From Treponema socranskii subsp. buccale (GTDB lineage Bacteria; Spirochaetota; Spirochaetia; Treponematales; Treponemataceae), in assembly GCF_024181585.1 (NCBI RefSeq), contig NZ_CP054258.1:310001-374000 (forward strand): a DNA stretch of 64,000 bases. The letters are read 5' to 3'. The position numbers and the translations under genes were made by a program. Of the stretch, positions 1 to 64,000 are shown one piece after another; the first letter of the stretch is position 1, and every line of letters starts with the position of its first letter. The notes under the pieces were generated by a model that was not told the origin of the DNA, ran no database searches, and saw only the letters and a list, made by a program, of their open reading frames with translations.

Positions 1-271
1 CCTGCGTGTGCACCCTCGCGTTCGGGAGCGCCGTGTCGCCCATTGTCGCAAGCGCTTCTTCGGTGAGCAGGTGATGCGCGTATTCGTGGACGGCGGTATA
101 GATCATTTCGTTATCGGTTTTAAAATTTTTATTGTGCAAAATAATTTCATGCGTATCGGGTTTATACAAACCGTTGACGCGGCGGCTCTCTTTTCCCGAT
201 TGAATAACTGTAAAGTCGAGCTTCGTATCTTGAATGTCGAGGAGGAGCTCTTTGATTTTTGCATTGTCCAT
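1..271 (-). CDS. Partial zinc-metallopeptidase-like protein (HEYAHH motif)
   Basis: This gene runs off the left edge; the first 90 residues are visible. They contain HEYAHHL at about residues 64-70, an HExxH-type zinc-binding helix of the kind seen in ImmA/IrrE-like (M78) and other small metallopeptidases. No signal peptide is visible, so it is probably cytoplasmic. The ATG at 271 has no Shine-Dalgarno, but TATACT (278-283) ends six bases before it, as in several other genes here that look leaderless. It is divergent from the gene at 467. The substrate is unknown, and with the C-terminus missing the family is tentative. Confidence 0.6.
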   Translation of the reverse strand, partial: MDNAKIKELLLDIQDTKLDFTVIQSGKESRRVNGLYKPDTHEIILHNKNFKTDNEMIYTAVHEYAHHLLTEEALATMGDTALPNARVHTQ

Positions 272-277
272 ACGTTA

Positions 278-283
278 AGTATA
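278..283 (-). promoter_or_regulatory. Candidate -10 box of the left-edge gene
   Basis: TATACT on the minus strand ends six bases before the ATG at 271. The -35 position 17 bp upstream is only an A/T tract, so this is the weakest of the proposed leaderless promoters. Confidence 0.35.
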
Positions 284-466
284 ATGAAATCCGCTTTATT
301 AAAAAAGCGCATAGGGTAATTTCTTTTTCGGTTTTTTGCGTTCGGTTTTCCGCCATCCGTTTCAGGGACGCGCAAGACCCTTTTTTCGTAAATTGTACCG
401 ATGGATGTATTTACCTTTATGCGTTATAATAACGTTGTAAGGTTTTAAGTATTTTAGGGATATAAA

Positions 467-1036
467 ATGAAGATGAACGATATTTCCTTGCGTTCCGTTT
501 TTATCCGCACGAAAATTTCCCCTTTGTTCGCCGAAGTCGTACATTCGGCGGAAAGTTCCGATTTATTTTGCCTTACCGTCTCCGGCGATGATTTTTTTGT
601 CTCCGAATCGGACCCGCTTTATGCGCCGTACAATCAGCGAGAAGGCTGTAAAAAAAGTTTTCATCTTTCGGAATATATTTTTATATCGAATAGTAAAAAA
701 TTATTTTTCGATGTGAATCTTTTTTACGGCGCATCGATCGCACATATTTGGTATACGGCTTCGAGTGCGGCGGATTTTTTCGCTCCGTACCGAGATTCGG
801 ACGGCGGTATGCTTTGCTTTTATCGTCCCGATTTTGTCATTGAAATGAAAGACGGCTGTTTTTACATTGTAGAAATTACGGACGGCCGAACGGCAAACGA
901 TCGCATCGTACAGGCGAAAAAGAAATACATTGAAAAAAATAATATTTCCCCAAACGGTGCTTACCTATCCTATGTAAGCGTTCCGCTTCGTCTCGCCGAT
1001 ATGCCGTTTGAAGATTTTATTCGTGCCGCGCCTTGA
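467..1036 (+). CDS. PD-(D/E)XK nuclease-like hypothetical protein
   Basis: This is a 189-residue protein without signal peptide or membrane segment. Residues 121-138 read PDF-V-I then a turn and IVEIT, resembling the core PD...ExK strand-turn-strand of restriction-type nucleases such as the C-terminal domain of type III restriction subunits. D122 and E136 are present, but the expected Lys is Thr138, so catalysis is doubtful or uses another base. A basic helix (QAKKKYIEKN) follows, as in that fold. The ATG has AGGGA seven bases upstream; a TATAAT lies at 425-430 without a clear -35. It is convergent with nnr, 13 bp apart. Function unknown; the nuclease relation is inference from the motif. Confidence 0.6.
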   Translation: MKMNDISLRSVFIRTKISPLFAEVVHSAESSDLFCLTVSGDDFFVSESDPLYAPYNQREGCKKSFHLSEYIFISNSKKLFFDVNLFYGASIAHIWYTASSAADFFAPYRDSDGGMLCFYRPDFVIEMKDGCFYIVEITDGRTANDRIVQAKKKYIEKNNISPNGAYLSYVSVPLRLADMPFEDFIRAAP

Positions 1037-1049
1037 TATGACGGGGCAT

Positions 1050-2633
1050 TTACACCGGCGGCAATTCGTTCATCAGGCTTCCGACGGCATCGATCAATTT
1101 CGGCGGCGTCAAATTGTACGCGCGCGCAAAGCGTTGAGATGCGATGCCGTGCGCGAGGACTGCAGTAACGGCCGCGTCTTCGGCATCGTATTGCTGGGCG
1201 AGCAGCGCGCAGACGAGGCCTGCGAGCACGTCGCCGCTTCCGGCTTTTGCAAGGCTTTGATTTCCTTCGACGCTTACGAAGACGCCGCGTTCCGATGCGA
1301 TCACCGTATTTGCGCCTTTGAGTACGAGTACGATATGCGGAAAGCGTTCGGAAAATTTTTTGACGATTTCGATTCTGTCGTCCGCAAGCTCTCCGATAGT
1401 ATAGTCTCCGAGCGCACACAACTTCAAAAGCGATTGAAATTCTTTCGGATGAGGAGTCAGTATAACCCTCGTGCTGCGCTTCGAGAGCACATCGAGCAGT
1501 TTTCCGATATCGCCGTAATAAAAAGAATCGGCATCGAGCACGATACCGGCACCTTTGTACGCTTCGAGCTTTGCGCATAGGTTTTGAAAGGCTTCCGTCC
1601 GACCGCGCCCGAATCCGCTTCCGAGTAAAATCGCAGTCGTGTCTTTCGGAAAGGATTGTGCGATCATCAAATCCGGCGGCAATTTAAATCGCGCAGCAGC
1701 TCCCGTTTCCGTTTCGACGATTGTTGCAAGTCCTGCACCGAAACCGAGCGCCGCTTGTCCTGCGATAATCGCAGCTCCGGCTTTTTCTCCCGCGGCGATC
1801 GCAGCGTGTCCGAAGTTTCCTTTGTGTACCGATTTTTTTGCCCGCACGGGAAGTCGCATATCGTCCGCTTCGAGAAGGTATAGGTCGGCTGCGGCATCCT
1901 CTTCAAATACGAGAGCGCTTACGCCGATACCGTATTTTTTAATAATTCCGCAAAAGTCTTTCGCCGCGTCTCCGAAATACGCCGCTTTGAGTGCACCCAT
2001 CGAAACCGTCAGGTCGGCATCGAACGCGAGCGGTCTGTGTTTGTATTCGGTCGAAACCGCACCGCGCTTGTCTATGCCGCTCGGTATGTCGCACGCAATG
2101 CGGAAACACGGAGCGTTATTGATTGTATCGATGAGGACGGAAAGGTCGGGCATGAGCGTTCCGCGGAAACCGGTGCCGTATAAACAGTCGACGACGAGAG
2201 CGCATGATGAAAGCTGCTTGAAAAATGCCGAACGGCTTACGAGTTTTACACCGACTGCAAGCGCCGCATCCCGCTCCCGTTTGCAGTTTTCCGTTTTCGC
2301 GTCACAAGCGCTATACACCGCAACGGGGATATCGCCTGCGATCCTGCGGGCGAGCGCGTAACCGTCGGCACCGTTGTTACCGCTTCCGCACACGATAAGC
2401 ACGTCGTTCGAAGATACTGTCCCGCGATGTGCCGCACTTGATGTGCTCGGCCGTTCCGTTCGATACACCGGCCGTTTTTCGTAAGCCCGTACGGCATTTC
2501 GATCATAGAGGGCTTTCCGTACTTCACTTTCAAGCGCGCTTGCCGCATTTTCGATCATCACGTCTTCGGTGATGCCGAAAACTTTATGCATGCGCTTTTC
2601 AAGCTCTTTTACATCGATAAAAACCTTTTGCAT
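1050..2633 (-). CDS. nnr: Bifunctional NAD(P)H-hydrate epimerase / ADP-dependent dehydratase
   Basis: This protein repairs hydrated NADH and NADPH: the N-terminal YjeF domain epimerises R- and S-NAD(P)HX and the C-terminal kinase-like domain dehydrates S-NAD(P)HX using ADP. In sequence, the N-half has CGSGNNGADGYALAR, the YjeF_N signature. The C-half has the ribokinase-fold signatures NFGHAAI, LDADSF, LTPHPKEF and AGSGDVLAG, the anion-hole loop. Length (527 aa) fits the fused family. A GTG lies further upstream in frame, but ATG 2633 has GGGAG seven bases before it and the following MQKVFIDVKEL fits the family start. It is the last gene of the uppP group. High confidence. Confidence 0.95.
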   Translation of the reverse strand: MQKVFIDVKELEKRMHKVFGITEDVMIENAASALESEVRKALYDRNAVRAYEKRPVYRTERPSTSSAAHRGTVSSNDVLIVCGSGNNGADGYALARRIAGDIPVAVYSACDAKTENCKRERDAALAVGVKLVSRSAFFKQLSSCALVVDCLYGTGFRGTLMPDLSVLIDTINNAPCFRIACDIPSGIDKRGAVSTEYKHRPLAFDADLTVSMGALKAAYFGDAAKDFCGIIKKYGIGVSALVFEEDAAADLYLLEADDMRLPVRAKKSVHKGNFGHAAIAAGEKAGAAIIAGQAALGFGAGLATIVETETGAAARFKLPPDLMIAQSFPKDTTAILLGSGFGRGRTEAFQNLCAKLEAYKGAGIVLDADSFYYGDIGKLLDVLSKRSTRVILTPHPKEFQSLLKLCALGDYTIGELADDRIEIVKKFSERFPHIVLVLKGANTVIASERGVFVSVEGNQSLAKAGSGDVLAGLVCALLAQQYDAEDAAVTAVLAHGIASQRFARAYNLTPPKLIDAVGSLMNELPPV

Positions 2634-2706
2634 ATTCGCACTCCCGCAAGCCGGCGGCACCGATTATATTATTAATCAATAATCACTCTGAAAAATCGTC
2701 TTGCAC

Positions 2707-3258
2707 TCATTTTTGCTTTTTAAAAATCGTCGGATCGGAAAAATCGTGACCGTCTTTGTCGGTCGGTATATGCGAACAGCGAATCGTAAGCGTGCCGTTT
2801 CCTTCGTCGAGCGAATATAAAATCCGCCACGTCTTTCCGTCGTCGGATTCGCTTTTTGAGTAGCCCGTATCCGTCCCCGATTTTTCGACGGTAAAAACGA
2901 TGAGCGACCGGGTTGCCGAATACGTTCCGCTCCAATATCGCGTATCGAGCGCCGCCCTTTGCATGACCGTCATCATTTTATCCTGTTTGATTTCGACAGT
3001 CGTCACGGCGCTTGTACCTTCGTAAACCCACGTTCCGTAGTATTTCGGCGTAAGCGCATTCTGCATATCTTCGCCGATTTTTTTGCCGGTTTCATCCATC
3101 GCTTTGCCGAACGATTTGAAAGCGTCGGCGGATTTTTTACCGAATTCTTTCCACTCCTGCTTTACGGAAGAGTTCTTGTCCGAATCGGCGGCGGACGGCA
3201 AAACAACGGCAAGCAGCGGTACCGCGATTATGATTTTAATAATTCTCGATAAGCGCAT
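2707..3258 (-). CDS. Secreted hypothetical protein
   Basis: A 183-residue protein with a signal peptide (MRLSRIIKIIIAVPLLAVVL then PSAA), so periplasmic or surface. The mature part begins with a charged helical stretch (KQEWKEFGKKSADAFKSFGKAMD) and continues as a beta-rich domain around YYGTWVYEG and YWSGTYSA, a lipocalin-like pattern of alternating strands. No family is recognised. The start is fixed by GGGAGG seven bases upstream. It lies 26 bp after uppP and 73 bp before nnr on the same strand, so the three are probably cotranscribed. Confidence 0.75.
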   Translation of the reverse strand: MRLSRIIKIIIAVPLLAVVLPSAADSDKNSSVKQEWKEFGKKSADAFKSFGKAMDETGKKIGEDMQNALTPKYYGTWVYEGTSAVTTVEIKQDKMMTVMQRAALDTRYWSGTYSATRSLIVFTVEKSGTDTGYSKSESDDGKTWRILYSLDEGNGTLTIRCSHIPTDKDGHDFSDPTIFKKQK

Positions 3259-3284
3259 AATTACCTCCCATGCATCCTTTTTGT

Positions 3285-4127
3285 TTATTTAAAAAACAGC
3301 AATCCTGCTATACCGAGCGGAATGAGGTAGCACGCAAACCATCCGAGCTTTCCCTTTTTAATAATTTTCATAAGGAGGGAAAGAGATGCGTAACCGACAA
3401 CGAAAGAGGCTGCGCACCCGACGAGGATCGGAAGCGCTCCGATTGATTCCGACATTTTGTCGAAATCTTTGAGCTCGAGTATAAAAGCGCCGAGAATCGC
3501 CGGAATCGAAACGATAAACGAAAACTCTCCCGCATCCGCTCTCCCGATGCCTGAAAGCAGTCCGCCTGCTATCGTCGAACCGCTCCTCGAAATGCCCGGC
3601 AGCGTTCCGATACCTTGAGCCGCTCCGACGATGAGCGCCTGCTTCCACGAAATGCCGTCCGATTTTTCTACGTTTTCTCTCTTTTTGCCTGCATATTGCG
3701 ATATAAGCAAAATGAGCGCAGTGACGATAAAGAGCGCGCATACGAATCGTATAGAAAGAGAGGGGAGCATTTTTTCCGCAGCGACGCCGATGACACCCGT
3801 AACGAGCGTTGCGACGATGACGGCTGCGACCGTTTTGCGGGAAGCTTCGTCGCTTTTTGTCAAAGCGCTTTCACCCGAAACGCCCGAAACGAGGGGGCGG
3901 CGCGCGATCATCCGTGCGAACGCGCAAAAGAGTTTCAAAATATCGTGTCTGAAATAAAGTACGACTGCGGCGAGCGTTGCGAGGTGAAGAAATACGTCGA
4001 ATAAAAGCGGCACGTCGCCGAGCGAAAACAGATACTGCGCCACGGCGAGATGTCCGGAAGACGAAACGGGTAAAAATTCCGTTAGGCCCTGAAGTACGCC
4101 GAGCAAAAGGCTTTGTAAAATCGTCAT
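3285..4127 (-). CDS. uppP: Undecaprenyl-diphosphate phosphatase
   Basis: An integral membrane enzyme that recycles undecaprenyl pyrophosphate to the monophosphate carrier for peptidoglycan synthesis. The N-terminus carries the BacA/UppP motif LQGLTEFLPVSSSGHL (residues 12-27) and the second signature PGISRSGSTI about residue 165, both containing catalytic-site residues. About eight hydrophobic segments are visible and the length, 280 aa, is typical. The reading frame is open for 70 codons further upstream, but ATG 4127 begins the conserved sequence. It has only GGAT upstream, while TATGAT ends six bases before it, preceded at 17 bp by ATGACA; the mRNA may therefore be leaderless. Confidence 0.95.
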   Translation of the reverse strand: MTILQSLLLGVLQGLTEFLPVSSSGHLAVAQYLFSLGDVPLLFDVFLHLATLAAVVLYFRHDILKLFCAFARMIARRPLVSGVSGESALTKSDEASRKTVAAVIVATLVTGVIGVAAEKMLPSLSIRFVCALFIVTALILLISQYAGKKRENVEKSDGISWKQALIVGAAQGIGTLPGISRSGSTIAGGLLSGIGRADAGEFSFIVSIPAILGAFILELKDFDKMSESIGALPILVGCAASFVVGYASLSLLMKIIKKGKLGWFACYLIPLGIAGLLFFK

Positions 4128-4133
4128 AAATCC

Positions 4134-4162
4134 ATCATAGCAAAAGAGCGGAAAGATGTCAT
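4134..4162 (-). promoter_or_regulatory. uppP promoter, probably leaderless
   Basis: ATGACA (4157-4162), a 17-bp spacer and TATGAT (4134-4139) lie on the minus strand. The -10 box ends six bases before the uppP ATG, putting the expected start of transcription on or next to the A of ATG. Confidence 0.6.
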
Positions 4163-4180
4163 GAGCGATATGCGGCGATA

Positions 4181-4205
4181 CGGAGCTGCGGGGATTGCAG
4201 CTCCG
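4181..4205. terminator. Hairpin after nagA
   Basis: A perfect 9-bp stem CGGAGCTGC / GCAGCTCCG with a 7-base loop lies 17 bp beyond the nagA stop and just upstream of the uppP promoter. It lacks a clear T-run on either strand, so it may be a weak or Rho-assisted terminator closing the amino-sugar operon. Confidence 0.4.
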
Positions 4206-4221
4206 CTGAAAAATAAGTACC

Positions 4222-5370
4222 TTACAGTACTTGCTCTCCGTCAAGATAGACGCGGGAAACCGACAAGCCTTTTTCGTCTTTTTCGAAGCAGACGAAATTT
4301 GCTCTGCAGCCCCGTGTCGTTTTGACTTTTTTTTCACAGCCGTAAAATGCCGCAGGAATTTCCGACGCTTTCATCCATGCATCTTTTAACGAGCAAATAC
4401 CGCTTTTGACAAGATGCTCCACGCCGTGCCGGATACTTTGCGCGGAGCCGGCAAGAAGACGCGGTTCGCTCATCATACAAAGCCGTCCGTTCGACTGGAG
4501 CAGGACATTTCCGCCGATCGGCGTTTCGTATGTTCCCGGCTGTAATCCGCCGAACTGCGTGCTGTCGCTGATAATAAAAGACCGCGGACCTTTTACGGCA
4601 AAAACCGTTTTCAACACCGATTCGGGAAGATGAAATCCGTCGGCAATACAGGAAAGCGTCAAACCGTCGTTGCTTAATTCTTCCCACAAAAAATTCGGAT
4701 GACGGGGCACCGTGACGGGAACTCCGTTTCCGAAGTGTGTGACAAGACTCGCTCCGCTTGCAACGGCTTCGGCTATTTGTTCTTCGCTTGCCATCGTATG
4801 TCCTACGGATACGACAACGCCGAGCTCACTGACTTTTGAAATAAAAGAATACGTGTCTCCTCCCCATTCGGGCGAGAGGGTAAGAGCCGATATTTTTCCT
4901 TCCGCAGCATCATACCATCTCTTAAACATATCGAAGTCGGGCGCTCTGATATAGCGTTTGTCGTGCGCACCTGAAGCTCCGTCTTTCGGGGAGATAAAGG
5001 GACCTTCAATATGAATGCCCTGTGTCATTTTTTTTGCCAACGGATTGCGATGTGTAAAAGAAACAATCTCTTTGCAGCGCTTCAGAATTTTTTCGGGATC
5101 GGCGGTGATAACGGTCGGACAAATCAGTCCGCAGCCTTCTTTCAATAAAGCGTACAGCGCTTTTTCATAGGCTTCTTCCGTCAATTCGTCGGTCGTGTTG
5201 AAGTCAATGCCGTTGAAGCCGTTAATTTGAGTATCGAACAGTACGGGTGCGATGTTCGGATACGTTACGGAATTTTCCGGATCCGTTTTTTCCGCCGAAA
5301 TAAAAATACCGTTTTCAATTTGGAGCTTTACCAGCGTATCGGTGCCGTACATCCATCCGGTAAAAATCAT
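4222..5370 (-). CDS. nagA: N-acetylglucosamine-6-phosphate deacetylase
   Basis: A cytoplasmic amidohydrolase converting GlcNAc-6-P to glucosamine-6-P and acetate. Visible motifs are DTQINGFNGIDFN (47-59), matching the DVQLNG form of E. coli NagA in which the first HxH is absent, HIEGPF (120-125) with the metal-ligand Glu, VGHT, THFGNG, ADGFHLP and the catalytic Asp in SDSTQFGG. At 382 aa it has the normal length. The start at 5370 has GAGGAGG nine bases upstream and gives the family N-terminus; an in-frame codon further upstream is inside the preceding gene. It is the last gene of the amino-sugar operon, 13 bp after the SIS gene. Confidence 0.93.
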   Translation of the reverse strand: MIFTGWMYGTDTLVKLQIENGIFISAEKTDPENSVTYPNIAPVLFDTQINGFNGIDFNTTDELTEEAYEKALYALLKEGCGLICPTVITADPEKILKRCKEIVSFTHRNPLAKKMTQGIHIEGPFISPKDGASGAHDKRYIRAPDFDMFKRWYDAAEGKISALTLSPEWGGDTYSFISKVSELGVVVSVGHTMASEEQIAEAVASGASLVTHFGNGVPVTVPRHPNFLWEELSNDGLTLSCIADGFHLPESVLKTVFAVKGPRSFIISDSTQFGGLQPGTYETPIGGNVLLQSNGRLCMMSEPRLLAGSAQSIRHGVEHLVKSGICSLKDAWMKASEIPAAFYGCEKKVKTTRGCRANFVCFEKDEKGLSVSRVYLDGEQVL

Positions 5371-5383
5371 AAAGATACCTCCT

Positions 5384-6145
5384 CTACAGGCTCCGTATGG
5401 ATTTTCTGAACTTAGCGATAAAACGATTGTTCCATTCATCGCCGCCCGGACAGTTGCCGCTTCGCCAAACGGGAGGATTGACGCCTTCGTTTACAAGTAT
5501 ATTGATCGCTTCGATTATGATGCCGTTCATCACGAATGCGTTCGCGTATGTGCTGAGCGCACCGATTTTTTGTTCGAAGCCGGGAAGTTCGATTGTCGCA
5601 TCTCCCAGTTTGATTTTGCAGTCGACCGAACAATCCGCGATTTCATGCAGATTTTTTTTCGACGGATGACGCGCAGGGTGATCTTTCGGACAGGAATTTG
5701 CATGGGCATGGGAACTCACGCCGATCACTTTTGCGCCGCGCGATTGTGCGGTTAAGCATGCGTCGATCGTAGCGGAATTGATTCCGTACGCGTTGACTAC
5801 GATCAGAAGGTCTCCTTCGCCTATGCCGTTGTCTTCGATTACGATTTTACCGTAACCGGGAAGCCGCTCCGCCGCCATCGATTTTAAAGCGCCGTTTGAA
5901 AGCATCGTCTCCTGATTTAAGATAGCGTTTATGTGCATGAGGCCGCCGGCGCGGAAAAATACTTCCATCGCCGCGAGATTCGAGTGTCCGCCCGGGCCGA
6001 ATACATACACGATTTTGTCTTTTTTTACATGGTCTGCGACCATCCGCGCCGCTTTGAGAATATTTTTTTCTTCGGTATCGTATATTTCATCGATAATGCC
6101 GAACACTTCTTTACGGTACAGTTTTAAAACATCACCTTCCGTCAT
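5384..6145 (-). CDS. SIS-domain sugar (phosphate) isomerase, UPF0309-like
   Basis: A 253-residue cytoplasmic protein of the SIS fold that binds phosphosugars. The first SIS motif FGPGGHSNLAAMEVFFRAGG is at about residues 49-68, followed by GEGDLLIVVNAYGINSATI, the phosphate-binding loop, and GAKVIGVSSH. The tail WRSGNCPGGDEWN is conserved in the UPF0309-type family. The exact reaction of this family is not established; the context of NagA, NagB and an epimerase suggests an aldose/ketose isomerase or a sensor acting on amino-sugar phosphates. GGAGG seven bases upstream fixes the start. It is 18 bp after the ceramidase-like gene. Confidence 0.8.
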   Translation of the reverse strand: MTEGDVLKLYRKEVFGIIDEIYDTEEKNILKAARMVADHVKKDKIVYVFGPGGHSNLAAMEVFFRAGGLMHINAILNQETMLSNGALKSMAAERLPGYGKIVIEDNGIGEGDLLIVVNAYGINSATIDACLTAQSRGAKVIGVSSHAHANSCPKDHPARHPSKKNLHEIADCSVDCKIKLGDATIELPGFEQKIGALSTYANAFVMNGIIIEAINILVNEGVNPPVWRSGNCPGGDEWNNRFIAKFRKSIRSL

Positions 6146-6163
6146 TTTACGCCTCCAAAAATA

Positions 6164-7417
6164 TTAATTATTAAAATTATCCAATGCTTTGTTTATAAGC
6201 TTTTCCGTTTCCGGGCCGTAGGTTCCGCACAGCGCAAAGTAGATCGCCGAACCGTGCGGCTCGTACCCGCCTTCACGGATCTGTTTTTCGCTGCACAGAT
6301 AACCGATCATGCCGTTCGTATAACAGACGCACAAACCGTTTTTGTTTTTTTGCCGTACCGACAGCGCATACTGCTGCGACATTTCGGCATTAAAAAAATA
6401 CACGGGTGTCGAACCGAAATCGACGCGCGTTATTTCAAGCGTTTCATAGTCGCGGAAGTTCTTTTCGATCGCTTTTTGCGCCCATTGACGCATTGTGTCG
6501 TCCTCCGCATGAGCCGCAAGTGACGCGACTTCATTTTTTGAAAAATTCTGCACGAGCGGAAGTTTGATCCGGATTTTTCGCAATTCAAGATTTTCCTGAA
6601 TCGGAGCGCTTTGTGTTTGCAGGGTATCTTTGCACTTTTTGAAAAAGTCATCCGCAAAGGCGATAATTTTTTCAAAATCGACGGAAATAAAACGGTCTCC
6701 GAGTACGCTGTTCGGGCGCAAGTCGGCGGTACAGCCCTGCAAAAAAATTGACACGCTTTCTGGATACGCTTCGTCGAAACGCCGTAAAACGATTCCCGCG
6801 TAATCCGGATGTACGCTGTTGCCGTCGGAGAGATTATTATGACACGCATAGTGAACGGCGAAGCCTTTCGGTTTTCCGTCTCGTTTTTTTAGGAATTCGA
6901 AAATTGTTAAATCGGTGTCGGCCGGCTCTTCGTAATTCGGACACATTTCGATGCCTTTGTCCGTTTTTTTTCTGCGGTACACGTTCATGGCGCATGTGCC
7001 GTTAAATCGACGTACGGCAACTTCTTCCGAATCGCGTTCCGCTGCGGCAATTCCGTCGATAATCTTTTGCAATAAAAAATCGATGTAATTGTCGGAAACG
7101 GTTTCAAGCAGCGGCGTAAACGCACGCCCCGTTCCGGGGCCAGAGTGATTATGAGACGCCGTAAACAAAACTTCATCTTCGGCGATGCCCTGCTTTTGCC
7201 TGAGCAGCGTTCGCACGGTATCGATAAAATCGGGATTCCACCACAATAAATCCGCATATACGATGATGATGCGTTTGCTTGCCGTTTGCCAATAGTGAAC
7301 GCGCAGAAAAATATCTTCCGTGATACCGCTGAAATTATCCGTTCGGCGTGCATAGCCGCACAGCCTGAGAGGTACCTTCGGAGAAATTACCGATTTTGCA
7401 CAGCCGAGCCGTATCAT
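6164..7417 (-). CDS. Neutral/alkaline ceramidase-like hydrolase, cytoplasmic
   Basis: A 417-residue protein resembling the N-terminal catalytic domain of neutral/alkaline non-lysosomal ceramidases, which are zinc amidases. The motif TASHNHSGPG (87-96) supplies the HxHSGPG metal site, and further conserved His lie in VHYACHNN and SVHPDYAG near 200-215. There is no signal peptide and no C-terminal Ig-like domain, unlike true secreted ceramidases, so a small intracellular amide is a likelier substrate than ceramide. Its ATG overlaps the stop of the epimerase gene (ATGA), which implies coupled translation. Proposed role: deacylating or otherwise hydrolysing an N-acyl sugar or glycoside. The family match is good; the role is inference. 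Confidence 0.75.
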   Translation of the reverse strand: MIRLGCAKSVISPKVPLRLCGYARRTDNFSGITEDIFLRVHYWQTASKRIIIVYADLLWWNPDFIDTVRTLLRQKQGIAEDEVLFTASHNHSGPGTGRAFTPLLETVSDNYIDFLLQKIIDGIAAAERDSEEVAVRRFNGTCAMNVYRRKKTDKGIEMCPNYEEPADTDLTIFEFLKKRDGKPKGFAVHYACHNNLSDGNSVHPDYAGIVLRRFDEAYPESVSIFLQGCTADLRPNSVLGDRFISVDFEKIIAFADDFFKKCKDTLQTQSAPIQENLELRKIRIKLPLVQNFSKNEVASLAAHAEDDTMRQWAQKAIEKNFRDYETLEITRVDFGSTPVYFFNAEMSQQYALSVRQKNKNGLCVCYTNGMIGYLCSEKQIREGGYEPHGSAIYFALCGTYGPETEKLINKALDNFNN

Positions 7418-8652
7418 AAAAGCTCCGTTATTTTTATAAAATTGCGCAGGATGTGGAAGGGATCTTTTACCGGAAGCGCAACGAGTTTGTCTGCCGGTTT
7501 TCCGTCGCGCGTACGTATTTGAATCCATTCTCCGAGTTCCGTATTCGGAAACGTTTTGAAAATATAGTCGAAACTCTGCGTATATATTTTATTAAATTTT
7601 TCATCACCCGTAAGCTTGTACAGCAAAAGGTAGGTATACAGGATTTCCGAATGCGGCCACCAGAGTTTCATATCCCACGTATCGGCGATGAGTTTTTCAT
7701 ACGGAGAGTCCGTCGACGTACCGTGCGGTTTCCCTCCTTCAAAATCGACAAAACGGAAGAGTCCTCCGTATTCCGAATCCCATCCGAGATGCCATGTGCG
7801 TTCGGCTGTTTTACAGATGCGGGGAAGATACCGTTCGAGAGAGCCGAATGCTTGAAGGAATTCTATTTGGAACCAGATGTCTTCGATCGTGTGACCGGGA
7901 TTGATATGGCGGTCGAGCAGTCGTTTGTCTTTGTCGGAAAAATCGGATACGAATTCGTTTATATAGCCGTCTTCTTTCATAAGACGCTCGAGTATGAATG
8001 ACGCGTTCTTTTTTCCGAATTCGACAGCTCCGTCCGAGGGTATGCCGAATGCTTGGAGCATCCGTATATATTCGTAGATCGTATTCGTAAGAATCATCGG
8101 AATTCCGTGCGTGCGGCAGCCTTGGGGAATCGGGTAGGGCTCCGTTAAAAACTCGTCCCTTTCTATCCGTCGCTTGATGCTTTCATACAGAGCCTTCGAA
8201 GTGTCGATCGCTTCCTGCTTTTTCGACAGTACGGCGTACTGAGCCGAACCTATCAGGGCGAAACAGTCGGCATAGATACTCGCGTCGAAACGGCCGGTAC
8301 GTTCATCTTTTATCTTTTTGCCGTCTCTGGTAAGCAGATAACAGCACGAACCGTCTTCCATGATGCAATAAGAATTAATAAAATTCCATGTACCGTCCGC
8401 CCACGCTTCGAGCGCTGCAGCATCGATGTCCGGCATTGTCTTTTTTTTTGCCGATTCCGAGAGACGGCACAAAATCCACAGCCATCTCCCTTGCGACCAC
8501 GTAAATTTATTATCGCTTATTTTTTTATCGCCGTAATTGTTAATGCAGTTGAGAATCCCTCCGTTTTCGGGATCGACGAATTTACTCCAATACGGCAAAA
8601 AGTTATTTCGGATTTGATCGATATAAAATTTTTTTTCGGCGGGATAATTCAT
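7414..8652 (-). CDS. N-acylglucosamine 2-epimerase family protein
   Basis: An (alpha/alpha)6-barrel protein of 412 residues. The family interconverts N-acetylglucosamine and N-acetylmannosamine, though members also act on mannose or cellobiose. Signature residues are present: GHTIEDIWFQIE with His254 and WWPHSEILYTYL with His334, the two catalytic histidines of AGE/renin-binding proteins. The start has GAGGAAAG upstream. It follows the symporter after 134 bp that contain a terminator-like hairpin in the opposite sense, and overlaps the ceramidase-like gene by four bases. With NagA and NagB next to it, entry of ManNAc into the GlcNAc pathway is the likeliest role. Confidence 0.87.
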   Translation of the reverse strand: MNYPAEKKFYIDQIRNNFLPYWSKFVDPENGGILNCINNYGDKKISDNKFTWSQGRWLWILCRLSESAKKKTMPDIDAAALEAWADGTWNFINSYCIMEDGSCCYLLTRDGKKIKDERTGRFDASIYADCFALIGSAQYAVLSKKQEAIDTSKALYESIKRRIERDEFLTEPYPIPQGCRTHGIPMILTNTIYEYIRMLQAFGIPSDGAVEFGKKNASFILERLMKEDGYINEFVSDFSDKDKRLLDRHINPGHTIEDIWFQIEFLQAFGSLERYLPRICKTAERTWHLGWDSEYGGLFRFVDFEGGKPHGTSTDSPYEKLIADTWDMKLWWPHSEILYTYLLLYKLTGDEKFNKIYTQSFDYIFKTFPNTELGEWIQIRTRDGKPADKLVALPVKDPFHILRNFIKITELL

Positions 8653-8727
8653 TTATATCTTTCCTCATATAAACGGCGCTTCGAACGATTTTCCGCTGAA
8701 GCATATCCGTCTTTTCGAATAGGCAAG

Positions 8728-8771
8728 CCGAACCGTCGGACTTTCGTTTTGTCCGCCGGTTCGGTTTTTTT
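8728..8771 (+). terminator. Intrinsic terminator facing against the operon
   Basis: A stem of eight pairs (CCGAACCG / CGGTTCGG), one mismatch and five more pairs (CGGAC / GTCCG) around a 9-base loop is followed by seven T on the plus strand. All flanking genes are on the minus strand, and on that strand the hairpin is followed by CTTGCC with no T-run. It therefore stops antisense transcription, or acts as an mRNA stabiliser or partial attenuator between symporter and epimerase. Confidence 0.65.
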
Positions 8772-8786
8772 GACTTGAAACTTTGT

Positions 8787-10289
8787 TTATGCTTTTTCTT
8801 CGAGATGCCGCAGCATGGTTTCAACTTCGGCGGGTACTTTTTTGCCGGATGCTTTGTTGGCAAATCCCACGGCACAGTATACGACGAAGGCGACAAGGGT
8901 CGGCATGATCAGACCGACATCGGGAGGCAATTTTAACGCGCCGGCTTTTGTGAGCACGAATACGAGGAAGCCTCCGATCGTCGAAAGAATTGCGGCTTTT
9001 CCGTCCGAGTGCTTAAATGCGGGGAACAATCCGAGCAAAAGCGGAACGGCCGTCGGTCCGAGCAGGGCTGCAAACCACGAGAGGATCATACCTGCGACTC
9101 CGCCGAATTTTTGATTGAGCAAACCGATGATGACGGTGAATGCCATAAAGATAAACGTCGTAATGCGTGCAAGCCGGAGGCCTTCTTTGCCTTCCTGATC
9201 GATATCTTTTTTGAAAATCGGAAGGATGTCGCGCGTGATAACCGCCGAAATCGTGTTGCAGTCCGACGTGCACATAGAAAGCGTATTTGCATACATTGCG
9301 GCGAGCGACAATCCGATCAATCCCGTCGGCAGAAATTTTTTGCTCAGTTCCGCAAATAAATTTTTCGCCGCTTCACCCTGCGTCCATCCCGGGAATACGA
9401 GCGGGCCGAGCCACATCGGTGTAAAGACTACGAGCGGCCATATCAAATACAGCAGTGCGGAAAGCAGTGCGCCTTTGTGTGCATTTTTATCGTCTTTGCT
9501 TGAAATAAAACGTGTCGCCAAACTCCACGTACCGCCGTTATAGCTCAAGAAAATGACGAAGAAATAAAACAGCGACCACGTAACCGATCCCTGACCTCGT
9601 CCGGGGTTAAAGATCGAAATATGTCCCGCCGGCAGCGATTGAAACGCTTGAACCAAGCCGAGATTCATTTCGTTCTTTAAGAAGAGGATCGTGCCGACAA
9701 AGAGTACGATGCCGCCGACGGTTTGAATAATCCATTGCGTGAAATCCGTCCACAAGTCCGCGATTAAGCCGCCGACGGACATATAGTAAATTGAAACGAG
9801 CGCGGAACTCAGGACACCGACCCAAAACGGAATGCCGGTAAAGCCCTGTACCAGAATACCGATCGAAGCCCACTTTGCACCGACGTCGATAAGCTTGCTT
9901 ACGATACCCGCAATCGCGACGACAACTTGAGAGGCCGTATCGTAACGCTTTTTGAGATATTCGGTCGGAGACTGGATACCCAGAAATTTACGCAAGCGCG
10001 GCCAGCGCGGTACGATGAGTATGGAACCGAGTGCGACCGCGATCGCGATGCTCATACCCCACCAAAAATAAATTTGCGTTCCCGTCGCGTATGCGATACC
10101 CGCGTATCCGACGAATACGACGCCCGAATATCCGGTTACGTGGTGCGAAATTCCCGCCAGCCACCACGGAACCTTGCCTCCGGCGACATAAAAATCTTCC
10201 GCTGTTTTGACGTTCTTTTTGGAATACAAACCGATCAAAACCATTCCTACAAGGAAAGCGACGACCATGCCGTAATCGACCCAGCTCAT
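8787..10289 (-). CDS. Sodium:solute symporter (SSS family)
   Basis: A 500-residue inner-membrane Na+-coupled transporter with about 13 hydrophobic segments. Family features include the N-terminal YGMVVAFLVGMVLIG helix, DFYVAGGKVPWWLAGISHH and ALGSILIVPRWPRL. Members of this branch import sugars such as sialic acid, galactose or amino sugars; its position between nagB and the epimerase points to GlcNAc, ManNAc or a derivative. GGAGG six bases before ATG 10289 decides the start over an earlier in-frame ATG. It is 99 bp downstream of nagB; that gap shows no terminator. Because import is not by a PTS, the sugar enters unphosphorylated. Confidence 0.9.
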   Translation of the reverse strand: MSWVDYGMVVAFLVGMVLIGLYSKKNVKTAEDFYVAGGKVPWWLAGISHHVTGYSGVVFVGYAGIAYATGTQIYFWWGMSIAIAVALGSILIVPRWPRLRKFLGIQSPTEYLKKRYDTASQVVVAIAGIVSKLIDVGAKWASIGILVQGFTGIPFWVGVLSSALVSIYYMSVGGLIADLWTDFTQWIIQTVGGIVLFVGTILFLKNEMNLGLVQAFQSLPAGHISIFNPGRGQGSVTWSLFYFFVIFLSYNGGTWSLATRFISSKDDKNAHKGALLSALLYLIWPLVVFTPMWLGPLVFPGWTQGEAAKNLFAELSKKFLPTGLIGLSLAAMYANTLSMCTSDCNTISAVITRDILPIFKKDIDQEGKEGLRLARITTFIFMAFTVIIGLLNQKFGGVAGMILSWFAALLGPTAVPLLLGLFPAFKHSDGKAAILSTIGGFLVFVLTKAGALKLPPDVGLIMPTLVAFVVYCAVGFANKASGKKVPAEVETMLRHLEEKA

Positions 10290-10388
10290 TGTTCCTCCTT
10301 GAATCGAATCGCAGACAAATCTCCGCATTTGCAGGCAATCCGATCCGTGCGCATCTGCGCATACTTGTTATTATTAAAACTCAATAAA

Positions 10389-11153
10389 TTATTTATTTAT
10401 TAAGTTTCCGGCACATGCAGTATCTATGTACATACGGGTATGTTTCGTCTTTCGCAAAATACTTGCGGGGCATGTTTCCGAAACGGGGCCTGTAAGGGCG
10501 GCGCATGTCGCGTCGTGTTTTTTTGCCGTAGGCACTATACAGAAAATACGTTCGCTCGACACGAGCGTCGGTATCGTAACCGTAAGCGCGTATTCTGGTA
10601 CGTCGGCGATGATCGGAAAACAACCGTCGTTTACCTGCTGCTGCCGGCATATCGGATCGAGTTTTACTTTTTTTACCGTTTTCGCGTCTTTAAAATCCGC
10701 AACTCCCGGATCGTTAAATGCGATATGACCGTTTTCGCCTATTCCCATAAAAGTTATGTGAATGCGCACGCCGTCGAGCAGCGCACCGTACCGCGCCGCT
10801 TCTTTGTCGGGATCCGCTTCGCCGTCGATTAAATTGACGCTTTTAAAAGGTACTTTTGAAAACAGCTTTTCCGAAAGAAAGCCGTTGAAAGAATGCGGAT
10901 CACCCTGTTTTAAACCGACATAATCGTCCATGTGATATGCGTTGATCTTTTCCCACGGAACGGAAACGTCCGCCGTAAGAGCCGCTAAAAAATCGTTTTG
11001 CGAAGGTGCCGCTGCAAAGATGCAGTTGAGTTCGCTTCTTTCTTTTAATAATTCTTTGATGCATACGGCGGCGTCGCGGGCGGCGGCTTTGCCCATCTCT
11101 TCGCGAGTGTCGTATACAAACAATTCCACTTCGTCAAATCGCAGCTGTTTCAT
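10389..11153 (-). CDS. nagB: Glucosamine-6-phosphate deaminase (NagB family)
   Basis: Converts glucosamine-6-phosphate to fructose-6-phosphate and ammonia in the cytoplasm. The family motifs are visible: INAYHMDDYVG (catalytic Asp pair region, about 69-79), MGIGENGHIAFNDPG with the ring-opening His (about 136-150) and a C-terminal phosphate-binding segment. Length 254 aa is normal. The segment between is divergent from E. coli NagB, so it belongs to a more distant NagB-like branch. The start has GAGG nine bases upstream and lies two bases after the lacI stop, so it is cotranscribed with the repressor. Confidence 0.9.
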   Translation of the reverse strand: MKQLRFDEVELFVYDTREEMGKAAARDAAVCIKELLKERSELNCIFAAAPSQNDFLAALTADVSVPWEKINAYHMDDYVGLKQGDPHSFNGFLSEKLFSKVPFKSVNLIDGEADPDKEAARYGALLDGVRIHITFMGIGENGHIAFNDPGVADFKDAKTVKKVKLDPICRQQQVNDGCFPIIADVPEYALTVTIPTLVSSERIFCIVPTAKKHDATCAALTGPVSETCPASILRKTKHTRMYIDTACAGNLINK

Positions 11154-11155
11154 TT

Positions 11156-12223
11156 TTATCGCCTCACTTTATAATTGATTTTCCGTACCGATTCCCGTTC
11201 GATCAATTTCGGTTCGAGCATTATCCGGCTTGCGGTGACGGGTTTGTTTTCAATCCTGTTCAGCAAAATATCCGCCGCGAGCCGTCCCGTATCCACCGCC
11301 GATTGGTCGATTGTCGTGAGCGCGGGCACGAACATTGCACCGAACGGAATATTATCGCAGCCGACGATCGAAATATCGGACGGTACGCGTACCCCTTCTT
11401 TTTCGAATTTTTTTATCAATCCTATAGCCGTCATATCGTTTACCGCAAAAACCGCATCGGGCAGATAGCGCCGTTTCATCAGCAGTTCGGCGGCAAATTG
11501 TCCGCGGTAAAAGTCGTCGTCGAAGTCGTCCCGCCGCTGTTCAAAAACGGCGATCAGCACATTTTGCGCCGAAAAACGCCTGCGCTTTTTTGTAAACGCT
11601 TTTTTATACCCTTCAAACAATCGCTTTCTGCTGAACCGGTCGAGCGGCCCCGATACGAAAACGATATCCTTATGTCCCGCATCGAATAAAAACTCTGCGG
11701 CGGTTTTTCCTGCCGCAAGAAAATCGAAACTGACGCTGTCGATTTCCGGATAATCATAGGGCTGATCGAACAGCACAAAAGGGACGGGGAGGGCGCGCAG
11801 TGTCCTCAAAAAAGCGCCGGCAAGATGTATGCTCGACAACAAAAGCCCCGCAACCTGTTTGCGCTGCAATATGTCCAAATGCTTTGTTTCGAGCTGAAAT
11901 CGATTTTGCGATGAACAGATAATCGGCATATAGCCGCGCTCGACGCATTCGCGTTCCACAGCCGATACAAGCTCGGCATAAAAGGGATTCGACAGCGACG
12001 GAATGATGACACCGATTTCTTTGCTCGTTCCGCCTCTGAGCATCTGCCCGAACACATTCGGCTTATAATGCATACCGAGCGCGATCCGAAGGATTTCTTT
12101 GCGGACTTCGCGGCTTACCGGATAATCCGAACCGCTCAAAACGCGCGACACCGTAGCGGAAGACACGCCCGCTTTTTTTGCGATATCGGAAATAGTCGGC
12201 CTTTTTTTCGGTTTATCCTGCAT
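11156..12223 (-). CDS. LacI-family transcriptional repressor of the amino-sugar operon
   Basis: A LacI/GalR repressor with helix-turn-helix TISDIAKKAGVSSATVSRVLSG (residues 9-30), hinge helix NVFGQMLRGG and a periplasmic-binding-type effector domain (IGVIIPSLSNPFYAELV; ending SIVGCDNIPFGAMFVPALTTI). It is the first gene of the minus-strand operon lacI-nagB-symporter-epimerase-hydrolase-SIS-nagA, so its effector is probably an amino sugar or its phosphate. The ATG at 12223 is chosen because GGAAA lies eight bases upstream; an in-frame ATG at 12238 lacks a ribosome site. A LacI-like palindrome sits at the predicted transcription start, which indicates autoregulation. Confidence 0.92.
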   Translation of the reverse strand: MQDKPKKRPTISDIAKKAGVSSATVSRVLSGSDYPVSREVRKEILRIALGMHYKPNVFGQMLRGGTSKEIGVIIPSLSNPFYAELVSAVERECVERGYMPIICSSQNRFQLETKHLDILQRKQVAGLLLSSIHLAGAFLRTLRALPVPFVLFDQPYDYPEIDSVSFDFLAAGKTAAEFLFDAGHKDIVFVSGPLDRFSRKRLFEGYKKAFTKKRRRFSAQNVLIAVFEQRRDDFDDDFYRGQFAAELLMKRRYLPDAVFAVNDMTAIGLIKKFEKEGVRVPSDISIVGCDNIPFGAMFVPALTTIDQSAVDTGRLAADILLNRIENKPVTASRIMLEPKLIERESVRKINYKVRR

Positions 12224-12241
12224 AGTGTCGATTTCCATTAC

Positions 12242-12255
12242 AGCAAACGTTTACT
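12242..12255. promoter_or_regulatory. LacI-type operator
   Basis: The near-perfect palindrome AGCAAACGTTTACT (one mismatched pair) has the central AAACGTTT typical of LacI/GalR operators. It lies just downstream of the -10 box and over the expected transcription start of the lacI-nag operon, a classical repression site. No second copy was seen in the operon. Confidence 0.7.
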
Positions 12256-12257
12256 AT

Positions 12258-12286
12258 AGGGTAAGTCCATTTCCCCGATTTGTCAA
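12258..12286 (-). promoter_or_regulatory. Promoter of the lacI-nag operon
   Basis: Minus-strand TTGACA (12281-12286), 17-bp spacer and TACCCT (12258-12263). The perfect -35 compensates a poor -10. The operator lies immediately downstream. Confidence 0.55.
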
Positions 12287-12485
12287 TAATTATTTTTATA
12301 TTTTAATTTGTTGTAATATAATGAATTAAGAAAATAGATGAGAAAATCAAGATATAAAAAGTGAAAAACGTATAAAAAAATTGTTTTTTTTATTGCATCG
12401 ATATAGAATAATATTTCTGTTAAAAAACAGAACCGAGCTCGGCTATGCGGCTGTGCTTTTATCCCGTACGTACATTGCGCGCGCA

Positions 12486-12514
12486 TTGCCGGCGTCGTAA
12501 AAATGTAATACAAT
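12486..12514 (+). promoter_or_regulatory. Promoter of the site-2 protease gene, probably leaderless
   Basis: TTGCCG (12486-12491), 17-bp spacer and TACAAT (12509-12514). The -10 ends seven bases before ATG 12522 and overlaps the alternative ATG at 12513, which argues for the later start. Confidence 0.55.
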
Positions 12515-12521
12515 GCTTCGT

Positions 12522-13157
12522 ATGCATTTTGACATCATCGATACCCTGTATTCCCTGCCCGGAATCGTCATCGGGCTTACGCTGCACGAATACTGCCACG
12601 CACTCGCCGCGTACAAGCTCGGAGACGGAACGGCAAAAGCGGACGGAAGGCTCACCTTCGATCCGATCAAACACATCGACCCGATCGGTTTTTTGTTTAT
12701 CGTCATCGCGGGCTTCGGCTGGGCAAAACCCGTTTCGTTCGACCCGCGGAATTTGGCGCATCCGAGACGGGACAGAGTTATCATCGCGCTTGCAGGTCCG
12801 CTGTCGAATCTTACGCTCGGCATCGTCTCTCTTTTTATTGTAAAATTGTTCAGGCTTGCGGGCATTCACATTTCGTCGTTGCCGCTGTTTGCCGTGTACA
12901 AAACCGTTTTTTACGTGCTCCTTTATACGGCGACGATCAACCTCGGATTGTTTATCTTCAATATTTTGCCCATCCCGCCGCTCGACGGCAGTCACGTATT
13001 TTTTTCGGGGATGAACCTCAGCAAAGAAAAAGAAGCGCGCTTTATGCAATGGGGCACTTTCGCTTTATTCGCCCTCATCGCAGCCGAGCGGGCGACAGGC
13101 ATCGACTTTATTCCTATCGGCGCCTTTGTCAATAAAGTCGTATCGTTGGTGTTGTGA
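12522..13157 (+). CDS. Site-2 protease family (M50) membrane metallopeptidase
   Basis: A polytopic zinc peptidase of 211 residues that cleaves within the membrane. It shows GLTLHEYCHAL (HExxH at about residues 21-25) and NILPIPPLDGSHV (Asp zinc ligand, NxxPxPPLDG), the two M50 signatures, with about five hydrophobic segments. There is no PDZ domain, so it is of the short archaeal/bacterial type rather than RseP. ATG 12522 is preferred because a promoter -10 (TACAAT) covers the ATG at 12513 and no Shine-Dalgarno exists for either. Substrate unknown; neighbours do not suggest one. Confidence 0.9.
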   Translation: MHFDIIDTLYSLPGIVIGLTLHEYCHALAAYKLGDGTAKADGRLTFDPIKHIDPIGFLFIVIAGFGWAKPVSFDPRNLAHPRRDRVIIALAGPLSNLTLGIVSLFIVKLFRLAGIHISSLPLFAVYKTVFYVLLYTATINLGLFIFNILPIPPLDGSHVFFSGMNLSKEKEARFMQWGTFALFALIAAERATGIDFIPIGAFVNKVVSLVL

Positions 13158-13167
13158 GCCGTATATT

Positions 13168-13215
13168 GCAAACTATCCGACGGAACGCTTTTGCGCTGCA
13201 ACGCGGATAGTTTGC
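13168..13215. terminator. Long inverted repeat between convergent genes
   Basis: A perfect 12-bp inverted repeat (GCAAACTATCCG / CGGATAGTTTGC) with a 24-base interior lies between the site-2 protease gene and the convergent secreted-protein gene. There is no strong T-run; it could be a bidirectional terminator or a mobile hairpin repeat. Confidence 0.4.
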
Positions 13216-13245
13216 CCTGTAAAAAACAGTAATAATACAAGTGTG

Positions 13246-14022
13246 TTATTTTTCATCCTTCCAATTGTCTTCACCGGCGGTTGCTTTATCGATATCCGTA
13301 TTCCCTGTAAGAATTAACGGTTCCGGCATTATGATTTTGTCATCGTAATCCGAAGAGCCGTCGGCGTGGCGGGGCCAAGTAACGCGGGAGAGGTCGCAGG
13401 TATTATTTTTTATTAAGTTTTCATATTCTTTAAGGGTTGCTTCATTTATCCTGCAGAATGTATGAATAAACACGTCATCGATATAAAAATCAAGATAATC
13501 CCCGTCAATAATTATTTTTGCAGAATGAATATCATATTCATATTCTTTAAATGGGATTTCCGTTTTTATAAAATTGCTATAATATAAATCGGACTTTTGT
13601 ACAATCCCAATTAAAGAAAAAATAATCTGATTATTTTTTACAGTAACATTTCTTACGGTCATATAATATGGGAAACAAAATATAGACAATGTTTCACCAC
13701 TGTAATTCCAGGCTAAATAAAAATTACCGAGTCTTTTATGCTTCATCTCTTCATCAGTATTAACTCTGAATTCCAAAAAAGCGTTTGGGACTCCAGTATA
13801 CCAATACAAATATGTTTTGAAATCTACCTCTGATAGCTCCGGAGCATGATAAACAGATGGATATAATTCAATTAATTTATCTCTATTTTGTGCTTTTAAT
13901 ACTTCAAAATCTTCATAAATGACAAAACTTTCTTTAGCTAATTTCTTTTCAACATTATCAGAGAATAGTTTGGAACTAATAAAGATTAATAAAAATATTA
14001 TTATAATTCGATATTTATTCAT
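13246..14022 (-). CDS. Secreted hypothetical protein, paralogue A
   Basis: A 258-residue protein with a signal peptide (MNKYRIIIIFLLIFISSKLFS). The mature part is acidic and aromatic with alternating strand patterns, and ends in a segment shared with the upstream gene: CDLSxVTWPRHADG, SDYDDKIIMPEPLI, then a short DKxTAG tail. No known family is recognised. The start at 14022 has AAGGA six bases upstream and overlaps the previous stop (ATGAATAA); another ATG at 14028 sits too close to that site. Codon usage is much more AT-rich than in the flanking metabolic genes, suggesting acquired DNA. Confidence 0.7.
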   Translation of the reverse strand: MNKYRIIIIFLLIFISSKLFSDNVEKKLAKESFVIYEDFEVLKAQNRDKLIELYPSVYHAPELSEVDFKTYLYWYTGVPNAFLEFRVNTDEEMKHKRLGNFYLAWNYSGETLSIFCFPYYMTVRNVTVKNNQIIFSLIGIVQKSDLYYSNFIKTEIPFKEYEYDIHSAKIIIDGDYLDFYIDDVFIHTFCRINEATLKEYENLIKNNTCDLSRVTWPRHADGSSDYDDKIIMPEPLILTGNTDIDKATAGEDNWKDEK

Positions 14023-14761
14023 TTTCATCCTTACAATTGTTTTTACCGGCGGTTGTTTTATCGAGACTCGTGTTTTTCGTAGAAATTAACGGTTCCGGCA
14101 TTATGATTTTGTCATCGTAATCCGAAGTGCCGTCGGCGTGGCGGGGCCAGGTAACTTTTGAAAGATCGCATTTATTCGTTTGGATTAGATTATTGTATTG
14201 ATTCAATGTCTCATTATCCACTTTGCAAAAGGTATCATAATAGTCAGTTAAATTATTGAGATAAACTCCAAGATAATCTCCGTCAAACCGTAAAATTATC
14301 GTACATTCGTCTTCCTGTATCGGCCAACTTGAAAAAGGTGATTTATTTTCATTTTTTTTGCAGTTGAATGTTTTTACAACATTTATATAAAAACATCCGT
14401 TTTCATAGTTGATCTCATCCATGTAAAATGATAATAAATCTAATTCTTTCCCCCAAGTTACGCATAAATTGTCTTGGTCACGATATAAATCTTTTATAAT
14501 GCAAAAAGTAGAAAAACAGTCCTGCTCATCCCATCGTATGGTTTTCTCTTCTAATTCATGATAAAATGTTAAAGTTTCAATATTAGTGAAATATTTTTTT
14601 ATACTTTCTTTGTTTTCAGTATGCAGTATTTTAAGACAATTTTCCGGAATCCAAAAAGAATCATTCTTTTCAAGAATCCTATCATATAAACTTTTCTTAG
14701 GCGAAGCAAAAGTATTTAAACTTATAAAAATCAAAACTATATAAAGTAATTTTTTTTTCAT
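14015..14761 (-). CDS. Secreted hypothetical protein, paralogue B
   Basis: A 248-residue protein with signal peptide MKKKLLYIVLIFISLNTFAS. It shares with the next gene the near-identical C-terminal block CDLSKVTWPRHADG and SDYDDKIIMPEPLI, and the pattern DGDYLxxYxxN...FCxxxExTLxxYxxLI just before it, while the N-terminal two thirds have diverged strongly. The two are a tandem duplication with a conserved tail. Function is unknown. The stop overlaps the start of paralogue A, so they form an operon. The DNA is AT-rich. Confidence 0.7.
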   Translation of the reverse strand: MKKKLLYIVLIFISLNTFASPKKSLYDRILEKNDSFWIPENCLKILHTENKESIKKYFTNIETLTFYHELEEKTIRWDEQDCFSTFCIIKDLYRDQDNLCVTWGKELDLLSFYMDEINYENGCFYINVVKTFNCKKNENKSPFSSWPIQEDECTIILRFDGDYLGVYLNNLTDYYDTFCKVDNETLNQYNNLIQTNKCDLSKVTWPRHADGTSDYDDKIIMPEPLISTKNTSLDKTTAGKNNCKDENE

Positions 14762-14822
14762 GGCATAACATTTCCTTCCTTAACAAGTTCTGCCGGTCAC
14801 AGGAATAATAGTATGTATTTTC

Positions 14823-16943
14823 CTACCTTCCGAACAACCCCTTAAGCGCGCCGGCGGCTTTTTGTACGGCGTCGCTTCCGGTTTGGCCTGCGAGCTGTTT
14901 GAGTATGTCCCGCTGCGCTTTTTCGAGCGCGGCGTTTATATCGCCGAAATTCGCTTCCTGCAATTTGATGCCGTTTTGAATATCCGTAAGCTTTGCGATT
15001 TCTGCCGAAACGCCGCCCGTTTTTTCGGCAAGCAGTTCGTTCACTTTTTCGCGCGCGGAAGCGGTGATCGACGCGAGTTCGGATGCGAGCATGCTTTGAA
15101 AAACGGCGGCGAAGCGTTCGGCCGCATCGGTGTCGAGCGAAAGCGTAACGCCCGATTCGAGTGCATAGCCTGCGGTAAAGCCGACTTTGAGCGCGGTAAA
15201 GCGTTCCGTCGCTTTGCGGTAGATTTCGTATACGGGAGCGGGTTCGAAAGACGGAGTTGCGATTTTCATACCGCTCATATCGATTGCACCCTGCACGCGA
15301 AAGCTTCCGTCGTCATCACCGAGTACGGTACACGAAAGGGCGGACGAGTGCGCGGCAAGCGAATATGCGTCGTCGATTTTCAGTGAAAGCGGAAAACCCG
15401 ATCCGCTGTACTTTGCGAACAAAAGCGGATTATCCGTTTTGCGTCTCCCGTCGATAACGGCGCTTATCGCGTTGTCGATTCCTTTAACGGCGAAAGCGGC
15501 GGAAAGCTCTGCGGGCTTTCCGCGCTTGTCGGGATCGCTTGAAACTTCTTTTGCCGACATGCTCCAGTTTGCACCGGAGCCGTACGCTTTTTCGATTAAA
15601 AACTTCGGAACGGTATCGTTTTTATAATAGATATCCGTGCCCTTCATGCGTCGCGAAACTTTTTTCGCTTTCTTTTTTGCAGGCTTCGGTGCAGCTTTGC
15701 TTTTAAATTGAAGGGCCGTATCGATTCCTTTTTGCACGTAGGGATAATACGTGCCGAAAAGATTGTACATAAACGCCGTAAGCACTTTGTTGAAGACGCC
15801 GCCGATGCCGTCGTTTTTGAGCGTTTTGAATTTGACAATCTCTTTGTCGATGAGCGCTTTGTCGGACGCGATCGCAGCCCCGATTTCTTTCGAAAGCCGC
15901 TCGGCCTTTTCGGTATCGCTTTTGAAGTCCGCCCCGATTTTTTCAGTCTGCGTTTTTATGTTTTTTCCCTGCACGACGGCGGCGTTGATCGCATCGAGCG
16001 CTTCTTTTAATTTTACGGGATCTTTTACGCCCGCCCAATCGGTTTTGATAAGAGTATCGACGGAACTTGAAAATTCGCGAATCGATTTTTCCATCGACTG
16101 GGGCGTATCCTTCCACTTTGCGACCGTCTCTTCGATCGCGGTCTTTGTGCTTTCCGCCATCGCCGGAGATTTCAAATTGCTTTCGACGTTTTCAATAATC
16201 GTTTGAGGATTGTATTCGGCAAAGGTATCGGAAAGCGTTTTTTGCACGTCGGCAAGGAGCGCCTTTTGCATGTCGGCGATGCGGCTTTCGTTTTGTTTTT
16301 CTTCGCGCTTTTGTTTTATCGGAATATAGCCGGACGTCTTCCGCTCGGTACCGATGAGCACGTCCGCGACGGTGATGTTTTCCGTGTCGAATTTGCCGCG
16401 CAGCAGTTCGGTCAAATTGAAATCGAACGTGATTTCCCCGACTTGAAAGATGTTTTTCATCACATCGTTTTTGTTTGCCTGCTGCAAATCTTTTATCGTA
16501 AGCTTTGCGCCGAATATTTGAAAATCGAGGTAACCGATGTCGGCTTTTGCTTGGAAAGCGCTTTGCATTCCCGCGACGATCGCGCGCTTTACGATGATGT
16601 TTTTAAACATACCGACAACGACGCAGACGGCGACTATGGCACCGATGAGGGCGGCAAGCGGAATAAGCTTGACGCCGAATTTCTGCTGCCGTATTTCTTT
16701 TGCGATAGTTTTAAGGCGGATAAAATCCGCTTTGACGATTTCCGAATTTTTCGGAATGCGGACGCTGCCCGTTTTATCCGCATCGGCGGTAAAATAATTA
16801 TTAATAAATTCTTTATCCGCCGCTACGTATATTTTTTTCAGTATTTTCTTTTCGAATTGCTTTTGCGTATAAGATTTTTTTAACAATCCGGGGAGTTTTT
16901 TTGCGGGAACGGTTTTTTGCGTTTCAGCGACTGTTGTTTTCAT
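14823..16943 (-). CDS. TIGR03545-family envelope protein
   Basis: A 706-residue protein with a cytoplasmic N-terminus of about 90 residues, one membrane helix (LIPLAALIGAIVAVCVVVGM, about 93-112) and a long periplasmic part. The latter begins with an AsmA-like stretch (GYLDFQIFGAKLTIKDLQ; VGEITFDFNLTELLRGKFDTENITVADVLIG), then a long coiled-coil (about 200-400) and a beta-rich region. This matches TIGR03545, a family found only in bacteria with outer membranes and usually next to TIGR03546, as here (2 bp apart). The AsmA-like start suggests a role in lipid or outer-membrane traffic; that is inference. The start is the ATG directly after the partner gene. Confidence 0.8.
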   Translation of the reverse strand: MKTTVAETQKTVPAKKLPGLLKKSYTQKQFEKKILKKIYVAADKEFINNYFTADADKTGSVRIPKNSEIVKADFIRLKTIAKEIRQQKFGVKLIPLAALIGAIVAVCVVVGMFKNIIVKRAIVAGMQSAFQAKADIGYLDFQIFGAKLTIKDLQQANKNDVMKNIFQVGEITFDFNLTELLRGKFDTENITVADVLIGTERKTSGYIPIKQKREEKQNESRIADMQKALLADVQKTLSDTFAEYNPQTIIENVESNLKSPAMAESTKTAIEETVAKWKDTPQSMEKSIREFSSSVDTLIKTDWAGVKDPVKLKEALDAINAAVVQGKNIKTQTEKIGADFKSDTEKAERLSKEIGAAIASDKALIDKEIVKFKTLKNDGIGGVFNKVLTAFMYNLFGTYYPYVQKGIDTALQFKSKAAPKPAKKKAKKVSRRMKGTDIYYKNDTVPKFLIEKAYGSGANWSMSAKEVSSDPDKRGKPAELSAAFAVKGIDNAISAVIDGRRKTDNPLLFAKYSGSGFPLSLKIDDAYSLAAHSSALSCTVLGDDDGSFRVQGAIDMSGMKIATPSFEPAPVYEIYRKATERFTALKVGFTAGYALESGVTLSLDTDAAERFAAVFQSMLASELASITASAREKVNELLAEKTGGVSAEIAKLTDIQNGIKLQEANFGDINAALEKAQRDILKQLAGQTGSDAVQKAAGALKGLFGR

Positions 16944-16945
16944 AC

Positions 16946-17461
16946 TTACACAAGCTCCGACGCCTTTGCGGCTATTTTTGAAATAATCGGCAGCGCACCG
17001 ATCGCTTTTCCGATTTTGCTGTTTTTGACGGCGCCTGCGATGACCGTGCGCCACTGTTTGATCAGCAGGATTGCAAGGAGAAAAAGCGGTACATAGCAGA
17101 CTATGCCGCAGACGAGGGAGCCGCACACGATCGTATTGTTGAATCTCGTAAAGCCGACGAACGGAACGTCGAGCAGATATGAAAAAATCGGTTCGAGCGG
17201 AGCAAACGTAAGAACGGCATAGCCGGTTTTATGGAAAAGCGGGTCGAGCAGGGGAGAGACAAGAGAGCCGATCGCCATTGCGATAAGGTACGCGCCCTTA
17301 TTGATCCGCATAAATAAAAACAGTACGACGAGCAAATACCACAGCAGATTGTTCTTCGGCATAAAGCCGAGTATGAGCCCGAGGCAAAGCGCGTTCGCGA
17401 TTTCCGACGGCTTTGAATTCGAATTGAGCGCGCGGAATAATTTGACGATATTTGCGATCAT
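16946..17461 (-). CDS. TIGR03546-family membrane protein
   Basis: A 171-residue integral membrane protein with hydrophobic segments around GLILGFMPKNNLLWYLLVVLF, AYLIAMAIGSLVSPL and LVCGIVCYVPLFLLAILL. The N-terminal NSNSKPSEIANALCLGLILGFMPK is typical of TIGR03546/DUF2062-like proteins. It forms the two-gene pair with TIGR03545. GGAGGG eight bases upstream fixes the start at 17461. Function unknown; the pairing suggests a joint envelope complex. Confidence 0.8.
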   Translation of the reverse strand: MIANIVKLFRALNSNSKPSEIANALCLGLILGFMPKNNLLWYLLVVLFLFMRINKGAYLIAMAIGSLVSPLLDPLFHKTGYAVLTFAPLEPIFSYLLDVPFVGFTRFNNTIVCGSLVCGIVCYVPLFLLAILLIKQWRTVIAGAVKNSKIGKAIGALPIISKIAAKASELV

Positions 17462-17558
17462 CGGATCCCTCCGAAAGTAATAGGTTGAATTTCGATCTTT
17501 GTTAAACTCGAAGGGCAGTCGAAAAAGCAATCCGCTTTTGCAACCGCCCGTCATATTA

Positions 17559-18800
17559 TTAATTATTCAGAACGGCTGCGGCGAGTTCCGCACCTTTTTT
17601 TTCAAGCGCCTGTAAATCGGCTTCGGTCGGAACGCCCTGCCATTCGTACTGTTCGAACTGTTCCCACTTGAGCGGAGCTGAAATTTCGTCGTACTCTTTT
17701 TTTGCGCCTCCCGACCAGCCCCAGCTTCCGATGCGCAGCGCTTTTTTCCCTGTGATGTGCTTGCGGTTGAAAAGATCGAGAATGTGCGCCATAGCCGGAA
17801 AGAGTTTGTATTCGTACGTCGGAGCGGCTATGACGATGCCGCGGGAACGGAGAGCGGCTGCGAGCACGTGAGAATCGTCGGTTCCGGGAACCTGCAAAAA
17901 ATCGACTTTGATAGAAGCGTCGGTCTCTTTGATGCCTCGCACAACGGCTTCCGCGCCTTTTTTCGTATTGCCGTACATGGACGAGCAGATGACGCAGATT
18001 TCTTTTTCACCCGCTCCCGTCGTATTGTACGAAGCGAAGCGTTCGTAGGCGGCAACGATCCGTTCGGGATGCGCTCTCCAAATGATGCCGTGGCTCGGCG
18101 CAATCGTTTTGATCGCAAGGTTTTCGGCGCGGAGCTTTTCGATCGCTTTTTTGACAAAGGGGCTGAAGCTTGCAACGATCGTCGCGTAGTAGCGAAGGCT
18201 TTCTTCTTCGAACGATGCGAGTTCGCTTTCGGAAAATTCGTCGTCGAATACGCGTTCTCCGGTCGTGCCGTAGCCGCCGAAAGCGTCGCAGCTGAAAAGC
18301 GTTCCCGACGCCGCATCGAACGTACACATCGTTTCAGGCCAATGCACGTTCGGGATTTCGTAAAACGCGAGCGCTTTGCCGCCGCCGAGATCGAGCACGT
18401 CGCCCGATTTTACTTCGCGGATTTTAAGAGAGGGACATCCGTCGGCCGCTTTGATAAAATTCTTTACGAGAGCCGCACCCTTTGCGGTCGCGATGATTTC
18501 GACGTCAGGGTTTTGCTTTACGAATTCGGGTAAAAATCCCGTGTGATCCGGCTCAAGGTGATTGAGGATGAGGCAGTCGATTTTTTTGCCGCCCTCGATT
18601 TCGCCGAGCTGTTTTTCCAAAAGGTCGACGGCTTCGCTCCAATCGGCGGTGAGATCGATAAGCGCGTTTTTTTCTCCGCGCACAAAATACGAATTGAGCG
18701 TCACGCCGTTCGGGATCGGCCAATAACCTTCGAACAAAGGCTGATGACGGATATCCGAATGAATGACGGAAATATACGGTGTAATTGAAACGGTACTCAT
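17559..18800 (-). CDS. fprA: Flavodiiron protein (FprA-type A flavoprotein)
   Basis: A cytoplasmic O2 or NO reductase protecting anaerobes. The N-terminal metallo-beta-lactamase-like domain keeps all diiron ligands: HLEPDHTG (81-88), the His of NVHWPE, the Asp of SCDAFGGYG and the His of PSHGIIWR. The C-terminal flavodoxin domain starts at about residue 266 (CVICSSMYGNTKKGAE). The length of 413 aa is typical and no rubredoxin domain is fused. There is no Shine-Dalgarno; a good promoter with -10 TAAAAT ends six bases before the ATG, so the mRNA may be leaderless. It supports an anaerobic or microaerophilic lifestyle. Confidence 0.95.
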   Translation of the reverse strand: MSTVSITPYISVIHSDIRHQPLFEGYWPIPNGVTLNSYFVRGEKNALIDLTADWSEAVDLLEKQLGEIEGGKKIDCLILNHLEPDHTGFLPEFVKQNPDVEIIATAKGAALVKNFIKAADGCPSLKIREVKSGDVLDLGGGKALAFYEIPNVHWPETMCTFDAASGTLFSCDAFGGYGTTGERVFDDEFSESELASFEEESLRYYATIVASFSPFVKKAIEKLRAENLAIKTIAPSHGIIWRAHPERIVAAYERFASYNTTGAGEKEICVICSSMYGNTKKGAEAVVRGIKETDASIKVDFLQVPGTDDSHVLAAALRSRGIVIAAPTYEYKLFPAMAHILDLFNRKHITGKKALRIGSWGWSGGAKKEYDEISAPLKWEQFEQYEWQGVPTEADLQALEKKGAELAAAVLNN

Positions 18801-18806
18801 ATCGCC

Positions 18807-18835
18807 ATTTTAGCAATGAAACGCTATGTAGACAA
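18807..18835 (-). promoter_or_regulatory. fprA promoter, probably leaderless
   Basis: Minus-strand TTGTCT (18830-18835), 17-bp spacer, TAAAAT (18807-18812), then six bases to the fprA ATG. Confidence 0.65.
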
Positions 18836-19011
18836 GCCGGCCGGCTGGAGCGGAGTGGAGTTGGCTGTCCGGCGCGGAGCTTTTCGCTTATTGCAAGTCA
18901 TGTACGGAACATCTCGTTCATTCGTTCACTGAAAGGCATGTGCGGCCGCCGCGCTTTGTACCGCCGACACTACGACAAAAAGAGTTCGAAGTGTCGCAAT
19001 CGGTTTCGGCG

Positions 19012-19040
19012 TTGACACATCGCGCTTTCGACTTTACTAT
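19012..19040 (+). promoter_or_regulatory. Promoter of the acyltransferase gene
   Basis: TTGACA (19012-19017), 17-bp spacer and TACTAT (19035-19040), followed by a leader of about 40 bases with an AGGAG ribosome site. It shows the ordinary leadered class in this genome. Confidence 0.65.
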
Positions 19041-19088
19041 AGCGGTAGTATCGGCCTCTGCGCCGCAATTTATAAACAGGAGACTTTC

Positions 19089-19991
19089 ATGGGAGTGCCT
19101 CTCGTAGAAAAATGTAAAAAATATTTTGCCGAACTTACCGAAGCGTCGCGCGCCGCGGCAAAGATCGATGAAGAAAACGTATATCAGGAAGCGAATCCCC
19201 TTACTCGGAAAATTATGGACGAATTGCTGTCGGAAATCATGCTGCCGGGTTCGGGAATCGTTAATATCGAAAATTTCAAAGCTTTTTACCGTGCGATAAC
19301 CGAAGAAGGCAAAAGCGGCCTCATTTTGATGGAACACTATACGAACCTCGATTTGCCCGCCATCTGTTATCTCCTCGATCATGCGGGAGAGGAGTGGGCG
19401 AGGGATTTGTCGAAGCGGATCGTCGCCGTCGCCGGCATGAAGCTCAACGAAGAAAGCCCCATCGTGCGCGCGTGGGCGGAAGGCTTTACGCGAGTGGTCA
19501 TCTATCCGACGCGCAGTCTCGATAAAGTCGCAGCGAACGCGCAGTTGGAAACGGAAATCGAAGAAGAAAAAAAGCGTGCGCGCAAAATCAATTTGGCGGC
19601 GATGCACGCTATGGACGATTGCAAAAAAAGAGGCCAGACGATACTCGTGTTTCCGAGCGGCACGCGCTACAGGCCGGGCAAGCCCGAAACGAAACGCGGC
19701 CTGCGCGAAATCGACAGCTATCTGCGCCTCTTCGACGTCATGTTGCTCGTGTCGATCAACGGCAACTGCCTCCGCATCAATCCGGAAGCGCCCGACAATA
19801 TGATGATGGATTTAATTGAAAACGATAAAATTACGCTGTCGGCGTCTCCCGTCATCGATTGCAAACAGTTTCGGCGCGACGTGCTCGCGAGTTTGCCGGA
19901 AACCGAAGAAGACGCAAAGCAAAAGATCGTCGACCGCGTCATGGCGATTTTGGAAGAGCAGCACGAAGCGGCGGAAGCGGGACGAAAGTAG
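19089..19991 (+). CDS. 1-acylglycerol-3-phosphate acyltransferase-like protein (PlsC superfamily)
   Basis: A 300-residue glycerolipid acyltransferase-fold protein. HYTNLD (83-88) is the catalytic HxxxxD block and FPSGTR (188-193) replaces the usual FPEGTR of the substrate-binding block, with R133-V and YPTR around 140 as the intermediate block. There is no clear membrane helix. The family transfers acyl groups to (lyso)phosphatidate; the exact acceptor is uncertain. AGGAG nine bases upstream fixes the start. The gene stands alone after a good promoter. Confidence 0.85.
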   Translation: MGVPLVEKCKKYFAELTEASRAAAKIDEENVYQEANPLTRKIMDELLSEIMLPGSGIVNIENFKAFYRAITEEGKSGLILMEHYTNLDLPAICYLLDHAGEEWARDLSKRIVAVAGMKLNEESPIVRAWAEGFTRVVIYPTRSLDKVAANAQLETEIEEEKKRARKINLAAMHAMDDCKKRGQTILVFPSGTRYRPGKPETKRGLREIDSYLRLFDVMLLVSINGNCLRINPEAPDNMMMDLIENDKITLSASPVIDCKQFRRDVLASLPETEEDAKQKIVDRVMAILEEQHEAAEAGRK

Positions 19992-20142
19992 CGCTGCATT
20001 GCACGCGTGCGTCTGCGGCAAACCGAAATCGATATGCCTGTGAGTATGGCGTACGCGAGTGTTCGTAAAGTGCGGTGCACACGTGTGCGAAAGTTGCGTG
20101 CAGGCAGGGGAAAGGGAAGCGGCCGGCGATACCTCTGATATA

Positions 20143-20736
20143 TTAATTAAGCCTAAAAGAATAATTCGGAAATTCCATCTTATGTAAACAATTGATAAAA
20201 TCTTTTATGTATTTATTATTATCTTTGTGCGTGTCTTCTATGCAATCGATATACATTTCAATAAATACATTTTTTTCTTCACATTTCATGTATGCGATTT
20301 GTTGATAATGACCGTGTCCTTCTTTTTTCTTTAAGTCGTATAATTTATATTGCCATTTATTCAATTGAGTCGAATACTCGGCCGAACCGATTTTTGTTAA
20401 TTTATAATCGGGCAGATAGTCGTTTAGATTTTTAATCATATCCGATTCGAATTTTTCCAATGTAAAATCTTTCGGCGGAAAATACAGCTTTACATTTATA
20501 TACACGGGAGTTTCATTCATACCGTATTCTTTTATAAAAAATACTCCGTTAATGCCGTATCGTGCTGCGGCGTTCATATCTACCATCCAATAATTCGGAA
20601 GAGGAATACTTAATAAAAAATTATCGCCGTATATTGAGAATGCCAGCAGTTCTTCATCTTTGTCTTTTGCCGAAATTGATATTGCGATTTGTAAAAGCAC
20701 TGATACCAAAATAAAAATTCGATTTATTTTCTTCAT
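20143..20736 (-). CDS. Secreted hypothetical protein
   Basis: A 197-residue protein with signal peptide MKKINRIFILVSVLLQIAIS then ISAKDKD. The mature part has the alternating pattern of a PsbP/lipoprotein-like alpha-beta sandwich (FLLSIPLPNYWMVDMN; PVYINVKLYFPP; ...CLHKMEF), suggesting a small binding domain, but no family can be named. GGGGG seven bases upstream fixes the start. It lies 11 bp after the DUF2442 gene in AT-rich DNA, so it may belong to the same acquired block. Confidence 0.65.
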   Translation of the reverse strand: MKKINRIFILVSVLLQIAISISAKDKDEELLAFSIYGDNFLLSIPLPNYWMVDMNAAARYGINGVFFIKEYGMNETPVYINVKLYFPPKDFTLEKFESDMIKNLNDYLPDYKLTKIGSAEYSTQLNKWQYKLYDLKKKEGHGHYQQIAYMKCEEKNVFIEMYIDCIEDTHKDNNKYIKDFINCLHKMEFPNYSFRLN

Positions 20737-20747
20737 TTATTCCCCCT

Positions 20748-21062
20748 TTATGTTTTTTTCATTTGTGCATCGGTTACCTCCGGACATTCCTCAGTAACTA
20801 CGGGTTTAGCTGAATTTATGATTTTCCCATACTCGTAAATAGAATCACTTGCTAAATCAATTCTATCATTCCAATATACACAAGTACGGCTTTCATCAAG
20901 CGCGAATTGTTTCCATAAACCTTTTATTGATATTAAGTCCTTAAAGTCAGGAATCTGATTTATATCTTCATTAACATCGTAAAGGACACGCCTTCCATCA
21001 TCAAAGAGAACTTCTAATTTATAGTCATTTCTATCAATAATTGATTTAATTCTTGGAATCAT
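20748..21062 (-). CDS. DUF2442-domain protein
   Basis: A 104-residue cytoplasmic protein matching DUF2442: YKLEVLFDDGRRVLYDVNE, then LISIKGLWKQFALDESRTCVYW and NDRIDLASDSIYEYG. DUF2442 genes usually follow a DUF4160 gene, as here with a 3-bp gap, and the pair has been proposed to be toxin-antitoxin-like. GGAG seven bases upstream supports the start. Part of the AT-rich accessory block. Function of the pair is not proven. Confidence 0.85.
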   Translation of the reverse strand: MIPRIKSIIDRNDYKLEVLFDDGRRVLYDVNEDINQIPDFKDLISIKGLWKQFALDESRTCVYWNDRIDLASDSIYEYGKIINSAKPVVTEECPEVTDAQMKKT

Positions 21063-21065
21063 ATT

Positions 21066-21320
21066 CTACTCCAATGGAGCTAATTTCACGATAGTTTGAG
21101 TATCCCACATTTTTTGAAGTTCTTTATCATGTATGCTTAACCATTCTTTAACTAAGTTTTGAGCTTTTGATGGTAAATCGCCGTTTGTCATTTTATGTGT
21201 TTTCAAATCAAAAACACCGACATATTCACCATACAAAGCATGGATATGAGATGGTTCATGTTCCTTCAGTTTGAAGAACATCTTTATGACAATCCCATAA
21301 AATCGTGAAATCTCCGGCAT
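21066..21320 (-). CDS. DUF4160-domain protein
   Basis: An 84-residue protein with the DUF4160 core MPEISRFYGIVIKMFF, HEPSHIHALYGEYVGVFDL and VKEWLSIHDKELQKMW. The conserved EPSHIHAxYG block, rich in His, is typical. It is first in a two-gene unit with DUF2442, probably a TA-like module. GAGG seven bases upstream supports the start. It lies about 80 bp past the attC-like site that follows hicB. Confidence 0.85.
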   Translation of the reverse strand: MPEISRFYGIVIKMFFKLKEHEPSHIHALYGEYVGVFDLKTHKMTNGDLPSKAQNLVKEWLSIHDKELQKMWDTQTIVKLAPLE

Positions 21321-21397
21321 TTTAAACCTCTACTGCTTATACTATAAGCGATTTTTACCTATAAAGCAACATTTTAAAATATTATTTCGTGTTTTTT

Positions 21398-21454
21398 GAT
21401 TACTCCCCATAGCCGGCATCGCATAGCAATATCAGGTTGAAGCGGGTGTTAGGT
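21398..21454 (-). other. Integron attC-like site after hicB
   Basis: Read on the minus strand, the site starts with ACCTAAC, an exact match to the integron R'' box RYYYAAC, directly after the hicB stop codon. It continues ACCCGCTTCAACC, has a central GCTATGCGATGC, and ends in a degenerate complement (GGCTATGGGGAGTAATC) of the first arm. The imperfect palindrome, size (57 bp) and position after the gene fit an attC recombination site. The distal R' box is eroded. Confidence 0.6.
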
Positions 21455-21478
21455 TTACCAAATAGTTTTTACATCATA
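21454..21478. repeat. 25-nt direct repeat, copy 1 (3' end of hicB)
   Basis: These 25 bases are identical to 22899-22923 at the 3' end of vapC and encode the last seven codons and stop of both genes. The repeat abuts the attC-like site here and is separated from the other attC-like site by nine bases. Confidence 0.85.
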
Positions 21479-21829
21479 TGACATCTTTAGTGATTCACGT
21501 ATTACTTCTTGCTCGACTGCTTTTTGTATGAATTGATTTAATGATATACCTTGCATTACCGATAACAGTTTCGCCTTTTTATGCAACTCCGGCGCAATAC
21601 GAACATTAAAACTGCCTTTGTATGATTTCTCTATTCTTTTACCGCTCGCTTTACATAAAATTATGTAATCATTTACAGCTTCTTCAAAGGCTTGTTTCAA
21701 TTCACTGACCGTATTTCCTTCAAAAGACACCAGATCGTCAATGCCTTCTATTTTTCCGAAAAAGATTTCATCAGCGGCATTGAAATGAACGGAACCTATA
21801 AAATCTTTATACTGTAAGATATCTTTCAT
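21455..21829 (-). CDS. hicB: Type II antitoxin, HicB family
   Basis: A 124-residue antitoxin with the HicB partial RNase H-like fold (FIGSVHFNAADEIFFGKIEGIDDLVSFEGNTVSELKQAFEEAVNDY) and a C-terminal ribbon-helix-helix (GSFNVRIAPELHKKAKLLSVMQGISLNQFIQKAVEQEV) for operator binding. Its start overlaps the hicA stop (ATGA). The last seven residues YDVKTIW are identical to those of VapC 1.4 kb away, encoded by a 25-nt repeat that touches the attC-like site, so the 3' end may have been exchanged. Stop is immediately followed by the attC R'' box. Confidence 0.92.
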   Translation of the reverse strand: MKDILQYKDFIGSVHFNAADEIFFGKIEGIDDLVSFEGNTVSELKQAFEEAVNDYIILCKASGKRIEKSYKGSFNVRIAPELHKKAKLLSVMQGISLNQFIQKAVEQEVIRESLKMSYDVKTIW

Positions 21830-22083
21830 ATTAATCCTCTTGTTGTCAGTTCTTCTACAAGTTGCTCTATTTGGTATTGTTTTAATACATTTTTAGGATG
21901 CGGTTTATGAAGCCGAATAATGTGCCCCGTTTTTTCATTAAAAAACGCTACTCGAGAACCTGACGTTTTCCCACTTTGACTTTCTTTATAGCCCAGTTTT
22001 CCTAATAATTTCCTTAATTCATCATATGTAAAATCAACCGGTTTATTTAAAAGCCTTTTTATAAGTTTTTCTTTTTGGCTCAT
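21826..22083 (-). CDS. hicA: Type II toxin, HicA family
   Basis: An 85-residue mRNA interferase with the double-stranded RNA-binding-like HicA fold: TYDELRKLLGKLGYKESQSGKTSGSRVAFF, then IIRLHKPHPKNVLKQYQIEQLVEEL. It belongs to the SGSRV branch, where Arg replaces the catalytic His of the GSHH form, with the later LHKPHP His pair conserved. It precedes hicB with a four-base overlap, so the order toxin-antitoxin is standard for HicAB. No good ribosome site is visible upstream. Confidence 0.92.
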   Translation of the reverse strand: MSQKEKLIKRLLNKPVDFTYDELRKLLGKLGYKESQSGKTSGSRVAFFNEKTGHIIRLHKPHPKNVLKQYQIEQLVEELTTRGLI

Positions 22084-22105
22084 ATCTAATAATACTGCAC
22101 ATATG

Positions 22106-22327
22106 TTATAATTGCAACTGTTTTTTGGTTGTAATTATAAGCTGCTGTAGTAATCCTCTTTTTTTTCGACAGCGCGCCACGATTTCAGGTACTAAACGGT
22201 GCTGTATATTAATCTTTCTTAAATATTTTCCCGTCTTTTCATAAGGCAGAGGGCTTTGAAAAGGATTATTTCTTATAACTTCAATCAAGTCTTTTAGTGT
22301 CTGTGTTGAATTTATTAAATCAATATT
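22106..22327 (-). pseudogene. Truncated YoeB/Txe-like toxin remnant
   Basis: About 74 codons resemble the C-terminal half of YoeB/Txe RNases: LKDLIEVIRNNPFQSP then YLRKINIQHRLVPEIV, compared with the family pattern LI..I..NPF.G...SRRIN..HRLVY. There is no start codon after the upstream stop at 22328-22330, and the C-terminal active-site segment is lost into unrelated codons. No antitoxin gene is left. It is a decayed cassette gene in the TA block. Confidence 0.6.
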
Positions 22328-22338
22328 TTAAAAATATG

Positions 22339-22674
22339 TTAATTTATTTTTCTAATAATTAACTCAACTAATAAAGTTAATAAGCTACCAATGATAACTG
22401 ACAGCAAAGATAAAACAATACTATCTTTCTGCCTAACAAAAAAATTCCTACAATTTCTATATGAAATCGAATTTCACTTATATATATTTCAAATTTTTCG
22501 ACTTTTTTCTGAAAATTTTTCTATTTCTTCTCTATTCTCTAGCTCAAAATTATTTATTGTTATTTTATATTTAAATCCGTTCTCTTGAATTATATCTGGT
22601 AAATCATTAATTTCATCTAAATATAACTTTGAGTATTTATAATATTTTAAATCCCTTGAATTTTGCTTTATCAT
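22339..22674 (-). pseudogene. Frameshifted membrane-anchored hypothetical gene
   Basis: The first 61 codons (MIKQNSRDLKYYKYSKLY...) end in a frameshift at an A-run near 22490; the reading then continues in another frame (KVEKFEIYISEIRFHIEIVGIF) and, after a second shift near 22430, as a clear membrane helix IVLSLLSVIIGSLLTLLVEL before a stop. The continuous coding pattern across frames indicates a broken gene for a small C-tail-anchored protein of about 110 residues. Its AT content matches the accessory block. Family unknown. Confidence 0.5.
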
Positions 22675-22831
22675 AATTATTTCCGAGAGTCTTCTAAATT
22701 GTACATATAATATTTTTTACCTTTTTCTCTTTATATCATAAAGAAATACTACTTTTCTATCTAGACTGATACAAAACAAAAAAATAAATTTTTCAAGCAT
22801 AATAATGAAAAAGTTACCCACCGGGCAACCG

Positions 22832-22890
22832 GTATAACATTCGCTTAAACGCATCGCATAGCAAACGTCAGGTTGAAGCGGGTGTTAGTT
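22832..22890 (-). other. Integron attC-like site after vapC
   Basis: Read on the minus strand, a 59-bp imperfect palindrome starts AACTAACACCCGCTTCAAC and ends GTTTAAGCGAATGTTATAC, i.e. R''-like, L'', a central GCTATGCGATGC, L' (GTTTAAGC) and R'-like (GTTRRRY form with one mismatch). The arms are complementary at 13 of 17 positions. It begins nine bases after the vapC stop and shares about 35 bases with the site after hicB. Confidence 0.65.
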
Positions 22891-22898
22891 TCATATCT

Positions 22899-22923
22899 TT
22901 TACCAAATAGTTTTTACATCATA
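22899..22923. repeat. 25-nt direct repeat, copy 2 (3' end of vapC)
   Basis: Identical to 21454-21478; it encodes the C-terminal YDVKTIW and stop codon of VapC, the same end as HicB. Confidence 0.85.
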
Positions 22924-23289
22924 CAACGAAATATTTCCGTCCGTAGTTACGATTGTTAAATCATTTTCAAGTGCTTGTGAGATTAGAATTCTGTCAAATG
23001 GATCATTATGTCTTACATTATCTTGAAACGGCAAATTTCTAATCCTGTTGAAATCATCAAGTGTAATCGGAAGTTTTCTAAATCCTGCTCGTCTACACAT
23101 CTCATCTATTTCATATACAGTATGAGTAAATTCCAATTTTTTCTTGCTTTGTTTTATTGAAATCTCCCAAAATGAGGCATAACTGTAAAAACAAACATTA
23201 GAGTCAATTATATCTTTAGCACTTTTCGACAATCGATCATTCCCGAATAAATACCAAAGAATTGTATGCGTGTCGAGCAAATACTTCAT
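22900..23289 (-). CDS. vapC: PIN-domain toxin, VapC family
   Basis: A 129-residue PIN ribonuclease. The acidic active-site residues are visible in LLDTHTILW (Asp6), WEISIK (Glu43), NDPFDRILISQAL (Asp97) and TTD near 117. It is the toxin of the module with the upstream 70-residue antitoxin gene, whose stop overlaps its ATG (TAATG). The gene ends in the same seven codons as hicB, followed by an attC-like site, as for an integron cassette. Confidence 0.92.
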   Translation of the reverse strand: MKYLLDTHTILWYLFGNDRLSKSAKDIIDSNVCFYSYASFWEISIKQSKKKLEFTHTVYEIDEMCRRAGFRKLPITLDDFNRIRNLPFQDNVRHNDPFDRILISQALENDLTIVTTDGNISLYDVKTIW

Positions 23290-23501
23290 TACACATATTC
23301 CGAAAAATCTTCGAGAGGGTCATCAAAATCCGGAGACATATAAAAAGGCTCATTTTTCCAAACGCCAAAAAGAGATTTTTTTTCGGAAACAGAATCGTCC
23401 TCAGGGAATTTCAATTTTATCAAGCGGATAAAATCAACAACCTCACTTATTGCAGCAGGAGGAAGCGTTGCGATTTCTTTTTCTAAAGCTGTATAAGGCA
23501 T
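23289..23501 (-). CDS. VapB-type antitoxin (DUF2281-like)
   Basis: A 70-residue protein: an N-terminal helical segment (MPYTALEKEIATLPPAAISEVVDFIRLIKLK) similar to DUF2281-type antitoxins and an acidic C-terminus (YMSPDFDDPLEDFSEYV) suited to wrap the toxin. It precedes vapC with a one-base overlap. The ATG at 23501 has GGGAGG five bases upstream; another in-frame ATG at 23513 has no ribosome site. It is the promoter-proximal gene of the pair. Confidence 0.85.
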   Translation of the reverse strand: MPYTALEKEIATLPPAAISEVVDFIRLIKLKFPEDDSVSEKKSLFGVWKNEPFYMSPDFDDPLEDFSEYV

Positions 23502-23843
23502 ATGACCTCCCATACAATTCTATTATATTATACATTCATAAAATTTTCCAGATCTTATCGGTGTAAGAAAATAGCGGGCTTGACCTGCCGTACAAAAGTA
23601 CCATGTTATCTAATTGTTCTTAATTCTCGGGCGAAGCCTCATGTAAAACAAGCCCGCTTCTTCTTCCGAAACAGCCCATTTTTTATTTTTACTTTCCTAA
23701 AAGCGGATCGGTGCATCGAAAAAAATGCCCGTATATTCATAAAAAAGATACCCCGCCTTTTATCCGGCGGGGTTATTTATTTTACACAAGGTCGGTGGAG
23801 TCCCCTTTCCTCAAGCATACTGCGGGGTACGGGGCCTCTGTCT
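23502..23843. other. Intergenic region between vapB and the repeat lipoprotein gene
   Basis: No gene is seen. It contains a 10-bp inverted repeat AGCGGGCTTG (23573-23582) / CAAGCCCGCT (23649-23658) 66 bases apart, possibly another eroded recombination site or terminator of antisense transcription, and the terminator at 23741-23772. It marks the right edge of the AT-rich block. Confidence 0.5.
23741..23772 (-). terminator. Terminator of the repeat lipoprotein gene
   Basis: On the minus strand a 7-bp stem CCCCGCC / GGCGGGG with an 8-base loop is followed by TATCTTTTTT. It lies about 70 bp past the stop at 23844. Confidence 0.75.
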
Positions 23844-24818
23844 CTACTGCCGGAGCGCTGTATCCGTACTGACGATAACGGTGCCGTGCTTTCCTGCCGC
23901 TATCCACGCGGTGCCGTTACAGGCGACGCCGTATAGGTCGTTTTCCGTTCCGCTCGGCTTCGTCGCCCACGTATTGCCGTTGTCCGTACTGACGATGACG
24001 ATGCCGTTCTCGCCTACCGCTACCCACGTGGTACCCTTACAGGCGACAGAGAACAGTTTTTTTCCCGTACCGCTCGACTTTGTCGCCCACGTATTGCCGT
24101 TGTCCGTGCTGACGATAACGGTGCCCTTATCGCCCACCGCTACCCACGTGGTACCGTTACAGGCGACGCCGAGCAGGTAGTCCGTCGTACCGCTCGACTT
24201 TGTCGTCCACTTCTCGCCGTTGTCCGTACTGGCGATGACGGAGCCATCCTGTCCTACCGCTATCCACGTGCTATCGTTATAAGCGACGCCTTCCCGTATG
24301 TGATAATTAACCTTGTTCTTGTTATTCCAGTTAGCACCGTTGTCCGTACTGACTAATATGACACCGCTGGTTCCTACCGCTATCCACGTGTTACCCTTAC
24401 AGGCGACACCCTTGCAATTCTGCTCCGTGCTTTCACCGATCGTCGTTTTTTCCGTCCACGTTTTGCCGTCGTCCTGGCTGGCGGTGACGGTGTAGCCTGC
24501 GCCCGACGCTACCCACGCGGTACCGTTATAAACAACATCGCACAGCCATTTTTTCGTATCTTTCTTCTTTTTCATCCACGTGTCGCCGTTATTCGTACTG
24601 ACGATGACGTCCTCGCCCAGTCCTACCGCCATCCACGTGTTACCCTTACAGGCGATGCCGCGTAGGTCCTCCGTCGTCCCGCTCTCCTTACTTACCCAGC
24701 CGCTTGTTACAGTGCCTGTGTCATCGTGATGGATGTTGCCGCATGAAATGATGTTGACGAGTACAAACAGACTCATCAGACCGCCTGAAATCTTTGTCCA
24801 CAGTTGTTTTCTTTGCAT
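23844..24818 (-). CDS. Lipoprotein with about seven Ycf48/BNR-like beta-propeller repeats
   Basis: A 324-residue exported protein. The signal peptide ends in VNIISC, a spirochaete-style lipobox, so it should be lipidated. The mature part is about seven repeats of roughly 40 residues with the pattern GVACKGxTWVAVGxxGxVIVSTDNGxTWxxKSSGT, like BNR/Ycf48 propeller blades. The repeats are also alike in DNA (about 120-bp period), so copy number may vary by slippage. The last repeat is cut short after VSTD. GGAGG four bases before ATG 24818 fixes the start. Surface or periplasmic; ligand unknown. Confidence 0.8.
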   Translation of the reverse strand: MQRKQLWTKISGGLMSLFVLVNIISCGNIHHDDTGTVTSGWVSKESGTTEDLRGIACKGNTWMAVGLGEDVIVSTNNGDTWMKKKKDTKKWLCDVVYNGTAWVASGAGYTVTASQDDGKTWTEKTTIGESTEQNCKGVACKGNTWIAVGTSGVILVSTDNGANWNNKNKVNYHIREGVAYNDSTWIAVGQDGSVIASTDNGEKWTTKSSGTTDYLLGVACNGTTWVAVGDKGTVIVSTDNGNTWATKSSGTGKKLFSVACKGTTWVAVGENGIVIVSTDNGNTWATKPSGTENDLYGVACNGTAWIAAGKHGTVIVSTDTALRQ

Positions 24819-24976
24819 AAAACCTCCGTTCTTTCCGTACATAACCGATTTTATACCGGCGGCGCGTGGCAGCCGAAATCGCCTGTCGATCGCCCGTCGG
24901 TCGTTAAAGAAAATCAATTTTTATGTCCGCTATTTAAACAACTTCCGAAGAAGACAGATACAGGATGCAGAGAACG

Positions 24977-25016
24977 AAAAAATCCCCCCCCCCGCCGGAC
25001 AACCCGACAGGGGGAT
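24977..25016 (-). terminator. Terminator of the giant lipoprotein gene, with a C10 tract
   Basis: On the minus strand a stem ATCCCCC...GGGGGAT with an inner CGG/CCG pairing is followed by six T. The plus strand contains ten consecutive C at 24984-24993, an unstable homopolymer in the stem. Confidence 0.65.
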
Positions 25017-25035
25017 AACTCGCTAAGCGGAATGC

Positions 25036-28000
25036 TTATTTTTCAAGTACCGCCATTTCGTAGTCTTTTGTTGTAAAGTACGCGGCGATAACCTTATTTG
25101 CATAAGTACCGCTCGTAGGCGCCCCTTGGCAAATCGTATACTGCTGAATACCGTTGCTTGCAGGCACCGTCATAACAACCCAGTCGCCGGTGAACTTATT
25201 GCTTACGACGCCGTTTTTTACCGCAGTATCCGTTTTAACAAGACCGTCTTTCAACCACGCTATACGGGCTGCATTTGCGGAACCGTAAAAGCCGTTATGG
25301 TAGTAGCTGATGTACGGAACCTGCTTATTGTTTTCTTTACGTACGCCCATTTTAAGGAAGGTGCCCGGATTCATATAGGTGTCGACCGTTGCAATTTTAA
25401 AGTCGCTTGTTGCGGGTTTGGTTGAACCGTTCACTTTGCCGGGGGCAAGATACGCATAGCGCACGCCGCCGTTACCGCTTGAATAATAGCCGATATGTAA
25501 ACCGTCTTCATCGTCAATAACGAGATCTACGTAGAGCGGTGCACCGCCGTCAATCTCAACCGCATTAGCCTGCCATTCGCTTGTTTTACGATCAGTGGCA
25601 CCGGCAGCAGGCTCTGTATAGCTTGTGCCTATATCGCGATAGCTGTATACCAACTGAGATTTCGCCGCATCGTACCATACAACGACGGCACGGTTTGTAG
25701 ACGTAAGTCCCACCGCAGCATAACCGCCGCCCTGATGATGTTCGGAAGCGGTATCCGCAACAACTTCGTAACCACTGGCAGAGCCTGAATCATTAGGATC
25801 GCTGTCAATTCCATAACTATCGACATTATGACCTAAACCGTTTGAAATGTTATCAGGAGCGGTAACGGAGCCGTAACGAAATTTAATGGGAAGTACATCG
25901 TTATTTCTATCGCAATAGATAAGGGCAACCTTTGCATCGGAGCCGGGACCTCTCACTGCCAACTTCGGTATTTGCACGCGGTTTACATCATAAACGTTTC
26001 TTGCTTCGTTTGCATTATTTTCAAGACGGCGGCGGTTTGTCCCTCCATCATAATTTCCGGTTGTTCCGGTTGCATTGGTTCCTTGTTCGCGAGAAAAGAA
26101 CGTAAAACTCGTACTTCTTGTCGCCCTATCGGTATTGCTTGCCCCTCCGTACATATTACCGCTCTCATCGTATGCAATAACCGTATTTTGGTACTTGCTG
26201 AAGCATTGCTCAATTATATGGGAAGATGCCATATCCGCAGGAGTAGTAATCGTTGCATTTTTCATCATAGCAAAGCTTAAGTTTCCGCTTACTGCCAAAA
26301 TGCCATACGACATATAGTAATTGGAAGCTTTATCCATTACAAATTGCGGACTTTCCATAAAGTTATTGTTAATAATGGGTTTGGTTTTCCACACAAACAA
26401 TTTGCGCCGTACGGTCAGGATATTATTGTTGGCATTATTTGCTTCAATGTTATAAGGCTTGGAAACGTCAATCTTATTATTTATCGATTCAACACTGCCT
26501 ACTTTAACGGAAAGCGCGCCGCTTGTATGCGAATCTGTTATGGATACACTGTTTAAATTCGTGCCGAGCGATGCCGCCCCGAGCATAACGGTTCCGCCTG
26601 CGAGGTTAAAGCCTTTTACTTTAATCGTTTCTCCGGCCCGCACCGGATATTCGCCGGTTGAAGCGCGAGAGAAAGCACCTTTAAATCCGCTGTCGGCACT
26701 CGTTAAGCCGGTTTCCACGTTCGTGATATACGGAACGACATTTACACTTGTCTTCGCTTTATTTGCGGTATAGCCGTACACAAGCGCTTCGTCCGCGTCC
26801 GTGGGAACGGTATCGACAAGCGTGGCCGTATCGTCGGATATGTTTGCGATACGGGTAAGGTATTGGGTTTCGCCCTTTTTGAATACGACGAATTGTCCCG
26901 GATTTTTATTTGCAAAAACAGCACCCTCGGCGGTCTTCGGCGTTCCTCTGGTTACCGTTGCGTTTTGGGTCGTACCTCCGTCTGCGGGGACGGAAGTATT
27001 CGTTCCGTCGTTTGCGCTTACCGTAATACTTTTGGCAACGCCTACGCCCGCTTTTTCGGTATTCCAATCGAGCCGCCATTTGACGTAATAACCGAGATAG
27101 TCGGCATCCAATGTTTCAACCGTCAATACGGCTCCGTGAGAAGCCATATTTTTATCGGATGTCCACGTACCGTTAGCCTGCCGCGTTGCCTTAACCGTAA
27201 GCGCCGTCGTATTCGGAAGGCTCGCTTCAAGCGTATTTATTTTGATATTGTCATACGCAAAACCGCTTATGCTCATCTTGCCCGAAACGGAAGAATAAGT
27301 ATTGCCCGTTCCCGAAACCGAAGCGATTTCAACGTGTCCGTTTGCGCGGCTGCCTTCATACAAAGAGTTCAGCGGATTGTTGTTTGAGTCTTTGCCTTCT
27401 CCGTTCCAATAGAAGGGCAGAACGACTACCGTAGGTGCTTTGTCGTCTAAGGTGTCGAAAAGCGTCGTGATATTCACCTTTGCAAAAGCGGAATCCGTTC
27501 CCTGCGTAAACCCATGTGCTTCATCCCACAGTTCGAGAATAATCGTAGTCGGCGTACCGTTGGAATTGCCGATTTGATTTGTTCCTGTACCGAAATGGTT
27601 TTTCAGATCAATTGTATTGCCGGTGGTAATAGCGGTAAGATTACCCGTCCCTATATTTACCTGTGTTCCGCCGTCAATTTTTTTCAGCCGATATTTTACG
27701 GTACCCTGGCCGCCGGTAAATTCAACCTTTATTTTAGAATTATCTTTATTCTTAAAGGCGAAACCGCTGCTCGCAAAATTCGCCGTAAAATCGAGGTTTG
27801 CATCTTTGTTGGACGGAATATCCAAATTATCGCTTATAAACGATTTCTGTGTACCGCCTATGTCCGTCATAAGCGTAATCTTCTGTACGGCGATCGGATT
27901 ATTTTTTACGACTACATCGACGCCGGGAGCAGTATACGTGTTACCGCTCTTATCGGTTATAGTGTAATACAATTTTCCCTTGCCGTCGGGTACGCTGCCA

Positions 28001-31000
28001 AAATCGATTTTTCCCTGCCATGTAACCGTTCCGCCGAGCTGCGTGGTTATTCTGTTTTGCGGATCCGTTTCGGTCATCGTTGTTTCAGCGGAATTAATTT
28101 CGTTGACGGTTACCTTGGCCTTTACTTCTTTTACGCCCGACCCGCTGTCGTTTGCGACACCGTTTATAGTCCACTTTCCGCTGCTGTTTTTATATATCAG
28201 CGTTTCCGGTTTATACAGGATATAACTGTAACTTCCCGCAGTGAGCGCAGGTGAAGCGGTAAACGCAACTTTATTGCCGGTTACATTTGTTACTGAGAGA
28301 ACACTGTTTTCCGCCAATATTTTACAGCCGCCGCCGGAAGATGTTGTACCGCCCAATTCGCGGACTTTTTGCGCAAGCTGCGTATCCGTTATCGAAGACG
28401 AAGTAAAATTCCCGATATTCATATATTTATTGGTGCCGAAGTCTCCGATTGGATTTTCCGTATCGAAACGGAATGTAAATTCTTTTTCCGTAGGTTTATT
28501 ATCCGCATCGGTAATACGTATTTTTACGGTAAATTCTCCCTTAGCTTTAGCTTGAGCTTTTAAATTATTTAAATTGAGCGGTATTTTAAGTTTGTAATTT
28601 TTATACTTCGTACCTGATGAAGGATTATGTGCGCTGTCTTGTTCTATCCAGTTATGGCTTATCGGTGTAGTTCCCGACTGTGTTAAGTCATACGTCGCAC
28701 CGTTTTCCAAATCACCTGAAAAATTGATTGTTTTTATACCGCTTTCATCATGAAGTGAACCGGAAAGTATCATATTTTCGCCAATCCACATACGCGGAAC
28801 ATAGTCTAAAGAAACAGCGGGTGCAGTTTTAACTATTTTAACAGCGTCGGGACTTCCGATCGTCGGAGAAGACTTATCTATTTCAATTTTAATCTTTTCC
28901 GTCCATTCGCCGACTTGACCGGTTGCTTTATTTTCAGCACAAACTCTAAAATATACGGGCTGGTTGTCATTGCCGTTCGGATTAAAAGATTGATCTTGAT
29001 TGATAGTTTGCGTCCACTGTACCGCACCGTTTGCGGTAGTATTGTCTACAATTTTACCGTTTCCGCCATTATACCAGTCCACACTGCCAAACGTTCCGTC
29101 GGTAGTGTTACTAAAAGAACCGTCTTTAGAGAACTGAATATACGCTTTACCTATATCCGACGGAGAACCGATTGCAACGCTCGTGGTACCGAAAATCTGT
29201 ATAGTACCGCCCAATACAGCGTTGTTTACCGGCGACAATATTCGTACAATCGGTTTTGTTCCATCAGGATTTAAAATCATAGTAAGTTTATGCACCTTTT
29301 TATTGCCGATATTGTCTTCCGCAAGAATATATATGGGAATATCAAAATAGTTGGAGTTGGATGTACTCGTAGTACCATAGTCGGAAGGATTAGTCATCGT
29401 ATTGAAGTTGTATTTAAAGTTCCAACTGCCTGCCGTAGAAGTCGCCATATTTTGCCAACCGGCAGTGTTTTCGTCTACCGTTCCTACGGATTTTTTTGCG
29501 ATTAAAAACTTTGTTTTAGAAGCGTCAACTCCCGCACCTGCATCCGAAATCGTTCCCGTAAAACTTACTTCGCCCGCTTGCGCAACGGTAGCTTCGGGAT
29601 AAGTTAATTTAATCTCCGGAGGCGTTTTATCGACGCTGAAAGTTATTTTATCTTTGTCTTCACTTCCGCTATTTGCTTTAGCCAAAAAGTGGAGTTCGTA
29701 TTCTCCGTCGGTTAACGTACTTATATCAAGGGTAGCTTTATACCGTGCGGGAGCTCCGACCGGATCGGGCCGTTCGAGTTTTCTATTGGAATCTACTGTT
29801 GCCGCTCCTCCTATTTTGTAGTACGCGGTGCCCGGTTCCAAATCGGTAATGTCTGCAAAAATATCGAAATTTTTATTTTTAAAACCTTCGATGCGCACGG
29901 GTCTGATTCTCGGACCGCTTCCGGTGGAAAGGAAATTACAAATATATAAACCGTTATTTACCGAATTCGAATCGTCATACGCTTCAAAGGTATTGGAAAC
30001 TTGATTTGTGCTGTCCGTACCGATGACTTTTATTGCACGTTTTCCTTCGGTAAAAGAAGCAGGTAAATTGAATTTTACCCGTAAATTGCTTCCTTCTTTT
30101 GTTATCGCATTATCTAAATCTGCTTGAGAATTTAAACCGGCAAAATCGAACAGTACCGCTTCTTGTACAAGGTTGTTATCGGTTTTAAAGCTGTCGGTTT
30201 CATTTCCCGTACCGTTCCATTTCACAAGCACTATTTTTATACCGCTGTTTTTATAAGCATCAACCGTATTCGGGCTTACCAAAGGGTCGCCGTCTTTATT
30301 CGGGATCAGTTCAGCCAAAAGCGTTGATATGTTTCCGCTTTTAAAAATAATCGTACTGGCCGCGGAAAGATCCAAGCTGTTTTTTGCCAAATTTCTTACG
30401 CCGATAATTTTGTAACCGGGCGATTTATTCGGATCCAATTTAAAAGTACTGCGCTCCGCACTAGAACCGTCCATCATCTTGCGGTTGTCTTTTAATGCAT
30501 TTAATGCAGTAGTATCTTCACGCAAGGCTTTTATTTTTTTGTCGTGTTCATTTTTATCGGAACCTTTTTTACCTGCAAAATAATCGCTTATGACTTCTTC
30601 CGTATAGCCTTTTTTTAAAACGGTATTTTGTATGTCTTCTTGTAAATAAAAGAATTCGGATTTGTTGCCGTCCGGTTCGGGAGTGCCGTCTGAAAATTTC
30701 TGAGCATTGTCGTACAAAAACAATTGGGCTTTTATGGCTTTATTGTGAAGCTCGTTTTTTTGATAGTCGTACCATGCATCCGCATCCGCTTCGCCGTATG
30801 TAAAAAGCTGTGCATTGATATTTTTCCCTACGAACATTTCGCTTGCCGAGAGATTTTTCTCCGGCACTTCAACGCTCAGTTTGGAAACAGTATTCCGTTC
30901 GCCCGCCTGTCCTTCGACCGAAAAAACGGCTCCGTATTTATCGCCGGTTTCAGGATCGGTCGAAACCGGTTTAGCCGTCGACGGCCGCGACACGATAAAC

Positions 31001-31503
31001 ACGGGAGGCGTATTGTCGATTTTATAGTTTTTCGTAAACTTTGACGTTTTGCCGCCGTTGTCGGTAACGGTAACGATCGCCGTGTATTCTCCGTCGGGAA
31101 TGGGATATACTTTTACGAGTTCATGAGGCGCGGCTTCCGTACCCGTTGATTCGTTGTCTATATTTGCAGTCCACAATGTGCTGTAGGCACCCGGCGCGGA
31201 AAGATTTGCCGGAAAAGAGCGCGTTCTGTCTTTCGTTTCTATGTTTTCAAAAACGATTGAAACCGCTTGTACGCCTTCGTCGTCTTTTGCCGTTCCTTCC
31301 AGCACAAAACTTCCGCGTATCGGAGTTTCGCCCGCATCGGGGTAGGTGATTTCGCCGTTCGGCGGTAAAATATCCACGCTTCCGCCCAAGGCCACATTTT
31401 GCGGGCAGGCGGAGCATACAATCAATGTTAGGGCAAATAATGCGGAATACAAAAATCCCGAGAATATTCGCTTATTTTTATTTTTCAATGCCGTGTTTTT
31501 CAT
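25036..31503 (-). CDS. Giant exported Ig-like lipoprotein (2155 aa)
   Basis: A 2155-residue exported protein. The N-terminus ends in LTLIVCSACPQN, a relaxed lipobox. The body is a series of Ig/cadherin-like units of 90-110 residues recognised by boundaries such as DNTPPVFIVSRP, DKTPPEIKLTYP, DGTKPIVRILSP and FDTENPIGDF, each followed by a GxxxxxGTxxDxxGV pattern. The last 450 residues, after an IPT/TIG-like YPVRAGETIKVKGFNLAGG, look like a propeller or lectin-type domain. Start 31503 has GGAGG seven bases upstream; ATG 31509 is too close to it. It lies 40 bp after the Ig-barrel gene and probably in its operon. Likely a surface or periplasmic adhesive protein; no function proven. Confidence 0.82.
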   Translation of the reverse strand: MKNTALKNKNKRIFSGFLYSALFALTLIVCSACPQNVALGGSVDILPPNGEITYPDAGETPIRGSFVLEGTAKDDEGVQAVSIVFENIETKDRTRSFPANLSAPGAYSTLWTANIDNESTGTEAAPHELVKVYPIPDGEYTAIVTVTDNGGKTSKFTKNYKIDNTPPVFIVSRPSTAKPVSTDPETGDKYGAVFSVEGQAGERNTVSKLSVEVPEKNLSASEMFVGKNINAQLFTYGEADADAWYDYQKNELHNKAIKAQLFLYDNAQKFSDGTPEPDGNKSEFFYLQEDIQNTVLKKGYTEEVISDYFAGKKGSDKNEHDKKIKALREDTTALNALKDNRKMMDGSSAERSTFKLDPNKSPGYKIIGVRNLAKNSLDLSAASTIIFKSGNISTLLAELIPNKDGDPLVSPNTVDAYKNSGIKIVLVKWNGTGNETDSFKTDNNLVQEAVLFDFAGLNSQADLDNAITKEGSNLRVKFNLPASFTEGKRAIKVIGTDSTNQVSNTFEAYDDSNSVNNGLYICNFLSTGSGPRIRPVRIEGFKNKNFDIFADITDLEPGTAYYKIGGAATVDSNRKLERPDPVGAPARYKATLDISTLTDGEYELHFLAKANSGSEDKDKITFSVDKTPPEIKLTYPEATVAQAGEVSFTGTISDAGAGVDASKTKFLIAKKSVGTVDENTAGWQNMATSTAGSWNFKYNFNTMTNPSDYGTTSTSNSNYFDIPIYILAEDNIGNKKVHKLTMILNPDGTKPIVRILSPVNNAVLGGTIQIFGTTSVAIGSPSDIGKAYIQFSKDGSFSNTTDGTFGSVDWYNGGNGKIVDNTTANGAVQWTQTINQDQSFNPNGNDNQPVYFRVCAENKATGQVGEWTEKIKIEIDKSSPTIGSPDAVKIVKTAPAVSLDYVPRMWIGENMILSGSLHDESGIKTINFSGDLENGATYDLTQSGTTPISHNWIEQDSAHNPSSGTKYKNYKLKIPLNLNNLKAQAKAKGEFTVKIRITDADNKPTEKEFTFRFDTENPIGDFGTNKYMNIGNFTSSSITDTQLAQKVRELGGTTSSGGGCKILAENSVLSVTNVTGNKVAFTASPALTAGSYSYILYKPETLIYKNSSGKWTINGVANDSGSGVKEVKAKVTVNEINSAETTMTETDPQNRITTQLGGTVTWQGKIDFGSVPDGKGKLYYTITDKSGNTYTAPGVDVVVKNNPIAVQKITLMTDIGGTQKSFISDNLDIPSNKDANLDFTANFASSGFAFKNKDNSKIKVEFTGGQGTVKYRLKKIDGGTQVNIGTGNLTAITTGNTIDLKNHFGTGTNQIGNSNGTPTTIILELWDEAHGFTQGTDSAFAKVNITTLFDTLDDKAPTVVVLPFYWNGEGKDSNNNPLNSLYEGSRANGHVEIASVSGTGNTYSSVSGKMSISGFAYDNIKINTLEASLPNTTALTVKATRQANGTWTSDKNMASHGAVLTVETLDADYLGYYVKWRLDWNTEKAGVGVAKSITVSANDGTNTSVPADGGTTQNATVTRGTPKTAEGAVFANKNPGQFVVFKKGETQYLTRIANISDDTATLVDTVPTDADEALVYGYTANKAKTSVNVVPYITNVETGLTSADSGFKGAFSRASTGEYPVRAGETIKVKGFNLAGGTVMLGAASLGTNLNSVSITDSHTSGALSVKVGSVESINNKIDVSKPYNIEANNANNNILTVRRKLFVWKTKPIINNNFMESPQFVMDKASNYYMSYGILAVSGNLSFAMMKNATITTPADMASSHIIEQCFSKYQNTVIAYDESGNMYGGASNTDRATRSTSFTFFSREQGTNATGTTGNYDGGTNRRRLENNANEARNVYDVNRVQIPKLAVRGPGSDAKVALIYCDRNNDVLPIKFRYGSVTAPDNISNGLGHNVDSYGIDSDPNDSGSASGYEVVADTASEHHQGGGYAAVGLTSTNRAVVVWYDAAKSQLVYSYRDIGTSYTEPAAGATDRKTSEWQANAVEIDGGAPLYVDLVIDDEDGLHIGYYSSGNGGVRYAYLAPGKVNGSTKPATSDFKIATVDTYMNPGTFLKMGVRKENNKQVPYISYYHNGFYGSANAARIAWLKDGLVKTDTAVKNGVVSNKFTGDWVVMTVPASNGIQQYTICQGAPTSGTYANKVIAAYFTTKDYEMAVLEK

Positions 31504-31543
31504 AAACATACCTCCAAAAATTTTGCGTGTCCGTATTCGTTTA

Positions 31544-34500
31544 TCAGAATACGTTGACGCGTACTCCGCCGCACAGGTGCGGCATAACGGATCTTATCGA
31601 CGATCCTTCGACATCGGTCGAAATAAACCACAGCTGTCCTTCGGTAAAGAACGAGAACGAGCTGAAATATTTTCTTTTTGTCAATTTTACGCGCGGGAAT
31701 TCGATCTGAATCAAACCTGCCGGCAGCACTTGCGGTTTTCCGCTCTGCGTTTCACTGAACAGTGAAAACTGTGCGCCGAGCGCTACGTTCAAATACAGCC
31801 ACTGCCAATCCGGTCCGAAATAATAGCCGAAGGGCAGTTCGAATACATTCGCCAAAAGTTTTAAAGAACCTACATGTCCGCCGTAACGGATTTGCCGCAG
31901 CGGCAGATTTTGTATTTTATAAAAGAAATCGAACTGATCTTGCGTAAACTGTCCGTAGTGCAGCTGCAGTTTTACGTTGTTGTCGAAAAAGCTTAAACCC
32001 ACACCCGCATTCCACAGCGTTGCTCCCCAAAAGCCCGCTTCGAAATGAAGGCCCTGTATGAATTTCGGTACTTCGTATATCGCTTTGTCGCCTTTGCGGA
32101 GTGCGGCGCTCGTATCCGCGAGACTGACATTGTCCGACGTTAAGCCTGCAAACGTTATGCTTTCGTTATAGCGTCCGCCTTCACCCGGAGAGATAAGCGT
32201 TATATTCGGTGCGGTTTTGTCTATTCTGATGATCGTCCGGCATATAGCGACTTCTTTATTTTCCATGACGGCACGCACGAGCAAAAAGTGATAGCCTTCC
32301 TCCATATCTTCCGTTTCGAGCCGGTACCGCCAGCCGTTTTTAAGTTTTGCAGGGACGAACGTGCGTCCGTTGTTAAAGCTCACTTCAACCTGCTTTAAGC
32401 GTTTTCCCGCAAAAAGCCGCTTCGCATCCGCTGATGCGTCTTTTGCAGAGGCGGCGTCTTTTTCCTCTTGCGAAACGGAATAACCCGCCCGGCCTTTCAA
32501 ATACGGACGGTCGATCGCGAAATCTCCCATTGCAAGGTTGTCGATCGTAATCCACGGACCGTTCTCTTTGTACTGTACGGAAACGCCGCTTGAAATTACC
32601 GCTCGGTTTGCGGGGAGTATTCCCCGGATTTCGATCGTATGCTCGCCTTCGCTTATGACATCGGCATTCAAGCGGAATGATGCATACGAAGTGCTCGTCA
32701 CATCGGACGTCATGATTTGTTTTCCGTCTACGAAGAGCGATACTTGTTGTATATTCGTCGAAGAATCGACGCGGCCGTATACGTTGAACTCTCCGAACAG
32801 CGTTTCGCCGTTTAAAGGATAGAGCAGTTCGATTTTATTTTTATCGGCTTTCCGCGACACGTCGAAGTTTACGGCGGCTTCGTTCGTGTTGCCGGCTTTA
32901 TCGACGCCGGATATTTCGAGGTTATAGCGTCCTTCCGGTAATGCGGAAATATCGATGTTTTCGGCGACGAGGAGATCGTTTTTAAGTTTTATTTGAGCGA
33001 GCGATGCGGGAACCGCCGTATTCGAAAGGCTCTTTATTTTCAGCGTTACGCCTTCGAGAGAGATATTATCCTGCGTTTTTCCCGATACGAATAAATTTTT
33101 ATCGAGCCGGGAGCCCGCCAGCGGATATTCGATTTTCAAAACGGGCGGCGTGTTGTCGATATTGATTAAAGTGGACGATACCGATTCCTGTCCGTATTTG
33201 TCCGCCGCTCTGATGAGCACGACGTGGGTACCGTCGCCGATAACCTGCGTGTTGAGCGAATAGTTCCATTTTTCTCTGCCGTTCGCTCGCAAAAAGCTGT
33301 TTCCGTTATTCACCGATATGTACATGCCTTCGATACCGTTTGCATCGGAAGCCGTACCGTTTATCGTTATAAGACCCTTTACCGTTTCGCTGATGTCCGG
33401 CGAAGTCATCTGTGTCAGAGGCTTTGCGAGCGATACTCTGATTTTGCGTTCGACCGGTGCGCTCTTTATACCGTAAATATCTTCGCCGTATATGCTGATC
33501 GTATGCTCGTTGTCGGTCAAAGAGGAAAGAGCGATAGGAATGGAAAACGTGTGTTTGACGTCGAGCGCCGTATACGCTTTGTTGTCGATTCTGTAATAGA
33601 TTTTCGCCGGAGCGTCGTCGTCGTATACAATACCTGAAATCTCGAAATCTTCGACGATAACCTGATTTTCAAACGGCAAATGTATTTCGACGACCGGAGC
33701 GTCCGAAGCGGTATCGATATCGAAATCGTATCGATTGATGAGCTTGGCGTTTCCCGCCCCGTCGGTAAAACGGAACTGCATATTTTTGCTTATCGGGTCG
33801 GCCGCGCTTCCAATGACGGTATTCGAAAGCGAAGTATACGGAAATTCCTTCCACGTCGAATTTTTATCTTCGGTTTTGTATTCGGCTTTTACGCCGCCGA
33901 ATTTTTCATCGACGGTAAAAGCCGCCGTTATCGAACCGTTTACTTTATCGCCGTTTGCCGGCATAACCATGCGTACGTTCGGCGCTTCGGTATCTTTTAT
34001 AAAGATTGCGTGTTCCGAAACTTTTTTGCCCGCATTGTCCGTTGCGGTGACGGTGAGGAAAAGCGCTCCGTCCGGGAAAGCTTTTACGTCGAGTGTTTTT
34101 TCAAAGCGGCCGTCGAGCGTTCCCGTTAAAACTTCATCCGAAGACGCGGACGATAAGCTGTAATCGAGCGGCAGCCGGGTACCGTTTACGCTGCCCGAAA
34201 AGGTGAGCGAATCTTTTACGTAAACTGCGCTTTTGTTAAGCGTTATTTTGAGAGAAGCCGTATCGGCTGAAATGTCGACACTTTCGCTTATTATTTCTTT
34301 GCCGTCGCTTGTGCGTACTTTTACGCGGACGTCTTTATAAAGGCCGTCTTTTACAGCACCGATTTTTACGATATTGCCTTCAACTTCGCAAGAGAGACCT
34401 GCCGCTCCGGTCAATTCTGCGCTTTCGATTTGCGCACCGTCCGCCGAATAAAACAAACCTTCCAAAGGTTCGCCCGTGATGACTGCGGCGTTTCCGATCC

Positions 34501-36217
34501 GGTTTCCGGCCCATGCAAAAGAAACAAGGCCGCTCGTGTCGTCCGACTTGCCGTTGTCGGCGATACCGATGAGCAGTTTTTGTGTCGAAGAGCGGCCTGC
34601 AGTATCGGTTGCGCTGACGGAAAGGGTGTATATTCCCGCGTTCGTTTTATCGTTTACGGGAGGGCGCACGATGAATTCCGTTTGGCCTTCTTTTATGACA
34701 AGCGATTTTTCTTCTTCACCGTTAAAGCTTGCGCTCACTTCGCGTAAACCCGCTTCCGCTTTTATGCGGACGGCCGTCGAAACTTTATTTTGTACACCGT
34801 ATAAGGGGATGACCGAAGTGCCCGATTCGAACGCAATGACCGGCGCCTTTCCCGTCGAAAAAAACTGAACGCTTTGCGCGCTTCCTTCCGTACCGTCGGC
34901 ATTTACGATGTACGCGGTAAGCGTGTGGTTTCCTGCCGGAAGTTCGTCTTCGCTTGCTGAAAACGCGATCGAAGGCGAAGAGAGCATAAGGGATTTTTCT
35001 TCACCCTTGTCGATTTTATAGCGGATTTCGGACGCCCTGCCGTACGCCAAGCCTGCGATAAAAAGGGTGCCGTCTGTTTTTTCGCCCGCTTTCGGACTGA
35101 CGATTTCCAAAACGGTTTTGTCTTTCGCTTTATCGATTTCAATCTTTTTTTTATCGCGCACGACGTTTCCGGCAACGTCCTTTGCCGCAAATTCGATAAT
35201 AACCGATTTTGCATTCATGCGCGTAAAATCGAATTCTTTAACCCAATAATCGTTGCCCGGCGTTACGGCAATCTCTCCGCTTTCTTTTCCGCATACCCAC
35301 GTAAGAGATTCCAGTCCCGTGCCGTCGGAAGCGCGGCCCGCGACGGAAAAAACGCTCGGAAACGTTTCGGTTTCGTCATCCGGATATATGAATGAGAGTG
35401 AAGGCGGTACATTGTCCACGAAAAATAAAAAGGTATAGATTCCCGTCGAACCCTGTTTGTCGACCGCTTTGAACCAGCATACGTTCGGACCGTCCGAAAG
35501 CATAGCCGTTTCTATAGGGAGTTTAAAAACCGATCGGTTCTGCTTTTTATCGAAGGAAAGGCGGACTTCTTCAAATTTGTTTCCGTTATCGAGCGAATAA
35601 AACAGACGGTCTATGCCGTTTCCGTCTTCAACCGTTCCTTCAAGCTGTACGGTGCCCGACACCAAAGTGCCCGCGCCGGTATTCGTAACGCTTGTAACGG
35701 GGAGCCGTCTGTTCAAATTAAAAGAAGTTTTTACACTCTTGCCCTGTACGCCGTTTACATCGGTACCCCATACTTCTACCGTGTGCACGCCTTCGGACAG
35801 GGACGCCGTATTGAGCGCATACGACCAAAATTCGGTACCTTTTGCCGTATATATTTCTTCGCCGCCGTCGATACGGAACGACACTTTTGCAACGGCATCA
35901 TCGTCATAACAGGTTCCGATGATATCGACGTTGCCCGCTACGTCCGCTCCCGATGCGGGAAAGGCAATCGAAATAACGGGTAAATCCGAATCCGGATCTA
36001 TGTACATATTGAAAGGTCCCGCATAGCCGACATTGCCGGCGGTATCACGGGCGGTGATGAGGATATTGTATTTCCCCTTTTTTTTCGCCGAAATATCGAC
36101 CGTTTCCTGCCAGCTTTTAAGAGAAGCGAGATCGGTTTCGGTTATGTCTCTGGAACCGAATGCATGGACGGCGCCGAGCGCACAGCAAAAAAACACAAAC
36201 GATGCAAGTCTTTTCAT
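31544..36217 (-). CDS. Ig-like repeat protein with C-terminal outer-membrane beta-barrel (1557 aa)
   Basis: A 1557-residue exported protein with signal peptide MKRLASFVFFCCALGAVHA. About 13 Ig-like repeats follow, marked by DPDSDLPVISIAFPASG, DNVPPSLSFIYPDD, DNTPPVLKIEYP and DKTAPNITLISPGEGG. The last 200 residues differ: alternating aromatic strands (LHFEAGFWGATLWNAGVGLSF; VKLQLHYGQF; YGGHVGSLKLLANVFEL) ending in VRVNVF with a terminal Phe, the signature of an outer-membrane barrel inserted by BamA. This predicts a self-anchored Ig-like fibre in the outer membrane. GAGGAAG upstream fixes the start. It is followed by the giant lipoprotein gene after 40 bp. Confidence 0.82.
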   Translation of the reverse strand: MKRLASFVFFCCALGAVHAFGSRDITETDLASLKSWQETVDISAKKKGKYNILITARDTAGNVGYAGPFNMYIDPDSDLPVISIAFPASGADVAGNVDIIGTCYDDDAVAKVSFRIDGGEEIYTAKGTEFWSYALNTASLSEGVHTVEVWGTDVNGVQGKSVKTSFNLNRRLPVTSVTNTGAGTLVSGTVQLEGTVEDGNGIDRLFYSLDNGNKFEEVRLSFDKKQNRSVFKLPIETAMLSDGPNVCWFKAVDKQGSTGIYTFLFFVDNVPPSLSFIYPDDETETFPSVFSVAGRASDGTGLESLTWVCGKESGEIAVTPGNDYWVKEFDFTRMNAKSVIIEFAAKDVAGNVVRDKKKIEIDKAKDKTVLEIVSPKAGEKTDGTLFIAGLAYGRASEIRYKIDKGEEKSLMLSSPSIAFSASEDELPAGNHTLTAYIVNADGTEGSAQSVQFFSTGKAPVIAFESGTSVIPLYGVQNKVSTAVRIKAEAGLREVSASFNGEEEKSLVIKEGQTEFIVRPPVNDKTNAGIYTLSVSATDTAGRSSTQKLLIGIADNGKSDDTSGLVSFAWAGNRIGNAAVITGEPLEGLFYSADGAQIESAELTGAAGLSCEVEGNIVKIGAVKDGLYKDVRVKVRTSDGKEIISESVDISADTASLKITLNKSAVYVKDSLTFSGSVNGTRLPLDYSLSSASSDEVLTGTLDGRFEKTLDVKAFPDGALFLTVTATDNAGKKVSEHAIFIKDTEAPNVRMVMPANGDKVNGSITAAFTVDEKFGGVKAEYKTEDKNSTWKEFPYTSLSNTVIGSAADPISKNMQFRFTDGAGNAKLINRYDFDIDTASDAPVVEIHLPFENQVIVEDFEISGIVYDDDAPAKIYYRIDNKAYTALDVKHTFSIPIALSSLTDNEHTISIYGEDIYGIKSAPVERKIRVSLAKPLTQMTSPDISETVKGLITINGTASDANGIEGMYISVNNGNSFLRANGREKWNYSLNTQVIGDGTHVVLIRAADKYGQESVSSTLINIDNTPPVLKIEYPLAGSRLDKNLFVSGKTQDNISLEGVTLKIKSLSNTAVPASLAQIKLKNDLLVAENIDISALPEGRYNLEISGVDKAGNTNEAAVNFDVSRKADKNKIELLYPLNGETLFGEFNVYGRVDSSTNIQQVSLFVDGKQIMTSDVTSTSYASFRLNADVISEGEHTIEIRGILPANRAVISSGVSVQYKENGPWITIDNLAMGDFAIDRPYLKGRAGYSVSQEEKDAASAKDASADAKRLFAGKRLKQVEVSFNNGRTFVPAKLKNGWRYRLETEDMEEGYHFLLVRAVMENKEVAICRTIIRIDKTAPNITLISPGEGGRYNESITFAGLTSDNVSLADTSAALRKGDKAIYEVPKFIQGLHFEAGFWGATLWNAGVGLSFFDNNVKLQLHYGQFTQDQFDFFYKIQNLPLRQIRYGGHVGSLKLLANVFELPFGYYFGPDWQWLYLNVALGAQFSLFSETQSGKPQVLPAGLIQIEFPRVKLTKRKYFSSFSFFTEGQLWFISTDVEGSSIRSVMPHLCGGVRVNVF

Positions 36218-36229
36218 AAACTTCCTCTC

Positions 36230-36249
36230 TTACCGGACATGACCGGTAA
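36230..36249. promoter_or_regulatory. Operator-like palindrome upstream of the Ig-barrel gene
   Basis: TTACCGG / CCGGTAA arms spaced by six bases lie immediately upstream of the ribosome site of the gene starting at 36217; CCGGTAAAA recurs 40 bp further upstream. Could bind a dimeric regulator or form a leader hairpin. Confidence 0.35.
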
Positions 36250-36480
36250 AATATCTTGGCGGCAGCCGCTCAAAAGAGGGCGGATCTGCCGGTAAAAAAC
36301 ACGAATTCGCTTCTTTATCGGTATGCGATTTAGAAATCTTTATTTCGGCAAAACCGTACGGGCGAAAGGATTTGTGCACGGAAAGTGCAGGATAATCCGG
36401 CCTCGCCGCAGGATGTGTGCCGAAGAAATTTATCTAAAAACACCAAAAAAACCAAAACATCCAAATATTAGCATAACGAT

Positions 36481-36511
36481 AAAAAAAAGACAAGCGGTCG
36501 TCCGCCTGTCT
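36481..36511 (-). terminator. Terminator of the Wzi-like gene
   Basis: On the minus strand a 9-bp arm GACAGGCGG pairs with CCGCTTGTC (one mismatch) around a 4-base loop and is followed by seven T. It lies 108 bp past the stop at 36620. Confidence 0.7.
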
Positions 36512-36619
36512 TCGGTGTGATGCGATGGGATTTTCGTGCAATTTATATTCGGGCGAAGTACGTGATATACGCGAAGACGCCCTTCCGTTTTGGAAACGTC
36601 CCGTTTTCAGGCGCGGGTT

Positions 36620-38536
36620 TTAAAAATACAGCCGCAGTCCGCCCGAAACGATTGCGCCGAACTCCGTCGGGTATTCGCTCGTGTCCGCAATGTGATAGTC
36701 GCGCTTTTCGTTGTTGTTCGGCGTTCCTTTGATTACGGTAAAATAGCTGTAAACGAATCCGACGTCGCCGTATATCGTAAGCGGCACTTTAAATTTGCGA
36801 AGCGAATATTCCCCGCCGATTTTTACGATGTGAAACCATTGGTATGCGCCGTCATGTAAAAAATATTTCCGCATAGCATCGCGCCCGTCGGGATCGAGTT
36901 CGGAATATATCGAACTGCCGCGCACAGCCTGACTGCCGTACTCCGCACCGTGTCTGATAAATTGATATTCCAAATGCGCCGTCAGCGCGGTAAGAGGGGA
37001 GCTTTCTACGCGGACGTGCAGTTCGTCCGAATTCGGCGGAAGATAATAGCCGAGATTTTCTCCTGCGCTCATGTATGCTTCGGTAATATAATGCGAATAC
37101 CACGGCGCTTTATTGATGGCGGTATGCGTATAACAGAAAGGTTCGATTTTTGTATAGCGGCATGAAATCGTTGTAAACGGAAGGAACGGAATATTCGCTT
37201 TCATTCCGACTTGCGTCGCATACATATTGCGCGTTGCATGGATGAAGTCTCCGAGTAAACCCGTCGAACGGCTCAAGCCGTTGAATTCGTCGAGAAAGAG
37301 CGATGCCCATACGGTACCGATTTTCGGATATGTATAAGAGATATTGCCGAACAGTGCGATATTATCCAAATCGCCGATATTGTTTTGATAAAAAACTTTA
37401 TCGGTCAGCGGGAAAAAATATCCCAGCTCGAAGCGCTTCGGCCAAACGGCGGTCGTTCCGAAATCGATATGGATATGTTTAAAATCGAATTCGAGCATTG
37501 CGATAGAATACGCGTTTTGGAAAAATGCCGCGTTGTCATAATCGCCGTGATCTTTTTTGCTGTTGTAGATGTTTCCGACAATATATTTGCTGTTCGGAAA
37601 TTCGAGGATGCCGGTGAGCGTCGAAAGTGAAAACCAGCTGAAAGGCGAGATTTCGGCTTCGAGCGCAAGAAACGGATGGGCGGCGCCTCCGAACACGAGA
37701 CTTGCCCCCTTATCCATGCCCGCCCATTCGCGCGAAAGGCGTCCGAATCGGATAAATATTTTATCGTCGAAAGCACTCGCCGCTATTTCCGAATTGATTC
37801 CGAAGCCGCCGGCTCCTTCATCGCACCAGCCTTCGAGGCCGCTTGCCGTCAAGTCGCCTATTTTATATACCGAGCCGTCCCATGTTTTTCGGTATGAAAA
37901 CGGGAAAAACGCTTTGTTCGCATACGTGTTAATCGTGCGGTCGGCAGAGCCGTCTTCCGTTTTTGTGAACCACCATTTTCCGATGTTGTACGTTCCGAGA
38001 TTTTTCAGTACGGCGCGAGAAGCATTGCCGAACAAATTGAAATCGTAGGAAAGCTGCGTTCCGAAATCGCCTCTTACGGAAACCGCAGGCAAAAACGTAA
38101 ATCCCCACCGGTTGTCATTTTTATTGTTGTAGATGCCGCCCGAAGCGAATATATCCGCTTTGAACGTCAGGTCGGCCGTCGTGCGGATCTTTCCTTTCCC
38201 TTCATAATAATATCCGCCGCGTAAGCCGTCTTTTCCGGACTTCCGCTTAAACCTTTCGAGCGTATCGAATAAAATGTCCCGTTCCGTTTTCGAAAGGAGA
38301 GGCGTGTCGGACGCATCGGATGCCGCGATGATTTCGTTGATCGCGTTTATAACCGCTTTTTCCGAATACGGTTTTACTTTCGGCATCGCTCGGCAAAGAC
38401 CGCGCAGTTCCGCCTGTGTGATAATTTGATATACCGGATGTTCCAAAGGAACGGCGGCGTATGTTTGTGCAAAAAGTGCCGCGCCGGAAAATACGAAAAG
38501 TGCCGCGCAGACCGTGATACTTAACAATCGCTTCAT
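36620..38536 (-). CDS. Wzi-like outer-membrane beta-barrel protein
   Basis: A 638-residue exported protein with signal peptide ending GAALFAQ. The mature N-terminus, VPLEHPVYQIITQAELRGLCRAMPKVKPYSEKAV, resembles the helical start of capsule-assembly Wzi-family barrels. The rest is a succession of amphipathic strands with aromatic girdles (for example YYYEGKGKIRTTADLTFKAD) and ends in GGLRLYF, a C-terminal aromatic barrel signal. Predicted to be an outer-membrane barrel of about 18 or more strands. Whether it acts in surface-polysaccharide attachment is unknown in spirochaetes. AGAGG upstream supports the start. It follows the FMN oxidoreductase gene by 47 bp. Confidence 0.75.
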   Translation of the reverse strand: MKRLLSITVCAALFVFSGAALFAQTYAAVPLEHPVYQIITQAELRGLCRAMPKVKPYSEKAVINAINEIIAASDASDTPLLSKTERDILFDTLERFKRKSGKDGLRGGYYYEGKGKIRTTADLTFKADIFASGGIYNNKNDNRWGFTFLPAVSVRGDFGTQLSYDFNLFGNASRAVLKNLGTYNIGKWWFTKTEDGSADRTINTYANKAFFPFSYRKTWDGSVYKIGDLTASGLEGWCDEGAGGFGINSEIAASAFDDKIFIRFGRLSREWAGMDKGASLVFGGAAHPFLALEAEISPFSWFSLSTLTGILEFPNSKYIVGNIYNSKKDHGDYDNAAFFQNAYSIAMLEFDFKHIHIDFGTTAVWPKRFELGYFFPLTDKVFYQNNIGDLDNIALFGNISYTYPKIGTVWASLFLDEFNGLSRSTGLLGDFIHATRNMYATQVGMKANIPFLPFTTISCRYTKIEPFCYTHTAINKAPWYSHYITEAYMSAGENLGYYLPPNSDELHVRVESSPLTALTAHLEYQFIRHGAEYGSQAVRGSSIYSELDPDGRDAMRKYFLHDGAYQWFHIVKIGGEYSLRKFKVPLTIYGDVGFVYSYFTVIKGTPNNNEKRDYHIADTSEYPTEFGAIVSGGLRLYF

Positions 38537-38583
38537 AAAAACCTCTGTAAAAAAATCGATGTAAAATTATTACCGCAAAATCG

Positions 38584-39519
38584 TTAATCGATGATTTCTC
38601 CGAGGATGATTTCATCGATCTTTTTTATCATACCGCCGATGCCGTCCGAAACGAGGGCTGCAACGAAGGGACGTGCGATGATTACCTGCGATGCTCCGTA
38701 AAAGAGCGCCGTTTGTATATCATGGCGCGTTCTCACTCCGCCGTCAACCCAAATCTCGCCGCAATATTTTTTGATTTCTTTTCCGTATTCGGCAAGAAAT
38801 TCCGCCGTACTTCCTTCGCGCGTATCGATGCGCCCTCCGTGATTCGAAATGAAGGCTATGTCCGGTTTGACTTCTTTTACGAGCTCGATATCTTCTTTGC
38901 AAAAAATTCCTTTTAACGCGTACGGCACGGAAATCTTTTTTCTGATTTCCGAAATCTGCGCGGGTGTTTTTTTTTCCAACCGTACGAGATTCCGCATCGT
39001 TTCAATATTGTACGAGTCGATATCGTTGCCGATTATTTCCGCAGCGCCTCGGGCGACTTCGATGCGTTCAAAGAGTTTTTCGTTCGGATAGGGTTTTAAA
39101 AATACCGCCGCTTTCAAATCCGGTTCGGCTTTTTGCAGTTTCCGTACCGCATCGAGTCCGTAGTGCAGCTTATAATCGGGGTAACCGTCGCCGACGCACA
39201 AACCGATGTCCCCGCACCGCGCGGCCGAAAAATACGGCAGATAAAAATATTCTTCTTTTTCGAAGCCGATGTTCTGTACCGCGCCGGTAACGGGTCCCGC
39301 CCGCACCGCGCTCGTTTCGACGGGTATCGATAAAATCGATTCGATCGTTCCGTCCGATACCGCTTTTTGCCGAAGCTTTTTCCATCCTTCGAAATTCAAT
39401 TTGAAATTTTTATTATTGTTGACGCCGCCCATGCCCGGCATCTGTCCGACACAGCCTCTTCCGTCGCATACGGAACAAACGGCGCATTTGAATTCAAAAC
39501 GGTTCGCCACAATACCCAT
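38584..39519 (-). CDS. FMN-dependent alpha-hydroxy-acid oxidising protein
   Basis: A TIM-barrel flavoenzyme of 311 residues in the lactate oxidase/IDI-2-like superfamily. Visible motifs: KGIFCKEDIELV with the FMN-contacting Lys, ISNHGGR with the catalytic His/Arg pair and WVDGGVRTRHDIQTALFYGASQVIIARPF for phosphate binding. A Cys-rich N-terminus CAVCSVCDGRGCVGQMPGMGG is unusual and may bind metal or a cluster. ATG 39519 is chosen because a TATAAT -10 box (39530-39535) overlaps the ATG at 39531. Substrate unknown. Confidence 0.82.
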   Translation of the reverse strand: MGIVANRFEFKCAVCSVCDGRGCVGQMPGMGGVNNNKNFKLNFEGWKKLRQKAVSDGTIESILSIPVETSAVRAGPVTGAVQNIGFEKEEYFYLPYFSAARCGDIGLCVGDGYPDYKLHYGLDAVRKLQKAEPDLKAAVFLKPYPNEKLFERIEVARGAAEIIGNDIDSYNIETMRNLVRLEKKTPAQISEIRKKISVPYALKGIFCKEDIELVKEVKPDIAFISNHGGRIDTREGSTAEFLAEYGKEIKKYCGEIWVDGGVRTRHDIQTALFYGASQVIIARPFVAALVSDGIGGMIKKIDEIILGEIID

Positions 39520-39529
39520 CCATTGCCGC

Positions 39530-39558
39530 ATTATAGCCGAAACGTTCGAAGTTTTCCA
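39530..39558 (-). promoter_or_regulatory. Promoter of the FMN oxidoreductase gene
   Basis: Minus-strand TGGAAA (39553-39558), 17-bp spacer, TATAAT (39530-39535). The -10 ends ten bases before ATG 39519, giving at most a leader of a few bases. Confidence 0.5.
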
Positions 39559-39658
39559 CTAAAACCGGATATAAAATCTGCCGATATTGATAGAACGGAC
39601 AACGAACGCGGTTTTTCAAATACGCGTTTTAATTGCAAACTCGATTATGGGAGTATCG

Positions 39659-42562
39659 ATGGAACGTTTGAACAAGCTGAAGTACGCTGCGGGTGTCGTA
39701 TTGCTGCTTTTTGCGGCGGTTTTTTCTCTCGCGCTTATACTGCAGCCCTTCGATTTTATCGCATATACCGCAGGCTTCGGTGCCTCTTTATTTTTACTCG
39801 GCACTATGCTTTTTTCGATATACGGATTTTCGAGCATACTCATTCCCGCGTTTTTATTTGCCGCGGCGATGACGTGTTTTTCGGGAAAATGGACGGCACG
39901 AAAAGCGATGCGTCTTTTGACGGCCGCCGTTCCGTTTTTTACCGCCGTAATCACCGAAAATATCTGCAAATCGATCGGTGAATTCAGTGCCGATTTTACC
40001 GGCATAAAAATCGGTATTACGATCGCATTCGGCATCATGCTCATCGTCATAGAATGGCTCGGAGCGGGCATCATTGCGGATAAAATTACGCAGTCTGCAA
40101 AACGGAGAGGATTTGAAAAAATCCCGCGTGAAAAAACAGGAGAGGAAACGGACGGCGGAACGCACGATGAAAAGAGGACGGCTCCCGATTTTTCGGCGGA
40201 CGATACGGAAGTTGAAAACGAGGACGAAAGCGATCCCTACGAAAGCGCGCGCGAAATCGATTCGCTTGCAAAAACGCCTTCCCGCGAAGCGAATGAAACG
40301 GGGGAGGCCTTTTCGAAAGCGAAAGAGTCTTCATCCGATATTGCTTCCCCGTTTGAAAATATTTTTGATGAGGCCGGCGGCGCTCGAGGCGATGCCGAAG
40401 ACGGCGAAAAAAGCCGCGCCGAACAAAAGACAGGAGATGCGTCGGCGCTTATTTCCGAAGAGGAATTTACCGCGCTTACCGCGCGCGACGACGCTCCGCT
40501 CGGTGAAATAGAAGAGCTTTCATGGCCCGATTTCCCGGAAGAAAACGTCGACGCTTCGTATTTAAAGAGCGATGAGGATACCGACGAGAGCGGAAAAGAG
40601 AAGCGCAAAACCGTACCGTTTTGGGAAAGAGAAAGACCTCGTAAAGCGGAAGATATGATTTCATCGGAAGACGAAGACGATTTTTTGCAGGATTCGGATG
40701 AAAGCGGCGATTCCGATGACGAAAGCGTTTTCGGCGATATTTCCGAAACGGACGAATCGATAAATTCTTCCGATGAACTTTTGCACGGTGAATCGCTCGA
40801 TCCCGATTTTTTCGATGTCGATTTGAACGAAGAAACGGACGATGCGGCGTTCGACGGAAAAACGAATACCGCATACGATGTCGATTTGAACAAAGCGAGT
40901 ACGGCATCCGGAAATGAAACCCCGCGTGATTTTGCCGGAAACGTTTTCAACGATATGGATGCCGACGTGCGGAAAAATTTATCAAATTTTAATAATTCTC
41001 TTTCGGCGGGCGTTCCCGTTATCGAAGACGGGCGTACCGTTTCGAGGACGGAAACAACGAGTTCGAAAGAAGAACTTGAAGCATTTTTCGGCAGCGACGA
41101 GGAAAAGAAAATTTCCGTTTCAAAGCCGGAGTCTGTAAAAAGGATAAAACCGAAGGGGCCGTACAAAATTCCTGCGGATTTATTAACGGAATATAAAAAC
41201 GATCAGTATTGGATCATCGACGAAGAAACGAAAAAGGCGTCAAGCGAACTCAAGGAAACGCTCAACGAATTCAATATCGAAGCGGATATCATCGGCATAA
41301 AAAAAGGACCGGTCGTTACGATGTTCGAACTGCTTCCCGCACCGGGCGTCAAGCTCAGTAAAATCGCAGCGCTGCAGGACAATATCGCTTTACGCCTCGC
41401 GGCGAGCAGCGTCCGCATCGTCGCACCGATCCCGGGGAAAAAAGCGGTCGGTATCGAAATACCGAATAAAGAGCGCAGCATCGTCAGTTTCCGCGAAATT
41501 ATCGAAAAGGATATGAGCGAATACAAAAAGATGTCGGTACCGGTCATCCTCGGCAAAGACATTCTCGGAAAACCGCAGATTATCGACCTCGTAAAGACGC
41601 CGCACCTTTTGATTGCGGGTGCTACGGGCTCCGGAAAATCGGTGTGCGTCAACAGCATGATCCTTTCGATTTTGTACAAGCGGTCGCCGCAGGAAGTAAA
41701 ACTTATTTTAATCGATCCGAAAATCGTCGAACTCAAACTCTATAACGATATCCCGCACTTGCTCGTTCCGGTCATCACCGAACCGAAAAAAGCGTTTCAG
41801 GCGCTGCAGTGGGCGCTGTGTGAGATGGAGCGGCGTTACGCGCTTTTGGACGGTATGGGATGCCGCGACGTGGCGAGCTATAACAAAAAAATCGAAGATA
41901 AACACATAGCGACGGAAAAGATTCCGTACATCGTTTTGATCATCGACGAGTTTGCCGATTTGATGGCGACGACGGGCAAAGAACTCGAATCGACGGTCGC
42001 CCGCCTTGCGGCGATGAGCCGCGCGATCGGCATACACTTGGTACTCGCGACGCAGCGGCCTTCGACCGACGTCATCACCGGATTGATTAAAGCGAATATT
42101 CCCGCGCGTATCGCGTTTATGGTCGCGTCCGGAATGGACAGCCGGATCATCATCGATCAAGTCGGTGCGGAAAAATTATTGGGCAGAGGCGATATGCTTT
42201 ATTCGAGCGCCGTCAATCCGTTCCCCGTGCGCATTCAGGGGACTTTCGTCAGCGATCAGGAAGTCGAAAACGTCGTCGGTTGTGTGAAAAAATACGGCGA
42301 GCCGGAATACATCGACGAAGAGATTTTTGTGCCGGAGGACGAAGATAGCAGCGAGCCGAGTTTATTCGACGGCGAAGATCCGCTGTACAATCAAGCGCTC
42401 GACATCGTCGTCCAGTCGGGAAAAGCGTCGGCATCGTACATTCAGAGAAGGCTTAAAATCGGCTATAACCGCGCGGCACGCCTCGTCGAAGAAATGGAAG
42501 CGCGGGGCATTGTAGGACCGGCGAACGGCAGCAAACCTCGCGAAATCATTCACGTACCGTAA
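39659..42562 (+). CDS. ftsK: DNA translocase FtsK/SpoIIIE
   Basis: A septal DNA pump of 967 residues that clears chromosomes at division. Four N-terminal membrane segments (about 10-150) are followed by a very acidic, low-complexity linker (about 145-490), then the motor: Walker A GATGSGKS near 655, IDPKIVELKLYNDIPHLL, Walker B IVLIIDEFADLM, and ATQRPSTDVITGLIKANIPARIAF. The C-terminal gamma winged helix (QALDIVVQSGKASASYIQRRLKIGYNRAARLVEEME) reads polar KOPS-like sequences. ATG 39659 has GGGAG five bases upstream and begins at the membrane domain; earlier in-frame ATGs lack this. Confidence 0.95.
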   Translation: MERLNKLKYAAGVVLLLFAAVFSLALILQPFDFIAYTAGFGASLFLLGTMLFSIYGFSSILIPAFLFAAAMTCFSGKWTARKAMRLLTAAVPFFTAVITENICKSIGEFSADFTGIKIGITIAFGIMLIVIEWLGAGIIADKITQSAKRRGFEKIPREKTGEETDGGTHDEKRTAPDFSADDTEVENEDESDPYESAREIDSLAKTPSREANETGEAFSKAKESSSDIASPFENIFDEAGGARGDAEDGEKSRAEQKTGDASALISEEEFTALTARDDAPLGEIEELSWPDFPEENVDASYLKSDEDTDESGKEKRKTVPFWERERPRKAEDMISSEDEDDFLQDSDESGDSDDESVFGDISETDESINSSDELLHGESLDPDFFDVDLNEETDDAAFDGKTNTAYDVDLNKASTASGNETPRDFAGNVFNDMDADVRKNLSNFNNSLSAGVPVIEDGRTVSRTETTSSKEELEAFFGSDEEKKISVSKPESVKRIKPKGPYKIPADLLTEYKNDQYWIIDEETKKASSELKETLNEFNIEADIIGIKKGPVVTMFELLPAPGVKLSKIAALQDNIALRLAASSVRIVAPIPGKKAVGIEIPNKERSIVSFREIIEKDMSEYKKMSVPVILGKDILGKPQIIDLVKTPHLLIAGATGSGKSVCVNSMILSILYKRSPQEVKLILIDPKIVELKLYNDIPHLLVPVITEPKKAFQALQWALCEMERRYALLDGMGCRDVASYNKKIEDKHIATEKIPYIVLIIDEFADLMATTGKELESTVARLAAMSRAIGIHLVLATQRPSTDVITGLIKANIPARIAFMVASGMDSRIIIDQVGAEKLLGRGDMLYSSAVNPFPVRIQGTFVSDQEVENVVGCVKKYGEPEYIDEEIFVPEDEDSSEPSLFDGEDPLYNQALDIVVQSGKASASYIQRRLKIGYNRAARLVEEMEARGIVGPANGSKPREIIHVP

Positions 42563-42640
42563 AGGCGGCAATTGAAGACGGCCTCCGCGAAGATCGAAGA
42601 GTCCGTGCTTCCGTGTATGTGAGCCGCTTTTCCGGTGATT

Positions 42641-42955
42641 TTATTTTTTTGTAATGACGACGGAATTGTCGGCGTTGGAATACGGGGCGGGAATATATTT
42701 GTCCGCCTGCCAATCGTTTTCCCAGCGCTGCCCGTCGATGAGATAGCGGAATTGATATTCTCTGTCCGTTTCAAGATCCAGCTTGACGGAAAACGATCCG
42801 TCTTTATTTTTTTTCAGCGGTGTTTCGGTACTGCTCCAGCTGTTAAAATCGCCTGCGACATTGATCGTCTTCGCCGTACCCGCAGCTTCGGGGAGCACGA
42901 TAAACGTGACCGTGCATTTTTTTCCGTCTTTCGAAAATGATTTTTTTAACGCCAT
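42641..42955 (-). CDS. Stand-alone CBM48 / isoamylase N-terminal-like domain protein
   Basis: A 104-residue cytoplasmic protein made only of an AMPK/CBM48-type glycogen-binding module: TVTFIVLPEAAGTAKTINVAGDFNSW, PLKKNKDGSFSVKLDLETDREYQFRYLIDGQRW and ENDWQADKYIPAPYSNADNSVV. The VAGDFNSW and YLIDG positions are those contacting glucans. There is no catalytic domain in the gene or nearby. GGAGG eight bases upstream fixes the start. Probably binds glycogen or an enzyme partner; family match certain, role unknown. Confidence 0.88.
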   Translation of the reverse strand: MALKKSFSKDGKKCTVTFIVLPEAAGTAKTINVAGDFNSWSSTETPLKKNKDGSFSVKLDLETDREYQFRYLIDGQRWENDWQADKYIPAPYSNADNSVVITKK

Positions 42956-42980
42956 GGAAACACCTCCATATCTGATACTT

Positions 42981-43011
42981 TTTATAAGGTCCGCAATACA
43001 GCTGTTGTCAA
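42981..43011 (-). promoter_or_regulatory. Promoter of the CBM48 gene, sharing -35 bases with metK
   Basis: Minus-strand TTGACA (43006-43011) and TATAAA (42981-42986) with a 19-bp spacer, or TTATAA with 18. Its -35 overlaps the metK -35 by five bases on the other strand. Confidence 0.45.
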
Positions 43012-43033
43012 TCCGCCCTAAATAGTATACTAT
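43005..43033 (+). promoter_or_regulatory. metK promoter
   Basis: TTGTCA (43005-43010), 17-bp spacer and TACTAT (43028-43033). No SAM riboswitch is visible in the leader of about 35 bases. Confidence 0.65.
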
Positions 43034-43074
43034 ACTTTCATCAATAAGTAAATAAATAATTCCGGAGCACCGTG

Positions 43075-44244
43075 ATGAATAATAAACGCTATCTCTTTAC
43101 GTCCGAATCGGTAGGCGAAGGACATCCCGATAAAATTTGCGACCGTATTTCCGACGCCGTACTCGACGCCTGCCTCGCCCGTGACGCGGAAAGTCACGTC
43201 GCATGCGAAACTTTTGCAACGACGGGCATGGTGCTCGTCGGCGGCGAAATCACGACCGGCGCCGCGCCCGATATTGAGCGGATCGCGCGTGATGCGGTAG
43301 AAAAAATCGGCTATACCGATGCCGCCTACGGTCTCGACTGCAAATCGATGGCGGTCATCAACGTCATCCACAAACAATCGCCCGACATCAATCAGGGCGT
43401 CGTCGGCAAAGGCCTCAAAGAATACGCCGGCCGGCAGGGTGCGGGCGATCAGGGGATGATGTTCGGCTTTGCGTGCAGCGAAACGCCCGAACTTATGCCC
43501 GCACCGGTCATGTACGCGCATAAACTGCTTTTGAAAGCGGCCGAACTGAGAAAAAACAAAACGATTCCGTGGCTGCGTCCCGACGCGAAAAGCCAAGTGA
43601 CGATCGAATACGAGGGACACGTTCCCCTGCGAATCGACACCGTCGTCGTCTCGCATCAGCACGATCCTTCGGTCGAACACGGTGAAATCAAAGAGACGAT
43701 AATCGAGCGGATCGTAAAACCCGTACTCGATGCGACGGGTCTGCTCGATAAAGACACGAAGTATTTTATCAACCCGACGGGTCGTTTCGTCACCGGCGGC
43801 CCGCAGGGAGATTCGGGGCTGACCGGACGTAAAATCATCGTAGACACTTACGGCGGTATGGGGCGACACGGAGGGGGCGCGTTCAGCGGCAAAGACCCGT
43901 CGAAAGTCGACCGTTCGGCGGCCTATATGGCGCGTTATATCGCAAAAAATATCGTCGCCGCCGGGCTCGCCGACAGAGCGGAAATCGAGCTCGCGTACGC
44001 GATCGGCGTTCCCTTTCCCGTGTCGATTATGGTCGATACTTTCGGCACGGAAAAAGCGCCGGTCGAAAAAATTACGAAAGCCGTAAAAGAAATTTTCGAC
44101 TGTACGCCTGCGGGTATCGTGAAAGCGCTCGATCTCAAACGTCCGATCTACGAAGCGACGGCGGCCTACGGGCATTTCGGACGCAGCGAATTCAGCTGGG
44201 AAAAAACCGACAAAACGGATGCGCTGAAGCGCGCGCTGACATAA
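43075..44244 (+). CDS. metK: S-adenosylmethionine synthetase
   Basis: Makes S-adenosylmethionine from methionine and ATP in the cytoplasm. All family blocks are present: [13 protein letters not shown] near the N-terminus, [12 protein letters not shown] (ATP loop), [21 protein letters not shown] and [22 protein letters not shown]. The length of 389 aa is normal. The ATG at 43075 has GGAG eight bases upstream; GTG at 43072 is also possible. It heads an operon metK-nth-mscS with gaps of 4 and 30 bp. Confidence 0.97.
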
Positions 44245-44248
44245 TTTC

Positions 44249-44893
44249 ATGACACTGCTGACAGAGCGGGAAATCTGCACGGTATTCGACCGTTTTAAAA
44301 AGCAAAATCCCGATCCGAAATCGGAACTTCAATGGAAAAACGCATATACGCTGCTTTTGTCGGTCGTGCTTTCCGCTCAGGCGACCGACAAAAGCGTCAA
44401 CGCCGCAACCGAAGCGCTTTACAAAATCGCCGACACGCCCGAAAAAATCATCGCGCTCGGACAAAAAAAACTCGAAACTTATATCAAGTCGATCGGCCTC
44501 TACCATACGAAGGCGGCGCACATCATCGCGCTCAGCAAAATCCTTATCAGCGATTTCAACGGAAAAGTGCCTTCGGCGCGCGAAGAGCTTATGAAGCTTC
44601 CCGGCGTCGGCAGAAAGACGGCGAACGTCGTGCTCAATGTCGTCTTCGATAAACCGACCATGCCCGTCGACACGCACTTGCTGCGCATCTGCCCGAAAAT
44701 CGGACTCGCCGAAGGCGCAACTCCGATTGCAGTCGAAGAGAGCCTCGTCGCCCGCGTTCCCAAGCGATATATGCGTCACGCGCACCACTGGCTCATCCTG
44801 CACGGGCGCTACGTTTGTACCGCGCGAAACCCGAAATGCGATACCTGTCTCATAAACGACATCTGTAAACACAATGACGTTTCAAAAAATTAA
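44249..44893 (+). CDS. nth: Endonuclease III (DNA glycosylase/AP lyase)
   Basis: Base-excision repair enzyme removing oxidised pyrimidines. The helix-hairpin-helix LPGVGRKTANVV holds the catalytic Lys123, and Asp141 follows in VDTHLLR. A [4Fe-4S] cluster loop C-x6-C-x2-C-x5-C is intact at Cys190, 197, 200 and 206. At 214 aa it is of normal length. No Shine-Dalgarno is visible; the ATG lies four bases after the metK stop, so translation is probably coupled. Confidence 0.96.
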   Translation: MTLLTEREICTVFDRFKKQNPDPKSELQWKNAYTLLLSVVLSAQATDKSVNAATEALYKIADTPEKIIALGQKKLETYIKSIGLYHTKAAHIIALSKILISDFNGKVPSAREELMKLPGVGRKTANVVLNVVFDKPTMPVDTHLLRICPKIGLAEGATPIAVEESLVARVPKRYMRHAHHWLILHGRYVCTARNPKCDTCLINDICKHNDVSKN

Positions 44894-44923
44894 CGAAAAT
44901 TAATAATCGATAAGAGGTTCGAG

Positions 44924-45844
44924 ATGGATGAATCGACAAGCGCCGTAACGATCGGCGTACAGCAGGCGCAGGAACAGATTTCCAAACACAAAGAAACGCT
45001 CTTTGCGTGGGTAAAATCGTTTTTTACATGGACGAATCTCTTTCGCGCTGCGGGAGCGCTCTTTGTCATCGCTATCATTTGGTTTTTGTATAAGCTTGCC
45101 GTCCATGCGCTTTCGCGCGTGAGCGAACAAAAGATAAACAAACAAAACAATGCCGCCCTGCATAAATTATTAAAATACGTATTTTACTCGGTGCTTGGTA
45201 TGTATATACTCAGCTGCTTCGGCATAAAGCTCACCGCCCTGCTCGGAGCTGCGGGTATTGCGGGGCTTGCCGTCGGTTTTGCGGCGCAGACGACGGTCAG
45301 CAATGTCATCAGCGGGCTCTTCGTCATAACCGAAGGCGTCGTCAAAGTCGGCGACCTTATCGTCGTCAGCGGAGTTACCGGAAACGTCGATTCGATCGAT
45401 TTGCTTTCGACGAAAGTGCACACGCTCGACAATCAGCTCGTGCGTATTCCGAATTCGTTGATCATCAATACGACCTTTCAAAACAATTCGTACTACGCGA
45501 CGCGGCGCATAACGTTTGCGTTCGGTCTGAAATACGGCACCGATATCCGTTCTGCGCTCGACGTGCTTTTAAAAGCGCCCGAGCTGTGCGAAACGGTTAT
45601 CAAAAAGCCTGCGCCCGCCGTGTGGATAGACGGGTTTGGCGACAGCAATATAAATATGACCGTTGCGGTGTGGTGCAAGAGTTCGGATTTTCTCAAAACG
45701 AAAAACGATATGTTTGTCGCGCTGATGCGTGTTATGAACGAAAACGGTCTCGTCATGTCGTATAACTGCGTCGAAATCGTACCGCACGACGATTCGACCC
45801 CAGTGTCTCCGCCGGCAAAAAAATCAGCTGCGAAGCGAAGCTGA
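44924..45844 (+). CDS. mscS: Small-conductance mechanosensitive channel (MscS family)
   Basis: An inner-membrane osmotic safety valve of 306 residues. Two N-terminal membrane helices are followed by the pore-lining TM3, LLGAAGIAGLAVGFAAQTTVSNVISGLFVITEG, with the Gly/Ala packing ridge, and the MscS beta domain (KVGDLIVVSGVTGNVDSIDLLSTKVHTLDNQLVRIPNSLI). AGAGG five bases upstream supports the start. Last gene of the metK operon; it is convergent with the phosphohexomutase gene with six bases between them and no visible terminator. Confidence 0.95.
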   Translation: MDESTSAVTIGVQQAQEQISKHKETLFAWVKSFFTWTNLFRAAGALFVIAIIWFLYKLAVHALSRVSEQKINKQNNAALHKLLKYVFYSVLGMYILSCFGIKLTALLGAAGIAGLAVGFAAQTTVSNVISGLFVITEGVVKVGDLIVVSGVTGNVDSIDLLSTKVHTLDNQLVRIPNSLIINTTFQNNSYYATRRITFAFGLKYGTDIRSALDVLLKAPELCETVIKKPAPAVWIDGFGDSNINMTVAVWCKSSDFLKTKNDMFVALMRVMNENGLVMSYNCVEIVPHDDSTPVSPPAKKSAAKRS

Positions 45845-45850
45845 GGCTTT

Positions 45851-47359
45851 TTACGGCAGGCACGACATATCGAGCTTGTCGAAGCCGGCGAGCAGGTTTT
45901 TTGCGATTTTAATAATTTTTTCCGCATCGCCTTTGCGTTCTCCTTCGATGTTGAGCGGCATGACCGGATCGTGGAGGCTCAAGCGGAGAAGCATCCAACC
46001 CCGCGCATCTTTCCCTTTAAATGAAACGCGGACTCCTTCGTAAGATTCCGGGAGCTCATAGCCTGCAGCTTCGGCGCGTTTTTTAAATTCGGCGAGTACG
46101 GTTTTGCCGTAGGTTTTAAAATCCTCCGTGCCGATTTTAAATCGGTATTCGCATTCTTCGACGAGCGGCGGGAGACGCGCGATGAGGCTGTCTATCGTTT
46201 TGCCTTCGGCTTTCGCTTTTGCGAGCGCGATGATCAACTTTACCGCGAGAAAAGCGCCGTCGTCGAGATAGTAATTGTCTTTCAGCGCGCCGTGTCCCGA
46301 CGTTTCCATCGCAAGCGGCGAGACGATGCCCTTTGCGTTGAGCTCTTTGCATTTGTTGATGACGTTTTTGTAGCCGCGCATATAGCGCAAATGGCGCAAG
46401 CCGAGCACCTTTTCCAAAAAACACGTAAGCCTGTCTGACGTTACCGAATCGGTGACGATCGTTCCGCCCGGATACGAAGGCGCTAAAATCGCGGAAATCA
46501 TCGCGATGATCGCATCGCGGTTTACTTCAGCTCCGGTGTGCAGCACGGCGGACATACGGTCGACGTCGGTATCGAAAATCAATCCCAAATCGGCGCCCGC
46601 TTCTACGGTTGCGCGTCGGGCGGCTTCCATCGCTTCTTTATTTTCGGGATTCGGGATATGGTTCGGAAACATGCCGTCCGCTTCCAAAAAGCGGCTGCCT
46701 GCAGTATCGGCTCCGAGCGGCTGCAAAATCGACGAAACGAAAAAGCCCGCGCATCCGTTTCCCGCATCGACTGCGATCCGTAAACCCGCAAGCGGTTTGT
46801 CGCTTTCGGATTGTGCAAGCTCCGCGCAGATAGTTTTCCGCAAGTGCGCGGCGTACAGCGACAGCAGATCGAAAGAGGCAAGCGGCGAAGTACAATGCGC
46901 TTCATCGAGAGGCGCCGCGCTTTTCAATATCGATTCGATATCGTCGTGTTCGAGACCTCCGTCGCGGTCGAAAAATTTTGCACCGTTTCTGTTGAACGGA
47001 AGATGACTTGCCGTCATCATCACCGCGCCGTCGTATTTCGTTTCGGGAAATACGGTCGACATAAACATAGCAGGCGTCGTCGAAAGGCCGCAGTCGACCA
47101 CGCGCGCGCCTTGAAAGGCTATGCCGTTTGCGAGGGCGGCCGAAAGAGACGGGCCTGAAATACGGGAGTCGCGCCCGATCCCTATCGTGAGCGCGGAAAG
47201 GGGTTTATCGATTTTTTTTGAAAGCCACAACGCAAACGCCCTGCCGATGCGGCTGCACGCAGCTTCCGTAAAGTTGACGTTTTCACCTTCGACGCCGCTT
47301 ACGGCTATGCCGCGGATATCGCTGCCGTTTTGCAATTTCATCATATCGCTGTTTGCCAT
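45851..47359 (-). CDS. Phosphomannomutase/phosphoglucomutase
   Basis: An alpha-D-phosphohexomutase of 502 residues interconverting hexose 1- and 6-phosphates. The phosphoserine loop TASHLPFNRNG (TASHNPxxxNG type), the metal loop IFDTDVDRM (DxDxDR) and the sugar-binding METSGHG loop are visible, and the N-terminal NGSDIRG is characteristic. Sequence favours the PMM/PGM subfamily but cannot fix the substrate. No Shine-Dalgarno precedes the ATG; TATACT ends six bases before it, suggesting a leaderless mRNA. Confidence 0.92.
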   Translation of the reverse strand: MANSDMMKLQNGSDIRGIAVSGVEGENVNFTEAACSRIGRAFALWLSKKIDKPLSALTIGIGRDSRISGPSLSAALANGIAFQGARVVDCGLSTTPAMFMSTVFPETKYDGAVMMTASHLPFNRNGAKFFDRDGGLEHDDIESILKSAAPLDEAHCTSPLASFDLLSLYAAHLRKTICAELAQSESDKPLAGLRIAVDAGNGCAGFFVSSILQPLGADTAGSRFLEADGMFPNHIPNPENKEAMEAARRATVEAGADLGLIFDTDVDRMSAVLHTGAEVNRDAIIAMISAILAPSYPGGTIVTDSVTSDRLTCFLEKVLGLRHLRYMRGYKNVINKCKELNAKGIVSPLAMETSGHGALKDNYYLDDGAFLAVKLIIALAKAKAEGKTIDSLIARLPPLVEECEYRFKIGTEDFKTYGKTVLAEFKKRAEAAGYELPESYEGVRVSFKGKDARGWMLLRLSLHDPVMPLNIEGERKGDAEKIIKIAKNLLAGFDKLDMSCLP

Positions 47360-47365
47360 AGTTTC

Positions 47366-47371
47366 AGTATA
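47366..47371 (-). promoter_or_regulatory. -10 box of the phosphohexomutase gene, leaderless type
   Basis: TATACT on the minus strand ends six bases before the ATG at 47359; the -35 position (TTATAT at 47389-47394) is weak. Confidence 0.4.
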
Positions 47372-47400
47372 TAGAGAAAAGAAAAATTATATAAGAGCAA

Positions 47401-48015
47401 AAAAATCCGAGCAGTGCGCAGGATTTTTTTTGCGCCTCGTATATAAAGAAAAATGTCACGGACATTTTTCAACTCTCGACTTATTTGAACAAATCCGAGC
47501 AGTGCGGAGAAATCTGAGCGCGTCTCCTATGAAAGAAAAACGGCTCGGCTGTTTTTCGCCTCCGGACTTATTCGAACAAATCCGAGCAGTGCGCAGGATT
47601 TTTTTGCGCCTCGTATATAAAGAAAAATGTCACGGACATTTTTCAACTCTCGACTTATTTGAACAAATCCGAGCAGTGGTCGTTCGCGGTACATCCGTGT
47701 ACCCCTCACTACCGTATTTTTGCTGCGCAAAAATACGCGGCTGCTGTGCTAAGATGCGACACGGCATCCGTGCCGTGCATTGAATAAAGCGAAGTTCCCC
47801 GCGGAACTTGCAACGAGCACGAAGAGCGAAGTTCCCCGCGCCACTTGCAACGAGCGCGGAGCGCGAAGTTCCCCGCGCCACTTGCAACGAGTGCGGAGCG
47901 CGAAGTTCCCCGCGCCACTTGCAACGAGCGCGGAGCGCGAAGTTCCCCGCGCAGAAATCTGCGCGCGTCTCCTATGAAAGAAAAACGGCTCGGCCGTTTT
48001 TCACCTCCGGACTTT
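47401..48015. repeat. Hairpin-rich interspersed repeat block
   Basis: No gene is seen between 47360 and 48105. About 100 bp beginning AAATCCGAGCAGTGCGCAGG occur twice (47403-47503, 47578-47677), each with the hairpin AAAAATGTC/GACATTTTT (47448-47470, 47622-47644). A second unit with hairpin GAAAAACGGC/GCTGTTTTTC occurs at 47535-47557 and 47980-48002, each preceded by GCGCGTCTCCTATGAAAG. Further inverted repeats are GTATTTTTG/CAAAAATAC (47715-47737) and CACGGCA/TGCCGTG (47760-47777). Open frames through it are by-products of the repeats. Confidence 0.75.
47789..47966. repeat. 37-bp tandem repeat, about 4.8 copies
   Basis: Units starting GCGAAGTTCCCCGCG recur at 47789, 47826, 47863, 47900 and 47937, exactly 37 bp apart, with few substitutions (the first unit is the most divergent, the last partial). 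GTTCCCCGCGCC and GGAGCGCGAA regions make them GC-rich. There are no spacers, so this is not a CRISPR array. Confidence 0.9.
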
Positions 48016-48067
48016 CCGAAACTCGATTATTAAAAATACCGACACCATATCGCCGCGCGGTGACGAT

Positions 48068-48097
48068 TTGACAAAAAGCCGCGCGCATATATACAAT
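48068..48097 (+). promoter_or_regulatory. Promoter of the DUF4954 gene, near-leaderless
   Basis: TTGACA (48068-48073), 18-bp spacer, TACAAT (48092-48097), then eight bases to the ATG. No Shine-Dalgarno is present. Confidence 0.65.
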
Positions 48098-48105
48098 AAA
48101 ACATT

Positions 48106-50304
48106 ATGGTGCAGGTAACGTATACGGATAAGCGATCGTTCTCCATTCCGTCCGAACTTACGGCGGGAAAGCGGCGTCTTACGAAAGAAGAAATCGAAGC
48201 TCTCGAAAAAAACCAAAACACGTCCGACGATCCTTTGTGGCAAAATTTTTATGTCGATGCCGAATGCTTCGATACCTCTCTCATACGCGATTCGTCGTTT
48301 TCCGGTTTTATCGTTTTGGGAAAGCTCCGGCGCGCAATGCTTAAGTATCACGATCTCGAACTCGAAGAGGGTATCTATAATTCCAAATTGATAAACGTCG
48401 TGACCGGTGACGACAACGTGATCCGGAACGTCGCGTATTTTGAAAATTATCGGCTCGGAAAAAATGTCATGCTGTTCAATATACAGGAAATGAGCTGTAC
48501 GACGCATTCGAAATTCGGTGAAGGGATTTTAAAAAAAGGCGAGCCTGAGGAAAACCGTATATGGATCGGCGTCGCAAACGAAAACGGCGGCAGGGAAGTG
48601 CTCCCGTTTAAAAGCATGATTCCCGCCGATGCGTATCTGTGGTCGCGCTATCGCGAAGACGGCGCCCTTATGAAACGCTTTGTCGCGCTTACGGAAAAAG
48701 GCGCCGCAAGCGAAGGAGCGACGTACGGGATTGTTAAAAATAATGCCGTCATAAAAAACACGACGCTTTTAAAAGATGCGGAAATCGGAGAATGCGCGTA
48801 CATCAAAGGCGCATTCAAATTGAAAAACATCACGGTATTGTCCTCGGAAGCGGAGCCGTCGCAGATCGGCGAAGGCGTCGAAATGGTAAACGGCATCATG
48901 GGTTCGGGCAGCCGCGTCTTTTATCAGGCGGTTGCGGTGCGCTTCGTTATCGGAAAAAACTGCCAGCTTAAATACGGCGCGCGGCTTTTGAATTCGGTAC
49001 TCGGAGACAATTCGACCGTGTCGTGCTGTGAGATTCTTAACAATTTGATATTTCCGTTTCACGAACAGCATCACAATTCGTCCTTTCTCATCGCATCGAC
49101 GATCATGGGGCAGTCGAATATCGCATCGGGCGCGACGATCGGCAGCAATCACAATTCGCGCAGTCCCGACGGCGAGCTCATCGCTTCGCGCGGATTTTGG
49201 CCTTCTCTTTCGAGCGATTTTAAACACAACAGCCGATTCGCGTCGTTCGTCCTCATCGCAAAAGGCTCATACCAATACGAGCTCGATATCCCGTATCCGT
49301 TTTCGCTCGTCGCGCTCGGTGAAAACGGAGATCGGAGCGTGCGTATTTTTCCGGCGTGGTGGTTTATGTACGATATGTTTGCGCTCGTCAGAAACCGTTA
49401 CAAATTCAAAAAACGCGATAAGCGGGTCGTGCCGGTGCAGCATATCGAAACCGATCCCTTTGCGCCCGATACGATGCAGGAAATTATGAGAGCGCTCGAC
49501 CGTATCGTCCGTTTGACGGCGAAAGAACGGATACGGCTTTGCGGACGGACGGATGCGCCCGGGGCGAACGGGTGCAGCGACGGCTATAACGGTACACGCG
49601 AAGACGATACGGACAAAGAGCGGATCGCGGAAACGAAAGCGTTTTTTGAAAAAAATCCCGACGCCGATTTTACCCTTTCCGACGCGCAGTGCCAGAAAAG
49701 ATACGGCGCGACGGTATTTCGGCCGGCGTATGCGTATCACCAATACCGGAAAATTATTAAATATTTTGCCGCGAAAACGATAATCGAATACTGCGATGAA
49801 AACGGCATCGCATCCGTTTCGCCTGCCGTCTTTGCCGATATTGCGCGGCATCCGCTGTACACCGAATGGCTCAACGCGGGCGGACAGATTATCCCGCTCG
49901 AAAAAATCGATGAGCTGCGTGAAAAGGTAAAACGCGGGGAGATCTCGAGTTGGGACGAAGTGCACCGGTTTTACGATGCGTGTGCGGCTTCGTATCTCGC
50001 CGACAAGACGCGCTATGCACTCTATCTTTTGGAATGCATCTACGGCGTTCCCTTTGAGCGATGCAGTGCGGAGCAGTTCCGCAATCTCGTCGAAAGCGTC
50101 GCCGCCGTTTCCGACGATATGTATGAGTTGTCGGTGTCGTCGCGTGAAAAGGATTATACCGATTATTATCGAAAGATGACCTATCGAAGCCGCGAAGAGA
50201 TGGATGCGGTGCTCGGCACGATCGACAGAGATGACTTTTTAACGATGTTGAAAGACGATACGGAGCGATTTAATAAAAAATTGTACCGCATCTTCGCCGT
50301 TTAA
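48106..50304 (+). CDS. DUF4954-family left-handed beta-helix protein
   Basis: A 732-residue cytoplasmic protein of the DUF4954 family known mainly from spirochaetes and Bacteroidetes. Residues about 60-370 are hexapeptide-like beta-helix rungs (KNNAVIKNTTLLKDAEIGECAYIKGAF; QIGEGVEMVNGIMGSGSRVFYQAVAVRFVIGKNCQLKYGARLLNSVLGDNSTVSCCEI) and contain HEQHHNSSFLIASTIMGQSNIASGATIGSNHNSR, a His-rich loop like a sugar-nucleotide acyl/nucleotidyltransferase active site. The C-terminal half is helical. No reaction is established. The protein starts directly at a promoter with no ribosome site. Confidence 0.85.
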   Translation: MVQVTYTDKRSFSIPSELTAGKRRLTKEEIEALEKNQNTSDDPLWQNFYVDAECFDTSLIRDSSFSGFIVLGKLRRAMLKYHDLELEEGIYNSKLINVVTGDDNVIRNVAYFENYRLGKNVMLFNIQEMSCTTHSKFGEGILKKGEPEENRIWIGVANENGGREVLPFKSMIPADAYLWSRYREDGALMKRFVALTEKGAASEGATYGIVKNNAVIKNTTLLKDAEIGECAYIKGAFKLKNITVLSSEAEPSQIGEGVEMVNGIMGSGSRVFYQAVAVRFVIGKNCQLKYGARLLNSVLGDNSTVSCCEILNNLIFPFHEQHHNSSFLIASTIMGQSNIASGATIGSNHNSRSPDGELIASRGFWPSLSSDFKHNSRFASFVLIAKGSYQYELDIPYPFSLVALGENGDRSVRIFPAWWFMYDMFALVRNRYKFKKRDKRVVPVQHIETDPFAPDTMQEIMRALDRIVRLTAKERIRLCGRTDAPGANGCSDGYNGTREDDTDKERIAETKAFFEKNPDADFTLSDAQCQKRYGATVFRPAYAYHQYRKIIKYFAAKTIIEYCDENGIASVSPAVFADIARHPLYTEWLNAGGQIIPLEKIDELREKVKRGEISSWDEVHRFYDACAASYLADKTRYALYLLECIYGVPFERCSAEQFRNLVESVAAVSDDMYELSVSSREKDYTDYYRKMTYRSREEMDAVLGTIDRDDFLTMLKDDTERFNKKLYRIFAV

Positions 50305-50309
50305 AACCG

Positions 50310-50915
50310 TCAACGCCTCATCGCGTTTTTAATGCCGGCAAGGAGCTCCGAGTATTCGGTGTACGCCGGAAGCGAGGGATTATCTTTAATAATCTGCTCC
50401 GTCGATTTAAATAAAAATCCCGCTTTGGAAGCTTTGATCATCGCGAGATCGTTAAACGAATCTCCCGCCGCGATCGTTTCGAAGCCGACCGACTGCAACG
50501 CTTTTACCGTCGCGAGTTTGCTTTCGGGGCAGCGCATTTTGTAACCGGTGATCTTTCCGCTTGCGTCGTGTTCCAGCGTATTGCAGAAAATCGTCGGACG
50601 GCCGAGCTTTTCCATAAGCGGAGCGGCAAACTGTTCGAAGGTATCGCTCAAGATGAGCACTTGCGAAAACGAACGCAGTTCGTCGAGAAAATCTTTTGCA
50701 CCGGGCATCGGGTCGATTTTTTTAATCGTTTCGCGGATTTCGTTCAAACCGAGATTGTGTTTGTCGAGAATATCGATCCGGTAGCGCATCAGCGTATCGT
50801 AGTTCGGTTCGTCGCGCGTCGTACGCCGCAGTTCGGGAATGCCGGTCGCTTCGCTGAACGCGATCCATATTTCGGGAACGAGCACGCCTTCAAGATCAAG
50901 ACAAGTGATAAACAT
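50310..50915 (-). CDS. thrH: Phosphoserine phosphatase / homoserine phosphotransferase ThrH
   Basis: A HAD-superfamily enzyme of 201 residues. The N-terminal CLDLEGVLVPE (nucleophile Asp7, with Glu9 in place of the usual Asp) is diagnostic of ThrH, as are SDTFEQFA and the metal loop GDSFNDLAMIKAS. ThrH hydrolyses phosphoserine and can pass phosphate to homoserine. ATG 50915 begins the family sequence and lies six bases after a TATAGT -10 box that overlaps an earlier ATG frame; no Shine-Dalgarno exists. It is convergent with the DUF4954 gene, five bases apart. A threonine-synthase-like gene lies 4 kb away. Confidence 0.92.
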   Translation of the reverse strand: MFITCLDLEGVLVPEIWIAFSEATGIPELRRTTRDEPNYDTLMRYRIDILDKHNLGLNEIRETIKKIDPMPGAKDFLDELRSFSQVLILSDTFEQFAAPLMEKLGRPTIFCNTLEHDASGKITGYKMRCPESKLATVKALQSVGFETIAAGDSFNDLAMIKASKAGFLFKSTEQIIKDNPSLPAYTEYSELLAGIKNAMRR

Positions 50916-50921
50916 ACGTAA

Positions 50922-50950
50922 ACTATAGCACATACGCCGGCAGGGAGCAA
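50922..50950 (-). promoter_or_regulatory. thrH promoter, probably leaderless
   Basis: Minus-strand TTGCTC (50945-50950), 17-bp spacer, TATAGT (50922-50927), then six bases to the thrH ATG. Confidence 0.55.
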
Positions 50951-51255
50951 GCCGTAGTGCGAGGGGGATCAGGGATTACGCATGAAAAATGTATACACAG
51001 AAAAGAGACATAATATAAAATAAAAAAGGCGGAACGCGAGGCAGCGGCAATGCCGCCGAGCCGCTCAGACCGATGGCAAGCGAACTTTTTGGTAAAAAAG
51101 TTCGCGCAGTCCGATTCCAATCACGGTCTGCCGCGGCGAACGGCAGGGCTGCTGCCGGGAGTGCAGCCGATTTTTTACGGTAATGGTTATTTTTTGAGGA
51201 ATATAGATTCTCATGCGTAAGCCCTGGTATATACAATAATTTTTATTGCTTTTTT
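50951..51255. other. Intergenic region with a perfect stem-loop
   Basis: No gene is seen in about 300 bases between the thrH and nucleotidase promoters. A perfect 11-bp inverted repeat GCGAACTTTTT / AAAAAGTTCGC with a 4-base loop is at 51080-51105; it has no T-run after it and is AT-rich at the loop side. Confidence 0.55.
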
Positions 51256-51284
51256 TTGAAATACGGCACATAATTATTTATAGA
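51256..51284 (+). promoter_or_regulatory. Promoter of the 5'-nucleotidase gene
   Basis: TTGAAA (51256-51261), 17-bp spacer and TATAGA (51279-51284), followed by a short leader with GGAGG. Confidence 0.6.
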
Positions 51285-51301
51285 CTTTTCATGGAGGCAA
51301 T

Positions 51302-52873
51302 ATGAAAAAACGATTCGGAATGATGATTGCCGCGGCGGCTGCGGCGATCGCGCTTTTTGTAAGCGGCTGTGCAAGTACGCCTTCTCCCCGTCGGAGCGAC
51401 GGCAAAGCGCATGAACTCGTCATCCTTCACGTCAACGATACGCACGGCGCCGTTTTGGCCACGAAGGACGGCGTCGGCGGGCTCGTGTCCATGGCGACGT
51501 TTATCAAGCAAGTGCGCGCGCAAAATAAAAACGTGCTCGTGCTTCACGCGGGAGACGTAAATACGGGTTCTGCGCTTTCGAATATGTTCAACGCGGAACC
51601 GGACATCATGAGTTTCAATAAAATGGGATTCGATGCGATAGTGCTCGGAAACCACGAATTCGACGGAACGCTCGCAAAACTCGAACATCAGATAAAAATC
51701 GCAGAGTTCCCATGGCTGTCCGCGAACATCAAGCGCGGAAGCCGCTACCTCGTTAAACCGTACATCATTAAAGATTACGACGGCTTCCGTGTCGCGGTCA
51801 TCGGATTGACGACGCTGCGCACGCTCGTCATCGCAAGCCCCGACAAGAGTCTCACCTTTATCGATGAAATCGAAGCGGCAAAGCAGATGGTAAAACGCGT
51901 ACGCGAAAAAGAAAAAGCCGATATCGTCATCATCGACGGACACCTCGGCGACGTTCCGGAAACGGAAACGCAGAATACGTCGGTAAAGATCGCTCAACAG
52001 GTTTCGGGTATCGATTTGATCGTCGACGGTCACTCGCACTCGTATTTTGAAAAACCGAAAATCGTCAACGGCGTACCGATCGTCACCGCAAACGAATACG
52101 GCAAATACGTCGGCGACGGTGTCATGACAATCGTCAACGGCAAAGTAACGGATTTTACGTGGAAACCCGTCCCGATCACGCTCAAAGCCTTCCCGCCCGA
52201 CCCCGACGTCGAAGCGCTTTTAAAACCCTATGTCGATAAAGCGAACGCGGCGTTAAAAGAAGTCGTTATGAAAACGACGGACGCTTTCGAATTCGGAAAA
52301 CGCCTCACGCGCTACCAAGAGATGGCGCTCGGCGATCTCGTGACGGACGCGATGGTCGCCTATCTTAAAACGACCGGCGTCACGGTCGACGGCGCGATTA
52401 CGAACGGCGGCGGCATCCGCGCTCCGCTTCCTGCGGGTAACGTTACGCGGGAAAATATTCTCACCGTTTTGCCCTTTGAAAACTATGTGTACGTGCTCAC
52501 GCTGAAAGGCGAAGACGTCGTTAAGCTCTTCGATTTTATCGGAAGCATCAAACAGGGAGCCGGCGCCTTTACGCAGGTTTCAAAAGAGATCCGCTACACG
52601 ATCACTTATGATGCGGACGGCAACGGCAAAATCAGCGGTGTGACAATCGGCGGAAAACCGATCGACAAAAACCGAACCTATCGCTTTGCGACGAACGATT
52701 ATATGGCGAAGGGCGGTGATGGCTACACGGTGTTGAAAGCTTCGATCGACACCTACAACACGTCGATGCTCATCAGCACGGTCGTTATGGAATACGCGCA
52801 GAGACTGCAGGGTGCTGTCACGCCTGCGACCGACGGACGCATTACGCTTATAGGCGGAAAACTGCCCGAATGA
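51302..52873 (+). CDS. UshA-like 5'-nucleotidase lipoprotein
   Basis: An exported metallophosphoesterase of 523 residues that should release nucleosides and phosphate from nucleotides outside the cytoplasm. Signal peptide ends LFVSGC (lipobox, Cys22). The N-terminal dimetal domain shows HVNDTHG, HAGDVNTG, GNHEFD, DGHLG and VDGHSHS; the C-terminal nucleotidase domain has NGGGIRAPL and MAKGGDGY. Normal length. GGAGG five bases upstream fixes the start. The next gene, an acid phosphatase lipoprotein, makes this a small nucleotide-salvage locus. Confidence 0.95.
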   Translation: MKKRFGMMIAAAAAAIALFVSGCASTPSPRRSDGKAHELVILHVNDTHGAVLATKDGVGGLVSMATFIKQVRAQNKNVLVLHAGDVNTGSALSNMFNAEPDIMSFNKMGFDAIVLGNHEFDGTLAKLEHQIKIAEFPWLSANIKRGSRYLVKPYIIKDYDGFRVAVIGLTTLRTLVIASPDKSLTFIDEIEAAKQMVKRVREKEKADIVIIDGHLGDVPETETQNTSVKIAQQVSGIDLIVDGHSHSYFEKPKIVNGVPIVTANEYGKYVGDGVMTIVNGKVTDFTWKPVPITLKAFPPDPDVEALLKPYVDKANAALKEVVMKTTDAFEFGKRLTRYQEMALGDLVTDAMVAYLKTTGVTVDGAITNGGGIRAPLPAGNVTRENILTVLPFENYVYVLTLKGEDVVKLFDFIGSIKQGAGAFTQVSKEIRYTITYDADGNGKISGVTIGGKPIDKNRTYRFATNDYMAKGGDGYTVLKASIDTYNTSMLISTVVMEYAQRLQGAVTPATDGRITLIGGKLPE

Positions 52874-52928
52874 CGAACGGGGTAAAATACTCGTCGCTGT
52901 GTAAGAGCGGCGGAGAAACTTAAACACG

Positions 52929-52957
52929 TTGCGGCTTCGGTATCGAAGCCGTATACT
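52929..52957 (+). promoter_or_regulatory. Promoter of the e(P4) phosphatase gene with a palindromic spacer
   Basis: TTGCGG (52929-52934), 17-bp spacer, TATACT (52952-52957). The spacer carries the inverted repeat GGCTTCG/CGAAGCC, which could be a terminator stem for the upstream gene or an operator. Confidence 0.55.
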
Positions 52958-52983
52958 TTTATTACATACATTAGGAGGCTATG

Positions 52984-53841
52984 ATGAAACGCATAACAAA
53001 ATCGATTTCGGCAATTTTTATCGGCGCGGTATTTTTCGTATCGTGTGCAACCGCTTCGGGGGCGGCGGAAAAAGCCAAGCAGTCGGCGGCTGCAAAAAAC
53101 GAAGCCGATGAAATACTGCTTGCGGAACAGGGGATGCTGGCGTACAACTGGATGCAGCAATCGGGTGAATATCGTGCGCTCGCGTATCAGGCGTTCAATG
53201 CGGCAAAAGCGGCATTCGATGCGGCGAGCCCCGCGAACGGTATGAAAAAAGCGGTCGTCGTCGATCTCGACGAAACGATGATCGATAATTCCGCCGAAGG
53301 CGCAAGCCGTCTGTTGGAACACAAGGGATTCAGTCCCGCATCCTGGACGACATGGTGCGAAGCCGAACAGGCGCGCGCGATTCCCGGAGCCGTGGAATTT
53401 GCAAACTATGTCAATTCTCACGGCGGCAAAATGTTTTACGTTTCGAACCGTACGGCCGGTGCGGAATACGGGCCGACGGTTAATAATTTAAAAGCGCTCG
53501 GCTTTACCGGAGTCGATGAAACGTCGATGCTTTTAAAAGACAAAGAGTCGAAAAAAACGGGACGCTTCGAGCAAGTGGAAAAAGCAGGCTATGAAATCGT
53601 CGTGTTTATCGGCGACAATCTGGACGATTTCGCTTTTACGGGAGAAACCTACCATAAGCTCAACGATGCGCGCCGTGCGGCCGTCGACAAATACAAAGCC
53701 GATTTCGGCGTAAAATACATCGTTTTGCCGAATCCTCTTTACGGAAATTGGGAGGGAGGATTGAACGCCGATTATTATAAAACCGATGCGGCCGGCAAGC
53801 TCAAAATCCGCAGAGATAATTTAAAAGTTTGGAAAAAATAA
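52984..53841 (+). CDS. 5'-nucleotidase, lipoprotein e(P4) family (class C acid phosphatase)
   Basis: A HAD-fold surface phosphatase of 285 residues related to Haemophilus e(P4), which dephosphorylates nucleotides such as NMN. The signal peptide ends FFVSC (lipobox). VVVDLDETMIDNS carries the DDDD-type nucleophile motif, YVSNRT motif II and IGDNLDDF the metal aspartates. GGAGG lies five bases before the ATG at 52984; the ATG at 52981 is too near to it. It follows the UshA-like gene by 110 bp with its own promoter. Confidence 0.94.
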   Translation: MKRITKSISAIFIGAVFFVSCATASGAAEKAKQSAAAKNEADEILLAEQGMLAYNWMQQSGEYRALAYQAFNAAKAAFDAASPANGMKKAVVVDLDETMIDNSAEGASRLLEHKGFSPASWTTWCEAEQARAIPGAVEFANYVNSHGGKMFYVSNRTAGAEYGPTVNNLKALGFTGVDETSMLLKDKESKKTGRFEQVEKAGYEIVVFIGDNLDDFAFTGETYHKLNDARRAAVDKYKADFGVKYIVLPNPLYGNWEGGLNADYYKTDAAGKLKIRRDNLKVWKK

Positions 53842-53855
53842 TATCGAAATGAAAC

Positions 53856-53943
53856 GGAAGGACTGTCCGAGAGGTAAAGTTTAAACGAGCCGCTGAAACA
53901 GCGCGCCTCGTTTAATTTCGAGTTTTCGGGCAGCCTCCTTTCC
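53856..53943. repeat. Dispersed long-hairpin repeat, copy 1
   Basis: The core at 53879-53927 (GTTTAAACGAGCCGC...CTCGTTTAA...CGAGTTTTC) matches 56109-56157 at 45 of 49 positions and forms a stem TTAAACGAG/CTCGTTTAA. Outer arms GGAAGGACTGTCCGA and TCGGGCAGCCTCCTTTCC extend it to a hairpin of almost 90 bases. It separates two convergent genes and may end transcription in both directions. Confidence 0.75.
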
Positions 53944-53981
53944 GCGATATCGATATGCGCTCAGCGATATATTGTCACGCT

Positions 53982-54683
53982 TTATCCCGCGATCTTCGTT
54001 CCGATAAAATTCTTACCGTCGAGAATATTTTTTATATTTTCAATATTTTTTCCCGATGCGCAGATGACCGCAAGTGAAAGCTCTTCGGCTTTTTTGCTTG
54101 CGACGGGATCGAAGGGAACGTTTTTTCCCGGTGTCCACGCATCGCCTACGATTTTACGGAAATCTTTCCAGCGAATTTCATCGATCGGTTTTGCGTCGGG
54201 ATTATGACGAGGGTCGTCGGTATACACTTTTTCTATATTCGAAAGATTGACGACCGTATCCGCACCGAATTTTTCGGCAAGGAGAACCGCGTCGTTGTCC
54301 GTCGAAAATCCGGGCTTCCATCCCGAAGCGACGAGGATTTTTCCGCTGAACGAAATAGCCGCCGTAGGATCGCAGACGACTTCATTCCGGCACAGATCGG
54401 CGCAGCAGGCTTTTAAAAGCTCCGCATTGAGCCGCGTCGCCATAATGCCGATCCGATCGGCCGCATCGTTTTGTATGTTTCCGCCGGATTTTTCAAGCAC
54501 ATCGCCGTATGCTTTTTGATAAACGCGCGCCGGAGCTCCTCCGCCTGCAACGAAGATGAGACGACGGTCATTTTCCGCGCCGAGCCAACTGCGCGCCATC
54601 GCAATAAAATTGTTTAAGAATTCGGTATCGGGTTTGTCGGGGGCAATGATGGAACCTCCGACCGAAAGGATTTTGGTTGTCAT
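53982..54683 (-). CDS. pyrH: UMP kinase, archaeal-like type
   Basis: An amino-acid-kinase-fold enzyme of 233 residues phosphorylating UMP. The N-terminal KILSVGGSIIAPDKPD, the VAGGGAPARVYQ loop, GWKPGFSTDNDAVLLAEKFGADTVVNLSNIEKVYTDDPR and DAWTPGKNVPFDPVASKKAEEL match the short archaeal-type UMP kinases rather than the usual bacterial PyrH with MSGE(A) motifs. ATG 54683 is preferred because TATAAT ends seven bases before it, overlapping the ATG at 54692, and no Shine-Dalgarno exists. Confidence 0.88.
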   Translation of the reverse strand: MTTKILSVGGSIIAPDKPDTEFLNNFIAMARSWLGAENDRRLIFVAGGGAPARVYQKAYGDVLEKSGGNIQNDAADRIGIMATRLNAELLKACCADLCRNEVVCDPTAAISFSGKILVASGWKPGFSTDNDAVLLAEKFGADTVVNLSNIEKVYTDDPRHNPDAKPIDEIRWKDFRKIVGDAWTPGKNVPFDPVASKKAEELSLAVICASGKNIENIKNILDGKNFIGTKIAG

Positions 54684-54690
54684 AACGTTC

Positions 54691-54719
54691 ATTATAAAAT
54701 CAATAAAGCCCGAACGCAA
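54691..54719 (-). promoter_or_regulatory. pyrH promoter, probably leaderless
   Basis: Minus-strand TTGCGT (54714-54719), 17-bp spacer, TATAAT (54691-54696), then seven bases to the ATG. Confidence 0.6.
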
Positions 54720-54757
54720 TAGCGCCATCGCGTTTTGCCATCGCGTTTTATTAAGCA

Positions 54758-54786
54758 ATGACAAAATCCGCTATTCGGGCTATAAT
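54758..54786 (+). promoter_or_regulatory. Promoter of the threonine-synthase-like gene, probably leaderless
   Basis: ATGACA (54758-54763), 17-bp spacer, TATAAT (54781-54786), then six bases to the ATG. Confidence 0.65.
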
Positions 54787-54792
54787 TATACT

Positions 54793-56100
54793 ATGCGATT
54801 TACGAGTACACGAGATAAATCCCGTACCGTCGGCTTTGCGGAAGCCGTCCTGCACTGCATGCCGAAAGACGGCGGGCTTTATGTGCCTTCGGATACGGAA
54901 GACTTGCGGCGTTGGATACTCTATACCGACAAAACGACGTCGTTTGCGTCCGTCGCGGGCGCGCTCACGTCCGCTTTTATCAAAGACGAATTCAGTCCCA
55001 TCATCTGCGAAGCGATCGCGACAAAAGCTTTTCCGTTCGAACCCGCCGTCCGCCGCCTCGACGATACTCATTTTATGCTCGAACTCTTTCACGGGCCTTC
55101 CGGTTGTCACCGCGATTTCGGCATCGCATATCTTACCGCCTGTCTCGAAACGATTCTGCAGATGAGAGACAGCAGCGCGACGATTTTGGCGGTAACGCGC
55201 TGTGAAACCGGCGCCGTCCTTGCACAGGAACTGCGCGGTAAAAAGCGCGTCAAAGCCGTTGTCGTCTGTCCGAAAGGAAACGTATACGGTATGGAGGAAA
55301 GCGATTATTGCTGGAACGGCGGCAATATCTACCCTGTGGAAATCGAAGGAAATGAAGACGACTGCCGAAACTTTGTGCGCAGTATTTTCGCCGACAGGGA
55401 TTTTTCCGAAGCGCATCGCCTGACAGTTGCGAATACCGCAAATATCGGGCGGCTTTTACCGCAGGCGTTTTTTTATCCGTTTGCGTTTTCGCGTTTGAAA
55501 GACGAAGTGCCAGGCGATATGTACTACGCGCTCGCGCCGGGCAATTACAGCAATATCGTCGCGGGTTTGTACAGCTGGCGTTTTGCACTGCCTTTAAACG
55601 GCTTTTTTATTCCCGCAACCGATGCGCTCACCGTCAATGCGGCGGGCGACTGCATCGTGCTGGATTCGGTTGTCCCGTATGCCGAGCGCATGCCTGCCGA
55701 TCCGACCGATCCGTCTAATATCGAGCGGCTCGAAGAAGTGTTTTCCGCCAATAAGCTCATGATGCGCAATTTCGTATATCCGGTAAAACTCACCGACAAG
55801 ATGGTAGACGATGCGGTAAAAGAGCTTTTCGTAAAATACGGTATTTTCGCCGACCGGCACACAGGACGCGCCTATGCTGCGGCAAAAGTGAAAGCCGATA
55901 TGTCGTCGGAAGACGAAGGCGCCGTCATTATCATTGCGCGCGATCATCCTTGTCTTTCGTCCGATTATATCCGCAGGACGACGGGCGAAGCGCCTTGCAT
56001 ACCCGAACGAATCGCATCGGTTTTAAAACCTTCCCGTATCGGAAAGCCCGTGATTTCATCGGAAGCAGAACTGCGCAGTATAATCGCCGGTATCGGCTGA
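54793..56100 (+). CDS. Threonine synthase-like protein lacking the PLP lysine
   Basis: A 435-residue protein collinear with threonine synthase. The expected active-site segment LFHGPTxAFKDFG reads LFHGPSGCHRDFG (about residues 98-110), so the Lys that forms the PLP Schiff base is Arg. The SGDTG phosphate loop reads TRCETG, and the PxGxVS..Q block reads CPKGNVYGMEE; in contrast NTANIGRLLPQAFFY and APGNYSNIVAGL are fairly preserved. It is probably not a functional threonine synthase and may bind a ligand or partner. The frame is open long before ATG 54793, but that ATG starts the homology and sits six bases after TATAAT. Confidence 0.8.
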   Translation: MRFTSTRDKSRTVGFAEAVLHCMPKDGGLYVPSDTEDLRRWILYTDKTTSFASVAGALTSAFIKDEFSPIICEAIATKAFPFEPAVRRLDDTHFMLELFHGPSGCHRDFGIAYLTACLETILQMRDSSATILAVTRCETGAVLAQELRGKKRVKAVVVCPKGNVYGMEESDYCWNGGNIYPVEIEGNEDDCRNFVRSIFADRDFSEAHRLTVANTANIGRLLPQAFFYPFAFSRLKDEVPGDMYYALAPGNYSNIVAGLYSWRFALPLNGFFIPATDALTVNAAGDCIVLDSVVPYAERMPADPTDPSNIERLEEVFSANKLMMRNFVYPVKLTDKMVDDAVKELFVKYGIFADRHTGRAYAAAKVKADMSSEDEGAVIIIARDHPCLSSDYIRRTTGEAPCIPERIASVLKPSRIGKPVISSEAELRSIIAGIG

Positions 56101-56108
56101 AAAGAAAG

Positions 56109-56177
56109 GTTTAAACGAGCCGCCGAAATAGCGCGGCTCGTTTAACTTCGAGTTTTCAAAAATTTGAAGTTAAACGA
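56109..56177. repeat. Dispersed hairpin repeat, copy 2, with alternative pairing
   Basis: A perfect 13-bp stem TTAAACGAGCCGC (56111-56123) / GCGGCTCGTTTAA (56133-56145) is present. The second arm also pairs perfectly over 12 bp with GAAGTTAAACGA (56166-56177) through TCGTTTAACTTC (56138-56149). The two stems exclude each other. It lies nine bases after the threonine-synthase-like gene and before the convergent pbpC stop. Confidence 0.75.
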
Positions 56178-56216
56178 AATCCACTGTTTTCGGTATGTCG
56201 CTAAGCGATCGTATTT

Positions 56217-58577
56217 TTAGTCCGCGCTTCGAATCTTCACCGTGCAAGAATCGCTTCTGCCTTTGCCGTCGGCGACGGTGAGTTCGTAAACGCCGGGAGA
56301 CGGTCTCCATTCGTATTTTTCGCCAGGCGCGCTTTTGCAGATAAACGACGCGCCCGAAAACCAAAACAATTCTTTCGTATCGGCATCGGCGGACGCGCTC
56401 AAAACGATGGTACTGCGCGCGGGATCGGACGAGCGGAACACGTATTCGGTATGTTTGAGAGGTGAGCGTATTTCCGGCGGATAGCCGCTTTTGTATAAAC
56501 CGTTTTTGTTTTGCTCGGGCGGATAATCGGGAGGAGAAAGCCGCGGGAGTCCCGCTTCGGCAAAAAGCGCCTGTAAATCGCTCGGCCAAAATTCGCGCAC
56601 GACTTCTTTACAATACGGCTTTCCGGTTTCATCGGTGCGGTAGCCGCTTCTCGTATCGATCGTTATCTTTCGATGAATGCGGCACTTCGCTATCGGCGAC
56701 ACGCCGGGGATAAACCACGCTTCTTCGGTATGCGGGCAGGCGTCGGTCGGAACGGCGCCCGACACGGAACACACGCGTATCTTCGTCACTCCCTCAGGGG
56801 GAAACTTCAAGGATGCGCCGACTCTGTTTGACGCGATCATGCTGTCGGCAATCGTAAAAAAAAGAGGAGCTGCGGTACTGCGTCCGAGAAACGCATTGTT
56901 TCCGAGGCCGTCGAAATTTCCTATCCACACGCACATCACGTACTTGCCGAAAAAGCCCGCCGTCCACGAATCGCGGAAGCCGACGGACGTTCCCGTTTTA
57001 TAAGCGACAGGAAGGGCTTTCGCTTCGGCAGGTCTTGCTTCGAGTGGCGGAGGATTTTGCTCGAGCATTTTGCATACGATGAACGCCGCTTCGGGCGAAA
57101 ACAGTCGATGCTCTTTAAAATTATTAATCGTTAATGTGTCGCCGATTGCCGCACGGCTTTCGCTCATAACCGTTTTAAGCGGCCGCTCCGTACCTCCGTT
57201 TACGAGAGAAGCGTACAACGTCGTAAGTTCGAAGGGCGTTACGTCCGCGCTTCCGAGCACGATCGAAAGCCCGTAGGTGTCCTTCGCTTTGAGAGCGGAG
57301 ATACCTGAGTCCGCTAAAAAATCGTAGAGGTCGGGATTTTTCAATTTCCGTGCAAGCGTTATTGCGGGGATATTGCGGCTTTCCGTAAGCGCCTGCCACG
57401 CTTTTATCGGGCCTTTAAATGTGTTGCCGTAGTTGTCGGGCGTATATTCGCTGAAGCTCGACGGCGTGTCTTTGAGCATCGTGTCGTAATGGATGATCCC
57501 CTGATCGAGGGCGAGCGCGTATATAAAAGGTTTCAACGCGGAGCCGGGCGAACGCTTTGCGATGTTTCCGTCGACCTGCCCCTGAATGGCGTCGTCGTAA
57601 AAACGCGCCGAACCGACTGCCGCAAGCACTTCCATCGTTTCGGAATCGGCGAGAAGGACTGCGGCGTTCGCAATGCCCAAATGCCGCTTTCGATTGATAA
57701 AAAAGCGGATGCGCGATTCAACGAGTTCCTGCAAATTCGAATCGATTGTCGTCTTAATAATTTTTTGCGGATGCGCGCGATGCGGTCTTTGCAATTCGAG
57801 CATACGGGTATAGTGCGGCGCTTCGTCGGGAAAGGTGCAGACGAGCTGAGGGTGAGATGCGACAAAAGAACGCTCGCCGCTTGCCGCCGGACGCTCCTTT
57901 ATCCATTCGTCGAAGAGAGAGAGTCTCGCGTCAATGAGTTCGTCCGGAACATGAGATGCGGAGGGACATCGCTTTGCGGGATTTTGAGGAAGCACGCAGA
58001 GCATGAGGCGCTGCGGCAAATCCGTCTTTTCAATGCTCTTTCCGAAAAAATAATAAGAAGCCGCTTCGAAGCCCTCGATGTTTTTTCCGCAGGGCGCGAG
58101 GTTGACGTACGCATCGAGTATGTCCTGTTTCGAATACAAAACTTCGAGACGGAGCGCTAAAAAAATCTGCGCGAGTTTTCCGGGAATGCTTCGCGTGTAC
58201 AGGCGGTATTTCAACTTCGCCGTCTGCATCGTAATCGTCGACGCGCCTATAACGCGCGATCGCTTTACGTAGGTTTCCCAGCCCGCGCGTATGAGGGATG
58301 CGGGGTTGATACCGTGATGCAGGTAAAAACGCCGGTCTTCCCGAAGCAAAAGCGCTTCGAGAAATTCTTTCGGAAATTCCGTAACGGGTTTATAAATGCG
58401 AAAGCGTTCGTCCGGAGTGAGGTATACGCGGAGTAGTTTTCCGTTCCGGTCGGCATAGGCGCCTGAAAAAGAGATGCCGTCGAGGATGCCGTTCGCTTTG
58501 CTGCGGACGACATCGACAACGCAAAAAAGCAGCAGCGCTCCCGCAACGCCGAGAGCTGCCGCATGACGCTTTTTCAT
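56217..58577 (-). CDS. pbpC: Penicillin-binding protein 1C
   Basis: A bifunctional peptidoglycan synthase of 786 residues. An N-terminal signal anchor (about 8-25) is followed by the GT51 glycosyltransferase (LLREDRRFYLHHGINPASLIRA; GASTITMQTAKL), the transpeptidase with SPGSALKPF (SxxK), ESRNIPA (SxN) and YKTGTS (KTG), and a C-terminal BiPBP_C domain (about 700-786) with RSSDPARSTIVLSA. This order defines PBP1C. Its ATG overlaps the alpha-2-macroglobulin stop (ATGA), the conserved gene pairing for defence and cell-wall repair in the periplasm. Confidence 0.96.
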   Translation of the reverse strand: MKKRHAAALGVAGALLLFCVVDVVRSKANGILDGISFSGAYADRNGKLLRVYLTPDERFRIYKPVTEFPKEFLEALLLREDRRFYLHHGINPASLIRAGWETYVKRSRVIGASTITMQTAKLKYRLYTRSIPGKLAQIFLALRLEVLYSKQDILDAYVNLAPCGKNIEGFEAASYYFFGKSIEKTDLPQRLMLCVLPQNPAKRCPSASHVPDELIDARLSLFDEWIKERPAASGERSFVASHPQLVCTFPDEAPHYTRMLELQRPHRAHPQKIIKTTIDSNLQELVESRIRFFINRKRHLGIANAAVLLADSETMEVLAAVGSARFYDDAIQGQVDGNIAKRSPGSALKPFIYALALDQGIIHYDTMLKDTPSSFSEYTPDNYGNTFKGPIKAWQALTESRNIPAITLARKLKNPDLYDFLADSGISALKAKDTYGLSIVLGSADVTPFELTTLYASLVNGGTERPLKTVMSESRAAIGDTLTINNFKEHRLFSPEAAFIVCKMLEQNPPPLEARPAEAKALPVAYKTGTSVGFRDSWTAGFFGKYVMCVWIGNFDGLGNNAFLGRSTAAPLFFTIADSMIASNRVGASLKFPPEGVTKIRVCSVSGAVPTDACPHTEEAWFIPGVSPIAKCRIHRKITIDTRSGYRTDETGKPYCKEVVREFWPSDLQALFAEAGLPRLSPPDYPPEQNKNGLYKSGYPPEIRSPLKHTEYVFRSSDPARSTIVLSASADADTKELFWFSGASFICKSAPGEKYEWRPSPGVYELTVADGKGRSDSCTVKIRSAD

Positions 58578-61500
58578 TTATCGGAGATCGTTATGCTTTT
58601 TTGCGGACGGAGCGCGCGCTGCGTGCCGTCGTACATCGCTTCGGCAAAGAGCGGCGGCACCGTGTACTTCCCTGCGTTGACGGCTCGCACTTTGTACGTG
58701 AACGTTTTAAGTTCCTGCGTCACCGTGCCGAAGAGCACGAGGCGGTCTTCGCGTATGTCGACATAATCGGGTTCCCAGCCGGTATCGCTTTCGCGTACGG
58801 ACGCGATATCCGCTTCCAAACCGCACGGCAGCATATCGACGACGGCGACGTTGCGTATCGATTTGTTTTTCGTCGAACGGACATTCACTCTTACCGTCAC
58901 TTCATCGCCGAGTTTTACCGCATCGATTTTTTTGCCGTCCGCATCGACAAATTCGCGGTACACTTCGATGCCGTCTTTCGTTTCGCCTGAGGGGATATCG
59001 TGCAAAAATCCGCCCTGCGTCACTTGATAAAAGAGATTCGTCTTTTCGTCGTTCGTCAAGCGAAGCTTTTGCGCATCGGAAGAGAACTCGGCGGTAAAGA
59101 CTTTTTCGCCCTGCGGCGTAAGAGTCTTCGTCGTTTTGCCCGCTTCCTGTGTAACGGTAAATTTTCCCGTTTCAGATGTGGGCATTGCCGCGAGATAACT
59201 TTTTATCGCGATGAGCGTCATCGCGGCCGAAAGGGATGCGTAACGGCGATGAACGATTTCGCCTTCGATCGATTCGAGCAGATGTGCGGAAACGGCGGAA
59301 AGTTTTTCCGGATAATATTCCGAAATGAGGTAGAGGTACGCCGATTTGAAATACAAGTCATCTTCGAAAAAGCCGATGGGATCGGCCGTTTTGACACCGC
59401 GTTTTACGCGCGAAACGAGCTTTTCGCCTTCCGACGCCATGCCGAGCATTTTATAAGAGGCGGCGAGGAAAACGCCCGCAACGGAAGCTTTATCGTCGCG
59501 ATCCATATCTTTACGCAGAGAATTGATATAATCCGTCGTCACCGTTTCATTCCGCGTGAGTACGTAAACGCAGAACGCGCGGCCGTATACGCCGCCGTCC
59601 GTGTCGGCCGCCCTCTTTTTCAAAACGCCGAGCAGATTGTTAAAAAACACGTCGGGGACGTAATAGCCGTTTTCGCGTGCGTCGGTTAAAAACATTGCAC
59701 AGTATGCGTCGAGCGCAGCCCAGCTTTCCGAACGGTGCGTCCAAAATCCGATCGACCCGTCCGACTTTTGTCTCGACTGAAGAGCTGCGACGACATTGTC
59801 GATCGCTTCCTGCGCGTCCGCTTTCGTTTTGCCCGACTCTTTGAGCAAGTCGGGGAACAGGTACGGGTAGGCCATACTCACTTGCTGCTCAGAACAGCCG
59901 TACGGATATTTTTCGAGATAAAACTGCAAGCCCTTTGCCAGTCCGCTCGGCAGATACGAAAGCGCGATTTCCCGCGTCGCGTATTCGTTGTACATTTTTT
60001 TATCGACGTCGACGCTCGCTTTGTCTTTTGTGACGCGCCCGCTCGTCAGCCATACCTGATACGGCATGGACGGACGGACGCTCATCGAGGAAGTGATGCG
60101 CGACGAATGAGAAGCGCCCTTTGCAGTAAATGCGATATCCGCAGCTCCGAGTACGTCATTCGTTTTTATGCCGAACGTCGCCGTCGCATCCCGTCCTTCG
60201 GGAATCTTGAGCGTTACCGACTGCGCGGATGTGATCGAAAAGTGAGCGGTCGGAACGGCGCTGAGCACGACGGATGCATCGCTGCCCGAACCCTTATCGT
60301 TGTTCGTTACCGTCACCGATATGTCGAAAGTATCTCCGGGAGAGGCGAAGGTCGGAGCATTCGGCACGATGACGTAAGTGTCTTTTATCTCCGACGACGC
60401 CTGTGCGACGCCTATCGACTCGGACGATACGGCTACGGCCATAACGCGGAGGCTTCCGTTGAAGTAATCGGGAATGCGATACGTAAGATTTCTCTTTTGA
60501 GGTCCCGTATCGACGATACCCGACCAATAGGCGACCGGCTCGTTTTGTTTTCGCTTAAAAGGATTCAAATTGTGCGCGAGCAGCTCGTAGTCTCCGCCGC
60601 CGCCTGCCGCAGCGAGCGTACGGAGGATATTGTATTCGGGCAAAACCAAATCGAGCACTTGAGACGTCGAAACTTCGAGCGCGCGCTTTTTAAAAAAGTA
60701 TGCAAGCGGATCGGGCGTCTTATAGTGTGCAACTTGCAAAATACCTTCGTCGATCGCCATGACGACGATTTTTCCCGGCCTCTTACTCGAATACGAAATC
60801 GTATAATCGGTTCCGGGCTTCGCTTCACGCGCTACGTCGAGCGTGATTTCGTTTGTACGCCGTTCGAGGCTGACCGAAAACGGAACGGCCGCATAGCAGA
60901 AGGGGCTCATGTAGATTTCTTCGGAGTCGTAGGAGCGCGCGTACATGATCGTGATATAGCCGTTCCCTTCAAGTCCCTGCGGAATCGCGATCGACTGCAG
61001 CGAGGACGCACCGTCGGAACGGAACCATTTGTACGTATACACTTTATCGCGTTCGACGGCGATGAGACCGCTTCCCGCATACGGCGCTTTGATAAAAATC
61101 TGTGCCGTTTCTCCCGGACGGAAATCGCTTTTTTCCATCTTTACTTCGAGCTCTGCGGTACGCGACAGGCTTCGCTGCAAATTCTTTTCGCCGATAACGG
61201 AAAACGGAGTTTTATTAAATTCGAGCCCCGCACCGTTTTTGAGCGTCAGCGTAAAATCGCCTTCATCCGAAACGGGCAGGCGATATTTCAATCCCGCTTC
61301 GGGGATCGTAACCGTTTTCGTAAATACCGGATATTCTTTTTTTACCGATTGATATTTATACGCGCCGTTCGGCTGCTTGACGAGCACGGACACGTAGCGG
61401 TTTTCCGTCACGGCAAGTTCGACTCCCGACACCGCTCTCTGTTTGAGGTCGGGGCCGACCGCGATGAGCGTCAGTTCGCGCGCCGAATCCTTTTTGATGT

Positions 61501-64000
61501 ACGAAAGATCGCCGTCGGCTTTTACGCCGATGAGATATTCGAGCGGGGAAACGTACACCGACGACTGTGAAGAGACCGCGCGGCCGCTGCCTTTTTCGTA
61601 ACCGTCGGCCGTAAAGGTCATGCGGTACGACGCTTTGGCAAATTTTTCGACGTCGAGCGCGAACTCAGCCCGTCCTTCATCGTCGGTCGTCTTTTCGTCG
61701 AGCGTTTCCGTATACGAATCTTTTCCGGTATACGGATCGGAAAATACGTAGCCGCGGTACTGCGGAAAGCGCATATATCCCGGAGCGAGCGAAATCTCCG
61801 CCGAAACTTTATTGCCCGCCGCGACCGTGCCGAAGAGGTTTCTCAGCTTTACGACACCCGTAAGCTTTGCCGGCCGGATCCAACCTAAAGCCGGAAGCGG
61901 GTCGAAAGCCGTCGAAATCGAAAGCGTATCCGGCAAAAATTCTTCGACTTTGACCGTTTCGTTTCCGAGGAAAACGCGTTCGATTTTTCCGTCGGAACGC
62001 TGTTTTCTGAAATATGCGGAAACGTTGTATTCGCCGGTCGGAGAGTAGGATTGCGTGGAGAATTTGATTTCTTCAAAGCCCGCGTCGTTGAGCGCGAATT
62101 CTTTGTCGACTATCTCCGTGCCGTTCGGATCCGTGACGACGTAGGCGAGAGGAGTTCCCGCAAGGCTTTTCGCCCAATTTCCCGCTTTGACGATGAGACC
62201 GAGTTTTGCCGTATCTCCCGGCCGGTAGATGCCGCGGTCTGAAAAAATATAGGTGTGAATCGCATCGGGGTCGAGCGCGCCGTATTCGCCGCCCGTATTG
62301 AAATCCGAATAATCGAGCGAACGTCCGTAATCGGCATACGGCATAAATGCGAAGTCGCCTCCGTTTATCGCAGTATAGGCGACGGGACGATGTTCCTTGT
62401 TGTTCATCGAAAGAGAAGGAAGCGTTACGTGGCCGTCGGATGCCGTAACGCCCGAAGCGAGCGTGTCGCCGTTGAGCGCGACGACTCGTATTTCGGAACC
62501 CGCGACAGGGCGCCCCGTCGCAATCGACTGCACGAATACGTCGCAGGTTTTGTCGGCATTTTTTTTAACGATGATCCCCTGATCGGTTACGAGGATGAGC
62601 CGCTCGTCGCCGCTTCCATTTTTTTCGCTCGACACGCGGAACAAAAAGAGACCGTACTTGAGATGCTGCGACGGGATCGAATTCAAATAGCCTGAAAAAT
62701 CGAAGTTCGTATACGACGGTTTTTTCGCGCTCGTCGCAGCGACCGAAGCGTCGGAACGATAGACCGCACTCACATTGTTTTGATTGAAGATATAGTCGTA
62801 GTTGAACGAAAAATTTTTCATATCGCCGTTCGACATCGACGCGATGTGATTGATTTCGTCGCTTTGCATGCGCCACACCGTGTAGTACACTTTGTCGACG
62901 CCGCGCGTGAGCACCGGAATTTTTTTGCTGCCGCGCATCGAAATGATCGTACCGTCCGATAAAATCGTCGTCTCTTTCGGATAGGAGCGCACCTTTACGA
63001 CTTCTTCATACGGATCGGTCAGATAATAATCGCCGTAAAATTTCGCACCGTCTTTTACCGCGACGTACAGATACGCGCCCGGCTTCGCATCGATTACAAA
63101 CGAATGCATCGTATCGTATTCGAGTTCCGACGGCAACGCCGTAAACGAAAGCGCTTTACTGTTTTTAATAACGGTGTCGGTAACCTCTTCTTCGCTGTAC
63201 CACTCGTAATCTTTTGCGCCGCGCCTGCCCGGTTCTGCGGGTTTATCCTGCGGCAGTTCGTATACCGAAAGCGCGCTTTGCAAATTGTCGGCGCTTATCT
63301 TTGCCGTCGTTTCGATCGCGATCACCTGCTCGTATTCCTGCGCGTCGTTTTTGACAAGGGTAAAATCTATCGATTCGATTTTGGCATAGCTTGAAGAGCC
63401 GGGAACGGTAACCGATGCCGTCATCTTTTTCAAAGGCGACCCGCCCGAAGTCGATTTGATTCCCGCCGCAATCGCGATGTTCATCGTTACGTCTTTTGCA
63501 GGCACGCCGAGCGGTTCGGACGCGAAAAACGCCGTGCGCTTATCGTCGCTCAAACCCGCCGTGACCGTATAGCTGCGTTTTTCGAAAGTGCCGCTTTTCG
63601 GATTTTTCATATCGGGAGAAAGCGAGACGAGCTTTTCTATGCCGTCGGAGTTTATCGGAAAATTCGCACGAAGCGAAAAAGAGATATATTTTTTTGCGGG
63701 GTCGGCGGCGTCGATGCAGAATTCCTCATCTTCGATTTCCGCATAAAAATCGTCGGTTGAAAATTTTGCCGTATACGAACGGATTTTAACGTGGTCTGCA
63801 AAATCTTTTTTTGAAAACGAAATCTGATACTGCGTACCGAGCGGCCACGGCTCGGAAGGCGTAAAGACGAGTTCGTCGGAACCGATCCATCGCCACTCGC
63901 CTGCCATATCGGGTTTCATCGTTATGCCGCCGGCAACGATTTTATCGGCATCGTCTATTTTCGCCGCGGAACCGTTGAATGAAACGACGAGCGGATCTTT
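58574..64000 (-). CDS. Bacterial alpha-2-macroglobulin, partial at the right edge
   Basis: At least 1809 residues of a YfhM-type periplasmic protease trap; the frame is open to the right edge, so the signal peptide and first MG domains are missing. Visible parts are MG domains, the bait-like middle (SLERRTNEITLDVAR), a long ALPEYNILRTLAA region, and the thioester motif YPYGCSEQQ in the complement-like alpha/alpha barrel (YLEKYPYGCSEQQVSMAYPYL), so the covalent-trap Cys and Gln are intact. The C-terminal receptor-like domain ends ALRPQKSITISDK. It overlaps pbpC by four bases; the two are coexpressed. Confidence 0.95.
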   Translation of the reverse strand, partial: KDPLVVSFNGSAAKIDDADKIVAGGITMKPDMAGEWRWIGSDELVFTPSEPWPLGTQYQISFSKKDFADHVKIRSYTAKFSTDDFYAEIEDEEFCIDAADPAKKYISFSLRANFPINSDGIEKLVSLSPDMKNPKSGTFEKRSYTVTAGLSDDKRTAFFASEPLGVPAKDVTMNIAIAAGIKSTSGGSPLKKMTASVTVPGSSSYAKIESIDFTLVKNDAQEYEQVIAIETTAKISADNLQSALSVYELPQDKPAEPGRRGAKDYEWYSEEEVTDTVIKNSKALSFTALPSELEYDTMHSFVIDAKPGAYLYVAVKDGAKFYGDYYLTDPYEEVVKVRSYPKETTILSDGTIISMRGSKKIPVLTRGVDKVYYTVWRMQSDEINHIASMSNGDMKNFSFNYDYIFNQNNVSAVYRSDASVAATSAKKPSYTNFDFSGYLNSIPSQHLKYGLFLFRVSSEKNGSGDERLILVTDQGIIVKKNADKTCDVFVQSIATGRPVAGSEIRVVALNGDTLASGVTASDGHVTLPSLSMNNKEHRPVAYTAINGGDFAFMPYADYGRSLDYSDFNTGGEYGALDPDAIHTYIFSDRGIYRPGDTAKLGLIVKAGNWAKSLAGTPLAYVVTDPNGTEIVDKEFALNDAGFEEIKFSTQSYSPTGEYNVSAYFRKQRSDGKIERVFLGNETVKVEEFLPDTLSISTAFDPLPALGWIRPAKLTGVVKLRNLFGTVAAGNKVSAEISLAPGYMRFPQYRGYVFSDPYTGKDSYTETLDEKTTDDEGRAEFALDVEKFAKASYRMTFTADGYEKGSGRAVSSQSSVYVSPLEYLIGVKADGDLSYIKKDSARELTLIAVGPDLKQRAVSGVELAVTENRYVSVLVKQPNGAYKYQSVKKEYPVFTKTVTIPEAGLKYRLPVSDEGDFTLTLKNGAGLEFNKTPFSVIGEKNLQRSLSRTAELEVKMEKSDFRPGETAQIFIKAPYAGSGLIAVERDKVYTYKWFRSDGASSLQSIAIPQGLEGNGYITIMYARSYDSEEIYMSPFCYAAVPFSVSLERRTNEITLDVAREAKPGTDYTISYSSKRPGKIVVMAIDEGILQVAHYKTPDPLAYFFKKRALEVSTSQVLDLVLPEYNILRTLAAAGGGGDYELLAHNLNPFKRKQNEPVAYWSGIVDTGPQKRNLTYRIPDYFNGSLRVMAVAVSSESIGVAQASSEIKDTYVIVPNAPTFASPGDTFDISVTVTNNDKGSGSDASVVLSAVPTAHFSITSAQSVTLKIPEGRDATATFGIKTNDVLGAADIAFTAKGASHSSRITSSMSVRPSMPYQVWLTSGRVTKDKASVDVDKKMYNEYATREIALSYLPSGLAKGLQFYLEKYPYGCSEQQVSMAYPYLFPDLLKESGKTKADAQEAIDNVVAALQSRQKSDGSIGFWTHRSESWAALDAYCAMFLTDARENGYYVPDVFFNNLLGVLKKRAADTDGGVYGRAFCVYVLTRNETVTTDYINSLRKDMDRDDKASVAGVFLAASYKMLGMASEGEKLVSRVKRGVKTADPIGFFEDDLYFKSAYLYLISEYYPEKLSAVSAHLLESIEGEIVHRRYASLSAAMTLIAIKSYLAAMPTSETGKFTVTQEAGKTTKTLTPQGEKVFTAEFSSDAQKLRLTNDEKTNLFYQVTQGGFLHDIPSGETKDGIEVYREFVDADGKKIDAVKLGDEVTVRVNVRSTKNKSIRNVAVVDMLPCGLEADIASVRESDTGWEPDYVDIREDRLVLFGTVTQELKTFTYKVRAVNAGKYTVPPLFAEAMYDGTQRALRPQKSITISDK

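Follow-up and report, generated by a model that had tools for sequence, protein, structure and literature searches.

The window analysed here is a stretch of 64,000 nucleotides of Treponema socranskii subsp. buccale (positions 310001-374000 within a single contig of 2,805,741 bases), and a 3.4-kb block of gene modules and gene remnants lies at its positions 20143-23515. Composition analysis confirmed the AT-rich block described in an earlier note on this DNA, because its GC content was 31.3% vs 49.3% across the remaining window, and GC was at least 40% in every other non-overlapping window stretch of block length. The annotated genes of the block are on the minus strand in every case, in the order vapB, vapC, an attC-like site (attC1), the remnant of a 225-aa gene, a yoeB fragment, hicA, hicB, half an attC site (attC2), DUF4160, DUF2442 and a gene for a 197-aa protein (Table 1). 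The intact modules are VapBC, HicAB and DUF4160/DUF2442 (DhiT/DhiA-like), whose claimed identity was supported by Pfam and NCBIfam matches. Of the two genes that had been noted as decayed, one proved to be a partial YoeB toxin gene and the other what a deletion has left of the 225-aa open reading frame, a membrane-protein gene.

Table 1 Features of the AT-rich block, in window coordinates
Feature	Position	Strand	Evidence
vapB antitoxin (DUF2281)	23289..23513	-	Pfam DUF2281 45.1 bits, above cut-off; NCBIfam TA_VapB 55.8 bits, slightly below its cut-off of 60
vapC toxin (PIN domain), end ...YDVKTIW*	22900..23289	-	Pfam PIN 44.7 bits, above cut-off
attC1, one complete attC-like site	22832..22890	-	attC covariance model, fold, arm test
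Remnant of 225-aa gene	22489..22674	-	blastn and ORFs; about 300 bp missing vs intact subsp. paredis copy (L026:11861-12538)
yoeB toxin gene fragment	22106..22288	-	NCBIfam Txe/YoeB 25 bits; profile positions 26-66 only
hicA toxin	21826..22083	-	Pfam HicA_toxin 31.8 bits, above cut-off
hicB antitoxin, last 10 codons KMSYDVKTIW	21455..21829	-	Pfam HicB 67.3 bits; sister hicB ORFs; junction sequences
attC2, left half only (ACCTAACACCCGCTTCAACCTGATATTGCTATGCGATGC)	21413..21453	-	shared repeats; right half is unrelated sequence
Probable DhiT-type toxin (DUF4160)	21066..21320	-	Pfam DUF4160 65.5 bits, above cut-off; NCBIfam toxin_DhiT 83.7 bits vs cut-off 100
Probable DhiA-type antitoxin (DUF2442)	20748..21062	-	Pfam DUF2442 36.7 bits, above cut-off; antoxin_DhiA E = 0.051
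197-aa protein, signal-peptide-like start, directly downstream of dhiA	20143..20736	-	ORF; no family

The DUF4160/DUF2442 pair probably resembles the toxin-antitoxin (TA) system DhiT/DhiA, and since the DhiT match stays below its cut-off, this name is likely rather than formal. The 197-aa protein matched no family in Pfam or NCBIfam, and a PADLOC scan of the locus proteins gave no match. On the left, the block is flanked by an acyltransferase-like gene (19089-19991) that is 96-97% identical in subsp. paredis and subsp. socranskii. On the other side it is adjoined by a minus-strand gene (23844-24917) with a run of imperfect repeats of about 120 bases, resembling Ycf48-like and glycosylhydrolase-like repeat proteins.

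The earlier note had proposed two attC-like palindromes, one of 59 bp after vapC and one of 57 bp after hicB. We built an attC covariance model from eight complete sites elsewhere in the genome, aligned with the attC hairpin and its unpaired bases, and excluded the window sequence; the resulting E-values are rough. The window contained one strong match, attC1 (41.7 bits, E = 6.5e-11), while the next independent place had E = 0.14. The bottom strand of attC1 folded with a 12-bp stem at a modest z of -2.3, compared with -7.5 for an array site, and its arm pairing was equalled by just 4 of 1115 stretches of the block. Thus the palindrome after vapC held up, and by this independent model attC1 is attC-like. 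The site has the boxes R'' = AACTAAC and R' = GTTATAC, the pairing of its L-box and centre is partly lost, and it sits directly 3' of vapC in cassette orientation. So vapBC with attC1 has the make-up of an attC-bounded cassette, namely an imperfect palindrome with R''/R' boxes that follows a gene on its 3' side and shares its direction. The weaker model matches at 16718-16779 (E = 0.14) and 15143-15192 (E = 0.57) were judged to be chance, and a candidate attC upstream of vapB, picked by eye from a GCAGGTCAAGC motif near 23575-23590, was dropped because the model gave no match there.

Palindromes of this kind could also be terminators of transcription, or repeats of another sort that have nothing to do with integrons, given that attC sites are hairpins and that the centres of both window sites are unlike those of the array sites. 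But a model built from sites elsewhere recovered attC1, an Rfam scan of the locus gave zero gathering-level matches, and an intact integrase is encoded in the genome, so this explanation is hardly credible.

The site after hicB gave a different result, and only part of the claim survived. The shared repeats and the ACCTAAC and AACTAAC boxes were indeed present, with a 24-bp repeat (23/24) and an exact 14-bp repeat common to the sequences after hicB and vapC. The left half of attC2 is genuine attC, with a core, TAACACCCGCTTCAACCTGA, that is common to about a dozen genome sites. But the claimed site (about 21392-21453) had a fold z of +1.93, with 198 of 200 shuffles folding at least as well, and the left arm paired at least as well with 980 of the 1115 stretches of the block as with the right half of the site, which is chance level. 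The covariance model did not report attC2 in the window search either. The second palindrome was therefore rejected, and the attC sequence after hicB is limited to its left half.

Comparison with the sister strains suggested how this half site arose. In the window, hicB ends in ...VIRESLKMSYDVKTIW*, while the sister genes end natively in AN or TN (...VIRESLAN* in subsp. paredis and ...VIRESLTN* in subsp. socranskii). The ending YDVKTIW* also closes the neighbouring vapC, and a 25-bp stretch, TTTACCAAATAGTTTTTACATCATA, is identical at both places. Judged against its sister copies, hicB is thus chimeric, while the direction of the fusion is suggested by two sister genomes. Because sister hicB ends natively without attC and the gene in the window carries an in-frame fusion, the hicB-attC order appears to be a scar left by recombination rather than an original cassette of hicAB. 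The gene-then-attC order put forward earlier therefore applies to vapBC-attC1, but for hicAB it is a secondary fusion. Accordingly, hicAB does not form an attC-bounded cassette, with a half site that lacks the palindrome and sister hicB genes that lack attC. The same is true of dhiT-dhiA and the 197-aa gene, which had no attC model match inside or after them, so that the closing attC is absent from both the hicAB and the dhiTA segments. For the segment running from attC2 through dhiTA to the secreted-protein gene, a search of 39 genomes (its own and relatives) found no source outside its own genome.

As had been noted, profile search found no integrase gene in the window. In the genome, where a search for intI had been suggested, we found an intact gene for a 430-aa integron integrase at 1,114.6-1,115.9 kb (L017:18596-19888 (-)), approximately 782 kb from the block. 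The protein was identified by its above-cut-off TIGR02249 score alone (498.2 bits vs cut-off 265), since NF011946 matches in all 14 control genomes and was set aside, and it could be aligned to the solved structure of IntI4 (2a3v) along 313 residues. About 114 residues precede its integron-integrase domain as an N-terminal extension that had no match in a family search. The intact IntI and its adjacent array form a chromosomal integron at 1097-1116 kb, with six attC model matches at 1097.6-1109.8 kb, and integrase and array share one strand. This "reverse" orientation has been reported for Treponema (PMC3607928). The integrases of the relatives were all damaged: that of subsp. paredis is interrupted by one TAG, that of Marseille-Q4130 is broken, and subsp. 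socranskii has a fragment only. A second cassette array lies at about 2,207-2,224 kb (L010:1501-1860, L020), with a decayed C-terminal integrase fragment containing two TAA stops.

We compared the locus with one genome each of subsp. paredis and subsp. socranskii, both drafts. The hicAB genes were at the same place in both, with no attC following, and the locus adjoined the same acyltransferase gene. In subsp. paredis the 225-aa gene is whole, vapC is internally deleted, and a decayed homologue of attC1 was found at L026:12665-12723 (23.1 bits). In subsp. socranskii a larger deletion has removed most of the stretch from vapBC to yoeB. The deletions thus differ between the sister subspecies, which agrees with the word "eroded" used in the earlier note, and since the locus is kept in both with different losses, the cluster appears to be older than the subspecies split and to have decayed separately in each lineage.

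One might suppose that the block was once part of the main array and was moved by a large chromosomal rearrangement that left the integrase behind, since strand, attC family and AT-rich content are the same as in the arrays. But the acyltransferase gene neighbours the locus in both sister subspecies as well, and there are several comparable islands with one or two attC each, which would require many rearrangements. We therefore consider such a move improbable.

These islands came from the genome-wide search, in which the attC model found 21 places at E < 0.001, including the eight training sites. Nine of the 21, the window's among them, are outside the two arrays, and the seven of these that we opened were all in AT-rich islands. 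Thus further copies of the attC core occurred within the arrays and within AT-rich islands that resemble cassettes, and not in unrelated sequence, as the earlier note would have it, and of its two proposed sites the model matched attC1 but not the one after hicB. At about 1,554.0-1,554.6 kb (L141:3027-3596), yefM-yoeB stands alone in an AT-rich island with a full attC directly after its stop. The pair is kept at this locus in subsp. socranskii, where a 118-bp deletion removed the final codons of yoeB together with the attC, and in subsp. paredis the locus is occupied by different DNA. Another island, at about 252.2-255.1 kb (L144:208-3145), has iron-type ABC transporter genes that end in a full attC, with a tRNA gene next to it. 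In subsp. paredis this locus has matching flanks but contains two different genes.

TA modules can also spread, and decay, with no integron involved. The block could accordingly be an ordinary genomic island, in which repeated recombination, homologous or illegitimate, gathered TA modules, attC came along as a passenger of vapC and the integrase never acted here. A full attC occurs only once in the block, hicAB lacks a native attC in the sister strains, and the junctions resemble deletions and fusions, not G/TT cleavage. But attC1 lies directly after vapC in cassette orientation, and there are eight other attC-bearing places outside the two arrays, one of them with a precise yefM-yoeB-attC unit. 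So we regard an ordinary island as unlikely, although less so than a rearrangement. Very probably the block is a vestigial, TA-bearing cluster of integron gene cassettes outside the integron platform, formed before the subspecies split and since decayed by separate deletions.

The history of such a vestigial cluster could be as follows. Cassettes with TA genes would have been placed at the block site before T. socranskii divided into subspecies, either by the integrase at a secondary (attG-like) site or by homologous transfer, and separate deletions would then have decayed them in each lineage. In the window, a deletion or fusion would have joined a vapC-like 3' end and half an attC in frame to hicB, bringing dhiT-dhiA and the secreted-protein gene with it. 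No empty version of the block site was found in the sister genomes compared, so an integrase-mediated origin of the locus is an inference. Weak use of attC1 by IntI, whose intact gene lies far from the block in this genome, would still be conceivable in principle, and the vapBC cassette may retain some mobility.

The block belongs to an already known kind of element. Chromosomal integrons have been described in T. denticola, T. vincentii, T. succinifaciens and T. brennaborense, and in T. phagedenis the integrase was lost and attC left behind (Wu, Doak and Ye 2013, PMC3607928); T. socranskii is not among the species described in the parts of that article used here. Treponema arrays have also been found to contain TA cassettes, HicAB among them (PMC4909258). 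As far as these accounts go, the present genome is similar in IntI type, reverse orientation, attC hairpins and cassettes with HicAB or other TA genes, but the present cluster is approximately 782 kb from the intact integrase, unlike the integrons in the portions of PMC3607928 considered, and is not a complete chromosomal integron. The block is also like a CALIN, as the term is used for Xanthomonas in PMC12444791, in having cassette-like genes and attC far from an integrase and at a place that relatives share. But a CALIN usually has at least two clustered attC sites and no nearby integrase, and with one complete site and a half site the block is below that definition.

Integron cassettes have thus persisted and decayed at a great distance from the integrase in this oral spirochaete, and the subspecies are at different stages of decay. 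Cassettes are reportedly also inserted at attG sites, as is said of work by Loot and co-workers in 2024. So far as that work describes such insertion (Loot et al. 2024, Nat Microbiol 9:228), the present case is similar in having cassettes outside arrays at scattered chromosomal sites, but differs in that the junctions are eroded. The apparent exchange of cassettes at the scattered loci may be due to attG-type insertion, judging from the sequences compared. Since some of these attC loci carry different cassettes in different subspecies, they provide a natural data set for asking whether integrases insert cassettes outside attI in the wild, and they also bear on how genes gain or lose attC, an old open question of cassette origin. 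As a tentative conjecture, genomes of the T. socranskii group may have many small scattered cassette loci where cassettes are inserted or exchanged outside the attI array, as a natural form of attG-type insertion, and where genes gain or lose attC by 3' fusion or deletion; the chimera of hicB and half an attC would then illustrate the step of fusion.

In the main array, the cassette at L017:13772-14419 (-) encodes a predicted Vat-family streptogramin A O-acetyltransferase (333.9 bits vs cut-off 300), which is possibly a resistance-type gene in an integron of an oral treponeme.
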